Position numbers and translations under genes: made by a program | The notes under the pieces: generated by a model | Database searches by the model: none | Told to the model about the DNA's origin: nothing | What the model saw: only the letters and a program-made list of their open reading frames with translations | In this document: positions 1 through 64,000 of the stretch, piece by piece | How positions within the stretch are numbered: the first letter of the stretch is position 1 | How the letters are laid out: each line of letters begins with the position of its first letter | NCBI GenBank assembly: GCA_039555135.1 | Contig: CP114179.1 | Location: 3,596,001 to 3,660,000, forward strand | Length of the DNA: 64,000 nucleotides | DNA from: Phycisphaeraceae bacterium D3-23 | Lineage (GTDB): Bacteria > Planctomycetota > Phycisphaerae > Phycisphaerales > Phycisphaeraceae | Direction of reading: 5' to 3'

Positions 1-481
1 TGATGACTCGGCTGGCGACGACGATCGCGTCGGAGATGTTGACGCCTGCCGCCGCGCCGCTGGACTGGGGCGCGTGGTTCTGGATCCCCAAGCCGTGCAT
101 CGGCATGCGCCAGACCTTGCCGACGTGCATGCCTGTGCGGAGCGAGACGTTGGCACGGAAGCCGAGGTTGTGCAGCAGCGAGCGGACATCGTTATCAAAC
201 CGGCCCTGGACGGTGAGCGCGAAGTCGTAGATCGCGCGGGCGGGCTTCTTGCCGTGCGCGAGCGCGAGGAACCCGTCGCCTGAGAAGCCCTCGACGACGA
301 CATCGGGGTGCTCGGCCGCGGCGTCGTTGAACAGCCGATACATCGCGAGCCCCAGCCGGTGCAGACGTTCTTCATCGTCGACGCACTGGTAGACGAGCTG
401 GGTATAGCCCGACAGGTCGGCAAAGAGGATGCCGGTGTCGCCCAGGGCGGCGAGGGTGGGGGGCTGCTGTGGCGTCGGCAT
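1..481 (-). CDS. Class III adenylate/guanylate cyclase domain protein (partial, C-terminus outside window)
   Basis: The reading frame starts with ATG at 481 and runs off the left edge, so only about 160 N-terminal residues are present. Near the start it reads LFADLSGYTQLVYQ and, about 45 residues later, GFSGDGFLAL. These correspond to the two metal-binding aspartate motifs of class III cyclase catalytic domains, which make cAMP or cGMP from the nucleoside triphosphate. The later stretch (VSLRTGMHVGKVW, then VNISDAIVVASRV) matches the family's conserved core. No membrane segment precedes the domain, so it is probably cytoplasmic. It starts 27 bases after the stop of the upstream nucleotidyltransferase-like gene on the same strand, so the two may be co-transcribed. 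Whether it makes cAMP or cGMP, or whether the rest of the protein carries a sensor, cannot be seen. Confidence 0.8.
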   Translation of the reverse strand, partial: MPTPQQPPTLAALGDTGILFADLSGYTQLVYQCVDDEERLHRLGLAMYRLFNDAAAEHPDVVVEGFSGDGFLALAHGKKPARAIYDFALTVQGRFDNDVRSLLHNLGFRANVSLRTGMHVGKVWRMPMHGLGIQNHAPQSSGAAAGVNISDAIVVASRVI

Positions 482-507
482 CGCGCGGGGGTCCGTGATG
501 GGAACGG

Positions 508-1107
508 TCAGGCGTCGGGGTGGTCAATGAGGTGCTGTAGCCGGTCAGAGAGCGGCGCGGGGAACTTGCCGGGCCAGGTGTCGTCGATCAGCCCGACCTC
601 GAGCAGGTCGAGCAGGTGGACGCGGTCCTTGAGGCGATGGCTGTTGAGCTTCATGCGGACGAGGGATTCGAGTTCGAGGACACGCAGATCACCCACCGAC
701 ACTGAATCATCGTCGTTGGGCGAAGGGTTGGGCTCGGGGTCGTCGTCGCGCACCATCTCGCCCGCGAAGACAAGGTGGACCGCGTCACGCGGGCTGGATT
801 GTTCATTGTCCAAGAACATCGTGAGTCCGGCCGACTGGCGGAACACAAACCCGGCCGCGTCCATCGCGTCCTTGATCGCATCCAGATCGGCACGCCGAAC
901 GAGCAGGTCCACATCGCGCGTGTTGCGGACCGCCGCCTCATCGGCCTGGGCGACCCACACCCGCACCGCGAGCCCGCCGACGACGGCGTAGGGCACCCCG
1001 GCCCGGTCCAGGGCCGCCGCCGCCCGCCCCAAACGCGCCTGCACCTTGTCCACCGCCCGCTCCATCCTGGCCCAAAGCCGATCGCCCGTGTACTGGATCA
1101 AAGTCAT
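508..1107 (-). CDS. Nucleotidyltransferase-fold protein (MNT/AbiEii-like)
   Basis: This 199-residue protein has the pattern of a small nucleotidyltransferase: YAVVGGLAVRVW near residue 40, then NTRDVDLLVRR around residue 65, where GG and D-x-D are the usual substrate and metal motifs. The C-terminal part (LESLVRMKLNSHRLKDRVHLLDLL) resembles that of AbiEii/DUF6036-type proteins. I start it at the ATG at 1107 because a strong AGGAAGGA ribosome site lies six bases upstream. An in-frame ATG at 1125 would add six residues but has no comparable site. Relatives are often antitoxin or toxin components, or nucleotidyltransferases of unknown substrate, and no obvious partner gene adjoins it. The function is unassigned beyond the fold. 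Confidence 0.7.
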   Translation of the reverse strand: MTLIQYTGDRLWARMERAVDKVQARLGRAAAALDRAGVPYAVVGGLAVRVWVAQADEAAVRNTRDVDLLVRRADLDAIKDAMDAAGFVFRQSAGLTMFLDNEQSSPRDAVHLVFAGEMVRDDDPEPNPSPNDDDSVSVGDLRVLELESLVRMKLNSHRLKDRVHLLDLLEVGLIDDTWPGKFPAPLSDRLQHLIDHPDA

Positions 1108-1212
1108 CGCCGGTCCTTCCTGCAATCCTAGTCTACTTCACCTAAACCCCGGCTCCAACTCGGTCTAGGGCCGGTGAGCCGTTTTTACGGGTAGAATCCA
1201 CCGCTCAAGCCC

Positions 1213-4200
1213 ATGGCCCACGAACCCGCCTACGAGTTCCGACGCGAGTACCTGCTCCGGCTGCCCCTGCCCCTGGCGCAGCTCTACTCCCGCGCCCATA
1301 ACGCCAAGGACAACCGATCCCGCCACGACAACTGCTACTACATCTTCGAGTCGCTCATCAAGCTCGCCACCTGCCCGCTCATCGGGTCGTACATCGACGA
1401 CCTGAACCGAGGCCGGCCCCACGTCGAGTCCATCGACCGCACCCTCTCCTACCTCGCGCTGCCCTCGCTGGGGCAGTGGGTCGCCATGCTCCGCGAGCTG
1501 TCCCGGCACTACGGCAGCAGCGCCGAGCTCAAGGGCCACCCGCTACGAAACGTCTGGCGCCGGCTCAACCGCAAGCACACCCGCGCCGACTCGCCCGCCA
1601 TCGTCGCGCTCTACCGGCGCATCAAGCACGGGCCCGACGGCAACCTCTCGGCCGACACCACCTGCACCCTGCTCGACCTCTTCGACAAGATCGTCCGCTA
1701 CCGCAACGACGTCGTCGGGCACGGCGGGCCGCGCTTCGAGGACTTCTTCGACAACGAGATGGGCCCGCTGATGTTCCCGGCCGTGAACGAGGTGCTGGCC
1801 GAGGGCACGTTCGATGCGCTGGGTGCGCCGGGCACCCGGCTGGTTTACCTGACCGAGATGCGGATGGTGGGGGAGGGCAAGTTCGAGGTGTCGCTGCGTG
1901 AGCTGGTCGGGCTGCAGGGCGAGCGCAGCGCGCCGATGGTGTTTGACGAGGACATGGCCAAGGCGCTCGCGCCGCGTTACGGCGCGTTCCCGGGGCTGGC
2001 GTTGATCTGGCCGGGCCACGCCGCGCCGCTTCGGCTCGGGCCGATGATGCGCTTCCGCGAGTCGGAGGTCGCCGACGAGGTGCTGCTTCTGAACCGCGAC
2101 CGCGGGGGCCGGCAGGTCGAGTACCTGTCGTATACGACGGGCCGGACCGAGCGCGACGCGGAGATGTCGGGCGCGATGGCGCACATCCTGTCGGTGGTCA
2201 CGGCCAAGGAGATCACCGAGGACCAGCTCCACGCGTTCGAGAAACTCAGCCGATCCGAGGGCGATTCGATCGAGGGGCTGCTCGGCGACAGCCGGTTGGA
2301 TGGCTCCAGCGGCGCGCCACGTCTGGGGGATTACGAGCTGCTCGCAGAGCTTGGCCGAGGCGGGATGGGTGTGGTTTATCTCGCGCGCCAGTCGTCGCTG
2401 GGGCGAGTGGTGGCCCTCAAGACGTTGCCGGGCGACCTGTCGAGCAACGAACGGGCGCTCGCGCGTTTCCGCCGGGAAATGCGGGTCTTGGGCAACTGTG
2501 ACCACCCGAATATTGTGAAGCTGCTGGACTCGGGGACGCTGGACGACGGGCAGATGTACTACACGATGGAGTACGTACCCGGTGCGGACCTCGAGCAGGT
2601 CTGGAAGGAGCTGAGCAGCCAGACGTGCGAGTCGGAAGTGACGGACCTGGACGAATCGGTGTTCGCCCAGGCCCTCGACGCGGCGAGTAGACATAAGCGG
2701 CAAGACGTGACGACGCGCTACGAGCGGACGGTGAACCCGCTGCGCCGGCGCGATGAGGATGGTGAAGAGAACCCGCTCATCCTGCCTCCGCTTCCGCTGC
2801 CGGAGCTGCCCGCCGCGCTGCGCGACGCGAGCGACCGTGCGGCGTATGTCCGGCGGATCGTGACGATGATCCGCGACGCCGCGCTCGCGCTGCACACCGT
2901 CCACGCCCAGGGCGTCATCCACCGCGACGTGAGCCCGGGCAACCTGATGGTCACGCCCGACGGCAAGCGCATCGTGCTGATGGACTTTGGCCTCGCCAAG
3001 GGCGGGGGCGAATCCATGAGCATGTCGATCGGCGCGGGCTTTATGGGCAAGCTCCGCTACGCCGCGCCCGAGCAGCTCGCCTCGGCGGTGCTCGACGTGG
3101 GTGCCCCCGCCGACGTGCGCGGGCTGGGCGCGACGCTCTGGGAACTGGTCACCCGCCAGCGCCTCTTCGACGAGGCCCGCGACGAACGCGCGCTCGCGAC
3201 GCTGATCCACCAGAAAGACGTGCCGCGCCTGCGCGACGTCGACCCGGGCTTTGACCGCGACCTCGAAGCGATCGTCGCCCGCGCGACCGAGCGCGAGGTG
3301 CCCAAGCGCATCGGTTCGGCCAAGCTGCTGGCCGAGTACCTGCAGATGTATCTCGACGGCGTGTCCTTGCCGATCCGCCCGCCGACCACGGGCGAACTGT
3401 TTACCCGTTGGGTACGGCAGAAGAAGGCGCTCGTGGGCTCGCTGGCGTTCGCGCTCGCGGCGGTGTCGCTGATCCTCATCTTCGCGTTCAACGAAGTGAA
3501 TAAACGTGCCAACGATGCGCAGGTCGCCCGCGACCAGGCGGAGGACGCCCGCGCGCCGAGGCCGAGGCGAGTCTCGAACAGACCCGCGCCGCGCTCTCGG
3601 GCGTCTTCGAGACGATCACCGAGTCCGACGTCTTCCGCGGCACGGGGCTTTACGGCCCGCAACGCGAGCTGCTCGCGGAGATCGTCGGGCAGTACGAGCT
3701 CATCCTCACCGACAACCCCGACGACGCGCGGCTCAAGTTCGACCTCGCCCGCACGCTGCGCATCCTGGCGGAGACGAGTCTGCAGGTCGGCAAGGTCGAC
3801 GAGGCCGAGGGGCACGCGCTCAAGGCCGAGGGGCTGCTGCGCGGGCTGGGTGATGATGAGGCCTACGAGTTTGAACGCGCGTCGCTGCTGGTCGTGCTCG
3901 CGCGGATCAACCTCGGGCTCGGGCCCGAACACTACGAGGCCGGGATCGAGAGCGCGACCCGGGCTGTCAACATGCTCATCCCGCTCGTCGCCCGGCCCGA
4001 CAACCGCGACGAACACGCGGCGATGGCGTCCGCCTGCCAGAGCCTGGGCGACCTGAGCTATGCGCGCATGGCCTACCCCGAGGCGCTCGACTGGTACCGC
4101 GCGGCCGCGACGACCCGGTGGCAGTTCTACGAGCGCGACGACCCGCCGCGCCCGGATCCCCGCCGACGAGCTCGCCGAGGTCCAGCTCCAGATCGCGCGC

Positions 4201-4719
4201 ACCTTTGTCGCCGACGGCGAACCCGAGCAGGCCCGTGTGATCTACACCAGTGTCATCGACATCCTCGAACCCTTCCAGGACAGCTCGCGCCCTGTGACGC
4301 AGCGCATCACCGCGCCGATGCGGCTCAAGCTCGCCGTCGCCCAGCGCTCCTACGCGAACCTCGTCAAGCCCGAGGACCGGCTCGATCGGTTGCGTGCATC
4401 GGTCGACATCATCCGCCAGCTCGCCGGCGACAGCCCGGATGTGAGTCTGTATCAGATCGAGCTGGCCCGTTCGCTGCTCGATCTGGCGCGGCTGCAGACG
4501 TTGTCGCCGGGCCAGGAAAACAATGACGCCGAGCTCGCGTCGATCGAGCGCAACCGCCGAGAGCAGGCGTTTGCCGAGCTGATGGGCGATGTGCTTCCCC
4601 GTCTCAAGGCCCTGCTGCCGGGCAACAAAGAGGTCGAGCTGCTCGAGGCCGACACCTACGCCTCATGGGCCCAGTTCCAGGGCGTCGATTCGATCGACCC
4701 GGCGTTTGAGATCAACTAA
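1213..4719 (+). CDS. Ser/Thr protein kinase with N-terminal HEPN-like region and C-terminal repeat region; two frameshifts
   Basis: The kinase core starts near residue 373 with the glycine loop GRGGMGVVYLARQ, then VVALKTL (ATP lysine), IHRDVSPGNLM (catalytic loop, about residue 570), MDFGLAKGG (about 590) and RYAAPEQL. All key residues are present. About 75 charged or proline-rich residues are inserted between the lobes. A membrane span lies near residues 735-757, so the rest is likely extracytoplasmic and looks helical and TPR-like. Residues 1-370 match no kinase part and contain RNDVVGH (R164 to H170), resembling a HEPN R-x5-H motif. The frame breaks twice: one base appears missing near 3550-3556 in a CG-rich run, and one extra base lies near 4130-4165. 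Together they restore the frame to the stop at 4719, and all three segments read as plausible protein. The start has only a weak ribosome site. Confidence 0.8.
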
Positions 4720-4800
4720 CCGCGGATTCTCGGCTCATCTGTAATCCGAACCGACTTGCGGCAGACAGACGTGTAGACACCTTCTCAGGAGTGTTTGACG

Positions 4801-8265
<3,465 letters not shown>

Positions 8266-8271
8266 CCACCC

Positions 8272-9738
8272 ATGAAACATCACTGCCAACAATTCACCGA
8301 GCAACCGATGACCCGCCGCGCGATGCTCAGCCAGGTCGCCACCGGCTTCGGCGGGCTCGCGCTCGCCGGGCTCATGGGCAGCCCCGCCTTCGGCCGCACC
8401 CCCGCCCCCGGAACAAAAACACCGCAAGGACTCACAGGCGCCGGGACGCTACGCGCCCCGCACCTTGAAGCCAAGGCCAAAAGCGTCATCTTCCTCTATA
8501 TGGATGGCGGCCCGTCCCATGTCGATACCTTCGACTACAAGCCCGCGCTCAAGGAGCACAACGGCAAGAGCCCGTACGACGTGATCGAACGTGTCGAGCC
8601 GACTCAGTTCGACAACATCGGTACGGTCCTCCAGTCGCCCTGGGCGTTCAATCAGTACGGCGAGTCGGGCGCGTGGGTCAGCGACCTGTTCCCGCACGTG
8701 GCCCAGTGTGTGGACGACATCGCGTTTGTGAAGTCGATGACGTCGAACTTCTCGATCCACACCGCCGCGAACTACTTTATGCACACCGGCCACGGGCTCC
8801 AGGGCCGGCCCTCCATGGGCTCGTGGTTCGACTACGGGCTGGGCAGCGAGAACGAAAACCTCCCGGGCTTCATCGTGCTCAACGGCGGGCTGATCCCGCC
8901 CGGCGGGCTGGACAACTTCAACTCCGGGTTCCTCCCCGCGCGACACCAGGGCACGGTCTTCAAGCCCGGCGGCCAGCTCGTCGCCAACATCGGCCCGCGC
9001 GAAGGCACCGACCAGGCGCAACGCAGCAAGCTCGACCTCGTGCAGTCCCTCGACCAGGCGCTCATCAGCGCCGTCGGCGGTGCCGACGCGCTCGAGTCGG
9101 CGGTCGCCAACTACGAAACCGCCTACCGCATGCAGACCGCCGTGCCCGAGCTCAACGACATCGCCGGCGAGACCGAAGAAACCAAGTCGCTCTACGGGCT
9201 GGACCACGGCAACGAGGGCACCCGCACGTTTGGCCGAAACTGCTTGCTCGCGCGCCGCCTGGTCGAACGCGGCGTCCGGTTCATCGAGCTCACCTGCCCC
9301 GGCGGGGCGGGCGACCGCTGGGACCAGCACGGCGACCTCGAGGGCGGCCACACGCGCAACTCGCTCAACGTCGACCAGGGCATCGCCGCGCTGCTCAAAG
9401 ACCTCAAGCGTCGCGGTATGCTTGACGAGACCCTCGTCGTCTGGGGCGGCGAGTTCGGGCGGACACCATTTGCGCAGGGCAACAACGGCCGTGACCACAA
9501 CCCCTTCGGCTTCACGATGTGGCTCGCGGGTGGCGGGATCAAGGGCGGCACCAGCATCGGTATGACCGACGATTTTGGCTACAAGGTCGCCGGCCAGAAG
9601 TGCGAAGTCCACGACCTGCACGCGACCATGCTCTACCTCATGGGCGTCGATCACGAAAAACTCACCTACCGCTTCTCGGGCCGCGACATCCGACTCACCG
9701 ACGTCTACGGCAACGTGCTACACGACATCATCGCCTAA
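8272..9738 (+). CDS. DUF1501 family protein with Tat signal
   Basis: This is a 488-residue protein of the DUF1501 family, which shares the alkaline phosphatase/sulfatase fold. The N-terminus carries a twin-arginine signal (TRRAMLSQ followed by a hydrophobic alanine/glycine stretch), so it is exported folded. Family hallmarks include FLYMDGGPSHVDTFDYKP near residue 65, GRNCLLARRLVERGVRFIEL in the centre, and VVWGGEFGRTPFAQG with GRDHNPFGF towards the end. These aspartate and histidine clusters would be the metal site. It follows the PSD1 gene with a six-base gap and is almost certainly co-transcribed. The second DUF1501 gene in the window (48548-50050) is a diverged paralogue with the same motif order. 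Confidence 0.9.
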   Translation: MKHHCQQFTEQPMTRRAMLSQVATGFGGLALAGLMGSPAFGRTPAPGTKTPQGLTGAGTLRAPHLEAKAKSVIFLYMDGGPSHVDTFDYKPALKEHNGKSPYDVIERVEPTQFDNIGTVLQSPWAFNQYGESGAWVSDLFPHVAQCVDDIAFVKSMTSNFSIHTAANYFMHTGHGLQGRPSMGSWFDYGLGSENENLPGFIVLNGGLIPPGGLDNFNSGFLPARHQGTVFKPGGQLVANIGPREGTDQAQRSKLDLVQSLDQALISAVGGADALESAVANYETAYRMQTAVPELNDIAGETEETKSLYGLDHGNEGTRTFGRNCLLARRLVERGVRFIELTCPGGAGDRWDQHGDLEGGHTRNSLNVDQGIAALLKDLKRRGMLDETLVVWGGEFGRTPFAQGNNGRDHNPFGFTMWLAGGGIKGGTSIGMTDDFGYKVAGQKCEVHDLHATMLYLMGVDHEKLTYRFSGRDIRLTDVYGNVLHDIIA

Positions 9739-9748
9739 CGCATCGCAC

Positions 9749-9785
9749 ACGCCGAGGGCTGAGTCCGCGAAGCCCCGGATCGATC
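9749..9785 (+). repeat. Dispersed 37-base intergenic repeat, copy 1
   Basis: This 37-base element begins ACGCCGAGGGCTGAGTCC and ends AGCCCCGGATCGATC. Copy 2 at 10835-10871 is identical, and copy 3 at 48482-48518 differs at five positions. The arms GGGCT and AGCCC can form a five-base stem around a ten-base loop. Copies 1 and 2 flank the beta-propeller gene as direct repeats. Confidence 0.85.
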
Positions 9786-9837
9786 GGGGGCGGCGAGCCC
9801 CTGCCCCAATCTTCTACACATAACAAAGGTGGCTCCT

Positions 9838-10779
9838 ATGTCCCGACGCCTTGCACCCCTGCTCTTCGCCTTCGCCGCCTTCGCGCTGCTGCTGTCGGCC
9901 GCTTACACCGCCCCTGCGCTGGCGCAGGACGGCCGCCCGGTCGCGCACGCTTTCTTCGTCGCCGGCCCATCGTTCACCGGCATCATCGACGAGCACGGCG
10001 AAACCCAGTGGGCCGCGCCGCGCACCCACGGCGCACGCGACGGGTTCGTCCTGGATAGCGGCCACATCCTCATCACCTACGGCAACGAGGTCGTCGAGTT
10101 CGACAACGACAAAGAGATCGTCTGGCGTTACACGCTCCACGAATCCAACGGCGAGATCAGCACCGCACAGCGCCTCGACAACGGCAACACGCTCATCTCC
10201 GAGCTCGGCGGCAACGCACGCCTCCTCGAAGTCACGCCGGAGGGCGAGATCGCCGTCGAACTCGCCACCCAGCCCGACACCGACAACGTCCACATGCAGA
10301 CCCGCATGGCCCGCAAGCTCGAGAATGGCAACTACATCGCGCCGCACCTGCTCGGCTTCGACATCAACGAGTACGACGCCGACGGCAACATCGTCGCATC
10401 CTTCCATACCGACACCGAACACTTCGGCGGACGCGACGCCCGCAACTGGCCCTTCACCGCGATCCGCACGCCCGAGGGCACGACCGTCGTCGGCTGCACC
10501 TACGGCAACCGCGTCGTCGAGTTCGACGCCGAGGGCGAAGTCCTCTGGCAAGTCACCAACGACGACGTCGGCGGCATCATCAAAGACGCCTGCGGCGTCC
10601 AACGCCTGCCCAACGGCAACACCGTCATCGCCTGCTACGGCGCGCGCGACGGCGTCAAGCTCTTCGAGGTCAACGCCGACAAAGAAATCGTCTGGCAGTA
10701 CGCCGGCCCGCACAACGTCCACCACTTCCAAATCCTCACGACCAACGGCGAGCCCCTCCCCGGCGACCCGATGAAGTAG
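9838..10779 (+). CDS. Secreted beta-propeller protein (arylsulfotransferase/PQQ-like repeats)
   Basis: The protein has 313 residues and a clear signal peptide (about residues 1-30, ending near APALAQ). The mature part is built of repeats in which a hydrophobic strand leads to an N-G-N turn: RLDNGNTLIS, KLENGNYIAP and RLPNGNTVIA. Each is preceded by a strand like VVEFDNDKEIVWRY or VVEFDAEGEVLWQV. This is the signature of a beta-propeller of the arylsulfotransferase or PQQ-like type, with six or fewer blades. The family's catalytic histidines cannot be assigned with confidence, so a binding rather than enzymatic role is possible. ATG 9838 is used because AAAGGTGG lies six bases upstream; GTG at 9829 is less likely. 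The two identical 37-base repeats bracket this gene. Confidence 0.75.
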   Translation: MSRRLAPLLFAFAAFALLLSAAYTAPALAQDGRPVAHAFFVAGPSFTGIIDEHGETQWAAPRTHGARDGFVLDSGHILITYGNEVVEFDNDKEIVWRYTLHESNGEISTAQRLDNGNTLISELGGNARLLEVTPEGEIAVELATQPDTDNVHMQTRMARKLENGNYIAPHLLGFDINEYDADGNIVASFHTDTEHFGGRDARNWPFTAIRTPEGTTVVGCTYGNRVVEFDAEGEVLWQVTNDDVGGIIKDACGVQRLPNGNTVIACYGARDGVKLFEVNADKEIVWQYAGPHNVHHFQILTTNGEPLPGDPMK

Positions 10780-10834
10780 CCGTAGACTATTGAATCAAGA
10801 CCACGCCGATCGATCATGCGCGACGCGCACCCTT

Positions 10835-10871
10835 ACGCCGAGGGCTGAGTCCGCGAAGCCCCGGATCGATC
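10835..10871 (+). repeat. Dispersed 37-base intergenic repeat, copy 2
   Basis: This copy is identical over 37 bases to copy 1 at 9749-9785, and both sit just downstream of a stop codon. The rest of the 294-base gap (10780-11073) contains no gene I can support. Confidence 0.85.
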
Positions 10872-11073
10872 ACGCCGCATCCGCTTTGGATTCTCAACCA
10901 CCGATGCGGGCTGTGTGGTTGCGGATGCGAGCTTCCTGTATGCATGCGTCGGCTTTGCTGGGGCCCGGCGGGGCGTTGGGCCGATTGAAACCGTGAACCG
11001 GGTATCATGTGGGCTTGGTTGTTGCGCCACCTGCTGCGCTGTCCGTGAAACGAGATGACGAGGACCGACCCCG

Positions 11074-12870
11074 ATGGCTAAACCGACCCCGATCTTCCGC
11101 TGGCTGGCCGTATTGTTCGTGGCGCTGGCCGTGTTGCTGGTGGTAACCGCCGCGCCCGAGGCGCTCGCGCAGGCGGAGGGCGCCGACGCCGCGAACGCCG
11201 CGGCGGATGGCGCTGCCGACACGGAAGCCGGCGAAGAAAAACCCACCAAGCTGGGAATCTGGATCGAATACCTGGGGCGGTTCCATGTCGTCACCCTGCA
11301 CCTACCGATCGGCCTGCTGGTCGGTGCGTTCGTGCTTGAATTGCTGGGCATGTTCCGCCGCACGCGGGGCTACGATGTCGCGACCGCGACGACGCTGGTC
11401 CTCGGTACGCTCGGGGCTCTCGTCGCGATCACCCTCGGCCTGTTCCTCGAAGAAAAGCACGGCAGCGATTATGACGCGCTCACGATGGTCTGGCACAAGT
11501 GGCTTGGCATCGCGATGGGTGTGCTTGCGCTGCTTGCGACCATCCTGAAGATCGCGGCGATCCGCAAGCAGTGGGACGACGGCGAACGCGGGCCAGGCGG
11601 CTTCTCGCTGCTGGGCGCCCGGCTGTCGGTGATCGGCTTTGCCGTGCTGTTGCCGGTCGTCGGCCACCTCGGCGGCAACATGACCCACACGCGCGGCCAC
11701 CTGGTCGACAACGCACCGATCAATATCCCCGACCGCATCGCCTACTTCCCTCACGACCCGCCTGCCCAGGCCTCGGGCGGCACCGGCGGCGACGGCGGAC
11801 CCGTCGCCGGCACCGTCGAGGCCCGCTGGATCAGCGACATCCAGCCCATCATGGACGCACACTGCACCCAGTGCCACGGCGACTCCAAGCAGAACGCAGA
11901 CCTCCGCCTCGACTCACTCGAACATGCTTTGCAAGGCAGCGAGTACGGCCAGGTGATTGAACAGGGCCGGCCCGAGCTCAGCCGGATGTATCAGGTCGTC
12001 TGCCTGCACCCCGACGACGACTACTTCATGCCGCCGGGCAAGCCCGGGCTTGACCTCGCACAGATGCGCACCCTCGCGCTATGGATCACCGACTCGATCG
12101 ACCTGGGCAAAGCCCCGCCCGCGGACGGCACCACCGGCGGCGGCACGCAAGACGGCGGCGACCCCACGCCCGCAGGCCCGGCCTACGACACCGTCGCGGC
12201 CGACCGCCTGCTGTCGCTGGGCACGAGCGTCGCGCCCGAGGCCCAGGGCAGCGACTATGTCAACATCAGCTTCGCCAACCAGCGCGGCCCGATCGCGCCC
12301 GAGGCCCTTGCGACACTCGCGCCCCTGGCCGACCACATCAAACGCCTCGACCTGAGCAACTCCGGTGTCACCGACGCCGACCTGGGCAACCTCCCCGACC
12401 TGCCCGCGCTCGAACGGCTGTACCTCAAAGACACCGCCATCACCGACGCGGGCCTGGCCGACCTCCCCGAGATGTTCTCGCTCACCTACCTCAACCTCTT
12501 CGGTACACAAATCACCGACGCGGGCCTCGAACACCTCGAAGACATCGTCACGCTCGAAAAGGTCTTCCTCTCCGAGACGGGCGTCACGCTCGAAGGCGTC
12601 CAGCAGCTCCGCGAAGCGCTGGGCGACGAGGTCGAGGTCGTCTTCGACGACACCGTCGGCTTGATCGGCGCCGCCGACAGCGCCGCCGCAACGAACCCCG
12701 CCGACGAGCCGACCGTGATGGTCAACACGATCTGCCCCGTCAGCGGCGAGGCCCCCGCGAGCGCCGACCACACCCTCGAACACGACGGCCGACTCATCGG
12801 CTTCTGCTGCGACAACTGCAAGGCCAAGTTTGCCGAGGACCCGGCCCCGTACCTCGCGAACCTGCCGTAG
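11074..12870 (+). CDS. Fusion protein: DUF2231-like membrane domain, planctomycete cytochrome C, leucine-rich repeats and C-terminal metal site
   Basis: This is a 598-residue multi-domain membrane protein. A signal or anchor segment is followed by a four-helix membrane domain starting FHVVTLHLPIGLLVGAFVLE (about residue 70), which resembles DUF2231. An external haem site follows, CTQCHGDSKQNADLRLDS (about residue 267), with the cytochrome companion motif DDDYFMPPGKPG. After a glycine/threonine linker come leucine-rich repeats (LKRLDLSNSGVTDADLGNLP and repeats with AITDAGLADLPE). The C-terminus has CPVSGE and FCCDNCKAKFAEDP, the arrangement of a YHS-type metal domain. Membrane redox module, cytochrome, LRR and metal site in one chain suggests electron transfer coupled to surface recognition, which is inference. 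GAGGA lies about nine bases before the ATG. It is the last gene before the terminator at 12946. Confidence 0.82.
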   Translation: MAKPTPIFRWLAVLFVALAVLLVVTAAPEALAQAEGADAANAAADGAADTEAGEEKPTKLGIWIEYLGRFHVVTLHLPIGLLVGAFVLELLGMFRRTRGYDVATATTLVLGTLGALVAITLGLFLEEKHGSDYDALTMVWHKWLGIAMGVLALLATILKIAAIRKQWDDGERGPGGFSLLGARLSVIGFAVLLPVVGHLGGNMTHTRGHLVDNAPINIPDRIAYFPHDPPAQASGGTGGDGGPVAGTVEARWISDIQPIMDAHCTQCHGDSKQNADLRLDSLEHALQGSEYGQVIEQGRPELSRMYQVVCLHPDDDYFMPPGKPGLDLAQMRTLALWITDSIDLGKAPPADGTTGGGTQDGGDPTPAGPAYDTVAADRLLSLGTSVAPEAQGSDYVNISFANQRGPIAPEALATLAPLADHIKRLDLSNSGVTDADLGNLPDLPALERLYLKDTAITDAGLADLPEMFSLTYLNLFGTQITDAGLEHLEDIVTLEKVFLSETGVTLEGVQQLREALGDEVEVVFDDTVGLIGAADSAAATNPADEPTVMVNTICPVSGEAPASADHTLEHDGRLIGFCCDNCKAKFAEDPAPYLANLP

Positions 12871-12945
12871 GGGGGAATCGACCGCAGGGTGGGTGGAGCG
12901 CGTCCGCGAACGAGTCCCAGCACGCGCCGCCGCACGGTCCAATCT

Positions 12946-12985
12946 AAAGCCCGGCCGAGGCCTCGGCCGGGCTTTACCCATTTTT
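12946..12985 (+). terminator. Rho-independent terminator
   Basis: A perfect 30-base palindrome with arms AAAGCCCGGCCGAGG and its exact complement occupies 12946-12975 and is followed by ACCCATTTTTCTC. It closes the series of envelope genes and separates it from the sigma factor gene that follows. Confidence 0.85.
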
Positions 12986-13055
12986 CTCAGAATTCTCTGG
13001 ACACAAGGCATGGTTGTGCGTCTAACTGGGTGTGGCCCCGGCGAACACCCTGCCT

Positions 13056-13760
13056 ATGACCGACCCCCAAGCCGCTTCCGAGTCTGCTCAGCCCCCCGCA
13101 GCCGGGGCGGGGGATCGACCCGAAGGCACGCCCGAGCCCTCGACACCGCCTGCGGAGGGTGAACCCGCCCCCGCGATCCCTGCGCCGCCCCCGCTCGACT
13201 TCGCCAAGACGCTGAAGGTCTACGAGCCCCGGCTGCTGCGCTACGCCGCGCGTTTGCTCGGGCCCGGTGTCCCGGCCGCGATCGCCACACAGGCCGAGCC
13301 CGGACGGGACACCCAGCCCGCCGACCTCGTGCAGGAGGCCTTCCTCCGGCTGCACCGCCACTGCCGAAGCCACGGCAGCGCGAGCATCGAACACCCGGGC
13401 ACCTGGCTCTACCGCGTGGTGCACAACCTCGCGCTGGACACGATCCGCAAACGCACCCGCCAGCGCGTCGCGTTGCCGCGCCTGGAGCACGACGCCCGCC
13501 GCCGCGCTGACGACGCCGGCCGTGAGGACGACGACGCGCTGGGCCAACTCGAACACCGCGAGCAGGTCGAGCTTGCGCTGCGCCTGTTGCACGACCTGCC
13601 CGAGCGTCAGCAGCAGGTCATCACGCTCAAGCTGCTCGACGGGCTGACACTCCGCCAGGTCGCCGAGGTGATGGACGCATCGCCGGGCAGCGTGAACTAC
13701 CACCTGAACCAGGGGCTCCAGCGCCTCGCGCAGCAGCTTCGCCAGAAGGGGGCGGTGTGA
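13056..13760 (+). CDS. ECF-type RNA polymerase sigma factor
   Basis: The protein has about 234 residues, with an unusually long proline/alanine-rich N-terminal tail before sigma region 2. Region 2 includes ADLVQEAFLRLHRH and WLYRVVHNLALDTIRKRTRQ, the core-binding and -10 recognition helices. Region 4 is LPERQQQVITLKLLDGLTLRQ, written here as LPERQQQVITLK then LLDGLTLRQVAEVM, continuing to SPGSVNYHLNQGLQRL, a helix-turn-helix for -35 recognition. It lacks regions 1.2 and 3, as in group 4 sigma factors. The start is uncertain: ATG 13056 is used, while GTG 13032 in the same frame is the alternative, and neither has a good ribosome site. The following gene encodes a membrane protein with an anti-sigma-like N-terminus, fitting sigma/anti-sigma control by an envelope signal. 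Confidence 0.88.
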   Translation: MTDPQAASESAQPPAAGAGDRPEGTPEPSTPPAEGEPAPAIPAPPPLDFAKTLKVYEPRLLRYAARLLGPGVPAAIATQAEPGRDTQPADLVQEAFLRLHRHCRSHGSASIEHPGTWLYRVVHNLALDTIRKRTRQRVALPRLEHDARRRADDAGREDDDALGQLEHREQVELALRLLHDLPERQQQVITLKLLDGLTLRQVAEVMDASPGSVNYHLNQGLQRLAQQLRQKGAV

Positions 13761-13785
13761 GCGCGGCGGAAGTGGCCGAGTGGCA

Positions 13786-13906
13786 AAGTGGTCCAGTGGC
13801 CAAGTTCGGAACGGCCTTAGCGCAGAGCGAATGTACCTCGATGTGACCCATGCAACGAATCTCCCACTTCACTAGATCACTGGGCCACAAGGCCACTGGA
13901 CCACTT
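13786..13906. repeat. 16-base perfect inverted repeat between sigma factor and membrane protein genes
   Basis: AAGTGGTCCAGTGGCC at 13786-13801 is matched by its exact complement at 13891-13906, with 89 bases between. The left arm lies in a stretch with repeated GTGG(C) motifs. The element fills most of the 165-base gap. It could be a folded RNA controlling downstream expression or a small extragenic palindromic element. Confidence 0.75.
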
Positions 13907-13925
13907 GCCCCCACGGAGAAACACC

Positions 13926-16900
13926 ATGAACCGTGAACAAGCCGAAACACTGCTGGCCGCGCTGGTCGCGGATGAGCTGGACGAGCCGGTGCGTGGCGAG
14001 CTGATCGCCTACCTCGCGACGGATGCGTCTTTGTCGGAACGCCTGGGCGATATGCGTGCCGCCGCGGGTCTGGTGCGCGCCGGGCTCGAAGCCGAGTCGG
14101 CCCAGCTCGCCCCGGCCGGGCTGACCGACGCGCAGCGCGCGGAGCTGCTCGCGCGGGTCGAGCGTGAGCCGATCGCTGCCGGGCCCGTCGATGCGCCCCC
14201 GCAGTTGGCGTCGGCGGATGCGGGTACAGAAAACACCGGCGACACCGAACAGGACACCGGCACGCTTCCGGGGGTGTCGGTGCTTTACAGCTTCCGGGTG
14301 GCGGGCGCGGCCGCAGCGTGTGTCGCGCTGGGCGTCGGGCTGGTCGGGCTCTCCCTGCCCGAGGGCGCGAGCATGCCGTTCGTGTCGATGGAGAGCCGTA
14401 ACGCGACCGACGCGCCGGCCAACAAGGTCTTCGGCTACGGCTATGACGCGGCCGACGACGCGGTCGATGCGGTGGAAGACGCGATCGATGATGTGCTTGA
14501 CGATGCGTCGCGCTATCTGCATGAGGACCTTGCCGAGTCGACCAGCGATTTTTTCGGGGACTCGCCCTCGCGCAACCGCCAGCCGTCGGCTCCCCCGCGC
14601 ATCACCGCCATGGAGCCCGGGCTGATTGGCCCCCTAGGCGACTTCGATGGCGACACATCCCTCATGTCTGGCCGAGGTGGCCTGGAGGCGCACGGCTACA
14701 ACGGCGGCGTCCAAGGCGGCATCACGTTGCAAGGTCAAGCCAGTCCCTTCATGGGCGGCGGGCAGTCGTTTGACTTGGAAGGTCTCTCGACCGGCGCGGT
14801 GGACGGCTGGGCGACCGACAACGGCGTGTCGATCGACCCGATGCTCGCCGACGCTTCGCGTGAGACCGTCAACGCGTTCGAGCAACGCCGGGGCGCGGTG
14901 CGTTTCGCGGACGGCGGCACGGCACCGCCTGATGATTTTCGATCCGCCATCCCCGACGCGACCGATGGGCTGCCGGACAACGGCAGCAACTGGGCCCCGG
15001 CCGTGGTGTCGGGTGTTGCGGCCGACAACCCGTTTGGCGCCGCACCGAGCTTCGACCTCAACGAGGCGCTATCCAACAGCAACCCCGGCGGCAGCAACGC
15101 CGGGGCCGGCGGGGGCCGGGGGGGGCGCGGCGGCGGCGAGGGTTTCGGGTACGGCGTGTTCCCCGATGAAGCGGACGAGGGCCGGCGGGCCGAGGGTAGT
15201 TACGATCGGCGTCTGATTCCCCCGGCCGACCCGGCCGAGCGCCCCGCGTCGTCGGGGGACGATTTGCTAGCGCAGGCCCGCGCGCAGAGCACGGCCGACA
15301 AGCTCGCCGAGGCCGAGGAAGCCAGCCGTAGCGGGCAGGACCACCTCGCGCGGCAGCTCTACGAAGAAGCCGCATTACTCAACCCAAACGACCCGGACAT
15401 CGCGGCGCGTCTCGCACAGGCCGAGGGCCAGACCCGTCCAGGCCTCCGCCCCATCGACCCGCTCACCGACCGCGCGGCCGACATCGCGATCACCCGTCAA
15501 GAGTCCGCCGCGCGTTACGAGCAGGCGATGGAACGCGCCGCCCGCGCCCGGGCCAACGGCGAGCACGACGCGGCGATGGACGCCGTGATCGAGGCCCGTA
15601 CTCACCTGAACGCCAACCGCTCGGCCTACAGCGAGGCCGAGCGCAACGAGATGATCTCGCGCGCCGCGCGGATGCAGGCCGGCATCAACGAGCAACGCGC
15701 GATGGAGGAGGCCCGGATCGCGCGGGAGTCGGAATACGCTCAGGAAGAAACGGAAAGCGTCGCACGCGCGCTTGCCGAGCAGCGGCGGGCCGAAGAAGTT
15801 CAAGAACGCCTGCGCAACGCCCGCGCCTACCAGGAGAACCGCGACTACGCCGCAGCGATCGACGAGCTTGAAGCGGCGCTATTCATCGACCCGCACAACG
15901 AGGCGGTTGATACGTTGCGCGACCTGCTGCAGGACGTCATGGTGGCCACCGAGGGCGTGCAGCTGCACCGCGAGCTGGACCTCATGCGCTCCAACCACCA
16001 GCTCATCAACGACGAAGCCATCATCCCCTACGACGAGCTGCTCACCTACCCCGGCGAGTGGCCCGAGCTGACGCAGATGCGGCTGGCCGGGCTGGAAGGC
16101 GAGGGGGGCGAGTCCGAGGCCAACCAAGCGGCCACGCTCGCGCTGCAGCGCGAGCTCACGGTCAACTTCGAGAACGCCCGGCTAGGCGCAGTCATCGACT
16201 ACCTCCGCGACACCACCGGCGCGAACATCACGGTGAACTGGCCGGCGCTTGAGATTCCGAGAATCACTGAAGATACGCCGGTGACGATTGCCTTGGCTCG
16301 CGTCCCTGCCGAGCAGCTGCTCAAGCTCATCCTGGAGCAGGCCGGGGCGAACGCCCTCAAGGACGACAAGCTTGGCTATACGATCGTCGAGGGCATCGTC
16401 CAGATATCCACCCTGGACGAGCTCAAGACCTTCACCGAGGTCCGGCTCTACGACATCAGTCCACTCCTCGAAGGTAAGGCCGAGCCCCAGCGGGCCGCGG
16501 CGATCGCAGAGATTTACGACATGATCCACAACGCCGTCGGCGACCCCGACGACTGGCGCGACGAATCCTCAACCCTCCGCGAGCTGAATGGCAACCTGAT
16601 CATCAAGACGACACCCGACGCGCACCGCGAGATGGCGGCGCTGTTGCAGCGGCTGATGCCCGAGGAAGAAATCGAAGAGCGTGTCCCCTCCGCGATCCCG
16701 CCGGTCAACCCGTGGGTCTTGACCGAGCACGATGCGCAGTCGACCTTTGCGCTCGACACCGACACCGCGTCCTATGAGCTTGCCCGGCGGACGATCCGCG
16801 AGCAGGCGCAGCTCCCCGCCATCGCGTCGGTGCGCATGGAAGAGTTCGTCAACCGGTTCGACTACCAGTACCCGGCCGGTCGCGCTGCGCACGACACGTT

Positions 16901-18131
16901 CACGGTGCACGCGGAGGCGGGCGATGCGCCGTTTGCGCAGGACGGCGTAGTGCTCTTGAAGATCGGCGTGCGCGGGCGCGTGGTCGCGCGGGACCAGATG
17001 AAGCCCGCGCACTATGTGTTTGTGATCGACGCGTCGGGCTCGATGGCGCGGGAGGATCGGCTGCCGCTTGTGCGGCAGTCGCTCGCGATGCTGCTGGGCC
17101 AGCTCGGCGAGCAGGACACGGTGTCGCTCGTGAGCTACGATACCCAGCCGTTCTTACTGCTCGAATACGCCCCGGCCAACCAGCCCGGGCGCATCCTCGA
17201 CGCCGCGGCGACGATCCAGACCGGCGGGTCGACCAACCTCACCGACGGGCTCGCGCTGGGCTATCAGGTCGCCGCGCGACACTTCGTGTCCGGCACGGTC
17301 AACCGCGTGGTCCTGTGCAGCGACGGCGTGGCGAACGTCGGCAACGACGATGCACAGCAAATGCTCGACGCGGTCGACGAGTACCGACGCCAGGGCGTGA
17401 CGCTGATGACCGTCGGGGTCGGGGTCGATGGGCACAGCGTCGAAGCACGCGTCGAGGGCAGCGAACAGTTCAATGATGGGCTGCTCGAACAGCTCGCCAA
17501 CCGCGGCGACGGGCGGTACGTCTACCTCGGGTCGGTGGCGGATGCGCAGCGGCAACTGGTCGAGGACCTCGCGGCGACCCGGCCGACGATCGCGTACGAC
17601 GCGAAGATCCAGGTGCACTTCGACCCGGCGCGGGTCCGGCGGTATCGGCTGATCGGGTACGAGAACCGCGAGATCGCCGACCGCGACTTCCGCAACGACG
17701 CGGTCGACGCCGGCGAGGTCGGCAGCGGGCAGTCGGCGACAGCGCTGTACGAGATCGAACTCTACCCCGACCCCGCAAGGGTCGGCGGGGGCCGGTCCAA
17801 CGCCGGCGCGGGTTCCGGGGGGGGGCTGGGCACGGTGTATGTGCGCTACCGCGATGCGGCGACGAACGAGGTGCGCGAGACGGCGACGGCGCTGACCCGC
17901 GACATCGTGCAGGAGCGCAGCGTGCGCGACGACCCGCGTTTCTACCTCGCGGCCTGCGCGGCCGAGTTCGCGGAGCTGCTGCGCGAGAGCGAGCACGCGG
18001 CGGATGGGGACTACTACGAGCTCGATCAGACGGCGCGTCGGGTGGCCGAGGCGCTGCCGCTGGACCGGGATGCGGCGGAGCTGTCGGAGCTGATCCGCCG
18101 GTCGCGCGGCCTGCCGCGGGCCGGGCAATAG
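13926..18131 (+). CDS. Membrane protein: anti-sigma-like N-terminus, TPR/STN-like region, VWA domain and DUF3520 (YfbK family)
   Basis: This 1401-residue protein starts at ATG 13926, which has GGAGA about seven bases upstream. Residues 1-80 look like the helical anti-sigma domain of planctomycete regulators, without an obvious zinc site. A membrane span follows near residues 124-146. Next come a low-complexity glycine-rich stretch, TPR-like helices (about 455-670) and an STN/secretin-like segment (ELTVNFENARLGAVIDYLRD, about 740-840). A VWA_N region begins NPWVLTEHDAQSTFALDTDT. The VWA domain has an intact MIDAS (DASGS at about residue 1035, then GGSTNLTDG), and DUF3520 forms the C-terminus, as in YfbK proteins. 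It directly follows an ECF sigma factor and precedes the giant gene by 15 bases. I infer that it holds the sigma factor at the membrane and senses an envelope ligand through VWA. Confidence 0.85.
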   Translation: MNREQAETLLAALVADELDEPVRGELIAYLATDASLSERLGDMRAAAGLVRAGLEAESAQLAPAGLTDAQRAELLARVEREPIAAGPVDAPPQLASADAGTENTGDTEQDTGTLPGVSVLYSFRVAGAAAACVALGVGLVGLSLPEGASMPFVSMESRNATDAPANKVFGYGYDAADDAVDAVEDAIDDVLDDASRYLHEDLAESTSDFFGDSPSRNRQPSAPPRITAMEPGLIGPLGDFDGDTSLMSGRGGLEAHGYNGGVQGGITLQGQASPFMGGGQSFDLEGLSTGAVDGWATDNGVSIDPMLADASRETVNAFEQRRGAVRFADGGTAPPDDFRSAIPDATDGLPDNGSNWAPAVVSGVAADNPFGAAPSFDLNEALSNSNPGGSNAGAGGGRGGRGGGEGFGYGVFPDEADEGRRAEGSYDRRLIPPADPAERPASSGDDLLAQARAQSTADKLAEAEEASRSGQDHLARQLYEEAALLNPNDPDIAARLAQAEGQTRPGLRPIDPLTDRAADIAITRQESAARYEQAMERAARARANGEHDAAMDAVIEARTHLNANRSAYSEAERNEMISRAARMQAGINEQRAMEEARIARESEYAQEETESVARALAEQRRAEEVQERLRNARAYQENRDYAAAIDELEAALFIDPHNEAVDTLRDLLQDVMVATEGVQLHRELDLMRSNHQLINDEAIIPYDELLTYPGEWPELTQMRLAGLEGEGGESEANQAATLALQRELTVNFENARLGAVIDYLRDTTGANITVNWPALEIPRITEDTPVTIALARVPAEQLLKLILEQAGANALKDDKLGYTIVEGIVQISTLDELKTFTEVRLYDISPLLEGKAEPQRAAAIAEIYDMIHNAVGDPDDWRDESSTLRELNGNLIIKTTPDAHREMAALLQRLMPEEEIEERVPSAIPPVNPWVLTEHDAQSTFALDTDTASYELARRTIREQAQLPAIASVRMEEFVNRFDYQYPAGRAAHDTFTVHAEAGDAPFAQDGVVLLKIGVRGRVVARDQMKPAHYVFVIDASGSMAREDRLPLVRQSLAMLLGQLGEQDTVSLVSYDTQPFLLLEYAPANQPGRILDAAATIQTGGSTNLTDGLALGYQVAARHFVSGTVNRVVLCSDGVANVGNDDAQQMLDAVDEYRRQGVTLMTVGVGVDGHSVEARVEGSEQFNDGLLEQLANRGDGRYVYLGSVADAQRQLVEDLAATRPTIAYDAKIQVHFDPARVRRYRLIGYENREIADRDFRNDAVDAGEVGSGQSATALYEIELYPDPARVGGGRSNAGAGSGGGLGTVYVRYRDAATNEVRETATALTRDIVQERSVRDDPRFYLAACAAEFAELLRESEHAADGDYYELDQTARRVAEALPLDRDAAELSELIRRSRGLPRAGQ

Positions 18132-18146
18132 ACGGGACGATTCACG

Positions 18147-21100
18147 ATGCAAAGAATGAAGACGATGCAGAACACATTGAGTCGGTTTCGCTTGTGGTTG
18201 GTCGCGCTCATGCTGCTGTGCGTGGGAGCTGCACCGTCTGCGCAGGCGCAGGATGACGTTCAGGAAGCACGCACCGTGGCTGCGCCGCGCCAGCCGGAAG
18301 TCGTGATCGACGCGATCGAGGGCGAGATCGACGGGGACCAGCTCGCGGTGGAGGTGGCGCTGACGGTGACGACGTCTGTGCCGGGCCAGTCGATCGAGCT
18401 GCTCGGCGGGGATGTGGTGCTGCGTTCGCTTTCGACGGCGGCTGGCACTGTGATTGTCGGCGAGGGCGCGGGGCTGGAAGCGCCGCCCGCGACGGTGGGG
18501 TACGACATTGAACGCAAGCAGTACGCGCTGTCGCTGCCGACGGCGGGGACGATGGGGCTGCGGATGACGCTGGCGGTGCGCGCTGCGGTGGCGGACCGTG
18601 AGGGGTGGCACGCCGCGGCATGGACGCTGCCCGTGGTGGACCGTCGGCCGATCACGATCACGAGCGGTCAGGCGCAGCTCGAGGTCGCGCTGCCCGGGGC
18701 GGTGCGTGTCGAGCGCGAGGTGGTGGGGGAGGGCGACGACGCGCGGCTGACGGTGTCGGGGCTGCAGGGTTTGGCGGCGGAGCTGGTCGTACGCTGGCGT
18801 GAGACGGTGGGCGACCTGCGGGCGGAACTGGTGCTCTCGAGCGAGGCGAACACACTGGTGTCGGTGCGCGACGGCGGGCTGCGGGTGGATACACTGTTCA
18901 CGTTCGGCATCGCGCAGGGCGAGCTCGATGCGCTGGCGCTGACCGTGCCCGCAGGCCTCAACATCACGCAGGTGCGCGGCGCATCGATCCAGGACTGGGC
19001 GGTCGTCGAGCCCGACGGCGATGGCGGCGAGCGCATGCTGGAGGTGACGCTCCGCCTGCCGCAGTCGGGGCGGTACGCGCTGCAGGTGGTGGGCGAGATG
19101 TCATTGGATGCGTTCCCGACGCGGGTCGAGGTGCCGGTTGTCGCGCCCCCGGCGGGGATCCGTGCGAGCGGGCACGTGTCGGTCGGCACGGCCAGCGCGA
19201 TCGCGCTGGTGGTCGAGCGGTCGTCGGGCCTGACGCAGATCGACGCGTCGGCGATGCCGCGTGTGTCGCTGCCTTTGGATGAATCACGGGCGCTGCCGGG
19301 CGCGGGGCCGGGGGGCAAGGCGTTTTACTACAGCTATGCGACGACGCCTTACGCGGCGACGTTGTCGCTGGACCGTGTCGTGCCGGCGGTCGACGCGGAG
19401 CACCGGGTGGTGATCGATGCGCGCGAGGACGGGCTGGTGTACGAGACGCAGGTCGGGCTGGAGGTGCGCGACGCGCCGGTGCGCGGGGTGGCGCTGACGC
19501 TGCCGGACGGGTTCACAGTGCTGCGGGTGTCGGGAGACGGGGTGTCGGATTTCCAGGTGCAGCCGGGCGAGGGCGGGGCGTCTGCGGTCTTGCGTGTGCA
19601 GTTTGCGCAGCCGCGGATCGGGCAGGTGACGATTGGGGTCACGCTGGAGTCTGGCGACCCGCCGTTGGACGCGACGCGCGGGGTCGGCGGTCTATCGCTG
19701 ATCGGCGCGGCGAGCGAGCGGGGCGTTGTCGTGGTGTCGGTGGCCGAGGGCTTGTCGGTAGAGGTGGAGGAGGCCGAGGCGCTGCGTCAGGTGAATACCG
19801 GGTCGGCGCCGTTCACGGTCGCGCGGGCGCAGTCGGCCTATCGCTTCCGCGACAGCGCGTGGTCGCTTCGCCTCATCACGCATCAACGCCCCGCGACGAT
19901 CCGGGCCGAGGCGTTCCAGCTCGTCTCCATGGGCGAAGGCGTCGCGTACGGCAACGTCGCGATCAATTACTTCATCACCGGTGCGCCGGTCGATGAGCTC
20001 TGGGTGCGTGTCGATCCGCGCGTCGAGAACGTGCAGTTCTTCGGGCGCGATGTCCGGCGGTTTGATGTCGATGCGGACGACCCGGCCCTCTGGCGGGTCC
20101 AGCTCCAGCGCCGGGTGATCGGCGACTACAACCTCGGCGTTGGCTACCACCAGCGCTACGCCGACGGCGGCGAGGTACTGGTCGGCGGGGTCTCGGCCGC
20201 GGATGTGCAGACGCAGTCGGCCTACGTCGCCGTCGCCAGCCCGCTGGACCTCGAACTCGCCGAGGCGGCGGTGCCCGTCGGCGGCGCAGCGCCCGCAGGG
20301 CGCCCGACACTGCTCCCGATCGCGCACGAAGAGCTCCCGGCCAACTACCGCCTGCTCGTGACCGCGCCGTTGCTGCGTGCCTACAAGGCCGTCGGCCCCG
20401 CCAACGCCGCGGGGCTCACGATCGATGCCTACGACCGCGGCGAGCTCACGCCGGTCATCATCGAGCTCGCACAGATCCACACTCACATCGCGCCGGGCAA
20501 CCCATCGGGCGGCACATCCATCGGCGGCGATGCCGAGTCGACTACACGCATCCGCTACCGCATCAAGAACGCACGCAGCCAGTTCCTGCGGTTGCAGATG
20601 CCCCCTGGGGCGACCGGCTGGTCGGTGCATCTGATCGGTGTCGATGCGTTGGGTGAAGAGACGCGCCAGCGGCTGACAGTTTCGACCGACCCCGCCGACG
20701 GCCGGCTGATGGTCCCGCTGCCCCGGCCGCTCGACCCTAACCGCCCGATGACGATCGAGCTCGCCTACGGCCAGGTCCACGCCGGCGATTCGCGGCAGGT
20801 GTCGCTTGCGGCACCGGTGGCGGATGTGGCAAGCACGTACGAGGTGTGGACGGTCCAGTCGCCCGAGGACTGGGCGCTGCGGCTGGGCGACAGCACTGGC
20901 ACGACGATGCTGCCCGAGCCCCGCGCGATCGAGCGCGGTCGGCTCGGCGGTGTGTTGTCCGAGGTCGGCGATGCCTGGCGTTCTGCATTCGACGCGAAGG
21001 TGCGCTCGGGCCGGCTGGTGTTTGCCTTGCTCGCCGGGGCCGCGATGGTCTTGTTGGTGTTCCTGCTCTATCGGCCCGCGGCGATGTTTGCCGCGGCTGG

Positions 21101-24100
21101 GGTCTTGCTTGTACTTGTCGTGTGGGTCGGTGCGCATGCAGGGGGCGATCGCGGGATCCACCCCGGTTTGTCGGTCGCCGAACCGCTGGACACGATGACG
21201 TGGACGCGCGTGATCGATCAGGGCGGCGAGCAGGGCGCGGCCGTCGCGGTCGAACTGGTGGAGGAGCATTCGTTCTACATCGCGACGCGTTCGCTGATCG
21301 CATTGGGCGCGCTGTCGGTCGCGGCGCTGCTGGCGGGCTTGCTGTGGCGGCCTGGCCGGGCGGTGCTGGTTGCGCTGGGCTTGGCGGGGGCGATCTACAC
21401 GGCCAGTCGTTGGCCGCCGCTCGCCGAGCCGCTGGGTCATACGCTGACATGGGGGGTGCCGGCGCTGTTGTTGGTGGTGTTGTTGGGTCTTGCGGCGCGG
21501 CGATTGGCGAAGCTCCGGCCCAGCGTGTCGGTCGGCCCTGCGGCTGCGTCGCTCTCGCTGGCGCTGCTTGGGGCGGTGGGCTGTGCGCAGGACGAGGCGG
21601 TGGTCGTCACGCCGCCGATTGCGGACACAATGCTGGACCGCGTGTCGTGCGAACTCACGGCGTCCGATGACGCGATGCTTGTCGTCTATAACGTACGGTT
21701 CACGACGGACAAGCCGGCGCGTTTTGAGCTGATCGGGGACGGCGCGATCCTGCAGCCCGGCGCTGAGATGAGCAGCGACAAGGTGCTTGTCGAGCGGTCG
21801 GGCCCCGGCTATGTCATCGTCGCCAGGGAGGCTGGGCGGTACGACGTCGCGGTACAGTTCCTCATGCCGCTGGACCCGGCCGATGTGCTACGGGCCCGCG
21901 CGTTTCGGCTGGCGATGCCGCCCGCGCTGAGCAACACCGTGACCGCGACGCTGCCGGGCACGGGGCTGGACGTCGCGGTGGATCGGGCGATCTTGTCATC
22001 GAGCGAAGAACGCGCCGATGAGACGGTGGTGTCGGCGACGCTGGGTCCGGCGGACAACCTGTCGCTGCGCTGGCGGCCGCGCGACCGTCGGCGGGACCTG
22101 GAAGAGACCGAGTTTTATGCGACGTCGCGCTCGCTGGTCTGGCTCGCGGCGGGGTCGGCGCAGGCGCTCCATGACATCACGCTCGAGGTGGCGCAGGGCC
22201 AGGTCACCGATATCGAGCTCGCGCTGCCTGAGAATATGACCGTGACGCAGGTGAGCGGCGAATCGCTGGGGGCTTGGCGGTTCGACCCGGAAACGCACAC
22301 GCTCGAAGCCAAACTCACCCGCCCCGCGACGGCGGGCTATCGGCTGCTGCTGACGACGCAGACGCCGGTCGATACGCTGCCCTACACCGTCGACGCTGGG
22401 GCGCCGCGCGTCGTCGGCGCGGCGCGCCAGCACACGACGCTCGGGCTGGGTACCGTGGCGTCGGTCTATGCCACGATCGATGATGGGCCGACCGCGATGA
22501 ACGAGCAGGACTTTGGCCGCGACGCCGCCGTGCTGCTGCGCCATGCGCAGGGCCGGGCGCCCGCGCCGCCCGAGGTGCGCTTCGCGTGCCGGCTGGAGCC
22601 CGACCAGCGCGTGCGGGCGACGGTGCGCGCGGTGCTGCCCGAGGTGCGTTCGGCCGAGTCGGCCGGGTTCACGATCGAGGAGGAGCGGCTGGTCTACACC
22701 AGCGACTTCATCATCGCGGTCTCGAAGGCCGGCGTATTCAGCGCCCGGCTCCGCATCCCCGAGGGCTACGATATCGATGCGCTCACGGCCGGCGGCGCGA
22801 CGCACTGGGACGAAGAAGTGGGCGGCGACGGCGAGCGCTTCGTGACGCTGCACTACGCGACCCGCGTGACGGGGAATCTGCCGGTGCAGGTGCGGCTGAG
22901 CCGGGCGATCACCGACCCGCCGGCGGAGGTTGACGTGCCGCGCATCGAGGCGGTCGGGTCACTGAAACACACGGGCCAGGTCATCATCTCCGCGGCGCAG
23001 GGGATGCGTTTGTCGATCGCGCAGCGCGACGGGATCAGTGAGGTCAACCCGCTCGAGCTGGGCATCCGCACGCCCGGGGTGCTCGCCGCCAACACGCTGC
23101 GCCCCGAGTGGTCGATCCAGCTCGCCGTCGAGCAGGTCCAGCCACGCATCACGGCCGACACGCTGCACGTCGCGGCGGTGTCGGACGGCGCGGTGCGGCA
23201 CACGGTCTACCTGCGCTACACCCTGCAGCACGCCGGGGCGAAGGTCTTTCGTGTACGGCTGCCCGCCGATGCGCTCGGTGTCCGATTGGTGGGCCCCGGT
23301 GTCGCGCGACGTACGCCGGTCGAGGGCGAGCCCGGCGTGTGGGAAGTCGAGCTCTCCGCCAAATGGTTTGATCGGCCCTACCCGCTGGCGGTGCAGTATG
23401 ACACGGCGTTCGACCCTGACGCGGCGTCCGTTCAGATCGACCCGGTCGTCGCGGTGGGGACGGACCTGCAGCGCGGCTACCTCGCCGTGTTGTCGGGTGG
23501 CCGGGTCGAGGTCGAGGCCGATGCACAGGCCGGGGGCATGGTGCGGGCCGACCCGCGTGCGTTGCCGTCGGCGTTTGGTGCGGGCGACCTGTCCGAGGCG
23601 GCGCTGTGTTACCGCTGCCCCTCGGCGGGCTATGGTTTGACGCTGGGCGTGAGCCGCTTCGATAACGCCGAACAGGACCAGGCGACCGTGCTGAACACAC
23701 AACTCACGACCGTGCTCACCGCCGACGGTGAGTCGATCAACCGCGCACAGGTCGAGCTCCGTGTCGGCGGGAAGCGGTACCTGGAGACGCGCTTGCCCGC
23801 CGGCGGTCGGCTGCTCGCGCTGCGCGTCAATGGCCGCGCGGCCGAGCCATCGACACGCCTGGACACGGCTGCGAACGAGACGGTCTACCTCGTCCCGCTC
23901 GAGTCGGCGGTGATGCAGGATGCGCATGTCCGAGTCGATCTGGTCTACGCTCAAAGATCGCCTCTGCCAACGAAACTGGCAAGCCCCCTCGCGCTGCAGG
24001 GCCCGCGATTTGACCTGCCGCTGCGAGATGTGCGGTGGACGGTCTACGCGCCCCAAGGGTTTGACTACGAACGTTTCGAGGGCAACGCGCTGTACCACGA

Positions 24101-24811
24101 GCCCGCCGGCGGTGAGCCGGCGGTCGTGCGGTTTACCCCCGAGGACTACGACGCGGTCGCGCTGGCGCAGCAGCAGGCCCGTCTGCTCGCGGCGCAGCAG
24201 TTCCAGCACGACGCCTCGATCCTCGCCGACCGGGGCGACCCGCGCGCGCGGCCCGCGCGGCGCTGGAGCAGGCGATGTACTTCTCGCTGGGCGACCGGGC
24301 GCTCAATGAGGATGCGCGGGTGCAACTGCACCGGCTGTCGACCGACCAGGCGGTGGCCGGGCTGATCGGTTCGCGCAGCCGGCTGCGCGACCTCGATGGC
24401 GGGCGCGTCCCGCTGCCGACCGCCAACGGCGCGGGCGATGAGCGCGTGCTCAACCTCAGCCGACGCGATTTGCAACAGGTCCGCGCCGCGCTGAGCCGGC
24501 CCGATGGCGAGAACCTCGCGCTGATCGCGACACGCTTCATGACCACCCAGGCCGTCGCGGGCGCGCGGCCGGTCCCGCTGGTCGTCGAGATGCCGCTGCG
24601 GGGCCAGGTGCTCGAGTTCAGCCGGCCTGTGCAGGCCCAACCCAACGCAGCGCTGGAGGTAAGTTTTTGGGCCAAGCCGCAGCCCGACGCGACCGGCCGG
24701 GCAGCGGACTACACGCCGTGGATCGTGGCGGGGGTGCTGCTGGTGTTGCTCGTGCCGCTGCAGTGGTTTGCGACGCGGCGACGAAAAGCGGCGTCACCGA
24801 CAGGTGTATAA
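18147..24811 (+). CDS. Giant membrane protein of unknown function; one frameshift near 24238-24256
   Basis: I do not recognise a family for this roughly 2220-residue protein. A signal peptide (LWLVALMLLCVGAAPSAQAQ) leads to about 900 residues of beta-rich extracytoplasmic sequence. A cluster of membrane spans follows at about residues 957-1130, including LLAGAAMVLLVFLLYRP and VPALLLVVLLGLAARRL. Then come about 1000 more beta-rich residues and a C-terminal span (WIVAGVLLVLLVPLQWF) with a basic tail. The two large halves have similar composition and may be an ancient duplication. The frame breaks near 24238-24256 in an alternating CG run, where one base seems missing. In the original frame the sequence becomes arginine-rich and stops at 24365, whereas the shifted frame continues sensibly to 24811. 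It starts 15 bases after the VWA gene, so it is probably its functional partner. Confidence 0.65.
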
Positions 24812-24866
24812 CTTACCGGCAGTACCGTTGTGATCATTCCAGCTATCGTTTTCTTTTATGGGAACA

Positions 24867-24895
24867 TTGTTTTCCCCGCCGTCGTTACCTAGTAT
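24867..24895 (+). promoter_or_regulatory. Putative sigma70-type promoter upstream of the selenium locus
   Basis: TTGTTT (24867-24872) and TAGTAT (24890-24895) are separated by 17 bases in a locally AT-richer stretch. Transcription would start near 24902, giving an RNA with a leader of about 320 bases before selD. Confidence 0.5.
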
Positions 24896-24901
24896 GTGGG
24901 G

Positions 24902-25194
24902 CGTCGACGCGTTGTCGGCCGCCTCACGGAGTTTGACCATGCGTTATGCCTGCCTCTGACACGCCCTGAACGCCGCCACTGGTCTAGTGGCCCGGACCCT
25001 TCGCGCTTTGAGCCGAGTTGTCGGTGGTGCGATCCGTCCTGTCTCGTTTGATGCCCGCGATGCCTCAGCCAAGCCGCATCCCGTCCCTGTCCGAGCCGTC
25101 GCCCGCCGTCGCCGCTGATTTTGCGTCTTCGCTGAACGCTACCATCACCCAAACCCCTTCGACACCGCCGCACGATTGCGGGGGTGTTTTGTTT
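24902..25194 (+). ncRNA. Candidate non-coding RNA or attenuated selD leader
   Basis: The 413-base gap between the giant membrane protein gene and selD contains a promoter-like sequence, about 290 bases without a convincing gene, and a terminator hairpin 30 bases before the selD start codon. The stretch includes a short hairpin GCCACT-GGTCT-AGTGGC near 24975 and many palindromic C/G segments. It shows no motif I can tie to RNase P RNA, tmRNA, SRP RNA or a known riboswitch. A stand-alone RNA and a leader whose read-through controls selD are both compatible with it. Confidence 0.35.
25162..25194 (+). terminator. Terminator hairpin upstream of selD
   Basis: ACACC-G-CCGCA pairs with TGCGG-G-GGTGT around a CGAT loop, giving two five-base stems with a single mismatch between them, and TTTGTTTC follows. 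It lies between the predicted promoter at 24867 and selD, so it either ends a small RNA or acts as an attenuator. Confidence 0.65.
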
Positions 25195-25224
25195 CGCTGC
25201 GCACACTGACGATAAGGAGTCGCC

Positions 25225-26280
25225 ATGCCGACAGATGTCAAGACCAAACGACTGATGGACTACGCCGACTGCGGCGGGTGAGCGGGCAAGCTTCCTGTCG
25301 AAGCGCTCGCGCAGTTGCTGCGAGAACTCCCCACCCCCAACGACCCGGCCCTGATGATCGGCGTCGAGCACTTCTCCGACGCGGGGATCTACAAGCTCAC
25401 CGACGAGATCGCGCTGGTCCAGACACTCGACTTCTTCCCGCCCGGCGTCGACGACCCGTTCACCTTCGGCCAGATCGCCGCAGCGAACTCGCTCAGCGAC
25501 GTCTACGCGATGGGCGGCACGCCCAAGACCGCCATGAATATTGTCGGTTTCCCGGATAAGGAGCTGCCGATGAGCGTGCTCGGTGAGATCCTCAAGGGCG
25601 GGGCCGAGCGTGTCCACGCCGCGGGGGCCGTGGTGCTCGGCGGGCATTCGGTGCGCGACCGTGAGATTAAGTTCGGGCTCTCCGTCACCGGCATCGTCCA
25701 CCCCGACCGCATGATGAACAACGAGAGCGCACAACCCGGCGACGCCGTCGTGCTGACCAAGGCGCTGGGCACGGGCTTTATCAGCAGCGCCATGAAGAAG
25801 GGCGAAGCGCCGGCCCCCGCGATCGCCGCGGCGACAGAGAGCATGGTGATGCTCAACCGCGCGGCGAGCGAGGCCGCGATGGCGAACGGCGTGCGGGCCT
25901 CGACCGACATCACGGGCTTCGGCCTCGCGGGCCATGCCAGCGAGATGGCCGAGGGGTCGGGTGTGACGATCGAGCTCCACCTGGACAAGCTGCCCCTGCT
26001 CGACGGCGCGCTCGACATGCAGCAACAGGGCTTCACCTCCGGCGCCAATAGGAGCAATCGCGAGTTCCTCAAGGACCGCATCGCCATCAACGGCACCTCC
26101 GGCGGACACGCGCACCTCCCGTTTATCTACGACCCCCAAACCTCGGGCGGGCTCCTGCTGACCGTCGCCGAGGACAAGCTCGACGCGCTGCTCGACGACC
26201 TCAAGCAACGCGGCAACATGGTCGCGGCCCCGATCGGTCTTGTGCGTGACAAGGCCGAGTGTGACCTGATCGTTCTCTGA
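25225..26280 (+). CDS. selD: Selenide, water dikinase (selenophosphate synthetase), selenocysteine-containing
   Basis: SelD makes selenophosphate from selenide and ATP, the selenium donor for selenocysteine and selenouridine. The gene encodes 351 residues if the in-frame TGA at 25279-25281 is read as selenocysteine. The N-terminus is DYADCGG-Sec-AGKLPVEAL. Sec19 and Lys22 have exactly the C-x-x-K spacing of the essential Cys17 and Lys20 of the E. coli enzyme. Downstream are family motifs: QTLDFFPPGVDDPFTFGQIA, AANSLSDVYAMGG, GGHSVRD, STDITGFGLAGHASEM and the C-terminal DPQTSGGLLL. AAGGAG lies five bases before ATG 25225. A hairpin starts immediately after the TGA. Without read-through the product would be 18 residues, and the rest keeps full family length, so this is not a broken gene. 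It heads the selD - ABC transporter - selB - selA - tRNA-Sec series. Confidence 0.95.
25279..25310 (+). promoter_or_regulatory. Selenocysteine UGA codon and bacterial SECIS-like hairpin in selD
   Basis: Directly after the TGA, GCGGGC (25282-25287) pairs with GCTCGC (25305-25310; one G-T wobble). A two-base AA bulge follows, then GCTTC (25290-25294) pairs with GAAGC (25300-25304) around a CTGTC loop. An interrupted 11-pair stem with a small apical loop starting right at the UGA is the form expected of a SelB-binding element. Confidence 0.82.
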
Positions 26281-26308
26281 TTCCCACCCCTTTTCCAAGG
26301 ATTTTTCC

Positions 26309-27265
26309 ATGCTACGACGTACGTTTACCAAGCTCTCACTGCTCGCCTGCATCGGCACGTTTACCCTCGCGGGCTGCGGCGGGTCCAGTACCGACACCGA
26401 GCTTACCAACCCGGACATCGCTCAAGACACGACAAACGCGTTCAGCAAGAACACGGATCAAGAGCTGGTTTTCTCCGCGATCCCCGACACCGCGGGCAGC
26501 GAGCTGACCGAGAAGTTTGACAAGGTTGCCGAGTACCTCTCCGCCGAGCTCGGCGTCACCGTGCGCTACCAGCCCTCGCCCGACTACGGCGCCTCGGTCG
26601 AGGCGTTCACCAACGGCGACATCCACTTCGCGTGGTTCGGCGGGCTCACCGGCGTGCAGGCGATGCAGGCGGTGCCCGGCTCGGCCGCGATCGTGCAGGG
26701 CGAGGCCGACCCCATGTACTACAGCTACTTCATCGCGCACACCGACTCGGAACTGCCCGAGTGGAACGGCGAAGACGGCCAGCCCTTCCCCGACGCGATG
26801 GGCGGCATGTCGTTCACCTTCGGCTCGGAAAAGTCGACCTCGGGCCGGCTGATGCCCGAGTTCTTCATCCGTGAAAACACCGACCAGTCGCCCGCCGAGT
26901 TTTTTGACGGCGAGCCCGGCTTCTCGGGCAGCCACGACAACACGGTTTCGCAGGTGAACTCCGGCGCGTACATGGTCGGCGCCGTGAACTACAAGGTCTA
27001 CACCCGGATGTCGGAAGCCGGCGAAGCGCCCAACGCTTACATCGTCTGGAAGACCCCGTACTACGCCGACTACAACCTGACGGCACGTGGCGACCTGGAC
27101 GAAACATTCGGCGAGGGCTCGATGAAGAAGCTGCAGGAAGTCCTCGTGGCCCTCGACGACCCCGCGCTTCTGTCCGCGTTCGACCGTGACAACCTGATCG
27201 AGGCGACCAACGGCGAGTTCCAGGGCATCGTGGATGTCGCGGAAAGCCTCGGATTTCTTGAATGA
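26309..27265 (+). CDS. ABC transporter substrate-binding lipoprotein, PhnD-like (putative selenium oxyanion uptake)
   Basis: This 318-residue lipoprotein has a signal peptide ending in the lipobox LAGC, with the lipid-bearing cysteine near residue 23. The mature protein follows the phosphonate/PhnD-like binding fold: ELVFSAIPDTAGSELTEKFD, then LGVTVRYQPSPDYGASVEAF, FAWFGGLTGVQAM, FTFGSEKSTSGRLMPEFF and VNSGAYMVGAVNYKVY. AAGGA lies seven bases before the ATG. It sits between selD and selB, and its stop overlaps the ATPase start. PhnD-like proteins next to selD are annotated in existing family collections as putative selenate-binding proteins. The true ligand (selenate, selenite, or phosphonate-like) is not shown by the sequence. 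Confidence 0.85.
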   Translation: MLRRTFTKLSLLACIGTFTLAGCGGSSTDTELTNPDIAQDTTNAFSKNTDQELVFSAIPDTAGSELTEKFDKVAEYLSAELGVTVRYQPSPDYGASVEAFTNGDIHFAWFGGLTGVQAMQAVPGSAAIVQGEADPMYYSYFIAHTDSELPEWNGEDGQPFPDAMGGMSFTFGSEKSTSGRLMPEFFIRENTDQSPAEFFDGEPGFSGSHDNTVSQVNSGAYMVGAVNYKVYTRMSEAGEAPNAYIVWKTPYYADYNLTARGDLDETFGEGSMKKLQEVLVALDDPALLSAFDRDNLIEATNGEFQGIVDVAESLGFLE

Positions 27266-28053
27266 GTGACTCTGCCGGCACACCCGTGTTTCAACTCGAC
27301 CAGGCCACCGTCCGCTACGGCGCATTAGATGCCGTGGCGGGCGTGGCCTTGTCGGTTGCGCGGGGTGAGCGAGTCGCGCTGGTTGGGCCCAGCGGTGCGG
27401 GTAAGACGACGCTGCTGCGGCTGCTGGGTGCATCGTTGCGGGCGACAGAGGGGAGCGTCCGCATCTTTGACGAAGATGCTGCGGCGCTGGGTTCGGCAGA
27501 GTTGCGTAAGTTGCGCAGCCGGATCGCGACCGTTCCGCAACACCTCGCGCTGGTGCCGAATCTGCGCGTGATCCGCAACGTGCTGCTCGGGCGTGTGGGT
27601 TCGCAGCCGCTGCTGGGCTCATTGCGGGCCACGCTCTTGCCAGGCAACGAACGCACGCTCGAAGTCCACGAGGTCCTTGAGCGTGTGGGCATCGCGGACA
27701 AGCTCTACCAGCGCACGGACAAGCTCAGCGGAGGCCAGCAGCAGCGCGTCGCTGTAGCGCGGGCGCTGTACCAACGCCCCACTGCGCTGCTCGCGGACGA
27801 GCCGGTGTCGAGTGTCGACCCATCCCGCGCGCGGTCGCTGGTCGAGCTGCTCGACGGCATCGCGACCGAGCGGTCGCTGACGCTCGTGATGAGTCTGCAC
27901 AACCTCGACCTGGCGCGTGAGTTCTTCCCGCGTCTGGTGGGGATGCGCGCCGGCCGCGTTGTGTTTGATCTGCCGGCCGACGAGATCTGTGAGGCGCAGT
28001 TCGAGGCGCTGTATCAGTTAGACGAGCGCGAGCTCATGGCGAACGGGGCTTGA
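27262..28053 (+). CDS. ABC transporter ATP-binding protein (PhnC-like)
   Basis: This 263-residue ATPase powers the transporter. It has Walker A GPSGAGKTTLL (about residue 37), a Q-loop region ending TVPQHLALVPNLRVIRNVLL, signature LSGGQQQRVAVARAL and Walker B ALLADEPVSSVD, then the switch histidine in VMSLHNLDLA. PhnC-type ATPases carry this same LSGGQQQR and PVSSLD-like sequence. It overlaps the binding-protein gene by four bases (ATGA), indicating translational coupling. A 139-base gap holding a paired palindromic element separates it from the first permease. Confidence 0.92.
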   Translation: MSDSAGTPVFQLDQATVRYGALDAVAGVALSVARGERVALVGPSGAGKTTLLRLLGASLRATEGSVRIFDEDAAALGSAELRKLRSRIATVPQHLALVPNLRVIRNVLLGRVGSQPLLGSLRATLLPGNERTLEVHEVLERVGIADKLYQRTDKLSGGQQQRVAVARALYQRPTALLADEPVSSVDPSRARSLVELLDGIATERSLTLVMSLHNLDLAREFFPRLVGMRAGRVVFDLPADEICEAQFEALYQLDERELMANGA

Positions 28054-28070
28054 TGGGCTGAGCTGCGAGG

Positions 28071-28134
28071 AATAGCCGCGTCGCTGCGCGACGCCGGTTT
28101 GAAGGCACCCGCATCGTGTAGCGATGCGGCTATT
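28071..28134. repeat. REP-like paired palindrome
   Basis: AATAGCCGC (28071-28079) and its complement GCGGCTATT (28126-28134) enclose two hairpins: GCGTCG-CTGCG-CGACGC and GCATCG-TGTAG-CGATGC. The two halves are diverged inverted copies of one unit of about 27 bases. This resembles repetitive extragenic palindromic elements, here between two genes of the same transporter operon. Confidence 0.7.
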
Positions 28135-28192
28135 GACGCACGCGACATGATGGAGTTTCCCGATTTCGACCCTGCCCACGCCAACCCGCGCC

Positions 28193-29062
28193 TTGCCACC
28201 CCGCCCGTTCCCGATCGGGACGCGGGCGCTTGTGCTGTTGTCGGTCGCGGTGGCGGGGGTGCTCGCGGCGTGGTATCTGGGGTTGTCGCCGGCGAATCTT
28301 GTCCCCGCGCCCGACGCACGCGGGCTGGTCGTCGATGTGCTGGGCTCGGCGGTGTCGCCCGCGCTGGTTTATGAATCGACCGACCTCCCTCCCGACATCG
28401 ACCCGCTGCTCATGCGTGTCGCCGGTGCTGCGATACGTACGCTCGTCTACGCGGTTGCGGCGATGTCGCTCGTGGTCTTGTTCGGCCTGGTCCTTGGCTT
28501 CTTTTCTTCAACCGCGTGGTGGGCGGACGAGCCTGTGGCGAAGGCGGGCCCGATCCAGACCTTCATGCGGAGCACCGTGCAGCCAGGCGTGTATGTGTTC
28601 GCACGTTGTGTGATCGCCGTGATGCGGTCCACGCACGAGCTGCTCTGGGCCGTGCTCTTCATGGCCGCGATGGGGCTGACCCCACTCGCCGCCGTCGTCG
28701 CGCTCGCGATCCCGCATACCGGCATCCTCGCCAAAATCTTTGGCGAGATGGTCGATGAGGCGCCACGCGACAGCTCGAAGCAGCTCCGCGATATCGGGGC
28801 TTCGCCGCTCCAGCAGTACCTTTTTGGATTGCTGCCACGCGCAAGAAACGACCTGGTCGCCTACGGCTACTACCGCTTCGAGTGCATCGTCCGCGGCTCG
28901 GCTGTGCTCGGGTTCTTCGGTATCGAGACGCTGGGCAAGTACATCAAGGATGCGTTCGACAACCACCACTACCACGAGATGTGGACGTACATCTATGCGC
29001 TCTTGGTCCTCGTCGTGCTCTTCGACCTCTGGAGCGGTGTCATCCGCAGGAGGTTGTCGTGA
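28193..29062 (+). CDS. ABC transporter permease (PhnE-like), first of two
   Basis: This is an inner-membrane permease of up to 289 residues. It has an N-terminal span (ALVLLSVAVAGVLAAWYLGL), further spans around AAMSLVVLFGLVLGFF and LLWAVLFMAAMGLTPLAAVV, and the ATPase-coupling loop DEAPRDSSKQLRDIGASPLQ. The start is uncertain. The frame opens only after a stop at 28148, and the first candidate is TTG 28193, without a clear ribosome site. A pair of ATGs at 28147 and 28150 lies in the wrong frame, so an indel near the start is possible. The second permease begins inside its stop codon (GTGA). Two distinct permeases suggest a heterodimeric channel. Confidence 0.82.
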   Translation: MPPRPFPIGTRALVLLSVAVAGVLAAWYLGLSPANLVPAPDARGLVVDVLGSAVSPALVYESTDLPPDIDPLLMRVAGAAIRTLVYAVAAMSLVVLFGLVLGFFSSTAWWADEPVAKAGPIQTFMRSTVQPGVYVFARCVIAVMRSTHELLWAVLFMAAMGLTPLAAVVALAIPHTGILAKIFGEMVDEAPRDSSKQLRDIGASPLQQYLFGLLPRARNDLVAYGYYRFECIVRGSAVLGFFGIETLGKYIKDAFDNHHYHEMWTYIYALLVLVVLFDLWSGVIRRRLS

Positions 29063-30030
29063 GCGATCGTTTGGCCGAGATCCAGAAGCTTCGCCGCGCG
29101 GCGCCGCGTGACTGGGTGGTGCGTGGGAGTATCGCGGTGCTGGTACTTGCGGTCGTATGGGTGTGGCTGTTCAGCAGTGTCGCCCTGGTCGGCATCGAGG
29201 CGGGTGCCGTCACGGGCGATCCCGGCTGGTCGCTGAGTGTTCCGAGCGACCAGATATCGCGGACATTCAGTCCGCAGCGTGCCGAAAATCTGCAGCGTTT
29301 TGTCGGCAAGCTGTCGCCGCGCGTCAAGCCGGAGGACGGTACGGTGCTGGGCTGGCTCTGGCGGCTGCTGAGCGAGAAGGGGCTGTCGGCGATGGCGACG
29401 ACACTCGCCGTGGCGGTGTCGGCGATTGTGCTGGCGGCGCTCTTCGCGCTGCCGGTGCTCTGGCTGGGGTCGCGCAACCTCGCACGGGCCGACGCGTTGG
29501 TCGCGGGCGGCCGTCGGCCCGGCGCGTTGACGCGCTGGCGCTGGCGCAGCCAAGTAGCCGGAGTGCGCGGGCTGTTCGTATTCCTGCGGGCGTTGCCCGA
29601 GTATGTCCTGGCGTTTGTGCTGGTCGTGCTGGGGCCAGGCGCCTGGCCCGCAGTGCTGGCGCTGGCGATCCACAACTTCGGCATCCTCGGCCGCCTGGGC
29701 TCGGAGGTCGTCGAAAACACCGACCCCGCCGCCGCACGCAATGCCCGCGCGGCCGGCGCGACCCGTACGCAGATCGCGACCCTGGTCCTGTTCCCCCAGA
29801 CGCTCTCGCGCATGCTGCTCTACTTTTTTTACCGCTGGGAATCGTGCGTCCGCGAGTCCGTCGTGCTCGGGATGCTCGGCGTCGCGACCCTGGGCTACTA
29901 CATCCAGAACGATGCCCGCGCCCGCATGCGCTACGACGAGATGCTGCTCTACCTCATGCTCGGCGCAGCGCTGGTCTTGGCCGGCGACCTCGTCTCTGCG
30001 CTCGTGCGCAGGTGGGTCCGCAACGCCTAG
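29059..30030 (+). CDS. ABC transporter permease (PhnE-like), second of two
   Basis: A 323-residue permease starts at GTG 29059, preceded by a strong AGGAGG at 29048-29053 and overlapping the previous stop by four bases. An N-terminal span ([19 protein letters not shown]) is followed by about 90 residues of likely periplasmic sequence. Then come the transport spans ([20 protein letters not shown] and later ones) and the coupling loop [20 protein letters not shown]. The extra periplasmic segment makes it longer than the first permease. It ends 23 bases before selB. Confidence 0.88.
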
Positions 30031-30053
30031 TTATCATGAACGATTGAGTCGCT

Positions 30054-32048
30054 ATGACCACAACCACCCAACCTGCAACCCGCGAACTCGTCCTCGGCAC
30101 GGCCGGGCACATCGACCACGGCAAGACGTCGCTGGTCCGCGCGCTCACCGGCGTCGACTGTGACCGTCTGCCGCAGGAGAAGAAGCGCGGGATCACAATC
30201 GATCTCGGTTTCGCCGAGCTCGAGCTCGACGGGATGCGCCTCGGTGTCGTCGACGTGCCCGGGCACGAACGGTTTGTGAAGAACATGCTGGCCGGGGCGT
30301 CGGGGATCGACCTTGCCTTGCTCGTCGTCGCGGCGGACGACTCGGTGATGCCGCAGACGCGTGAGCACCTCGCGATTCTTCAGCTGTTGGGGATTCAGAA
30401 CGGGCTTGTGGTCGTGACCAAGAGCGACACCGTCGAGCCCGACTGGATCGATATGGTCGAAGACGACATTGCGACGCTGACCGAGGGCACGTTTCTCGAG
30501 AGCGCGCCGATCGTGCGGACTTCGGCGACAACCAGTGCAGGGATCGATGCGCTCAAGGCGACGCTGGCCGATCTCTGCGAGCAGGTGCAGCGTGACCCGG
30601 CGGGGGAGCTGTTCCGCATGCCGATCGATCGGTCGATGACGTTCCCCGGCGTGGGCACGGTCGTCACGGGCACGGTCTGGCAGGGCCGGGCGACGATCGG
30701 CGGGCAGGTCGAATGGCTGCCTTCGGGTGAGAACGTTCGGCTGCGCACCGCACAGACGCACGGCCGAGACGCCGAGGCGATCCACCGAGGCCAGCGCGCG
30801 GCGGTGAATCTCGCGGGTGTGCATCACAGCGCCGTGCATCGCGGCCAGGAACTCGCCGAGCCGGGGTACCTCAAGCCAAGCCGGGTGTTGACGGTGTATC
30901 TGCGCGTGCTTGCGGAGAGCCCGTTGCCGCTGAAGCACCGTGCGCGGATCCGGCTGCATTTGGGCACGCAAGAAGTGATTGCGTCGGTGCACTTGTTGGA
31001 GGGTACGGCGGTGCAGCCGGGCGAGTCCGCGTATGCGCAGTTGTTCGTGTCCGAGCCTGTCGTGGCGACGGGCTTGCAACCGTTTGTGTTGCGTGCAGAG
31101 TCGCCGGTGGTGACGGTGGGGGGCGGCGAGGTGTTGGAGCCGTGCGCCGAGCGGATCGCGCGTCGGCACCGGGAGACCATCGCGGCGCTGCCGGACCTAC
31201 ATGTACGCGATGCGCAGCGGCGGGCCTCGGCGGTGATCCGTGGGTATGGGCGGACGCCTTGGACCGAGCTCGACCTCTGCCGTGACGCCGCGGTATCGCC
31301 GGCCGAGGCGGAACAGCGTGTCGCGGCGCTCGTGAAATCGAAGGTGCTCCTGCGTCTGCCGATGACGGCGCAGCGCGACGGCCTGATACACAGCGAGGCG
31401 GTCGACTGGATGCAGAGGCGGGTGCTGGGCGAGCTGTCGAAGATGCACGAGCAGTCCCCGCTCGCCGCGGCATTCCCGGTGGACCAGCTCTTTGCCCGGC
31501 TCGAGTACCTCGGGTCGCCTGCGCTCCTGTCGGCGGTGCTCGCCCGCATGAATCAGGCGGGCCAGGTCGTCGGCGGCGAACGGATGGTCAGCCACGGCGA
31601 CCGGGCCCCGAAACTCACGCAGGCCCAGCGGCGCATGAAGCAGGAACTCCTCGACGCGATCGACACGGGTGAACTCACCCCCCCGACACGGAAGGAACTC
31701 GCCAAGGGGCTCTCGACAGGCGAGGCCACGATCAAACCGATCCTCGAGCTCTTGGTGCTCGAAGGCGAGCTTTTGCACATGGACCAGGACATGTACCTGC
31801 ACCGCCGCCACGAGCCGACGCTGCGCGAGCGCGTCGCAGGGATCGCGTCGCTCAAGGGCGACGGCGCAGCGGTAAGTGAGGTCCGGGAGGCCCTGGGCGT
31901 ATCGCGGAAATACACCATGCCGATGTTGCAGTACCTCGACCGGATCGGATTCACGCGGAAAGAGGGGGACATGCGGTTCTTGGCCGCGACGCCGGATCAG
32001 CCGATAGAGGATACAGACGCCGAGCCGGGCACGGAGGAAGACGCATGA
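30054..32048 (+). CDS. selB: Selenocysteine-specific translation elongation factor SelB
   Basis: SelB is a GTPase that binds selenocysteyl-tRNA and the SECIS hairpin and delivers the tRNA to UGA on the ribosome. The N-terminal G domain is complete: [19 protein letters not shown] (G1), [11 protein letters not shown] (G2), [13 protein letters not shown] (G3) and VVTKSD (G4). EF-Tu-like barrels follow, including [20 protein letters not shown]. The C-terminal half has the helical, charged sequence of SelB's tandem winged helices, including [20 protein letters not shown], which bind the SECIS. At 664 residues it has normal length. Its stop overlaps the selA start (ATGA). Confidence 0.97.
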
Positions 32049-33481
32049 GCCAGACCGCCGACAATACGCAGGCCATGATGCGGTCGCTCCCCGGCGTCGA
32101 CCGGCTCGCCGCCGACGCGGCGCTCGATCCGTGGCGCGAACGGCTGCCCGCAGGCGTGATCAGCGCCGCCGCGCGCGATACGATCGACGCGGTCCGCGCG
32201 TCGCTGCTCAAGACCAAAGACGCATCGGACAAAGGCAATGCGCCCGCGCCCGTCGATGCTCTGTACGCCGACCTCGTGCAGCGCGTGGTTGCCCGGCTCG
32301 AGGCGCTCGCGCAGCCGCCGCTCGCATCCGTGATCAACGCGACAGGCATCCTCATCCATACCGGGCTGGGCCGATCCCCCCTCGCGCAGCGTGCGGTCGA
32401 CGCGCTCGCCGATGTCGCGGCGCATTACGCGCCCGTCGAGCTCGACATGCCCTCCGGTGCACGCGGGCAGCGTAATGACATCGTCCGCGAACTGCTCTGT
32501 GAGCTGACCGGGGCCGAGTCGGCGATCGTCGTCAACAATACCGCCGCCGCGATGCTGCATGTGCTCTGGGTCGTAGGCAAAGGGAAGAACGTCGTGCTCT
32601 CGCGCGGCGAGATGGTCGAGATCGGCGGCAGCTTCCGCATGCCCGACGTCATGGCCGCCGCCGGCGTCACCCTCTGCGAAGTCGGCACGACGAACAAGAC
32701 CCGCCTGGCCGACTACGCCAACCACACCGACGACGACACGGCCGGCTACCTCAAGGTCCACCCCAGCAACTACCGGATCCAGGGCTTCACCGCGACCGTC
32801 GAAATCGAAGACCTCTGCAGGCTCGGCCGGGAACGCGGCGTCGCTGTGATCGACGACATCGGCTCGGGCGCGATGTTCGACTATGGCCCTTGGGGGCTCA
32901 GCGGCGAGCCGGTCGCGCGTCGCTCCGTGCAGGCCGGCGCGGACCTCGTCTGCTTCTCGGGCGACAAGCTGCTCGGCGGCCCGCAGGCGGGCATCATCGT
33001 CGGCAAGAAAACATGGATCGACCGCTGCGAAAAACACCCGCTGATGCGTGCGCTGCGTGTCGGCAAGCTCACCCTCGCCGCGCTTGGCGCCACGCTGCAA
33101 CTTCATCGTGACCCGAAGATGGCGGCCGAGCATATCCCGGTGTTGCGGGCGCTGACGGCTTCAACGGATGCCCTCCGCGTCCGCGCCGAATCATTGGCGA
33201 AACAATTCGGAGCCGACGAACGCATCGCTGAAGCAGGCGTGGTCGAGACCGAGGCCTACATGGGCGGCGGCTCGAACCCGGCACAGGCCGTGCCCAGCGT
33301 CGCCGTCCGCCTGCGTGCAGCGCACCTCGGCGAAGACGAGCTCGCAACACGCCTGCGCACCGGCAAGACACCGCTCTTGCCGCGCGTCGCCGACGGCGCG
33401 CTCTGGCTGGATGTCCGCACGGTCTTCCCCGAGCAGGATGCGCAGCTGATTCTGGCCGTGCTGGACGCGGCAAACGCCTGA
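32045..33481 (+). CDS. selA: L-seryl-tRNA(Sec) selenium transferase SelA
   Basis: SelA is the PLP enzyme that converts seryl-tRNA-Sec to selenocysteyl-tRNA-Sec using selenophosphate. The 478-residue sequence has SelA hallmarks: VINATGILIHTGLGRSPLA, SAIVVNNTAAAMLHVLW, the conserved VLSRGEMVEIGGSFRMPDVM, and the PLP-lysine motif LVCFSGDKLLGGPQAG. Length and motif order are those of full SelA decamers, not of the shorter SelA-like proteins found outside Sec loci. It overlaps selB by four bases and is followed 45 bases later by tRNA-Sec, its substrate. Confidence 0.97.
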   Translation: MSQTADNTQAMMRSLPGVDRLAADAALDPWRERLPAGVISAAARDTIDAVRASLLKTKDASDKGNAPAPVDALYADLVQRVVARLEALAQPPLASVINATGILIHTGLGRSPLAQRAVDALADVAAHYAPVELDMPSGARGQRNDIVRELLCELTGAESAIVVNNTAAAMLHVLWVVGKGKNVVLSRGEMVEIGGSFRMPDVMAAAGVTLCEVGTTNKTRLADYANHTDDDTAGYLKVHPSNYRIQGFTATVEIEDLCRLGRERGVAVIDDIGSGAMFDYGPWGLSGEPVARRSVQAGADLVCFSGDKLLGGPQAGIIVGKKTWIDRCEKHPLMRALRVGKLTLAALGATLQLHRDPKMAAEHIPVLRALTASTDALRVRAESLAKQFGADERIAEAGVVETEAYMGGGSNPAQAVPSVAVRLRAAHLGEDELATRLRTGKTPLLPRVADGALWLDVRTVFPEQDAQLILAVLDAANA

Positions 33482-33526
33482 ACCGATCGGCTACAATGGA
33501 CGTACTTATGATTCGCAGATTCGACT

Positions 33527-33623
33527 GGGAGTGTCAGCACGACTGGTGTCGGCCACGGTCTTCAAAACCGCTGTGAGGTCTGTAACCCAGGTCTCAGGTG
33601 GGTTCGATTCCCATCCACTCCCG
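33527..33623 (+). tRNA. selC: tRNA-Sec (anticodon UCA)
   Basis: This 97-base gene folds as a tRNA with anticodon TCA at 33562-33564 in the loop CTTCAAA, which decodes UGA. GGGAGTG at the 5' end pairs with CACTCCC (33616-33622). The D arm is CGAC-TGGT-GTCG. The T arm has TTCGATT between TGGG and CCCA. A long variable arm (TGAGGTCTG pairing with CAGGTCTCA, with two G-T wobbles) is the feature expected of tRNA-Sec. The eighth acceptor position looks mismatched (T against C). CCA is not encoded. Confidence 0.95.
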
Positions 33624-33657
33624 TTCGCGTCGGGCTCGCGCCGACGCCACGACCCAG

Positions 33658-33695
33658 CGCCCCGCGCCGAAACGGCAGCGGGGCGTTGTCGTCTT
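33658..33695 (+). terminator. Terminator after tRNA-Sec
   Basis: CGCCCCGC pairs with GCGGGGCG, enclosing an inner GCCG-AAA-CGGC hairpin (33658-33685), and TTGTCGTCTT follows. It ends the selenium locus. Between this and the next terminator (33696-33888) I see no gene. Confidence 0.75.
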
Positions 33696-33888
33696 AGCGG
33701 TCATTCAGACGAATGCGCGGGACCGAGAAGTTGCATCCGTTTCTACCGTGCGGTTCCATCTCCGGCCTGCCCCGCACCTTGACTTGCTGTGGCCAGGATC
33801 ATCCTCGTGTTCTACCGAGCGGACTTGCGGCGGCGATTCGTCAATTGAGGCCGCAGGAAAGCTGTGGGTCGCGTGCATCGCTTGGGCG

Positions 33889-33920
33889 AAAAAAAGACCG
33901 CAGGCACGATGCATCGTGCC
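33889..33920 (-). terminator. Terminator of the PEP-CTERM gene (minus strand)
   Basis: The perfect 18-base palindrome GGCACGATGCATCGTGCC (33903-33920), followed on the minus strand by TGCGGTC and seven T residues, forms a terminator 25 bases after the stop of the minus-strand gene. Confidence 0.88.
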
Positions 33921-33945
33921 CACGGCGAAGGAGGTTGGTGGACGA

Positions 33946-34611
33946 CTACTTCCGGCGGCGGGCGATGAACAGCCCGCCCAGCCCCAGCAAGGCGAGCGAG
34001 CCGGGCTCGGGCACCTGATTGACACTGACGGCGTCAATCAGCAGGTCGTTATCGATCGAAGAACCGGCGCCGAGGTTGTCAGAGATCGACAGGGTGGTGG
34101 TCGTGCCGGTGGCGACGAAGTTGAACGTGTGCGTCGTCCACTCCCCGTCGGTCGCGCTTTGGGTGAGGGAGTTAATGCCGCCGGCATCGACGGTAACGCT
34201 CTGCTGGCCGGCCGAGAATGCCCCGGCGATGGAGAACTCGACGGTGTATTCGAGGCCGACGGCGGTGGCGAGGTCCTGGGACAGGACGCCGGAGCCCGAG
34301 CCCTGGTTCGCGTTGAAGGCGACGTACTGCGAGCCTTCACGGGCTTCGTTCGTGCCGGGGGCTACCGCGCCGGTCAGCGAGACACCGAAGAAGCCGCCGT
34401 CGTGCAGGAAGACATTGGATGCGCCGCCGGTGCCATCCAGAGCACGGGTCACGGTCCATCCGGACAGGGCGGTGTCGGCGTCGGTGCTGGTGTCCGTCGC
34501 GATGTCGGACAGCTCGAAGCCGCCGTTCGTGACGAGGTCTGCGCCCGCGAGGCCCGCAGTTGTGCCACAGCACAATGCGGTGGCCAGCATCCGGTAGGTT
34601 CGATTCAACAT
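33946..34611 (-). CDS. PEP-CTERM sorting-domain protein
   Basis: This 221-residue exported protein has a signal peptide (MLNRTYRMLATALCCG onward) and begins its mature part with DLVTNGGFELSD, common at the start of carbohydrate-binding-like domains with a jelly-roll fold. The C-terminus VPEPGSLALLGLGGLFIARRRK, read as a VPEP motif, a hydrophobic span and an arginine-rich tail, is a PEP-CTERM signal processed by an exosortase. Start ATG 34611 is preceded by GGAGGAA. The long upstream leader on the same frame is not part of it. A promoter candidate at 34793-34766 would drive it. Confidence 0.88.
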   Translation of the reverse strand: MLNRTYRMLATALCCGTTAGLAGADLVTNGGFELSDIATDTSTDADTALSGWTVTRALDGTGGASNVFLHDGGFFGVSLTGAVAPGTNEAREGSQYVAFNANQGSGSGVLSQDLATAVGLEYTVEFSIAGAFSAGQQSVTVDAGGINSLTQSATDGEWTTHTFNFVATGTTTTLSISDNLGAGSSIDNDLLIDAVSVNQVPEPGSLALLGLGGLFIARRRK

Positions 34612-34765
34612 GGCAATTCCTCCAAGAGGGGAGTGGGTGAAAGGTGCTCGGAACATCCCGGGCACAGAGAGATCGGTATGCGTGGCATTGGGTACGGCCG
34701 GGTATGCGTCGGAGCCGTATGCCGGGTGAGTCGGGGGCGTCAAGCAGTCTGACGCAGAAAATAAT

Positions 34766-34793
34766 ATAATATCTAATAATCCATCGCCGTCAA
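34766..34793 (-). promoter_or_regulatory. AT-rich promoter of the PEP-CTERM gene (minus strand)
   Basis: On the minus strand TTGACG (34793-34788), a 16-base spacer and TATTAT (34771-34766) form a near-consensus promoter. The surrounding AATAATATAATATC is very AT-rich for this genome and resembles the operator at 34870. The 348-base gap 34612-34959 otherwise holds only the two divergent promoters. Confidence 0.65.
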
Positions 34794-34850
34794 GTGATTT
34801 TTTCTAAGATAATGACCCTTTCCGCTCAAAATGGGCCTTGAAGTCGAGTC

Positions 34851-34879
34851 TTGACGCGAAAGCCGGAAGATGATATTAT
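34851..34879 (+). promoter_or_regulatory. AT-rich promoter of the prepilin-like gene
   Basis: TTGACG (34851-34856), a 17-base spacer and TATTAT (34874-34879) give a start near 34886 and a leader of about 75 bases to the ATG at 34960. Confidence 0.68.
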
Positions 34880-34884
34880 ATCAT
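34870..34884. promoter_or_regulatory. Palindromic operator candidate over the -10 element
   Basis: ATGATAT-T-ATATCAT is a perfect 15-base palindrome that covers the -10 box of the promoter at 34851. Related AT-rich sequence occurs at the other three island promoters, including that of the GntR gene, so a GntR binding site is a reasonable guess. Confidence 0.55.
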
Positions 34885-34959
34885 ATCATGCCCTCCGGCC
34901 AGTTTTCGCTACGCAGGCCCCGTAAACCGGCTTTCAGTCATTCGAAATGAGGTTCCTCT

Positions 34960-35766
34960 ATGAAACGTGCCGCTTTCACGCTGATCGAGTTACTGGTCGT
35001 GATCTCGATCATCGCGCTGTTGATCGCGATTCTGCTGCCCGCTCTGGCCGGGGCGCGGGCCTCGGCCCGGCTGTCGCAGTGTCAGTCCAACCAGTCCCAG
35101 TTTGGCAAAGGCATCCATGCCTATGCCGCCGAGAACAAGCAGGACCTCCCATCGCTTGAAAACTGGTACACCCTTGCCGGGCCGGCGGGGTCATCCGACG
35201 GGGCGGCGATCTGGCCGGTCATTTCTCAGGTCGGCCTGGGTAGCGAGGTCGGCGCTAACGGCGTCACCGCGCCGCGTGCCATCAACGACTACCTCGGCGA
35301 CAGCCCCGAGGTCTCCCGTTGCCCCGATGACAAAGGCGACGCCTTCTTCCCAGATGTCGAGAACTGTTACGAGGCCTATGGCAACAGCTACCTGCCCCAG
35401 TGGAAAGACGGCACGGGTGTCCCATACTTCGGCGTCGCGCAAGTGTTTGGGGCGGCGACGCTCGACGCATCGGGCAACCGGAGCGTGATCGCCGGTCGCG
35501 AGCCAGCCAACATGGACGCCGGCGTCCGCAACGGCGGGGTGCTCTACCGCTTTGGTTGGTCCAAGAAGATCCTGATGGGTGACATCCCGTGGCACGGCAA
35601 CCGCCCGCTCGCAGACTCACGCAACCGCTGGCACCTGCGCAGCTCCGCGAACAAACGCCTTTCCACGATGCTCTTTGGCGACGGGCACGTCGAGTACTTC
35701 GAGTTCCCCAATGGCTACGGCCCACTGGTCTACCCGGTCGACCCCAGCACCAACGGCTACTGGTAG
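34960..35766 (+). CDS. Prepilin-like protein with N-terminal methylation motif and H-X9-DG domain
   Basis: This 268-residue protein begins with a type IV pilin/pseudopilin leader: [20 protein letters not shown], with cleavage before the F and the conserved glutamate at mature position 5. A long hydrophobic helix follows. The C-terminus has [20 protein letters not shown], the H-X9-DG pattern common in the very numerous planctomycete and lentisphaerote proteins of this type (related to DUF1559). TGAGG lies about six bases before the ATG. It sits at the edge of the sugar island with its own AT-rich promoter. A surface or secretion-linked role is likely but not proven. Confidence 0.85.
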
Positions 35767-35917
35767 GGCTTGCCCGGATGGGTCCCTCTTGGGTGATCTG
35801 TGGGGTCGGCACACGCGCCCGCGTACGGTGTCGGGCCGGCCGTCGAGTCGGCGGGTGTTGCCGCCGCGCATGATGGCCTTGTCGTTTGTCGCGATGCGGC
35901 GTGTGCTTGCGCCGCGT

Positions 35918-36787
35918 TCAGCTTCCGGCGGCAGGGGTCCATGCCCGCGCGATTTGTTTCGAGCGGCCCAGCCCGCCGATACCAAGTTCGACGACGTCGC
36001 CGGGCTTGAGGTAGACCGGCGGGGTGAAGCCCAGGCCGACGCCGGCGGGGGTGCCGGTGCTGAGGATGTCGCCGGGCTCGAGGGTCATGAACTGGCTGGC
36101 GTAGCTGACGATCGTGGGGATGTCGAAGATCAGGTCGGAGGTGCTGCTGTCCTGCAGCCGCTTGCCGTTGAGGTCGAGCCAGAGCTTGAGGTTGTGAGGA
36201 TCGGGGACTTCATCGGCGGTGGCGAGGAAGGGTCCCAGCGGCGCGAAGGTGTCGCAGCTCTTGCCTTTAGCCCACTGCCCGGCGCGTTCGAGTTGGAACG
36301 CGCGCTCGGAGTAGTCGTTGTGCAGCAGGTAGCCGGCGATATGACGCATCGCATCGCCGCGCTCGACGTAGGACGCGCGCTTGCCAATCATGACGGCCAG
36401 CTCGACTTCCCAGTCGGTCTTGTCCCCGCCGCGCGGGATCACGACATCATCGTTTGGCCCACACACGGCGGTCGTTGCCTTGAAGAAGATGACGGGTTCG
36501 GTGGGCGCATCCATGCCCGATTCGCGTGCGTGGGCGTGGTAGTTGAGGCCGATGCAGATGAGCTTGCCGGGGCGGGTGATCGGCGGGCCCAGCCGGGACC
36601 CCGGGTCAAGCCGCGGCGCGCTTGCGGCGTTGGCTTCCGCCCACTGCGCGAGGCGTACCAACCCATCGTCGGCGAAGAAGGCGGGGGTGTAGTCGTCGGC
36701 CGCGGCGCTCGCGTCGCGGCGTGTGCCGTCGTGGAGCAGGAGCCCGGGCGTTTCTTCGCCGGGCTGCCCGACGCGGATGAGCTTCAT
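35918..36787 (-). CDS. Fumarylacetoacetate hydrolase family protein, likely 2,4-diketo-3-deoxy-L-fuconate hydrolase
   Basis: This 289-residue FAH-fold protein has the family's catalytic and metal motifs: ICIGLNYHAHARESGM (about residue 75), DWEVELAVMIGK (metal glutamates), GYLLHNDYSERAFQ, AKGKSCDTFAPLGP and LSTGTPAGVGLGF. Members cleave C-C bonds next to diketo groups or hydrolyse ureidoglycolate. Together with the neighbouring SDR genes and fucosidase it best fits 2,4-diketo-3-deoxy-L-fuconate hydrolase, which gives pyruvate and L-lactate in the non-phosphorylative fucose pathway. The substrate is inferred from context. It is the last gene of the minus-strand operon starting at 40958. Confidence 0.85.
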   Translation of the reverse strand: MKLIRVGQPGEETPGLLLHDGTRRDASAAADDYTPAFFADDGLVRLAQWAEANAASAPRLDPGSRLGPPITRPGKLICIGLNYHAHARESGMDAPTEPVIFFKATTAVCGPNDDVVIPRGGDKTDWEVELAVMIGKRASYVERGDAMRHIAGYLLHNDYSERAFQLERAGQWAKGKSCDTFAPLGPFLATADEVPDPHNLKLWLDLNGKRLQDSSTSDLIFDIPTIVSYASQFMTLEPGDILSTGTPAGVGLGFTPPVYLKPGDVVELGIGGLGRSKQIARAWTPAAGS

Positions 36788-36841
36788 GGATTTGCCTCTG
36801 GGTCAAGTGTAAACGTGCAGTGCGGGTAGGGCGGAGGGGCT

Positions 36842-37612
36842 TCAGATCAGAGTGGTGACGCCGCCGTCGAGCGGGTAGGCCGCGCCGGTGATGAAGGCCG
36901 CATCATCGCTGCACAGGAAGGCAGCGAGGGCCGCGACTTCGTCGGGCGTGCCCATCCGGCCGATGGGCTGGTACGCGCTGAGCTTGTCGAATACTTCTTC
37001 TTCGTGCCCGGCGTGGTGCCGCTTCAGGTAGCCATCGACGAAGGGGGTATGGATGCGCGCGGGGCAGATGCAGTTGCAGCGGATGCCGTGGTCGATGTAG
37101 TCGATCGCGACGGAGTAGGTCATCGTCAGCACCGCGCCCTTACTCATCGCGTAGGCGAAGCGGTCCTTGATGCCGACCAGCGATGCGATCGACGCGAGGT
37201 TGAGGATCGTGCCGCCGCCCCGCGCGACCATGTGCGGCACCGCCGCCTCGAGGCAGTGGTACACGCCCTTGACGTTGACGCGATAGACCCGGTCCATCTC
37301 GTCGGCGTCGGTTTCGGTAAGCGAACCGATCGACGCGACGCCGGCGTTGTTGATCAGCACATCAATCCGCGACTGCTCGGCAATGATCGCGCTAAACGCC
37401 TCGCGCACACTCGAATCATCGGCCACATCGCAGGCCCATGCGGTCGCCGCGTAGCCGTCAGCCAAGACCAACTGGGCGGTCGCCTGTGCCGCGTCGAAGT
37501 CGATATCCAGCACCGCCACATGGGCCCCGTGCCGCGCGAAACGCTGCGCGATCGCCCGGCCGATCCCCGAGCCCGCGCCGGTGATGACGGCGGTTTTTCC
37601 CGTGTAATCCAT
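36842..37612 (-). CDS. SDR-family oxidoreductase, likely 2-keto-3-deoxy-L-fuconate dehydrogenase
   Basis: This 256-residue short-chain dehydrogenase has the cofactor motif TGAGSGIG, DVADDSS for the adenine ring, NNAG, and the catalytic Ser-Tyr-Lys in NLASIASLVGIKDRFAYAMS followed by K. An aspartate at the end of the second strand (VLDIDFD) suggests NAD preference. A strong AGGAGGAGG site precedes the ATG. Among SDRs it resembles those oxidising 2-keto-3-deoxy sugar acids, and it directly precedes the FAH hydrolase that would use its product. The exact substrate is inference. Confidence 0.85.
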   Translation of the reverse strand: MDYTGKTAVITGAGSGIGRAIAQRFARHGAHVAVLDIDFDAAQATAQLVLADGYAATAWACDVADDSSVREAFSAIIAEQSRIDVLINNAGVASIGSLTETDADEMDRVYRVNVKGVYHCLEAAVPHMVARGGGTILNLASIASLVGIKDRFAYAMSKGAVLTMTYSVAIDYIDHGIRCNCICPARIHTPFVDGYLKRHHAGHEEEVFDKLSAYQPIGRMGTPDEVAALAAFLCSDDAAFITGAAYPLDGGVTTLI

Positions 37613-37653
37613 CGTGAAACCTCCTCCTCAGGTGCGGCATGGCAGCGTCACAT

Positions 37654-38121
37654 TCAGTCGATGTGCATCAGCATCTCGAGCGACTTCCACTGCTCGCCCT
37701 CCGGCGTGCCCGGCAAGCGACGCTGGCAGCTGTCGGTGATCGGCCACCACGCCTGGCTCGTCGTGGGGTCGGCAGCGATGCTGGCGAAGTCGGCGGCGGG
37801 GTCGCTGCCGTGGTACTCGAAGAAGCTGAAGAGATATCGCTTGCCACCCAGGTCCGCGACGAAGATGTTGTAGTTTCGGATGTTCGCCTTCTCGATCGCC
37901 ATGAGGACATCGGGCCAGACGTCGGCGTGCAGCTCACGGTAGAGCTGTTCTTTTTCGGGGTTCAGTTCGATGGCCGAGCCGAAAAAGAGCACGCCTTGCA
38001 GAGACTGCTGCTCGGCCGTCGGGTTGGTCGGGCCGTAGACCGGGTCGCCGGCGGTCAGCGTGTTGCAGCCACCGATCAAGAGCGGGGTCGCGCAGATGAG
38101 GGCGAAGGCAACGCGGTGCAT
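37654..38121 (-). CDS. Lipoprotein of the L-rhamnose/L-fucose mutarotase family
   Basis: This is a 155-residue protein of the RhaM-type mutarotase family, which interconverts sugar anomers. The conserved core is YRELHADVWPDVLMAIEKAN, then IRNYNIFVADLGGKRYLFSF with FEYHG, carrying the family histidine and the W/Y residues. Unusually, it starts with a lipoprotein signal, MHRVAFALICATPLLIGGC, so the enzyme should be tethered outside the cytoplasm. AAGGAG lies six bases before ATG 38121. It sits between the symporter and SDR genes, and a mutarotase next to a transporter could supply the transported anomer. Most known members are cytoplasmic and lack a signal peptide. Confidence 0.85.
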   Translation of the reverse strand: MHRVAFALICATPLLIGGCNTLTAGDPVYGPTNPTAEQQSLQGVLFFGSAIELNPEKEQLYRELHADVWPDVLMAIEKANIRNYNIFVADLGGKRYLFSFFEYHGSDPAADFASIAADPTTSQAWWPITDSCQRRLPGTPEGEQWKSLEMLMHID

Positions 38122-38147
38122 GGCGAACTCCTTGGTGAGGGTCGGGG

Positions 38148-39782
38148 TTAGCGGAAGACCCAGTAGAGGGCGAAGACCACGGCCGCGAGCCCGGCCGCGA
38201 GGATGCGCGGATCGCGCAGGCCGCCGACAAGCGGCGATCCGAACACGGCGGCGATCGGGTTTTTCCAGCACAGCCCGTCGGTCTGCTCAGGTTTGGGGCG
38301 TGGCGTGGCAAGCGAGACACCGACGAATAGCACGGTACAGATGACGCAAAGCCACCAGGCCTGGAGCATGAAGGGGACCCCCAGGTCGTTGGTGATGAGC
38401 CCGAGGCCGAACGCGGGGAAGTCGAGGATGAACACGATGATGCCGAGCGCGAAGCCGCCGAGCAGTGTGGCGAACGCCGCTTGATGGGTTCCGCGTGGCC
38501 AGAACACGCCGAGGAGGAAGACCGCGGTGATCGGCGGCGCGAGGCAGGCGATCATGTGGTTGAGGCCGTCGAAGATGCCGCCGAAGTTCTTGCCCTGTGT
38601 GCTCCACGCGATAGCGAGCAGCATCACAGCCACGGCGGTTATGCGCCCGATACGCACGAGCGATGCTTCGGGTGTATCGGGTCGTAGGCGCTGGACAATG
38701 TCGATGGAGACCAGCGTCGATGCGGAGTTGAGCGCCCCGGCCACGGTCGACATCAGCGCCGCGAGGAGCCCGGCGGCGAGCAGCCCCTTGAGCCCGGTGG
38801 GCACAAGCCGGTCGATCAGCACCGGCAGCGTCTGGTCGGCCTGTTCGCCGATAGTGTCTTTGAACAAGACGTAGGCCATCACGCCGGGAAAGACCATGAG
38901 GAAGACGGGCAGGATTTTGATGATACCTGCGAAGAGCGGGCCGACGGCCGCGTCGCGTTCGGTGCGGGCGCCCAGGACACGTTGCACGATCGTCTGGTCG
39001 GCGCACCAATACCACACGCCGAGCACCGGATAGCCCAGGAGCATGGCGTACCAGGCGAAGCCGCCGTCGGCGTGGATCATGGAGAGCTGGTCCGGCTTCG
39101 TCGCCGCCTTGAACGCGGACCAGTCGCTGATCCCCGCGTCGCCTAGCGCCATCACGCCCAAGGCGGTGATGATGATCGCCCCGCCCAGCAGCAGCACGGT
39201 TTGCGCCGACTCGGTCACGACGACCGCGAGCAGCCCGCCCGCCACGGTGTAGAGCGTCGTTGCGATAGAGATGATGAGGATCGAGACATAGACATTGAGC
39301 CCAAAAAGGCCCTCGATGATCACCGCCCCTGCGTAGAGCGAGACGCCGATGTGGATGAACAGTGCGCCGAACACCGCCATGACCGCGAGCATGGTGCGCG
39401 ATCCACCCGAGAAGCGGCGCTCGAGGTACTCGGGCAGTGTCGCGACGCGGTTTCGAAAATAAAACGGCGCGAAGACCAGCCCCAGCAGGATCAGACAGAA
39501 TGCCGCGAGCCACTCGAAGTTGCCGTAGACAAGCCCGTGGCTATAGCCCGATTGCGCGAGCCCGACGAGGTGGACTGTCGAGATGTTCGTCGCAAACAAA
39601 GACAGCCCGATGACAGGCCAGCGGAGGTTGCGCCCGGCGAGGAAGTAGTCGCTGGTGGTCAGCTTTTCTTTCCTTGCGGCCCAAAGCCCCAGGGCCACGA
39701 TCCCCAAGAGGTAAACCACCACAATGGCCAGGTCCAACGTGTGGAACGCGGCCGCGAGTTGAGGTGTGTATACGCGAGTCAT
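38148..39782 (-). CDS. Sodium:solute symporter (SSS family), likely sugar transporter
   Basis: This 544-residue polytopic membrane protein has about 14 spans. SSS family motifs include SDYFLAGRNLRWPVIGLSLF, ATNISTVHLVGLAQSGY, the long conserved FAPFYFRNRVATLPEYLERR and the later AALMSTVAGALNSASTLVSI. These match the SGLT-like sugar branch. It is the second gene of the minus-strand operon, between the Ldh_2 gene and the mutarotase. L-fucose is the likely substrate from context, but SSS proteins vary widely in substrate. Confidence 0.9.
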   Translation of the reverse strand: MTRVYTPQLAAAFHTLDLAIVVVYLLGIVALGLWAARKEKLTTSDYFLAGRNLRWPVIGLSLFATNISTVHLVGLAQSGYSHGLVYGNFEWLAAFCLILLGLVFAPFYFRNRVATLPEYLERRFSGGSRTMLAVMAVFGALFIHIGVSLYAGAVIIEGLFGLNVYVSILIISIATTLYTVAGGLLAVVVTESAQTVLLLGGAIIITALGVMALGDAGISDWSAFKAATKPDQLSMIHADGGFAWYAMLLGYPVLGVWYWCADQTIVQRVLGARTERDAAVGPLFAGIIKILPVFLMVFPGVMAYVLFKDTIGEQADQTLPVLIDRLVPTGLKGLLAAGLLAALMSTVAGALNSASTLVSIDIVQRLRPDTPEASLVRIGRITAVAVMLLAIAWSTQGKNFGGIFDGLNHMIACLAPPITAVFLLGVFWPRGTHQAAFATLLGGFALGIIVFILDFPAFGLGLITNDLGVPFMLQAWWLCVICTVLFVGVSLATPRPKPEQTDGLCWKNPIAAVFGSPLVGGLRDPRILAAGLAAVVFALYWVFR

Positions 39783-39815
39783 GTCGGTGTGATTTCTCGC
39801 TCGGGCGTGGGTTTG

Positions 39816-40958
39816 TCACCGGCGTCGGGCGCGGTCGGCGCGCCGCCGGGGGGTGCCTGGGGCGGACGGGCCGAGTGTATCGGATGCGCGCCCCATGGGC
39901 TTTAGTCGGGGGATGCCGTGCTTGTCGGCCAGCTGCGAAAACGTATCGAGCAGGTTGAGCCCCAGAGGGATCCCATCGCGCAGGCGCTGCGCCCGGCAGT
40001 TCAGTTCGGGCTCGCCCGGGAACAGCACCTTGCCGTCCGGATCGGCCGGGCGCACCTGCCCCCAACGCGTTAGCATCTGTTCGATACGTTCGCGGAACGC
40101 TTCGACTTCGACAAAGCGCCTAATGTCGATCGCGCCGACCAGTCCGCCCAGTCGCCGCCGCTCGGTGTAGTCGCCGTACATCTTGGGGATGTCCGGCCCG
40201 ATGGGCGCGCCCGACAACATCGCGCAGAGCACGTCGATCACCAGGCCAAGCCCCGCGCCCTTGTAACCAGCGGCCGGGTAGAGGGCGGCGACTTCGTCGG
40301 GACGCGTGGTGTCCTGGCCTTGGGCATCCACCGCCCAGCCCCGCGGGATCAAGACGCCTTCCTGTGCGGCGTTGGCGACACTGTTCCACGGCGTCACGCT
40401 CGTCGCCATATCCAGGCAGATGTCCCGACCCCCACGTCCGGGCACCGTGACGCACATCGGGTTGGTCCCGCAGAAAGGCTCGGTGGCACCATGGGGTAGG
40501 ACCATCGGATCGACATGCGTAAACACCAGCCCGATCATGCCTGCCTGCGCGACCTGTAGGCCGAAGTATGACAGCGCGCCGCAGTGGCTGGAGTTACAGA
40601 CGCTGACCCAGCCCGCGGCGCCGCAGTCTCGGGCGAGGGCGACGGCCTCGTCGGCGGCACGCGACATCGCGAGCTGGCCCATCCCGTGGCCGCCATCCAG
40701 TCGGCCCGCCGCAGGGCCCAGGTGCTCGTACCCCATTTCGGGGCGCGGCTCGATGCTCCCCTGTCGGATTCGCTCCAGATAGTGGGGCAGCCGCGCTACG
40801 CCGTGCGAATCGATCCCCCGCAGGTTCGACTCGACCAGAGAGTCGGCGAGCAGCCGTGCGTGCTGCGCGGGCAGCCCCTGGGATTCGAGGAGCTGGGCGC
40901 ACAGCGACCGAATCGCCTTTGGTTCGCATGTTTGGGATTGTGTTGAGACTTGAGCCAT
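39816..40958 (-). CDS. Ldh_2 family (malate/L-lactate/sulfolactate) dehydrogenase
   Basis: This 380-residue NAD(P)-dependent oxidoreductase belongs to the Ldh_2 family, which is unrelated to classical LDH. Motifs are NLRGIDSHGVARLPHYL (catalytic histidine region, about residue 50), VCNSSHCGALSYFG, TEPFCGTNPMCVTVPGR, DMATSVTPWNSV and YKGAGLGLVIDVLCAMLSGA. Family substrates include malate, L-lactate, ureidoglycolate and 2,3-diketogulonate. Since the predicted fucose route ends in pyruvate and L-lactate, oxidation of lactate is an attractive role. ATG 40958 is used, with GTG at 40961 directly before it. It is the promoter-proximal gene of the operon and is preceded by the consensus promoter at 41023-40996. 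Confidence 0.88.
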   Translation of the reverse strand: MAQVSTQSQTCEPKAIRSLCAQLLESQGLPAQHARLLADSLVESNLRGIDSHGVARLPHYLERIRQGSIEPRPEMGYEHLGPAAGRLDGGHGMGQLAMSRAADEAVALARDCGAAGWVSVCNSSHCGALSYFGLQVAQAGMIGLVFTHVDPMVLPHGATEPFCGTNPMCVTVPGRGGRDICLDMATSVTPWNSVANAAQEGVLIPRGWAVDAQGQDTTRPDEVAALYPAAGYKGAGLGLVIDVLCAMLSGAPIGPDIPKMYGDYTERRRLGGLVGAIDIRRFVEVEAFRERIEQMLTRWGQVRPADPDGKVLFPGEPELNCRAQRLRDGIPLGLNLLDTFSQLADKHGIPRLKPMGRASDTLGPSAPGTPRRRADRARRR

Positions 40959-40995
40959 CACAAGGGCCAGTCGGCTGAGTGAAATTGAAATATAA

Positions 40996-41023
40996 AATAT
41001 AATCTAAAATCCTTGTTTGTCAA
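40996..41023 (-). promoter_or_regulatory. Consensus promoter of the minus-strand sugar operon
   Basis: On the minus strand TTGACA (41023-41018), a 16-base spacer and TATATT (41001-40996) sit in a very AT-rich stretch. This is divergent from the GntR promoter about 100 bases away, a common arrangement for co-regulated operons. Confidence 0.75.
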
Positions 41024-41096
41024 CTCGAAACGGGGGGAAACATCCAAAACGGTTTTTGTGAGGCCTAAAATCTATGCACGTAAGTACAGGCTGGGC

Positions 41097-41124
41097 TTGA
41101 CAGCTAGGCGGGATCATATATAAT
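41097..41124 (+). promoter_or_regulatory. Consensus promoter of the GntR gene, giving a possibly leaderless mRNA
   Basis: Both boxes match the consensus exactly: TTGACA (41097-41102), 16 bases, TATAAT (41119-41124). The ATG at 41131 lies where transcription should begin. The overlapping ATCATATATAAT is a near-palindrome similar to the operator at 34870, consistent with autoregulation. Confidence 0.8.
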
Positions 41125-41130
41125 TTCGGT

Positions 41131-41832
41131 ATGAATATGGATACATCTCCTTCTTCAGTGGTGCCGATTCCTTCCGCTGTTGGCCTGCGTCGGACAGTGA
41201 CCCAACATCTGATGCGGTCGATCTTTACCGGCAAGATGACCTCGGGCGATCGGTTGGTCGTGACCAAGCTCGCGGGCCAGCTGGGCGTAAGCGCTACGCC
41301 GGTGCGAGAGGCATTGGTCGAGCTGCACAACATCGGCCTGGTCGATCTCCTGCCCAATCGGGGGGGCGTCTGTCTGCCATTCGGTGTACGCCAGCTGCGC
41401 GAGATCTACCACATCCGCCGGATCCTGGAGGTCGAGACGATCCGCCTGGCGTGCGGGCACATCCCCAAGAAGCAGCTCGTTTCGCTGACCCAGGCGTTCG
41501 AGGCATTGGCAATGCAAGACTGCATGGACCCGGATTGGTCGCCCCGCGCGATCGACTATGACATCGCGCTGCACACGCTCATCGCCGAACATTGCGGCAA
41601 CAGCCGCATCTGCCATGAGCTGGACCGCTACGCTGTGATGATGCGTGCCATCCGCGAGGTTGCGGGCAACCAGCGCGACATCCAGAAGCAGGCCATCGAC
41701 GATCACCTCCAGATTATCTCTGCACTGATGGACGGCGACGCCTCGGCTGCGTCTCGTGCGATGAGCCGACACATCGACCATACCGCCGTCAACGTCGAGC
41801 CGCTTATCTTCAAAGGTGACAAGCCCGGCTAA
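41131..41832 (+). CDS. GntR-family transcriptional regulator (FCD/FadR type)
   Basis: This 233-residue regulator has an N-terminal winged helix (LRRTVTQHLMRSIFTGKM, then LAGQLGVSATPVREALVELH and LVDLLPNRGGVCLP) and a C-terminal all-helical FCD ligand domain. The FCD metal residues appear in place: DYDIALHTLI (Asp and His), DDHLQIISALMDGDASAA and MSRHIDHTA. Ligands of this group are usually sugar acids or carboxylates. It starts right at the predicted transcription start without a ribosome site, and ATG 41137 is an alternative start. It lies between the divergent halves of the sugar island and probably controls both. Confidence 0.93.
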   Translation: MNMDTSPSSVVPIPSAVGLRRTVTQHLMRSIFTGKMTSGDRLVVTKLAGQLGVSATPVREALVELHNIGLVDLLPNRGGVCLPFGVRQLREIYHIRRILEVETIRLACGHIPKKQLVSLTQAFEALAMQDCMDPDWSPRAIDYDIALHTLIAEHCGNSRICHELDRYAVMMRAIREVAGNQRDIQKQAIDDHLQIISALMDGDASAASRAMSRHIDHTAVNVEPLIFKGDKPG

Positions 41833-41973
41833 TCCCTGGGTGGCGCAACTCCAGGGCCGCGACCAAGCCACTGTCGGTCGGCAACGACCTGTTCAAAAGA
41901 TCAGTAGCCATGCCGCACACCCCGGGCGGGGCGTGACCCTCCCACTCCAGACACCCCCCCGAAAGCCGACCCG

Positions 41974-42972
41974 ATGAAACCCCCGCACTCTTTTGTCTTG
42001 TCCGTCGCCGCCCTGGCTGCGTGTGCCAGCCACCCGCTCGCCCCGCGGCTCCAGGCGTCCTGGGCCGAGGCTGTCGATCCGGATTCGTCGCCGATCCACA
42101 AGATCGGGACGATCGATGTCGATACGGTCGAGACCTCGCCGGTGGTGTTCAACGACACGCTATACCGTTTCGAGTCGATCCGTGAGGGCTATCACGGCAA
42201 CGACACCGGCGTACCCTACTTTCAACTCGTCGATGTCGAGACCGGCGAGGCGACGTCCGCCTTTGCGCAGGGACACGCCTTGGGCTCCGCCTATGCCGAA
42301 GACGGCAAGATGTACATCTTCGGGGTCCCGGGCTGGGGGGCGTCGACGATCAGTGTGTTTGTCTCCACAGACCTGGTGAACTGGGCGCAGCACGAGGTGC
42401 TCGACCTGCCGGGCTGGGAGATCTATAACACCAGCGTCTGCAAGAGCGACAACGGCTACGTGCTGGTCTTCGAGGTCGGCGCGCCGCCCGAGGTCGTCGG
42501 TAACGGCTTCACCGGACGCTTCGCGGAGTCCGATGACCTGCTCGACTGGACCCTCCTGCCCGAGCCGGCCGTATACACCAAGGAAAAGTACTCCGCCTGC
42601 CCGACGATCCGCTGGACGGGGGGCTGGTTCTACATGACCCATCTGGATGCGATCGGGGGCTATCAGTTCGAGACCCACATGGTCCGCAGCCGCGACCTGG
42701 CCAACTGGGAGCAGAGCCCCCGCAACCCGGTCCTGACGTTCGATGAGCGTGACAAGACCATCGCTTCGGACCGCCTGTCATGGGGGCAGATCGCCGAGGT
42801 CCAGGACGCGCTCAACCGCAACAACTCAGACATCGACTACGCCCAGTTCGATGGCCAGGTCGTGATCTACTATTCCTGGGGCGACCAGGTCGGCAACGAG
42901 TTTTTGTCTAAAGCGTTCTTCGACGGCACGATGGACGAGTTTTTCGCCTACTACTTCCCTGAGGGCGAGTAG
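41974..42972 (+). CDS. Secreted glycoside hydrolase-like beta-propeller protein (GH43-like)
   Basis: This 332-residue protein has an N-terminal export signal (HSFVLSVAALAACASHPL). Its repeated blade pattern is typical of five-bladed glycosidases: SPVVFNDTLYRFES, then AYAEDGKMYIFGVPGWG, VFVSTDLVNWAQHEV, GRFAESDDLLDWTLLPEP and MVRSRDLANWEQSPRNPVL. The S-x-D-L-x-x-W motifs at blade edges are common in GH43/GH32/GH117-like proteins. I cannot fix the catalytic acids or the family. It lies between the regulator and the L-fucose dehydrogenase-like gene, suggesting action on a fucose-containing polysaccharide. A cysteine near the signal end makes a lipoprotein possible. Confidence 0.72.
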   Translation: MKPPHSFVLSVAALAACASHPLAPRLQASWAEAVDPDSSPIHKIGTIDVDTVETSPVVFNDTLYRFESIREGYHGNDTGVPYFQLVDVETGEATSAFAQGHALGSAYAEDGKMYIFGVPGWGASTISVFVSTDLVNWAQHEVLDLPGWEIYNTSVCKSDNGYVLVFEVGAPPEVVGNGFTGRFAESDDLLDWTLLPEPAVYTKEKYSACPTIRWTGGWFYMTHLDAIGGYQFETHMVRSRDLANWEQSPRNPVLTFDERDKTIASDRLSWGQIAEVQDALNRNNSDIDYAQFDGQVVIYYSWGDQVGNEFLSKAFFDGTMDEFFAYYFPEGE

Positions 42973-43005
42973 CCGGGGCTTCGCTGTTGATCCGAGGACT
43001 TTGTC

Positions 43006-43827
43006 ATGAAGCTGAAAGACAGAGTAGTTGTCGTCACCGGAGGGAGCAAAGGTATCGGGCTGGGCTGCGCGCGTGTCATGGGACGGCACGGCGCCGATGT
43101 GCTCATCGCGGCGCGCGGCGAGGCGGCCGGGAAACAGGCGGAGCAGGCGCTTCGTGATGACGGGATCGACGCGGGATTTGTTCCCTGCGATGTCACCAAG
43201 CCCGACGACATGGCGGCGCTAGTCAACCAGGCGATCGATCGCTTCGGCAAGCTGGACTGCCTGGTCAACAACGCGGGTTGGCACCCACCGGCGATGGGCA
43301 TCGACCAGATCGGGCTGGATGATTTCGAGGCGTTGGTTCGGCTCAACCTCACCAGCACGTTTCTGGGCTGCAAGCTCGCGGTACCACACCTTGTCAAGAC
43401 ACGCGGGTCGCTGATCAATATGTCCAGCGCCGTCGGCGAGATCGGGCAGGCCGGGGCGGTCGGCTATGTCACGACCAAGGCCGGGCAGATCGGTCTGACC
43501 AAAGCGCTTGCGCTTGACCTCGCGCCGCGAGGCGTGCGGTGCAACGCCGTCGCCCCCGCGGGCGTGATGACCCCGCTGATGCAGGAGTGGGCCGACACTG
43601 AATACGACCCCAAGGCCGCGCTCGACATGGTCGCCCGGTGGCATCCCGTCGGGCGCATGGCGACGATCGACGAGGTCGGCGAGGTCTGCGCGTTCCTGGC
43701 CAGCGACGAGGCGTCCTTTATCACCGGCCAAGTGATGCGGGTCGACGGCGGCGCGGGCCTGGGCTACGCGGACAAAACGCCGCTAGGCGCGGACGACGAC
43801 GAAAACGGTTCCGATACCCAAGCCTAG
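43006..43827 (+). CDS. SDR-family L-fucose dehydrogenase-like protein
   Basis: This 273-residue short-chain dehydrogenase has TGGSKGIG, NNAGWHPPAMGID and the catalytic INMSSAVGEIGQAGAVGYVT followed by TK (Ser, Tyr, Lys). It continues LTKALALDLAPRGVRCNAVA and ends near GGAGLGY. From memory this is strikingly like human HSD17B14 (NNAGHHPP, IGQAQAVPYVATKG, GGAELGY), which has L-fucose dehydrogenase activity. The role would be to oxidise L-fucose to L-fuconolactone with NAD. It is 23 bases upstream of the alpha-L-fucosidase gene, which strengthens the assignment. Confidence 0.87.
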   Translation: MKLKDRVVVVTGGSKGIGLGCARVMGRHGADVLIAARGEAAGKQAEQALRDDGIDAGFVPCDVTKPDDMAALVNQAIDRFGKLDCLVNNAGWHPPAMGIDQIGLDDFEALVRLNLTSTFLGCKLAVPHLVKTRGSLINMSSAVGEIGQAGAVGYVTTKAGQIGLTKALALDLAPRGVRCNAVAPAGVMTPLMQEWADTEYDPKAALDMVARWHPVGRMATIDEVGEVCAFLASDEASFITGQVMRVDGGAGLGYADKTPLGADDDENGSDTQA

Positions 43828-43850
43828 CTATGCAAGCGGAGATTCGATTC

Positions 43851-45662
43851 ATGCCTCAGGCCAAACACATCGCGCGATTGTCTTTATGCCTGCTCTTGTT
43901 GGCGATGACGCTCCCGGCGTACGCGCGGGGCTCGGCCACGCCTGGCGAGTCGGCCGTAGCGGTGGGCGAGCCAGCAGGTACGGCCGAGCAGGACGCGCGA
44001 ATGGCCTGGTTCCGCGAAGCGCGCTTCGGGATGTTCATCCACTTCGGCTTGTACTCGACCGCCGCCGGGCAGTGGGAAGGCCAGCCCGTCGGGTTCGTCG
44101 AGTACTTCGGTTTCCGCGACCCCGAAGACTGGGCCAAGCTGCTCGACGAGTTCAATCCGGTTGATTTCGACGCCGACGCAATCGTACGCGCGGCGAAAGC
44201 GGCGGGGATGCAGTATCTGGTCATCACCGCCAAGCACCACGACGGCTTCTGTCTGTTCGACTCGGCGCATACCGAGTTCGATGTGATGTCGACGCCCTTT
44301 GGCCGGGACATCATCCGCGAGATGTCCGAGGCGTGCCGTCGGCACGGTCTACGGTTTGGGCTGTACTACTCGATCATCGACCTGCACCACGCCGACTATC
44401 TGCCTCGGCATGCGTTCGATCCCCGCCCGGCGGACGGCGCAGACTTTGAGCGCTATGTCGCGTTTATGAAAGACCAGCTCCGCGAGCTACTCACGAGTTA
44501 CGGGCCGATCGACGTGGTCTGGTTCGATGGCGAATGGGAGAACACTTGGACCCATGGGCGGGCGCTGGACCTATGGGATTTTGTGCGTGAATTGCAGCCG
44601 GACGCGCTGATTAACAACCGTATCGATAAGGGCCGGGCCGGTATGCAGGGGATGAACACAGGCGACCATTACCTCGGCGACTTTGGCACGCCCGAGCAAG
44701 AACTCCTGGAGCGCAACCCCGGCGAGGACTGGGAGACCTGCCAGACGATGAACCGGCACGGCAACTGGGGCTGGCGGAGCGACGAGGGCGACTACTACAG
44801 CGAGCCCGAGCTGATCCAGCAGGTCATCGCCTGCGCGAGCATGGGCGGGAACATGCTGCTCAACATTGGGCCTAAAGATGACGGCACGATCGCCGAACCA
44901 CAACAGGCCCGGCTCGATGCGATCGGCCGGTGGATGAACTCGCACGGCGAAGCCATTTACGCTTCACAGGCAAGCCCGTATGCCCGCGCCCCGGCGTGGG
45001 GGCGGTGCACATTGCAGGGCGAGACCCTGTACTGCCATGTGTTCGAGATGCCCGAAGATGGCAAGCTTGTCCTGCCGGTGATCGAAGGCGAGGTTGCCGT
45101 AGCGTGGGCCCACGCGGATGGCGAGCGTGCGGCGCTGCCGGTCGTTAGGCTCGGGGACGGTGCGTTGCAGGTCGATGCTTCATCGGTCGATGTCGAGCCG
45201 GGAGCGACGGTGATTGCGGTGCGATTTGAAACGGTACCGGTTGCGCCGCCGTACATCGTGCGGCCCGACCGTGCGGGCGTGCTCACGTTTGATGCGTCGG
45301 AGGCCGAGATTCATGGCTCCGCGCGATATGACCCGCAGCACGACAGCATCGGCTATTGGACCGATGCGGGGACGACGATCGTCTGGCCCGTCTTGGTGCC
45401 CGCGCCGGGTCGCTACCGGGTCGAGGTGACCTACGGCTGCGCGGATGACGGCGGCGGGACGTACCGCGTTGAGGTGGCGGGGGCGCACGCCGAGGCAGAC
45501 AGCCGGAAGACAGGCGGGTGGTTCGACCGCGCAACGGACACGATCGGCGAACTACAGATCATGGAGGCGGGCGCGTATGACCTGCGTGTTCTGGTCGTCG
45601 ATATGCCGGGGCTGGCGGTGTTTGATTTTCAGCGCGTCGTGTTGCGGCCGATTACGGATTGA
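43851..45662 (+). CDS. Alpha-L-fucosidase, GH29
   Basis: This 603-residue exported glycosidase has a signal peptide (residues 1-25, IARLSLCLLLLAMTLPAYA). The GH29 barrel begins WFREARFGMFIHFGLYS and continues YLVITAKHHDGFCLFDS and HGLRFGLYYSIIDLHH. The nucleophile region is IDVVWFDGEW, with Asp near residue 226, and the domain ends near NMLLNIGPKDDGTI. About 200 C-terminal residues form beta-rich accessory domains, the last resembling a carbohydrate-binding module. It releases terminal L-fucose from glycans. ATG 43851 is chosen because GGAG lies about nine bases upstream; ATG 43830 has none. The next gene starts nine bases after its stop. Confidence 0.95.
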   Translation: MPQAKHIARLSLCLLLLAMTLPAYARGSATPGESAVAVGEPAGTAEQDARMAWFREARFGMFIHFGLYSTAAGQWEGQPVGFVEYFGFRDPEDWAKLLDEFNPVDFDADAIVRAAKAAGMQYLVITAKHHDGFCLFDSAHTEFDVMSTPFGRDIIREMSEACRRHGLRFGLYYSIIDLHHADYLPRHAFDPRPADGADFERYVAFMKDQLRELLTSYGPIDVVWFDGEWENTWTHGRALDLWDFVRELQPDALINNRIDKGRAGMQGMNTGDHYLGDFGTPEQELLERNPGEDWETCQTMNRHGNWGWRSDEGDYYSEPELIQQVIACASMGGNMLLNIGPKDDGTIAEPQQARLDAIGRWMNSHGEAIYASQASPYARAPAWGRCTLQGETLYCHVFEMPEDGKLVLPVIEGEVAVAWAHADGERAALPVVRLGDGALQVDASSVDVEPGATVIAVRFETVPVAPPYIVRPDRAGVLTFDASEAEIHGSARYDPQHDSIGYWTDAGTTIVWPVLVPAPGRYRVEVTYGCADDGGGTYRVEVAGAHAEADSRKTGGWFDRATDTIGELQIMEAGAYDLRVLVVDMPGLAVFDFQRVVLRPITD

Positions 45663-45671
45663 GGTGTTGCA

Positions 45672-48446
45672 TTGGACGGCAAACGGATTGTATTTTCATT
45701 TGCGACCTTGCTCGCGTTGTGTTGTCTCCTGGCACCGGCAGAGGCCGAGCGGCCGGGGCCTGGATCTCCGGTTGAGTTCGCTCGGGATATCCGGCCGATC
45801 CTTGAGGCCCATTGTTATTCATGCCACGGGCCCGACCGTCAGCGTGGTGGGTTGCGGCTTGATCTCAAGGCGAACGCGTTGCGGGGCGGGGACTCGGGTG
45901 AGCCGGGGGTGGTGCCGGGGGACAGCGCGGGCAGCTTCCTGATGCACTCACTCCGGGGCGACGATGACGTCCAGCAGATGCCGCTGAATCGCGATCCGCT
46001 CGCGGAGGAAGACGTCGCATTGATCCGGCGGTGGATTGATGCGGGTGCCGAGTGGCCGACGGATGGCGAGGAGGTGGATGACTTTCTTGTACGTGACCAC
46101 TGGTCGCTCAAGCCCGTGGTCGATCCGGCTTTGCCCGGCAGTGCGGACGAGCCCTGGTGTCGCAATCCGATCGACGCCTTCATCCTCGATGCGTTGAATG
46201 ATGCGGGGCTTGAGCCGTCGCCCGAGGCGGACCGCCGTCGGCTGATCCGCCGGGTGTTCTTCACGCTGCACGGCCTCGCGCCGACACCGGGGCAGATGCG
46301 GCGGTACTTGGAAGATGAACGTGCCGACTGGTATACGCGGATGGTCGACGACCTTCTGGATTCGCCGCGGTACGGTGAACGCTGGGCGCGTCACTGGCTC
46401 GACATCGTGCGCTACGCCGACACCAACGGCTTCGAGACTAACACGCCCCGGCCCAACGCGTACCACTACCGTGACTACGTCATCCGTGCGTTCAACGACG
46501 ATGTCCCATACGACCAGTTTATCCTCGACCAGCTCGCCGGCGACACAACCGGCCAGGACGCGGCAACTGGTTTCCTCGTCGCCGGCACGAAGGACATCGT
46601 CAACAGCCCCGACCCCGGGCTCACCGCGATGCAGCGCAGCAACGAGCTCGCGGACATGGTCAACGTTACGAGCAGCGCGTTCATGGGGCTCACCGTCGCT
46701 TGTGCACGCTGCCACAACCATAAGTTCGACCCGATCCTGCACCACGACTACTACGCGATGGAGGCCGTCTTCGCCGGCGTCCAGCACGGCGACCGCCCGC
46801 TGACGCGCGACCCCGATCATGTCGATTCCATCCGCCGACAGATCGCGGCGCTGGATACCCGGATCGATTTGGCCGCGCCGCTCGCCAATCCCCAAGCGGG
46901 TGTCGAGCCGGCACGCCCGGCGGTGAACACCCGGCGGAATGTAGAGCGTTTCGAGCCGGTCCGCGCGCGATACGTCCGGATCGTGATCGCCGAGACGAAC
47001 AACGGGATCGAGCCGTGCATCGATGAGCTGGAGGTCTATACCGCCGCGGCGGATGGCGAGGCATCGACGAATGTCGCGCTTCATTCGGCGGGTGGGGTGG
47101 CGACGAGCTCGGGCACGTATGTCGGCAACCCCAAGCACCAGCTCGAGCATCTCAACGACGGTAGATACAGCAACGACTACAGCTGGATCAGCAGCGAGCA
47201 CAATCGCGGGTGGGCGCAGATCACCCTCGCCCAAGAGCGGGAGATCGATCGCGTTGTTTGGGGCCGGGATCGGACATCGGGTTACAGCGACCGCCTGGCG
47301 GTCGACTACCAGATCGAGGTCGCGGTCGAGCCGGGCGAGTGGGTGGTCGTTGCGGGCTCGTCCGACCGCGCCGCGATGGGTGAAACGGTTTCGGTGGCGG
47401 AGGACTCGCCCGAGTACGCATCGTTGCTGGCCGAGCGCCGGGCGTTGGAGAACCGGGCCTCGGCGAATGCCTACGCGGGCACATTCATGCAGCCCGCGCC
47501 GACCCACCGGCTGTTCCGCGGCGACCCGATGCAGCCGCGCGAAGCCGTCGCACCCGACACGATCACGGTGCTGGGCTCGCTCGGACTTGAACTGAATGCC
47601 CCGGAGCAAGCCCGCCGCGTCGCGCTGGCGCAGTCACTGGCCGACCCCGGCCATCCGCTGACGGCGCGGGTGATGGTCAATCGGCTCTGGCAGCATCACT
47701 TCGGCGCAGGGCTGGTGCGGACGCCCAGCGACTTCGGTGCCATGGGCGCACAGCCGACGCATCCCGCGCTGCTCGATTTTCTGGCGGCGCGGTTCGTCGA
47801 AAGCGGCTGGTCGGTCAAGCACATGCACCGCCTGATCCTGAACTCCAACGCATTCAGGCAGGACTCGGCGCCCAACGAACAAGCCCAGCGTATCGATGCC
47901 GACGGGGCGCTGCTCTGGCGCTTCCCGCCGCGTCGCCACGAGGCCGAGGTGATCCGCGATTCGATCCTGGCCGCGACCGGGAAGCTCGACCTGGCCATGT
48001 ACGGCCCGGGCTTCAGCTTCTTCGAGCCCAACAACAACTACGTCCGTGTCTATAACCACAAGCGCACGTTTGGCCCCGAGGACTGGCGACGGATGGTCTA
48101 CGCGCAGCAGGTCCGCATGGAGCGCGACCTGACCTTCGGTGGATTCGACTGCCCCGACGGTGCGCAGGGCGCGCCGCGCCGCCCGCGTTCGACCACCGCG
48201 CTGCAAGCGCTCAACCTGCTCAACAGCCCGTTCGTCCTGCAACAGGCCGGGTTCTTCGCCGAGCGTCTGGTTGAGGAAGCGGGCGACGGCCCGGCGGCGC
48301 AGGTGCAGCGGGCCTTTACCTTGTTGTTTAGCCGAGACGCGACGCAGTCAGAGATTGATGGCTGTGTGCGGTTTGTGGATGAGCATGGGCTCGCAGCGCT
48401 TTGCCGTGTGCTCTTCAACACCAACGAGTTCTTGTTCGTCGAATGA
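45672..48446 (+). CDS. PSD1-type protein with inserted discoidin-like (F5/8 type C) domain
   Basis: This 924-residue exported protein starts at TTG 45672, with GAGGT six bases upstream and no ATG available, nine bases after the fucosidase stop. Order: signal peptide, planctomycete cytochrome C ([17 protein letters not shown]), DUF1549 ([20 protein letters not shown] and [11 protein letters not shown]), then a discoidin-like insertion, then DUF1553 ([20 protein letters not shown]). The insertion includes [20 protein letters not shown], a LEVYT strand and NHNR-like [20 protein letters not shown], at about residues 415-575. Discoidin domains often bind sugars. Placement behind a fucosidase suggests the PSD1 system acts on the same polysaccharide. 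Confidence 0.88.
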
Positions 48447-48481
48447 CTTTCCATCGGCGTGCCCCAACGCGCGGCCGACCC

Positions 48482-48518
48482 ACGCCGAGGCCCGAGTCCG
48501 CAAAGCCCCGGATCATTC
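48482..48518 (+). repeat. Dispersed 37-base intergenic repeat, copy 3 (diverged)
   Basis: This copy matches copies 1 and 2 at 32 of 37 positions and likewise lies beside a PSD1/DUF1501 pair, here between the PSD1 stop and the DUF1501 start. Confidence 0.8.
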
Positions 48519-48547
48519 CATCGCTTGCGTCCATCCAAGGAACACCC

Positions 48548-50050
48548 ATGCCCCACGACGACAACCTCTTGACCCCGACCGGGCAGATGATGCTCGACCG
48601 CCGGTCGTTCCTCGCCAAGGGCGGGGCCGGGCTCGGCTCGATCGCGCTGACCTACCTGCTGGGCAGCCAGGGTGCGCTCGGCAGCGGCGGCGGGGGCGAC
48701 ACGCCGACGCCCATCCGACCAACGATCGATCCCGCCGCGCCGCACGGGGCACGCGCCGCGCACTTCGCGCCGCGCGCGAAGAACGTCATCGTCATCTTCT
48801 GCTCGGGCGCGCTTAGCCACATCGATACGTTCGACTACAAGCCCGAACTCGAACGCTACCACGACACCCCCATGCCCGGGGCGGACAACCTCGTCACCTT
48901 CCAGGGCGAGAACGGCAACCTCATCAAGAGCCCGTGGGCCTTCCGCCCGCGCGGCGAGTCGGGCAAGATGACCAGCGACCTCTTGCCCTGCCTCGGCGAG
49001 TTGGCCGACGAGATGTGCTTCATCCACTCGCTCACCGGCAAGACCAACACGCACGGCCCGGGCGAAAACCTCATGTCCACCGGCTTCACGCTCGACGGCT
49101 TCCCGTCCATGGGGTCGTGGGCGACCTACGCGCTGGGTACCCAGAGCCAGTCGCTTCCCGCCTTCGTCGCGATCTGCGACCCACGCGGCGTCCCCCAGGC
49201 CAGCGGCAACAACTGGGGAAACGGCTTCCTCCCCGCCGTGTTCCAAGGCACCCCCTTCAACGCCAGCGACCCGATCGACAACCTCGCCCGGCCCGCCGGC
49301 GTCAGCCCGCAGACCGACGCAGACGCGCGCGACCTGCTGCGCCGGCTCAACGAACAGCACCTCGAACGCTACCCCGGCGACACCGAACTCAGCGCCCGCA
49401 TCGCCAGCTACGAACTCGCCGCGCGCATGCAGACCACCGTGCCCGGCGTCACCGACCTCTCCAGCGAAAGCCCCGCCACCCTCGCGTCGTACGGCGCGGA
49501 CAGCCCGAACAAGACGAAGGCCGGCTTCGCACGCAACTGCATCCTCGCGCGTCGCCTGATCGAACGCGGCGTCCGATTCGTCCAGCTCTTCAACGGCGCC
49601 TACGCCATGGGCGAGGGGATCGGCAACTGGGACGGCCACAAAGCCATCATCGACCAGTACAACATCCACGGCCCGATCCTCGACCAGCCCGTCGCCGCAC
49701 TACTCAAAGACCTCAAACAGCGCGGCATGCTCGAAGACACCCTCGTCGTCTTCACGACCGAGTTCGGACGCATGCCCACGTTCCAGAAGGGCGCATCGGG
49801 CCGAGACCACAACCCCGAGGGCTTCACCGCCTGGCTCGCTGGGGCAGGCGTGAAAAAGGCACACACCTACGGCGCGACCGACGAATTCGGCCACAAAGCC
49901 ACCGAGAACATCTGCGACGTCCACGACCTCCACGCCACCATCCTCCACCTCCTGGGCCTCGACCACGAACGCCTGAGTTACTACAACAACGGCATCGAAC
50001 GCCGCCTCACCGACGTCCACGGCCACGTACTCCACGACATCTTGACGTAA
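48548..50050 (+). CDS. DUF1501 family protein, second copy
   Basis: This 500-residue DUF1501 protein carries a signal of Tat character ([20 protein letters not shown]). It has the same landmarks as the paralogue at 8272: [60 protein letters not shown] and [20 protein letters not shown] lies six bases before ATG 48548. It is separated from the preceding PSD1 gene by 101 bases that contain repeat copy 3, rather than by the tight spacing of the first pair. Confidence 0.9.
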
Positions 50051-50099
50051 CGGCGGCGGGGTTATCTTGGCGTGAATTGATAACAAATCCCTGCGTATG

Positions 50100-50284
50100 C
50101 TACAGGTCCCAGCCCGTACTTACGATCGCTTCACGCACGCCCTTCAACTTGTACGCCGCGAGGTTCTCCATCACCACGATGTCCCGGCCCGCACCGTCGG
50201 CCGCGATACGCTGGACCGCCGCGCCACCGGAGGGACCGCCTCGCCATGCTCAACTGCCGCCGCCACCCGTTCACGCAAGTCCAT
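50100..50284 (-). pseudogene. Decayed IS630-type transposase fragment
   Basis: From ATG 50284 on the minus strand the sequence reads MDLRERVAAAVEHGEAVPPV then ARRSSVSRPTV, the helix-turn-helix start of IS630-family transposases. It then jumps, in another frame, to DIVVMENLAAYKLKGVREAI and a stop at 50100, matching the catalytic D-N-x-x-A/Y segment of the same family. The middle and the C-terminal catalytic part are missing. The remaining gap around it (50051-50099 and 50285-50440) shows no gene and no clear terminal repeats. Confidence 0.72.
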
Positions 50285-50440
50285 CGAATAACGCCCTCAA
50301 CAAGGCCTCCATGCCAGAAAAAGGCATCATGACAGATGGAGTTCCCTCGCGCCAGGGTCGCTAACAGTGCGGAGGTGTCGCGACGACGACTGCATTGTTA
50401 CGCAGACGAACCGGCGGGCTTCCCATGCAGCGTCTTGTGA

Positions 50441-53218
50441 CTACTCAAACGTGTACACGAAGCTGCCGCCCTCGCCGACCGAGACCTTCGCGGTTGCGAA
50501 GTCCTCGCCGGTGACCATGCGCTGCAGGAACTCGGCCGAGAGCTCGGGCAGCAGCGTGCGGGAGATGATGTTGTCGACGTTGCGTGCGCCGGACTCGACC
50601 TCGGTGCAGCGCTCGGCGATCGTGTCGATCAAGGCCTCATCGTATGTGAGGTCCGCGCCGTAGTTGGCCTGGACGCGGCGGACGATCTTGCCGAGCTTGA
50701 GCTGGATGATCTTGCGCATCACATCGTCGGCGAGCGGGAAGTACGGGACGATCGTGCACCGGCCCAGGAACGCGGGCTTGAACGTCTTGAGCAGGTCGGG
50801 GTAGATGGCCTGGCCAAGCCCCTCGGCGTCGGGGCGGGTCATCTCGTCGGCGCAGAGTTTCATGATGGAATCCGACGCCGCGTTCGAGGTCATGATGACG
50901 ACGGTGTTTTTGAAGTCGATGTCGCGGCCTTCGCCGTCCTTGAGCATGCCCTTGTCGAACACCTGGTAGAAGATGTCCTGCACGCCGGGGTGCGCCTTCT
51001 CCATCTCGTCGAGCAGCACGACGCTGTAGGGCTTGCGGCGGACGGCTTCGGTCAGGACGCCGCCCTCGCCGTAGCCGACGTAGCCGGGAGGCGAGCCCAT
51101 GAGCAGCGAGACCTTGTGTTCTTCTTTGAACTCGGACATGTTGATGACGGTGGCGTTCTGTTCGCCGCCGTAGAGGAGCTCGGCCAGCGTCATCGCGGTC
51201 TCGGTCTTGCCGACGCCTGAGGGCCCGGGCATGAGGAACACGCCGATGGGTTTGTTGGGGTCGGTGAGGTCGGCGCGGGAGGTGCGGATGCTCTGTGCGA
51301 TAGTTTCGAGCGCGTGGTCCTGGCCGACGACGCGTTCCTGCATCCGCTCGCCCAGTTGCAGCACGGTGTTGATCTCGTCGGACATCATCCGGCCCGACGG
51401 GATGCCGGTCCACGCGGAGACGACCTCGGCGACGGCCTGTGCATCGACGCAGGGCTGGACCAGCGGCTCGTCGCCCTGGTGGTTGCGGAGGTCATCGGTG
51501 ACCTGCTTGAAGCGGGCCTGGAGCTCGGCGCGCTCTGCGTCGGTGAGGGGCGGCGGGGCGGGGGCGTCCCCACCGTCAGCAGCGGGTGCATCGCCGTCGG
51601 TAGCTTCCGCGCCGGCGGGTGCTTCTGTCTCGCCTGATGCTGCGTCTTGCGTTTCGGACTCGGCCGGCTCGGGCGTGTCGCCTTCGAGCTGCGCACGCAG
51701 CGCGTTGAGTTCCTGCACCAGCTCGGCTTCGGCCTTCCATCGCTCCTCGATGACCGCGAGGTCTGCGACCGTTTTGGCTTGTGTCTCACGCAGCTCGGCG
51801 ATGATTTCAATATGGTCGCCGCTCGCGGAGGACTCGCGTTCGAGGATGCCGATCCGTACGCCGAGCTGCTCGATCTGGCGCCGCCGGTCCTGCACGGCGG
51901 GGGGTGTCTCCTGGTGCCCCATCGCGACGCGCGCGCAGGCCGTATCGAGCAGACTCACCGACTTGTCGGGGAGTTGTCGGCCGCTGATGTACCGGCTGCT
52001 CAAACGCACCGAGTCTTCGACCGCCTCGTCGAGGATGCGCACCTTGTGGTGCTTCTCGAGCGTCTCGCTCACGCCGCGCATCATGTCGATCGCGCTGAGT
52101 TCGCTGGGCTCTTCGACCTTCACGACCTGGAACCGCCGGGTGAGCGCGGGGTCTTTCTCGAAGTACTTTTTGTACTCGGCCCAGGTCGTCGCGGCGATGG
52201 TGCGCAGCTCGCCGCGCGCGAGCGCGGGCTTGAGCAGGTTCGCGGCGTCGCCCTGGCCCGCCTGGCCGCCGGCGCCGATCATCATGTGCGCCTCGTCGAT
52301 GAACATGATGATCGGCTTGGGCGAGGCCTTCACCTCGTCGATCACCCCGCGCAGGCGGTTCTCGAACTCGCCTTTGATCCCCGCGCCGGCCTGGAGCAGG
52401 CCGAGGTCCAAGCTGCGCAGCGACACGTCTTTCAGGGCTTGGGGCACCTCGCCCGCCGCGATCTTCAGCGCAAAACCCTCGACCACGGCCGTCTTGCCCA
52501 CGCCCGCCTCGCCCGTCAGGATCGGGTTGTTCTGTCGGCGGCGCAGCAGGATGTCGACGATCTGCCGGACCTCGGCGTCGCGCCCGAGCACCGGATCGAT
52601 CTTGCCGGCGCGGGCGACGGCGGTGAGGTCGATGGTGAACTGGTCGAGCGCCGCGGAAGACGACGGCCCGCCGTGCGCCGCGCCGCCGGGACCCGCACCC
52701 GCTTCGCCACGGTCCGCGGTCGCGATGCCGCCGGCCATCTTCGCCTCGGCGCTGTCCTCGGTGATCGACTTGAACTCCTTGGCCAGCACGTCGGCCGAGA
52801 TCTTCGAGAACTGTGGCGACATGTTCAGCGCCAGCGCGGCGGTCGAACGCTCGCTGAGCAGCGCGAGCAGCAGGTGCCCCGAGCGCGTCTTGGACTCGCC
52901 GAACTCGATCGACCCGAGCAGCCAGCCGTTCTGCGCGAGCTGCACGGTGTCGGGGCTCAGCGCGGGCGGCCGACTGTTGCCGGTCTTGAATCGGTCGATC
53001 GCCTGGGTCAGGTCCCGCCGCACGTTTGCCTCGTCGACCTCGAATCGGCGGAAGATATCGATCAGGTCGGTGTGGTCGGCCTCGATCAGCTTCATCAGCC
53101 AGTGCTCGATCTCGACGTTGTAGTTGGTCTGCGAGAGGCAGAGCCCGGCGGCGGCCTCGAGGGCGCGGTGGCAGACCGGGTTGAGCCGTTGGACGAGGGA
53201 TTTCAGACTGACGTTCAT
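50441..53218 (-). CDS. tssH: T6SS sheath-recycling ATPase TssH (ClpV)
   Basis: This 925-residue AAA+ ATPase of the ClpB/ClpV type disassembles contracted TssB/TssC sheaths. The N-terminal domain is followed by AAA1 (LTGEAGVGKTAVVEGFALKI, FIDEAHMMIGAGG) and AAA2 (MPGPSGVGKTETAMTLAELL, VVLLDEMEKAHPGV). SLVQRLNPVCHRALEAAA at the start is typical of ClpV. Between the two AAA modules lies about 45 residues of acidic, proline- and alanine-rich sequence (around residues 512-558), an unusual low-complexity insertion in the middle region. It is the last gene of the T6SS operon. Confidence 0.96.
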   Translation of the reverse strand: MNVSLKSLVQRLNPVCHRALEAAAGLCLSQTNYNVEIEHWLMKLIEADHTDLIDIFRRFEVDEANVRRDLTQAIDRFKTGNSRPPALSPDTVQLAQNGWLLGSIEFGESKTRSGHLLLALLSERSTAALALNMSPQFSKISADVLAKEFKSITEDSAEAKMAGGIATADRGEAGAGPGGAAHGGPSSSAALDQFTIDLTAVARAGKIDPVLGRDAEVRQIVDILLRRRQNNPILTGEAGVGKTAVVEGFALKIAAGEVPQALKDVSLRSLDLGLLQAGAGIKGEFENRLRGVIDEVKASPKPIIMFIDEAHMMIGAGGQAGQGDAANLLKPALARGELRTIAATTWAEYKKYFEKDPALTRRFQVVKVEEPSELSAIDMMRGVSETLEKHHKVRILDEAVEDSVRLSSRYISGRQLPDKSVSLLDTACARVAMGHQETPPAVQDRRRQIEQLGVRIGILERESSASGDHIEIIAELRETQAKTVADLAVIEERWKAEAELVQELNALRAQLEGDTPEPAESETQDAASGETEAPAGAEATDGDAPAADGGDAPAPPPLTDAERAELQARFKQVTDDLRNHQGDEPLVQPCVDAQAVAEVVSAWTGIPSGRMMSDEINTVLQLGERMQERVVGQDHALETIAQSIRTSRADLTDPNKPIGVFLMPGPSGVGKTETAMTLAELLYGGEQNATVINMSEFKEEHKVSLLMGSPPGYVGYGEGGVLTEAVRRKPYSVVLLDEMEKAHPGVQDIFYQVFDKGMLKDGEGRDIDFKNTVVIMTSNAASDSIMKLCADEMTRPDAEGLGQAIYPDLLKTFKPAFLGRCTIVPYFPLADDVMRKIIQLKLGKIVRRVQANYGADLTYDEALIDTIAERCTEVESGARNVDNIISRTLLPELSAEFLQRMVTGEDFATAKVSVGEGGSFVYTFE

Positions 53219-53272
53219 CGGATGGACTCTCGAAAGGGTGGACGTAGATGGTTGAAGGGATCGAAGCGTGGG

Positions 53273-54367
53273 TCAGACTTCGGCGTGCTCGAAGCGTGCG
53301 CCGGCAAAGTCGGACGCGGGGGTCTGGGTGGTGAGGAAGGTGGTCCAGCCCAGGCGCGGGGCGGGGTCTGCGCCCAGCTCGCAGGGCGGGACCTCCTGGG
53401 CCTTGAGGATGGGGACGACGTCGAACTCGAACTGCGGGCCCACGTGCATGCGGACCAGTTCGCTGAGCCGACGCAGCCCGCGCTGGTCGGGGAGGAACGA
53501 GCAGTAGTCGGCAAAGCCCAGGGGCCCGAGGTGGAGGCGGAACTTGGCCTGGGCGTACCAGATGCGGTCGCCGAGCACGGCGTTGATACCCAGCGCCATG
53601 TTCAGCCCGTCGGGCCGGAGCGCGGTGCCCATCTGCGAGCGGTCGTCGGGTTCGATCTCCAGCCATTGGCCGACGAACTGTTCGATGCGGACGGCGACGC
53701 CGAAGTACTCGGCGACGGTGTCGCGGATGCCGGCGGCGGTGGGGACGCGGCGGGCGTAGTGCCCGGCGAAGAACAGGAGCGAGCGGTCGTCGATCGACAT
53801 GCGCTTGCGCGTTTGTTCGTGGCCCATGCCCATCAGCGCGAAGAGGCACCGGGTAAACGGGTCGAGCGTTTTGTCGCCGCGGACCGCGGTCTGCTCGATG
53901 GCGATCGGGAACTGGTGCTTCTCCCAGGCGCGGTGGAACAGACTGATGAGCCGGTGGTTGAAGAGGTTCTGGAAGCGCTCGAGCGAGAAGTTGTTGGCCC
54001 GGCTCTGCGCGATGAGGAGCGAGGTGAAGTGTCGCGGCAGCACGCCGTTGGGCCCGGTGAGCCCGGCGAACTGGACGGTGATGTCGAAGCCCGTGGGCGT
54101 GGCCGAGGCGTCGTCGGCCTTGCGGGGGCGGATGTGGTGGATGGCGGAGGCGGGGAACCCCGAGGCGTTGCGGGTCGCGAAGCGGACGGGCTCGTCGGCG
54201 GGGGGCGACGCGGTGCCCAACTCGCCGCGGCGCAGCGTGGCGGGCTCGGGCTGCGTGTGCGCAAGCCGGTAGATCAGGCGGACGGCCTGGTTAAAGTCGT
54301 ACCGGCGTCCGTCGGCGACCAGCCGATCGATCAGATGATCTGGATGTCCGCTGCCCTGGCTGGCCAT
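53273..54367 (-). CDS. tssG: T6SS baseplate subunit TssG
   Basis: This is a 364-residue TssG, part of the TssEFG baseplate wedge. Characteristic stretches are RYDFNQAVRLIYRLAHTQPE near the start, ITVQFAGLTGPNGVLPRHFT, FFHRAW-like LISLFHRAWEKHQFPIAIEQ and LGDRIWYAQAKFRLHLGPLG. The ATG at 54367 lies inside tssF, overlapping it by 37 bases, which indicates coupled translation. The same frame is open further upstream, but that sequence runs antiparallel to tssF coding and is not counted. Confidence 0.92.
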   Translation of the reverse strand: MASQGSGHPDHLIDRLVADGRRYDFNQAVRLIYRLAHTQPEPATLRRGELGTASPPADEPVRFATRNASGFPASAIHHIRPRKADDASATPTGFDITVQFAGLTGPNGVLPRHFTSLLIAQSRANNFSLERFQNLFNHRLISLFHRAWEKHQFPIAIEQTAVRGDKTLDPFTRCLFALMGMGHEQTRKRMSIDDRSLLFFAGHYARRVPTAAGIRDTVAEYFGVAVRIEQFVGQWLEIEPDDRSQMGTALRPDGLNMALGINAVLGDRIWYAQAKFRLHLGPLGFADYCSFLPDQRGLRRLSELVRMHVGPQFEFDVVPILKAQEVPPCELGADPAPRLGWTTFLTTQTPASDFAGARFEHAEV

Positions 54368-56160
54368 CGGAATAACTCGAGGTTGTGCTGGCGTGAGCTC
54401 ACGACCAGGCGGGTGAAGGCGTTGACCGACGCGTATCGGCCGAGGAATTGTTCGAGCACGGCGCCAAAGAGGTAGAGCCCGTTGTCGCCAAAGCGGTTTT
54501 CGTCGCACCCGACGTTGATCTCGACGCCGCGGCAGAAGGACGCGCTCGCGCCTTTGCCGACACGCGCGGTGACGCGGTGGTGCTTGACGGACTCGACAGC
54601 GTTGATGCGTGCGACCCGGTCGGGCGACCCGAGGTAGTCGTAGAGCGAGAGGATCTCGCGTAGGGCGGCCGCGCCGTCCGGGCCGTCGCAGATCGAGAGG
54701 TGGTTGAGCGAGAGCTGCGAGATCAGCCGCCAGAGCGCTTCGCCCTTGAGCGCGAGGCGTCGGGTCGGGGTCGGCGGGGTGAGGCACCGGATCGGCGCGA
54801 GCGGGCCGCCGGCGAGCGGCTTGATCCCGGGCCGGCCCGCGCCGAAGGGGAGCCGCTGGGGCTGGTCGCGGTTGAGGCAGGTCGCCTGGACCGACAGCGT
54901 CAGGTTCTCGGGGCTGACCGGGTTTTGCGAGAGGTCGACTAGCGCGAGGTCGAGCTCGGTCCCGTTGTCGTACCCGCCGTTCGCGTAGCCCGCGGTGCGG
55001 CGGGCGATCTGGTAGAAGAGACCCTCGGCGTCGTCGGTATGCGAGATGCTGAAGAACGGCCGAACGGGCACGGACTCGCCCGACGGCAGTGTGCCCGCGA
55101 CGCTGTCGACCGAGTACACCTCCTGGGTCTCGGGCCAGCGCGTGTCGGACACGAGCGGGTAGCGGTGCTGCGTGGGCGTGAGTTGGAACGGTACTAGACG
55201 CTGCTTGAACAGGTTGATGATCGGGGTGCAGCCGAGCTTGAAGGTTTCCTTGTCGATGGAACGCGCGAGCGCTTCGGGCGACGCGGTCAGGTAGAGGTAT
55301 AGCTCGGCCGTGGGCCCGAGGCGCTGGACGGCCTCGGGTGTGATCCCCGCGATCTCGAAGAAGCGGAACTTCTCGGGCATCGCGAAGTATTCGCTCAGCA
55401 GTTGGTAGCCCTGGAACGTGCGTGTCGAGGGCGGGAGCATCATCTGCGATTCGTCGAACCCGACGGGCTTGAGCGCGGCCTTGCCCAGCACGCGGGGGGC
55501 CTTGTCGCTGGGGCCGGTGGCGATCGCGACCTCGACGGTCTTCGTGAAGATCATCTGGTAGATCGCGTTGGCGACCGACGGCTCGCCGTCGATGTAGAAC
55601 CGCAGGGAGCGCAGGTCCATCTTCCCCATCGGCGGGTCGGGCGCGAACGAGCGGAGCTGGATCTGTAGGACCGAGGGCGTCGGCTCCAGGGTGTTCACGG
55701 CGGGGACCATCGCGTCGGTCGCGATCGATGCGCCCGCGACGTTGATGGGCAGGAGGTGGGTCGCGAAACAGGTCTGGAACCGGCAGGGGGTGTCATCGAC
55801 GCGTTCGGTTTCGAGCTCGGTGCCGCGCGGCAGCTTGTAGCCCTGCGCGAGCCCCGCCTGGGCCGGGTCGATGGCGAACTGTGCGATGGCGACGGAGGGC
55901 ATCGGCGCAAGGTACTGCGGGAACAGGACGCCGAGCATGGCGTCGGAGATCTCCGGGAACTCGTCGTCGAGCTTGAGCCGGGTGCGTGCGTTGAGGTAGG
56001 CGAATGACTCAATGAGCCGTTCGACGTAGGGGTCCTGCGCGGAGGTCGCGTCGATGCGGAGCTGGGGCGCGACGTCGGGGTTGGCCTGGGCGAACTCGGC
56101 CCCGAGCTTGCGGAGGTAGCCCAGCTCGTTGTTGTAGTACTCGAGGAGTTGCTCGGTCAT
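54331..56160 (-). CDS. tssF: T6SS baseplate subunit TssF
   Basis: This 609-residue TssF begins LEYYNNELGYLRKLGAEFAQ, the most conserved N-terminal block of the family. It continues RLIESFAYLNARTRLKLDDE and LFPQYLAPMPSVAIAQF, with later FFSISHTDDAEGLFYQIARR. It forms the bulk of the wedge with TssG and TssE. Its start overlaps the tssE stop by four bases. Confidence 0.95.
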   Translation of the reverse strand: MTEQLLEYYNNELGYLRKLGAEFAQANPDVAPQLRIDATSAQDPYVERLIESFAYLNARTRLKLDDEFPEISDAMLGVLFPQYLAPMPSVAIAQFAIDPAQAGLAQGYKLPRGTELETERVDDTPCRFQTCFATHLLPINVAGASIATDAMVPAVNTLEPTPSVLQIQLRSFAPDPPMGKMDLRSLRFYIDGEPSVANAIYQMIFTKTVEVAIATGPSDKAPRVLGKAALKPVGFDESQMMLPPSTRTFQGYQLLSEYFAMPEKFRFFEIAGITPEAVQRLGPTAELYLYLTASPEALARSIDKETFKLGCTPIINLFKQRLVPFQLTPTQHRYPLVSDTRWPETQEVYSVDSVAGTLPSGESVPVRPFFSISHTDDAEGLFYQIARRTAGYANGGYDNGTELDLALVDLSQNPVSPENLTLSVQATCLNRDQPQRLPFGAGRPGIKPLAGGPLAPIRCLTPPTPTRRLALKGEALWRLISQLSLNHLSICDGPDGAAALREILSLYDYLGSPDRVARINAVESVKHHRVTARVGKGASASFCRGVEINVGCDENRFGDNGLYLFGAVLEQFLGRYASVNAFTRLVVSSRQHNLELFRWPARAADIQII

Positions 56161-56669
56161 CGGCCCGCCCGCCTGACTGTAAAGGTGGTGTCTGCCGGGT
56201 TCATCTGGGTCTCGTAGGCCACGTTCTGCCGGCCCTCTTCGCTGAGCAGCGTCGCCTCGATCCGGAAGCGGAGTGTGCGTGTCTCGTCGCCGGCGGACTT
56301 GTTCTTTTGGGTGACGGGGATGACTTTGGGTGCGTGGAGCCGGGGCTCGAAGTGCGCGATCGCCCGGGCGATGATCTGCCGGAAGTCGCGCTGGGTGACG
56401 GGGTTGACGAAGGACGCGCCGGTGAAGTCGGGGATGCCGTAGTTGACCAGCGATTTCTCCAGCTCTTCGTGCGTCGGTGGGAACGACCGGCAGCGCCAGC
56501 GCGTGTTGAGCAGCGACTCCAAGTCGCGCTGGATCGCGTCGCGGACCGTGCGGACGGAGTTGACCGCGCGTGAACCGTCCCCCGCCCCGGCCGCGGTGCC
56601 GGGGTTGAGCAGCCGGTCCAGCAGCGGCGTCGCCAGGGGCTCCTGCCGGGTCGCGCGTCGTCGCTCCAT
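56157..56669 (-). CDS. tssE: T6SS baseplate subunit TssE (gp25-like)
   Basis: This 170-residue gp25/lysozyme-like wedge protein has PLLDRLLNPG, SVRTVRDAIQRDLESLLNTR, ELEKSLVNYGIPDFTG and RQIIARAIAHFEPRLHAPKV, the usual blocks in order. It shares one base with the end of tagJ and four with tssF, so the three are translated from one message. Confidence 0.93.
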   Translation of the reverse strand: MERRRATRQEPLATPLLDRLLNPGTAAGAGDGSRAVNSVRTVRDAIQRDLESLLNTRWRCRSFPPTHEELEKSLVNYGIPDFTGASFVNPVTQRDFRQIIARAIAHFEPRLHAPKVIPVTQKNKSAGDETRTLRFRIEATLLSEEGRQNVAYETQMNPADTTFTVRRAGR

Positions 56670-57466
56670 CAGTCGTCCTCCCCGGTGTCGAAGCTCAGCG
56701 ATGTCAGTTCAAGCACGGGCAGCTCGGTCTCGTCGGCGAAGAACACACGCTGGCCTACGCCGCGCACGGGCTCGTCGGCGTTGCCGCGCCAGTCGGTGGC
56801 TCGGCCCAGACGGAGGTCGGCCTCGGCCGCCTCCACCCCCGCGTACAAAACGGGGATAAACACCTCGCCCTGGGCCTTCACCGTCACCAGCGTGGCCTGG
56901 CGGAACAGCAGGTCGAGCGGCCGGCCCGGGGGCTCGAACTGCATCGAGCGGACCTCGCTTGTCGCGATCCAGAAGTACCGGCCGTCCGGGCTGAGCACCT
57001 CGACAAAGTCGCCCAGCAGGTCGTCGCCGTCACGGAAGTCGGTGAACGCGTCGTCCCCGTGCTTGCCGGGCACGGCGGCGCGCTGCGTCTCCATCTCGCC
57101 CAGGACCTCGGCGGCGGTGGTGAGGTCCCCCTCGCGGATAAGTAGTGCGGCCGCGAGCCGCTGCTTGGCCGCGTCGCCGGCGTCGCTCAGGAACGTGGGC
57201 ATCTGCCCATGGGTGTAGAAGTCCCGGCGGGCCGCCTCGGCCTGGATCAGGAAGCGGAACTGGCTGATGCCGACGCCGGCCGCCGGCTCGATTACGCCCG
57301 CCGCTTCGAGGATTGTGTCCGCACGCTCCCAGTCGCCCGCGAAGCACAGCATCTCCGCCAAGATGACACGCGGGATCGCCGAGGTGGGGTCGGCCTTGAC
57401 GTCCTGCGTCGCCGCGTCGACCGCCGCGTCCAGGTCCCCTTGATTGAAGTGTGCGATCGCTGTCAT
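56669..57466 (-). CDS. tagJ: T6SS accessory protein TagJ (ImpE family)
   Basis: This 265-residue ImpE/TagJ protein has an N-terminal TPR-like helical part (FNQGDLDAAVDAATQDVKAD, then RVILAEMLCFAGDWERADTI) and the C-terminal SciE/ImpE block, including GRYFWIATSEVRSMQFEPPG and RPLDLLFRQATLVT. TagJ binds the TssB N-terminus and modulates sheath disassembly in some systems. It lies between the second tssC and tssE. Confidence 0.92.
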   Translation of the reverse strand: MTAIAHFNQGDLDAAVDAATQDVKADPTSAIPRVILAEMLCFAGDWERADTILEAAGVIEPAAGVGISQFRFLIQAEAARRDFYTHGQMPTFLSDAGDAAKQRLAAALLIREGDLTTAAEVLGEMETQRAAVPGKHGDDAFTDFRDGDDLLGDFVEVLSPDGRYFWIATSEVRSMQFEPPGRPLDLLFRQATLVTVKAQGEVFIPVLYAGVEAAEADLRLGRATDWRGNADEPVRGVGQRVFFADETELPVLELTSLSFDTGEDD

Positions 57467-57493
57467 AAATGCCCTCGATTCTGGTGCTGTAGG

Positions 57494-59185
57494 TTACTGT
57501 CCCCGGCCCGCGGAGACCGGCGTGATCATCCGGATGCTCATCGAGACCTCGTCGAGCTGGTAGTGGGGCCAGAGCTTCATGACGCACTGGTACACCCCGG
57601 GCCGGCCCGGCGTCTCGACGACCTCGACCTCCGCCTCGCGCAGCGGGTACTGGGCCTTGACCGACGCCGACGCCATGCTGTCCTGCGTGACGTAGTCGTT
57701 GATCCACTCGCCCATCTTGTTCTGGAGCTCCATCGCCTCGGCGCGCGAGCCCACGCGCTCGCGCATCTGCACCTTGAGGTAGTGCGAGAACCGCGAGGCG
57801 CACAGCGTGTACTGCAGCATCGAGGAGATCTGCGCGTTCAGTGACACGTCCGGGTCGTTGTACACGGCCGGCTGGTGGAGCGAGCTGTTGCTGTAGAAGA
57901 CGTGCCAGTCGGTGTCGTGGCAGTGGCTCAGCGGGATGAGGCCGTGGTCGGCGAGCATTTTTTCCTGCGCGTCGTCGATGGCGACCTCGGTGGCCATCTT
58001 CGGCGCGACGCCCGGGCGGTCCATGCCGAACGACGGCGAGGGCAGGTCGGGGACCACGCCGCCGCCGACCTGGTCGCGGTCGAACCCGCGGATATCCGCC
58101 AGCCAGCGGGACTCCGAGAACGCGCGGATCAGCACCCCCGTGAAGGCATACGCGGCGCTGCCCCAGAGGTGGTTGGACTCGTCGTCGCCCGCCGCCTGCT
58201 CGCGGAAGCGGAACCCGAGCATGCGGTCGACCGGGGCGTTAGGGCCCGTGGGTTCAACCGGCTGGTCGCAGGCCGAGCAACGCGCCGACTCCACCGGACG
58301 CGCGGCCAGCCCGCGCCCGCAGTGCGGGCAGCTCGGCCACGGGGCATTGGTGTAGGCCTCGCGGTACGGCGTCCGCATCAGCGTCTGGGGCGCGGTGATG
58401 CCGACGAACTTCATATCCGGCTCGCGGCGCAGCGTGTTCCACTTGGTGTACTCGGGCTGGTTGAAGACGCGGTCCAGGTCGATCCCGCGGTCGAGCTGGT
58501 TGAAGTGGTCGAGCCCGAGCAGGCCCGGGTCCGCCGCGGTGATGAACGGGACAAAGGCCGACGCGGCGGTCTGGGCGATCGAACGCAGCAGCGCGACGTC
58601 GTCGTGCGGGTGCTCGGCGGTCGGGCGGTGGCGGACCTGGTAGTCGCCGATGAGCACGCCGAAGGGCAGGCCGCCCGGCATGCCGTACTCTTCCTCGTAG
58701 ACCTTGCGCCAGAAGTGGGTCTGGTCAAACTCGACGGCCCGCTCGGCGTCGCGCTCGAGCTCTTTCCACGTGATGTCGAGTACACGGGTGAGGACGACGC
58801 CCTCGGCGTCCTGGTCCGCGCAGTGCACGGTGTATTCGAGCCCGCGCCAGCTCGCTTCGAGCCGCTGGAACTTGGGGTGGTGGATGATCGCGTTGGCCTG
58901 CCGAGTCAGCAGGCGGTCGATCTCGGCGATGTCGACGTCGATCGCGCCCGCGATCGCGGCGGGGCTCAGCGCGCCCGGCCTCAGCGTGCCGCGCTGGCGC
59001 AGCCAGATCGCCAGGGCCTTGACCCAGTCGGTCTCGTCCAGGAACGCGTGCAGCCAGGACGCGTCGCGCGCGGTGGCGGCGACGACCTGGTCCAGCAGCG
59101 AGCCCGGCCCGGCCGCACCGACGCCCTCCGCCGCCGCGGGTGCGGCGGTGGAGGGGGCGTGGGTTGTTTGGGTGGGATGATCCAT
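57494..59185 (-). CDS. Second TssC-like sheath protein with inserted zinc ribbon
   Basis: This 563-residue TssC (EvpB-type) paralogue follows canonical tssC. Shared blocks are SWRGLEYTVHCADQDAEGVV, AVEFDQTHFWRKVYEEEYGM, PFGVLIGDYQV, AASAFVPFITAADPGLLG and the C-terminal LPLSHC-like LIPLSHCHDTDWHVFYSNSS. Unlike the neighbour, it carries an insertion with Cys286-x2-Cys289 and Cys303-x2-Cys306 (CPHCGRGL and CSACDQP), a classical zinc ribbon. The proline/alanine-rich N-terminal tail is also longer. It could be a specialised sheath end or adaptor subunit. The start ATG 59185 is chosen by homology and has only a weak ribosome site. Confidence 0.9.
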   Translation of the reverse strand: MDHPTQTTHAPSTAAPAAAEGVGAAGPGSLLDQVVAATARDASWLHAFLDETDWVKALAIWLRQRGTLRPGALSPAAIAGAIDVDIAEIDRLLTRQANAIIHHPKFQRLEASWRGLEYTVHCADQDAEGVVLTRVLDITWKELERDAERAVEFDQTHFWRKVYEEEYGMPGGLPFGVLIGDYQVRHRPTAEHPHDDVALLRSIAQTAASAFVPFITAADPGLLGLDHFNQLDRGIDLDRVFNQPEYTKWNTLRREPDMKFVGITAPQTLMRTPYREAYTNAPWPSCPHCGRGLAARPVESARCSACDQPVEPTGPNAPVDRMLGFRFREQAAGDDESNHLWGSAAYAFTGVLIRAFSESRWLADIRGFDRDQVGGGVVPDLPSPSFGMDRPGVAPKMATEVAIDDAQEKMLADHGLIPLSHCHDTDWHVFYSNSSLHQPAVYNDPDVSLNAQISSMLQYTLCASRFSHYLKVQMRERVGSRAEAMELQNKMGEWINDYVTQDSMASASVKAQYPLREAEVEVVETPGRPGVYQCVMKLWPHYQLDEVSMSIRMITPVSAGRGQ

Positions 59186-59305
59186 GCGGTGAGCACACTT
59201 GCGCGCCGGCCACGGCGCGTGGTTCGGCGCTCGATGTCTGCGCAACGCCGGCGCAGAGAGGCGTGCGGGCCGACGGCCGACCCGCACCGGTCATCAACAC
59301 ACACG

Positions 59306-60805
59306 TTAGCTGGCGCGCTGCGGCAGACTGGCGACCATGCGCACCGAGGTATTGAGTTCCTCGAAGAACAGCCAGGGCCGAAGCCGGGCCACCGCGTCGT
59401 ACGCGCCGGGCTTGCCGGGGATCTCGCGGACCTCGATATCCGCCTCGGCCAGCGGGAACTTGGCCTTCATCTCGGCGCTGGGCTTCTCGTCGGCGCAGAT
59501 GTACTCGGCGATCCAACGCTTGAGGAAGTCCTCGACATCGTTGCGTTCGAGCTTCGCGCCGATCTTGTCACGCGCGATGACCTTGAGGTAGTGCGCGATC
59601 CGAGAGCTCGCCATGATGTAGGGCAGCCCCGCCGAGATCGCGGCGTTCGCCGTCGCGTCGGGCCGGTCGTACTTCTTGGGCTGTTGCGTGGTCTGCCCGC
59701 CGAAGAACACCGCGTAGTCCGTATTCTTGTAGTGGCACAGCGGCAGGAAGCCGAGCTTGGAGAGCTCCATCTCCCGGCGGTCGGTGATGGCGATCTCGGT
59801 CGGGCACTTGGCGTCGACGTCGCCGTCGTCGCTGGTGAAGAGGTGGTTGGGGAGCCCTTCGACCTTGCCCCCGCCCTCCGCGCCGCGGATGGTGGTGCAC
59901 CAGCTGTACTTCGCGAACGACTCGGTCAGCTTCGCGCCCATCACGTAGGCCGCGTTCATCCACGTGTACTTGTCGTGCGAGACCGGCTTGGCGTTGCCCG
60001 ACGCGTCCAGCGGGACTTCTTCGTAGTTGAACTCGTCGATGGTCTTCGTGCTGCTGCCGTAGGGCAGGCGGGACAGGACCCGCGGCATGGTCAGCGTCAC
60101 GAAGCGCGAGTCCTCCGATTCACGGAACGACTGCCACTTCGTGTGCTGCTTGCTCATGAAGATCTTTTCGAGGTCGCGCGGCTTGGCCAGGTCGGTAAAC
60201 CCGTTCTCGAAGCCGAACATCTCGGGCGACGCCGCAGAGACGAACGGGCAGAACGACGCGGCCGCGACGCCGGCGATGCTCTCGAGCAGCTCCATATCCT
60301 CGGGGTGCGTGGAGAACTCGTAGTCGCCGATGAGCGCGCCGTAGGGCTCGCCGCCGGGCGAGCCGAACTCGTCCTCGTAGAGCTTCTTGAAGAGCTGGCT
60401 CTGGTCGAACTCGACGGCCTTAGACATGTCCTTGTACATCTCGCGTTTGGACGAGTTGAGCAGGCGGATCTTCAGCGTCTTGCTGGTCTCGGAGTTGAAG
60501 ACCAGGTGCTTGAGCCCGCGGTACGAGCCCTCGAGCTTCTGGAAGTCGTCGTGCTGCATGATCGCGGCGAGCTGACCCGACATCGCTTCATCGATCAGGT
60601 CGATCGCCTTGTTCACGGTGCGGGTCAGGTTCTTGTCCCAGGTGACCGTGCCCTTCATGACCTCGTCGATGAGGTTGCTCAGGAGCTCGCGGGCCTGCTC
60701 GGGCTCGGCCTGCGGGGTGAGTTCCAGGACGGTATCCAACAGCCCGGCCTCGGTGGTCTCGGCGGCGGCCTCTTGGGGGGCAGAATCGGGTGATGTTTCA
60801 GCCAT
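59306..60805 (-). CDS. tssC: T6SS contractile sheath large subunit TssC
   Basis: This 499-residue TssC forms the contractile sheath with TssB. Family blocks are [92 protein letters not shown] and [20 protein letters not shown]. Length is normal and no zinc ribbon is present. AAGGGA lies upstream of the ATG at 60805. It is preceded by tssB and followed by the zinc-ribbon paralogue. Confidence 0.97.
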
Positions 60806-60879
60806 GTGAAATCCCTTTGGAGAGTTGTTGCGTGTTCGGTTTCAGTCTCTGCACGGCGTAGCGCTTAGGGCCGGGCGGG

Positions 60880-61407
60880 TTACTCCGCGTCCGGGTCCTT
60901 CTTGTCGGCGCTGATGCCGAGCTCGCCCGCGATCTTCTCGACGCTGTCGGTGCTCTGCAGGATCTCTTCGAGCTTGGCTTCGAGGTCCTCGGAGGTGTCG
61001 GCCTTGGCCAGCAGGTCGCGGAGCTTGTTGCGCGCTTCGAGCATCTCACGCAGCGGCTTGACCTGGTTCACGACCGCGCCGGGCTCGAAGTCGTCCATCG
61101 AGTTGAACGCGAGTTCGACGGCCATCTCGCTGCCGTCGCCCTTGAGCGTGTCCTCGACGCGCATCTTCAGGCCGGGCGTCATGCTGGCGAGCACCTCGTC
61201 GAAGTTGTCGCGGTCGATGTTGACGAACTTGCGGTCCTTGAGGGACTTGGGTTTCTTGCCCGGGTTGTTGCCGGAGAAATCGCCCAGTACGCCGACGACG
61301 AAGGGCAGCTCTTTCTTGACGACCGCGCCGTTCTCCTCGACGTCGTACGTGATCTGCACGCGGGGTTTGCGGACGCGGTCGAGTTTCTTTTGGGTGGATT
61401 CGGCCAT
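60880..61407 (-). CDS. tssB: T6SS contractile sheath small subunit TssB
   Basis: This is a 175-residue TssB. Motifs are [51 protein letters not shown] and [20 protein letters not shown]. These form the sheath strand-exchange region that interlocks with TssC. A good AAGGAAAG site precedes the ATG at 61407. The C-terminal helices ([20 protein letters not shown]) are those that TagJ/ClpV systems recognise or expose on contraction. Confidence 0.96.
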
Positions 61408-61480
61408 GGTGTCTTTCCTTGAAGCGGAGATGAAGGGTCAGCGTAACAGGGTGTAAAGGCGGGGCGCGAGACGGTCGGCC

Positions 61481-62635
61481 TCACATCGATTCTTCGTTGT
61501 CCGGCGGGGGGATGCCGATGCGCTTGTAGATGTTCTCGAGCGAGGACTGCTCGTCGATCAGTTCTTTCAGCAGCTCGGGCAGACTCATGTGGCCCCACTT
61601 GACGCATTCTTCGAGCTGCCACGATAGTACGCTATGGGGCTCGGTCTTGCGGAAGTAGTCGGCCACAAGGCGGATCTGCGAGAACGCCTGCTCCCGGGTC
61701 TGGATCGGCCCGCCGACCTGTGCCCCGCCGGTGGCGCCCGCAGATTCGCCGGTGGATGCGTCGGCCCCGGCTTCGTCGGAATCGCCAAGCGAAGGGGCGA
61801 ACTCGTTGATAAAGGCCTGCAGCCGCTGCTGGCAGTCCGTCAGGGCGCTTCGGATGTAGGAGGTCGGCGGGCACAGCTCGGCCGCGCAGCGTGCCTCGAT
61901 CGCGGCCTCCAGCTTGCCGAACCACTCCTGGGCCGCGTTCAGGTCCGCCGACAGCGCCTCAAAGAACGCGGGGGAGGTGCCGCGGGCTTCGTTGTTGAAC
62001 ATCTCGAGCGTGACGACCCCGTGCTCCATGCGTTTTTCGCGCTCGGCGTGGTCGTCGATGGCCTGCAGCGCCGCGGCCTGCTCAAACGCGGACAGCCCCC
62101 AGTTCCCCGACTCGTCCGAATCGACCAGGGCGACGGACATGATCGGCGCGATCAGTGTCCCGCGCGACTCCGTGCCGTTGAGCCCGGCCAGCGCCGCGAC
62201 GCGGATGAGCCCCTCGTCTTCGTCGTCTTCGTCCTCGGGGTCGGGGTTGGGGTGGAGCGTGTCCCAGAAGTTTTCGACGAGCAGGGTGCACGCCCGGAAC
62301 CCGTCGGCGAGCCCCGCGAAGCCGTGTGACCGGACGAGCGCTTCGGTGAGCCAGGCCGCGACTTCGAGGTCCTTGCTCTGGGTGTAGAGCAGGTCGGGCG
62401 ACAGCTTGAGGACCTCGGCCCACTCGGTCGCGGCCACGACCGCCGCGTTGGGGGCCGTCTCGTCTTCGGACTCCCAGGTGTTTCGTTCGGCCTTGCCGGC
62501 CCGCTGGCGCGCGTCCTTGATGTGGCGATACACCGCCTCGGGTGTGTAGTCCTTCCGCAGGTCGGGCCCGGCAGGCGCCTCGCCGTCGATCGGTGCGGTG
62601 AGTCGGTCGAAATCGAGTTGCCCGCTGTCTGTCAT
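61481..62635 (-). CDS. tssA: T6SS protein TssA (ImpA N-terminal family)
   Basis: This 384-residue TssA has the ImpA_N start typical of the family: PIDGEAPAGPDLRKDYTPEA, then LYTQSKDLEVAAWLTEALVR and GFRACTLLVENFWDTLHPNP with DPEDEDDEDEG. The C-terminal part (ILEEC-like SWQLEECVKWGHMSLPELLK) resembles the short class of TssA that ends with a conserved helical domain. TssA primes or caps sheath assembly. An alanine/glycine-rich linker occupies about residues 280-310. Confidence 0.9.
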   Translation of the reverse strand: MTDSGQLDFDRLTAPIDGEAPAGPDLRKDYTPEAVYRHIKDARQRAGKAERNTWESEDETAPNAAVVAATEWAEVLKLSPDLLYTQSKDLEVAAWLTEALVRSHGFAGLADGFRACTLLVENFWDTLHPNPDPEDEDDEDEGLIRVAALAGLNGTESRGTLIAPIMSVALVDSDESGNWGLSAFEQAAALQAIDDHAEREKRMEHGVVTLEMFNNEARGTSPAFFEALSADLNAAQEWFGKLEAAIEARCAAELCPPTSYIRSALTDCQQRLQAFINEFAPSLGDSDEAGADASTGESAGATGGAQVGGPIQTREQAFSQIRLVADYFRKTEPHSVLSWQLEECVKWGHMSLPELLKELIDEQSSLENIYKRIGIPPPDNEESM

Positions 62636-62710
62636 TCTGCTGCTCTATCGGGATGCGTTGCGAATGCGTTTGAAACGTAGGGACATCGGGCCGGGGCCGG
62701 CGGCGACCCG

Positions 62711-63409
62711 TCAGGCGACCCCGCGTTCCAGCAGGGCCTTGGACAGACGCCGCAGCGCCTTGCCGTGGAGCCGGCTGGCCCATGACTTGCTGAAGCCAAG
62801 GCGTTCGCCGGCTTCTTTGAGACTCAGGCCTTCATAATACGTCATGACGATCAAAGATTTTTGCTGATCGGGCAGTTTATCAACCGACGCACGCAGCGCG
62901 GACGCGAGCTCGCGGACCTGGAGCTGGTCGGCGGGCATCTCGCTCTGGCGGGACGCGCTGGCGACTCCGCTGCCGTAGCCCCCGCCCTCCTGGGTCATGA
63001 TCGAGACGACCGCCAGCCGGGCGCTCACGTCGGTCAGCCACCGGGTGTTGCCCTCGGGGCTGTCGGGGAACATGTCGGACTGCTCGGCGTCGTCTTCGAG
63101 CACCTCGCCGGCCAAGCGCTCGTATCGGCCCTCGTGGTAGCCCCGGGCGGTGAACCACGCCATCTCCGAAAGCCCGTCGAAGATCGCCCCGCGGATACGG
63201 TAGTAGGCGTAGGTCGAGAAACGTGCGCCCCGGCTGGCATCGAACTTCTGCGCCGCTTCGACCAGGCCCAGCTGGCCGTAGGCGATCAGGTCGTCGAGCT
63301 CGACCTGGTGCGAGACCTTGCGGTGCACCTTCCACGCGATGTTGCGGACCAGCCCCTGGCACCCTGCGATCAGGACGTTGGGCGAGGGCTGTTGCGTGGT
63401 GTTAGTCAT
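62711..63409 (-). CDS. FliA-like sigma factor at the head of the T6SS operon
   Basis: This 232-residue group 3-type sigma factor has region 2 VELDDLIAYGQLGLVEAAQK then GARFSTYAYYRIRGAIFDGL, as in FliA/SigF proteins. Region 3 is shortened, and region 4 reads LPDQQKSLIVMTYYEGLSLK then EAGERLGFSKSWASRLHGKA. It lacks the N-terminal region 1 of housekeeping factors. Its position 75 bases before tssA in the same direction suggests dedicated control of secretion genes, which is inference. No flagellar gene is in the window. Confidence 0.9.
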   Translation of the reverse strand: MTNTTQQPSPNVLIAGCQGLVRNIAWKVHRKVSHQVELDDLIAYGQLGLVEAAQKFDASRGARFSTYAYYRIRGAIFDGLSEMAWFTARGYHEGRYERLAGEVLEDDAEQSDMFPDSPEGNTRWLTDVSARLAVVSIMTQEGGGYGSGVASASRQSEMPADQLQVRELASALRASVDKLPDQQKSLIVMTYYEGLSLKEAGERLGFSKSWASRLHGKALRRLSKALLERGVA

Positions 63410-63429
63410 GGTGCACCGTTTGTCGGGGG

Positions 63430-63792
63430 CTAGACGGTTTTGTCGTTCGCGAGCGTTTCGAGCTGGTCCCAGAACTCTTCGAGGCGCGGGCCGGCGACGG
63501 CGTCGTCGCTGAGGGACCGGGCGATCTGCTGCGAGAGCACGCGCTGGGTCGCGGGGGGGACGCCGTGGCTCGCCAGTGCCTTAGCGAGCACGGACTCGAC
63601 CATCGCCGCGGCGATCGGCTCGAACGAGACCCCGGCCGGCGTCGACTGCCGCAGGGCCATCAGGGACCGATAAGCTTCATCAAACACCGACGCACGACCC
63701 CCCGCACGACGGGACGGGTCCCGCGGCGTTTGGCCATCTGCCCCGCGGTAGGCGTGGGCATCCCCACGTTCGGAATCGCTGGCTGGTTCCAT
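63430..63792 (-). CDS. Small protein of unknown function upstream of the sigma factor
   Basis: This 120-residue protein belongs to no family I recognise. The first 35 residues are charged and probably disordered. The rest is predicted helical (VFDEAYRSLMALRQS, FEPIAAAMVESVLAKALASH, ATQRVLSQQIARSLSDDAVA) and acidic at the end. It ends 20 bases before the sigma gene. A regulatory partner such as an anti-sigma factor, or a chaperone, is possible from position alone. Codon use matches its neighbours. Confidence 0.6.
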   Translation of the reverse strand: MEPASDSERGDAHAYRGADGQTPRDPSRRAGGRASVFDEAYRSLMALRQSTPAGVSFEPIAAAMVESVLAKALASHGVPPATQRVLSQQIARSLSDDAVAGPRLEEFWDQLETLANDKTV

Positions 63793-63952
63793 GCTCCTGC
63801 ACTCCCACGTGGGCCGGGGCCGGTAACTCGTTGGGCGGCGCTGCCCGTGGCCGTGTTTTGCGGCCTGGGCGGTAAACTACATGCGGTGACTGAAACAGAG
63901 AGTTGAGATGCGGGGCTGAACCTTGTCCCGGCCCTTGAACGGACCCCGTTCG

Positions 63953-63980
63953 ATGATACCTAGGACTCGCTTTTTTTCAA
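63953..63980 (-). promoter_or_regulatory. Putative promoter of the T6SS operon (minus strand)
   Basis: On the minus strand TTGAAA (63980-63975), a 16-base spacer and TATCAT (63958-63953) resemble a sigma70-type promoter about 160 bases before the first gene. Confidence 0.45.
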
Positions 63981-64000
63981 GCATTCCCCTTTTTTTCAAG
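63970..64000. repeat. 12-base direct repeat at the window end
   Basis: CTTTTTTTCAAG occurs at 63970-63981 and again at 63989-64000, 19 bases apart. Read on the plus strand it looks like a T-rich terminator region; on the minus strand it supplies the -35-like TTGAAA. The window ends within it, so its extent is unknown. Confidence 0.6.

Follow-up and report, generated by a model that had tools for sequence, protein, structure and literature searches.

What does an in-frame TGA at codon 19 mean for a gene encoding selenide water dikinase (SelD), and where in the mRNA would the signal lie that has it read as selenocysteine (Sec)? The selD gene that raises this question lies in a stretch of 64,000 nucleotides (hereafter the window), which covers positions 3596001-3660000 of the single-contig, 4.62-Mb genome of Phycisphaeraceae bacterium D3-23. 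The initial annotation had proposed that this SelD is itself a selenoprotein and that a SECIS-like hairpin (hairpin 1) follows directly after the UGA. Our analysis bears out the first proposal and relocates the signal of the second. We are confident that the locus encodes a Sec-containing SelD in a Phycisphaerae sel operon, with the UGA decoded as Sec, and that the recoding signal is most likely another hairpin (hairpin 2), about 30 bases further along and mostly outside the interval first pointed out. The computed evidence for this reading is that a TGA stands at the catalytic residue, that the same array encodes the Sec machinery, and that hairpin 2 is conserved and covaries in Sec forms of SelD but not in Cys forms. 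The features are collected in Table 1.

Table 1. Features of the selD locus and other TGA-containing genes of the source genome; coordinates refer to the window unless marked as genome coordinates.
Feature	Coordinates	Strand	Evidence or remark
selD, selenide water dikinase, 351 residues, Sec at 19	25225-26280	+	TIGR00476 profile, reading frame, alignment
In-frame TGA (Sec19)	25279-25281	+	aligned with catalytic Cys17 of E. coli SelD; kept in relatives
Hairpin 1, GCGGGC AA GCUUC CUGUC GAAGC GCUCGC	25282-25310	+	folds; not conserved as such
Hairpin 2, probable bacterial SECIS, CUCGC GC (loop AGUU) GC (U bulge) GCGAG	25306-25324	+	conservation, covariation
ABC substrate-binding protein, PhnD superfamily	26309-27265	+	TIGR04553 "putative selenate", 264.5 bits, cut-off 250
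ABC ATPase, PhnC-like; 4-base overlap with previous gene	27262-28053	+	profile match
ABC permease 1, PhnE-like; start codon uncertain	28193-29062	+	profile match
ABC permease 2, PhnE-like; start codon uncertain	29059-30030	+	profile match
selB, Sec-specific elongation factor, C-terminal winged helix	30054-32048	+	TIGR00475, 361.5 bits; SelB-wing_3
selA, Sec synthase; 4-base overlap with selB	32045-33481	+	profile match
tRNA-Sec, anticodon UCA	33527-33622	+	only match in the genome above the family cut-off
FdhA (formate dehydrogenase alpha), motif AATUHAP	genome 3495465-3497504		in-frame TGA
TlpA/ResA-like protein, motif WUGPC	genome 4520089-4520448		in-frame TGA
AhpC/SelL-like protein, motif HWUPFC	genome 1494710-1495066		in-frame TGA
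SelW-like protein, motif CGMUNYKP	genome 2574949-2575155		in-frame TGA

The ATG of selD is preceded by AAGGAG, and its reading frame contains the TGA of codon 19 as its sole internal stop, as had been annotated. The product scores 367 bits against the SelD family profile TIGR00476, far above the cut-off of 125, and by family membership it is a putative enzyme for making selenophosphate from selenide and ATP. The alignment (HMMER, PDB 3u0o) confirmed that Sec19 falls on Cys17 and Lys22 on Lys20 of E. coli SelD, so that the protein has the residues by which a SelD is recognized, a Cys or Sec at the catalytic site and a Lys three residues later.

In a search of the class, SelD exceeded the family cut-off in 148 of 397 genomes, and the matches listed include at least 92 genes with one TGA and at least 58 without a stop. 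The TGA stands at one same place in all 90 examined of the 92 listed genes with one TGA, the window's own included and two contig-edge fragments left out, while the 21 examined of the 58 listed genes without a stop have Cys at the catalytic place. Since the same TGA is also present in the same-genus genome G131, it is not an isolated error. Among the matches listed, six relatives (G322, G233, G328, G065, G367 and G358) carry a Sec-SelD and a Cys-SelD together. The Cys-SelD of these relatives lies in a long open frame of 741-807 aa, probably the NADH dehydrogenase-like fusion described in a passage of PMC4561486.

The recurrence of the TGA also bears on the reading of it as a true stop, whether because of an error in sequencing, decay of selD, or a short leader peptide followed by a restart at TTG 25315. 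A TTG-start ORF (25315-26280) does exist mechanically, but the same TGA in G131 and in every other examined gene of the one-TGA group, together with the intact selA, selB and tRNA-Sec genes, leaves this reading with hardly any credibility. A restart at the TTG would moreover lose the catalytic residue and Lys22, and the TTG itself lies within hairpin 2, at a codon that is GTN in most relatives.

The gene is the first of a closely spaced array on the + strand, consisting of selD, a PhnD-like substrate-binding protein, a PhnC-like ATPase, two PhnE-like permeases, selB, selA and tRNA-Sec, and ending at 33622. The components of the Sec-decoding trait, namely SelA, SelB with its C-terminal winged helix and tRNA-Sec, are thus all present. 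In known systems, the winged helix of SelB binds the SECIS RNA. A simple scan of the + strand between 24700 and 34000 gave no sigma-70-type promoter match, and the terminator-like matches on this strand have weak T tails (nine matches on both strands of this interval, with 5.1 expected), which makes a single transcript from selD to tRNA-Sec plausible. Directly beyond tRNA-Sec lies a convergent gene for a PEP-CTERM protein (33946-34743, minus strand); upstream of selD, an open frame of 2072 residues (18147-24365) has no Pfam family at E 0.001. Taken together, the family match, the active-site alignment, the conserved TGA and the Sec machinery encoded 3' of selD strongly support the proposal that this SelD is a selenoprotein.

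For the recoding signal, the relatives of the class were used in two sets: a first set of 41 Sec-SelD and 10 Cys-SelD genes, and a held-out set of 49 further Sec-SelD and 11 Cys-SelD genes that was fetched after the predictions had been set down. Hairpin 1, with its interrupted stem starting at the base after the UGA, exists as described and folds at -14.2 kcal/mol. The fold is modest, with a z-score ranging from -2.3 to 0.0 depending on the stretch chosen; it was equalled by 7 of 200 dinucleotide shuffles of the 29-mer, 50 of 200 for 42 nt and 93 of 200 for 50 nt, and by 6% of synonymous recodings. In the bacterial SECIS model, as set out in a passage of PMC13188914, the apical loop lies 16-37 nt from the UGA and has a G within its first two positions. 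Hairpin 1 departs from this model: its loop CUGUC, at 13 nt, is too close to the UGA and lacks the early G.

Comparison among the 41 relatives of the first set likewise gave hairpin 1 no support as a SECIS. The proportion of paired cells was 70.7%, against 69.4% in shuffles, the covariation was 0.140 in both, 245 of 500 shuffles reached the score, and RNAalifold found no structure at this place. Both stems form in just 13 of 41 Sec-SelD genes of the first set and 9 of 49 of the held-out set. On the other side, hairpin 1 is kept in the genus mate G131, and sliding its arms lowers the pairing across the 41 relatives to 39-49%. In the Sec forms, the folding of the first 30 nt past the UGA also exceeds that of synonymous recodings, with z -0.75 for the first set and -1.03 (t -6.6) for the held-out set, against -0.37 and 0.36 for the corresponding Cys forms, so that structure in this stretch may matter. 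Judged from its spacing, its loop and the missing conservation, hairpin 1 is very unlikely to be the functional SECIS, and it is probably not the element read by SelB.

The strongest fold signal was found at nt 24-54 past the UGA, where the mean z-score relative to synonymous shuffles was -1.16 in the 41 Sec-SelD genes and -0.01 in the 10 Cys-SelD genes. The conserved stem at this place, hairpin 2, spans the codons for Ala-Gln-Val-Leu-Arg, typically as GCGCAG-GUN-CUGCGC, and its typical loop contains GU and lies about 33 nt past the UGA. When a stem was counted as present if at least 5 bp could form at this place, in either register and with a loop of 3 or 5, it occurred in 39 of 41 Sec-SelD and 0 of 10 Cys-SelD genes of the first set. 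The held-out set gave 47 of 49 and 0 of 11, which brings the class overall to 86 of 90 Sec-SelD and 0 of 21 Cys-SelD genes. At other in-frame positions, stems of at least 5 bp are found at a rate of about 1-2%, with 42/2132 and 56/2548 positions in the Sec genes of the first and the held-out set, and 11/520 and 5/572 in the Cys genes. In the held-out set, the z-score of nt 24-54 was -1.47 for the Sec forms (t -11.8, n=49) and -0.35 for the Cys forms (t -1.4, n=11), t values that are not calibrated, since other stretches of the Sec genes deviate too (nt 72-102, z -0.68, t -3.7, held-out set). The core of hairpin 2 has a probability above 0.5 in 34 of 41 and 42 of 49 Sec-SelD genes, and in 0 of 21 Cys-SelD genes.

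The sequences are related, and shuffle counts are therefore not to be taken as probabilities. Over all 41 sequences of the first set, with 6 pairs counted, 82.9% of cells were paired and 8 of 500 shuffles reached the covariation score. In the 28 sequences with a CTG/TTG 3' arm, a subset biased by having been chosen partly on the arm sequence, the pairing rose to 93.4% and none of 500 shuffles reached the score. The 12 sequences with a GTG 3' arm, in which the register is shifted by two, provide weaker evidence (84.4% paired, 29 of 500 shuffles). RNAalifold predicted nothing for the first 41 sequences taken together, an alignment that combines sequences of both stem registers and includes one without the element. 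For the 49 held-out sequences, 89.1% of cells were paired, two-sided changes occurred in 5 of 7 pairs, none of 500 shuffles reached the covariation score, every slid version of the hairpin scored lower, and RNAalifold predicted five pairs of the stem. Examples of compensated arms are GCU/AGC, GUG/CAC, ACG/CGU and UAC/CUA. The GU in the loop had also been predicted beforehand, and was read off the list of held-out sequences without a count. Within the class, hairpin 2 is therefore present in Sec forms, absent from their Cys homologues and covarying, as expected of a SECIS. We consider that it is probably the SECIS, to which SelB would bind and on which UGA readthrough would depend, and the Ala-Gln-Val-Leu-Arg motif of the protein appears to have been bent to the RNA.

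Outside the phylum, nine plasmid-borne SelD genes, four of the Sec type and five of the Cys type, were picked from 175 matching records. Hairpin 2 recurs in two of the four Sec-SelD genes, those of Terrisporobacter and Cytobacillus, in which the same place holds a stem of 8 bp built from quite different codons. The Sec-SelD gene of Photobacterium has 4 bp there, and that of Peptoclostridium 3 bp, together with another hairpin whose loop lies 20 nt from the UGA. At the place of hairpin 2, all five Cys-SelD genes fall short of 5 bp.

The window's own copy of hairpin 2 is a derived form, with TTG where the GTN codon is usual and with an additional bulge. It fits the published model as we applied it, which asks for a loop of 3-9 nt with G in one of its first two positions, a stem of 4-16 bp, a spacing of 16-37 nt and an MFE of at most -7.5: the MFE form has the loop AGUU, a spacing of 31 nt from the UGA to the start of the loop and -10.6 kcal/mol for the 33-mer, and the unbulged form, CUCGC/GCGAG, has the loop GCAGUUGCU and a spacing of 29. 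This fit is weak evidence, since 4 of 5 Cys genes also contain some other hairpin that passes our script of the model.

Bases 25306-25310 belong both to hairpin 1 and to the 5' arm of hairpin 2. Hairpin 1 prevails in the free 60-mer, where the full hairpin 2 has a probability of 0.14; this rises to 0.92 if the UGA and the following 6 nt are kept from pairing, as they would be in a decoding ribosome, and to 0.99 if 15 nt are. These properties, and the fact that both stretches fold beyond synonymous recodings in the Sec forms, would suit a joint action in which hairpin 1 serves for slowing down or timing, keeping the 5' arm of hairpin 2 sequestered until the ribosome opens hairpin 1. However, a shorter form of hairpin 2 (GCAG/CUGC), with a probability of about 0.75 in the free 60-mer, is compatible with hairpin 1, so that the two hairpins are not strictly exclusive in the window. 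In most relatives, as the core probabilities given above indicate, hairpin 2 dominates without any masking, and such a switch is thus not general. A joint action of this kind is possible, although we hold it to be doubtful.

On the reading that we prefer, with hairpin 2 as the signal, the SelB, SelA and tRNA-Sec from the downstream genes would decode the UGA at codon 19 as Sec, most likely under the direction of the GU-containing loop about 31 nt past the UGA. SelB would bind hairpin 2, and a ribosome with the UGA in its A site would open the 5' arm of hairpin 1 and thereby free the bases shared with hairpin 2. Without selenium, translation would stop after 18 residues, and the production of SelD would thus depend on selenium and on existing SelD.

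How closely SelD production is tied to its own pathway depends on whether the genome holds a second, Sec-independent SelD. Two SelD-family matches were obtained: the listed one is the TGA-containing Sec form, and the other falls below about 241 bits. No Cys-SelD backup was seen among the SelD matches listed for this genome, that is, above about 241 bits. The second, weak match is likely no SelD, since weak matches of this sort are all that the majority of relatives in the family show. Should it indeed be no SelD, leaving the genome with no Cys-SelD backup, new SelD could be made only by way of the Sec-tRNA that SelD itself helps to produce, and the process would be autocatalytic. A positive feedback of this kind, as read from the sequence, could amount to a threshold, a memory or a simple selenium dependence. 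The idea is not new, as the title of a 1996 paper by Guimaraes et al. already asked about an autoregulatory loop. SelD has also been considered as a possible maintainer of the Sec trait, in passages of PMC13188914 and PMC1794560.

The Sec trait is patchy among the close relatives, as selA lies above the cut-off in 5 of 51 genomes of the family and in 2 of 5 of the genus (present in the source genome, G000, and in G131; not in G411, G415 and the 70%-complete G436). SelD is not part of a pathway that feeds only itself, since a search of a few families found four more genes of the source genome with an in-frame TGA at a Sec-like redox motif (Table 1). The FdhA, TlpA/ResA-like, AhpC/SelL-like and SelW-like products look like selenoproteins from their sequences, and the idea of SelD as the sole selenoprotein of the genome was rejected on their account. 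The AhpC/SelL-like protein scores above the Pfam AhpC-TSA cut-off and below the NCBIfam cut-offs, and its NCBIfam support is thus weak. Candidate hairpins with GU in the loop follow the TGA of each of the four genes, an early loop G having been a condition of the search. TGA-containing TlpA-like and SelW-like genes are present in G131 as well, a TGA-containing formate dehydrogenase was not seen there, and no TGA was found in AhpD-like CMD proteins. The use of selenophosphate for selenouridine was also considered and rejected: neither the source genome nor G131 has a SelU match, so that selenophosphate seems to serve Sec only. Selenoproteins of planctomycetes have been described earlier, in two algal isolates (PMC4807772, in a passage of that paper).

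The four genes between selD and selB may supply the element that this pathway consumes. The binding protein exceeds the curated cut-off of the NCBIfam family TIGR04553, and the order of binding protein, ATPase, permease and permease is the one known for the TIGR04553 and PhnD/PtxB family. The nearest solved structures (PDB) of the binding protein are phosphonate and phosphite binders. We regard the import of a selenium oxyanion by this transporter as putative, and as a lead on selenium uptake. The transporter stands between selD and selB in both genus mates, the source genome and G131. Five genomes of the same order (L040, L041, L042, L045 and L046) have selD-selB-selA-tRNA-Sec without the transporter, and two further stretches from the order (L043 and L044) have selD alone. 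A scan of named genomes with the transporter protein gave one locus only, the G131 contig.

TIGR04553 lies above the cut-off in 2 of 121 genomes of the order, only the source genome and G131, and in 37 of 246 genomes of the phylum. It occurs together with the Sec trait, as selA is above the cut-off in 34 of the 37 genomes with TIGR04553 and in 129 of the 209 without it (Fisher p 2.3e-4, with relatedness ignored and on the assumption that both searches of the phylum drew the same 246 genomes). Around the TIGR04553 copies, no selA, selB or selD match or tRNA-Sec was found at any of 20 loci, fetched as stretches of 4-20 kb from 20 of the 37 genomes. A general linkage of the transporter to sel genes elsewhere was rejected on this ground; the exception is four genomes of one other planctomycete family (L196-L199), chosen as having the binding protein and selA on one contig, in which the transporter lies beside tRNA-Sec and selA. 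In Methanococcus maripaludis, five putative selenium transporters were deleted and none was required, according to a passage of PMC11097638, and a passage of a 2026 review (PMC13188914) states that no dedicated high-affinity selenium importer has been identified in prokaryotes.

Combined, these elements could form a selenium-gated operon, in which a dedicated selenium-oxyanion importer feeds SelD, whose translation depends on selenium through a two-hairpin element switched by the ribosome. We think it unlikely that all of this holds. If it did, a shortage of selenium would cause early termination on selD and lower the downstream genes too, one transcript would contain a translational selenium sensor, and the importer would be the first dedicated high-affinity one for selenium in a prokaryote. 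Irrespective of the gating, a transporter embedded in a sel operon is a direct candidate for prokaryotic selenium uptake.

Set beside known systems, the core of the finding is ordinary, since Sec-type SelD is textbook knowledge and the autoregulatory loop was already raised in the 1996 title. Sec-containing SelD or SPS2 is known, for example, from Haemophilus influenzae and Aquifex aeolicus. Like the known ones, the present SelD has a catalytic Sec with the conserved Lys three residues later; no difference was seen in the protein, and what differs here is its setting, a Phycisphaerae operon into which an ABC transporter is inserted. It is therefore one more member of the well-described Sec-type group, with its SECIS assignment corrected and strengthened. 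That SelD can be a selenoprotein is established, and Sec is found in 19% of the SelD of reference prokaryotes, always at the same position (according to a passage of PMC4561486). A SECIS supported by covariation and common to the Sec-SelD of one class is a cleaner signal than the fold of a single sequence, and the shared hairpin could help in finding selenoprotein genes. Its fit to the Ala-Gln-Val-Leu-Arg codons suggests that the RNA signal shapes the protein sequence. Relative to the bacterial SECIS model of PMC13188914, hairpin 2 sits at the far end of the spacing range, at 29-33 nt, and a second, less conserved hairpin sits between it and the UGA.
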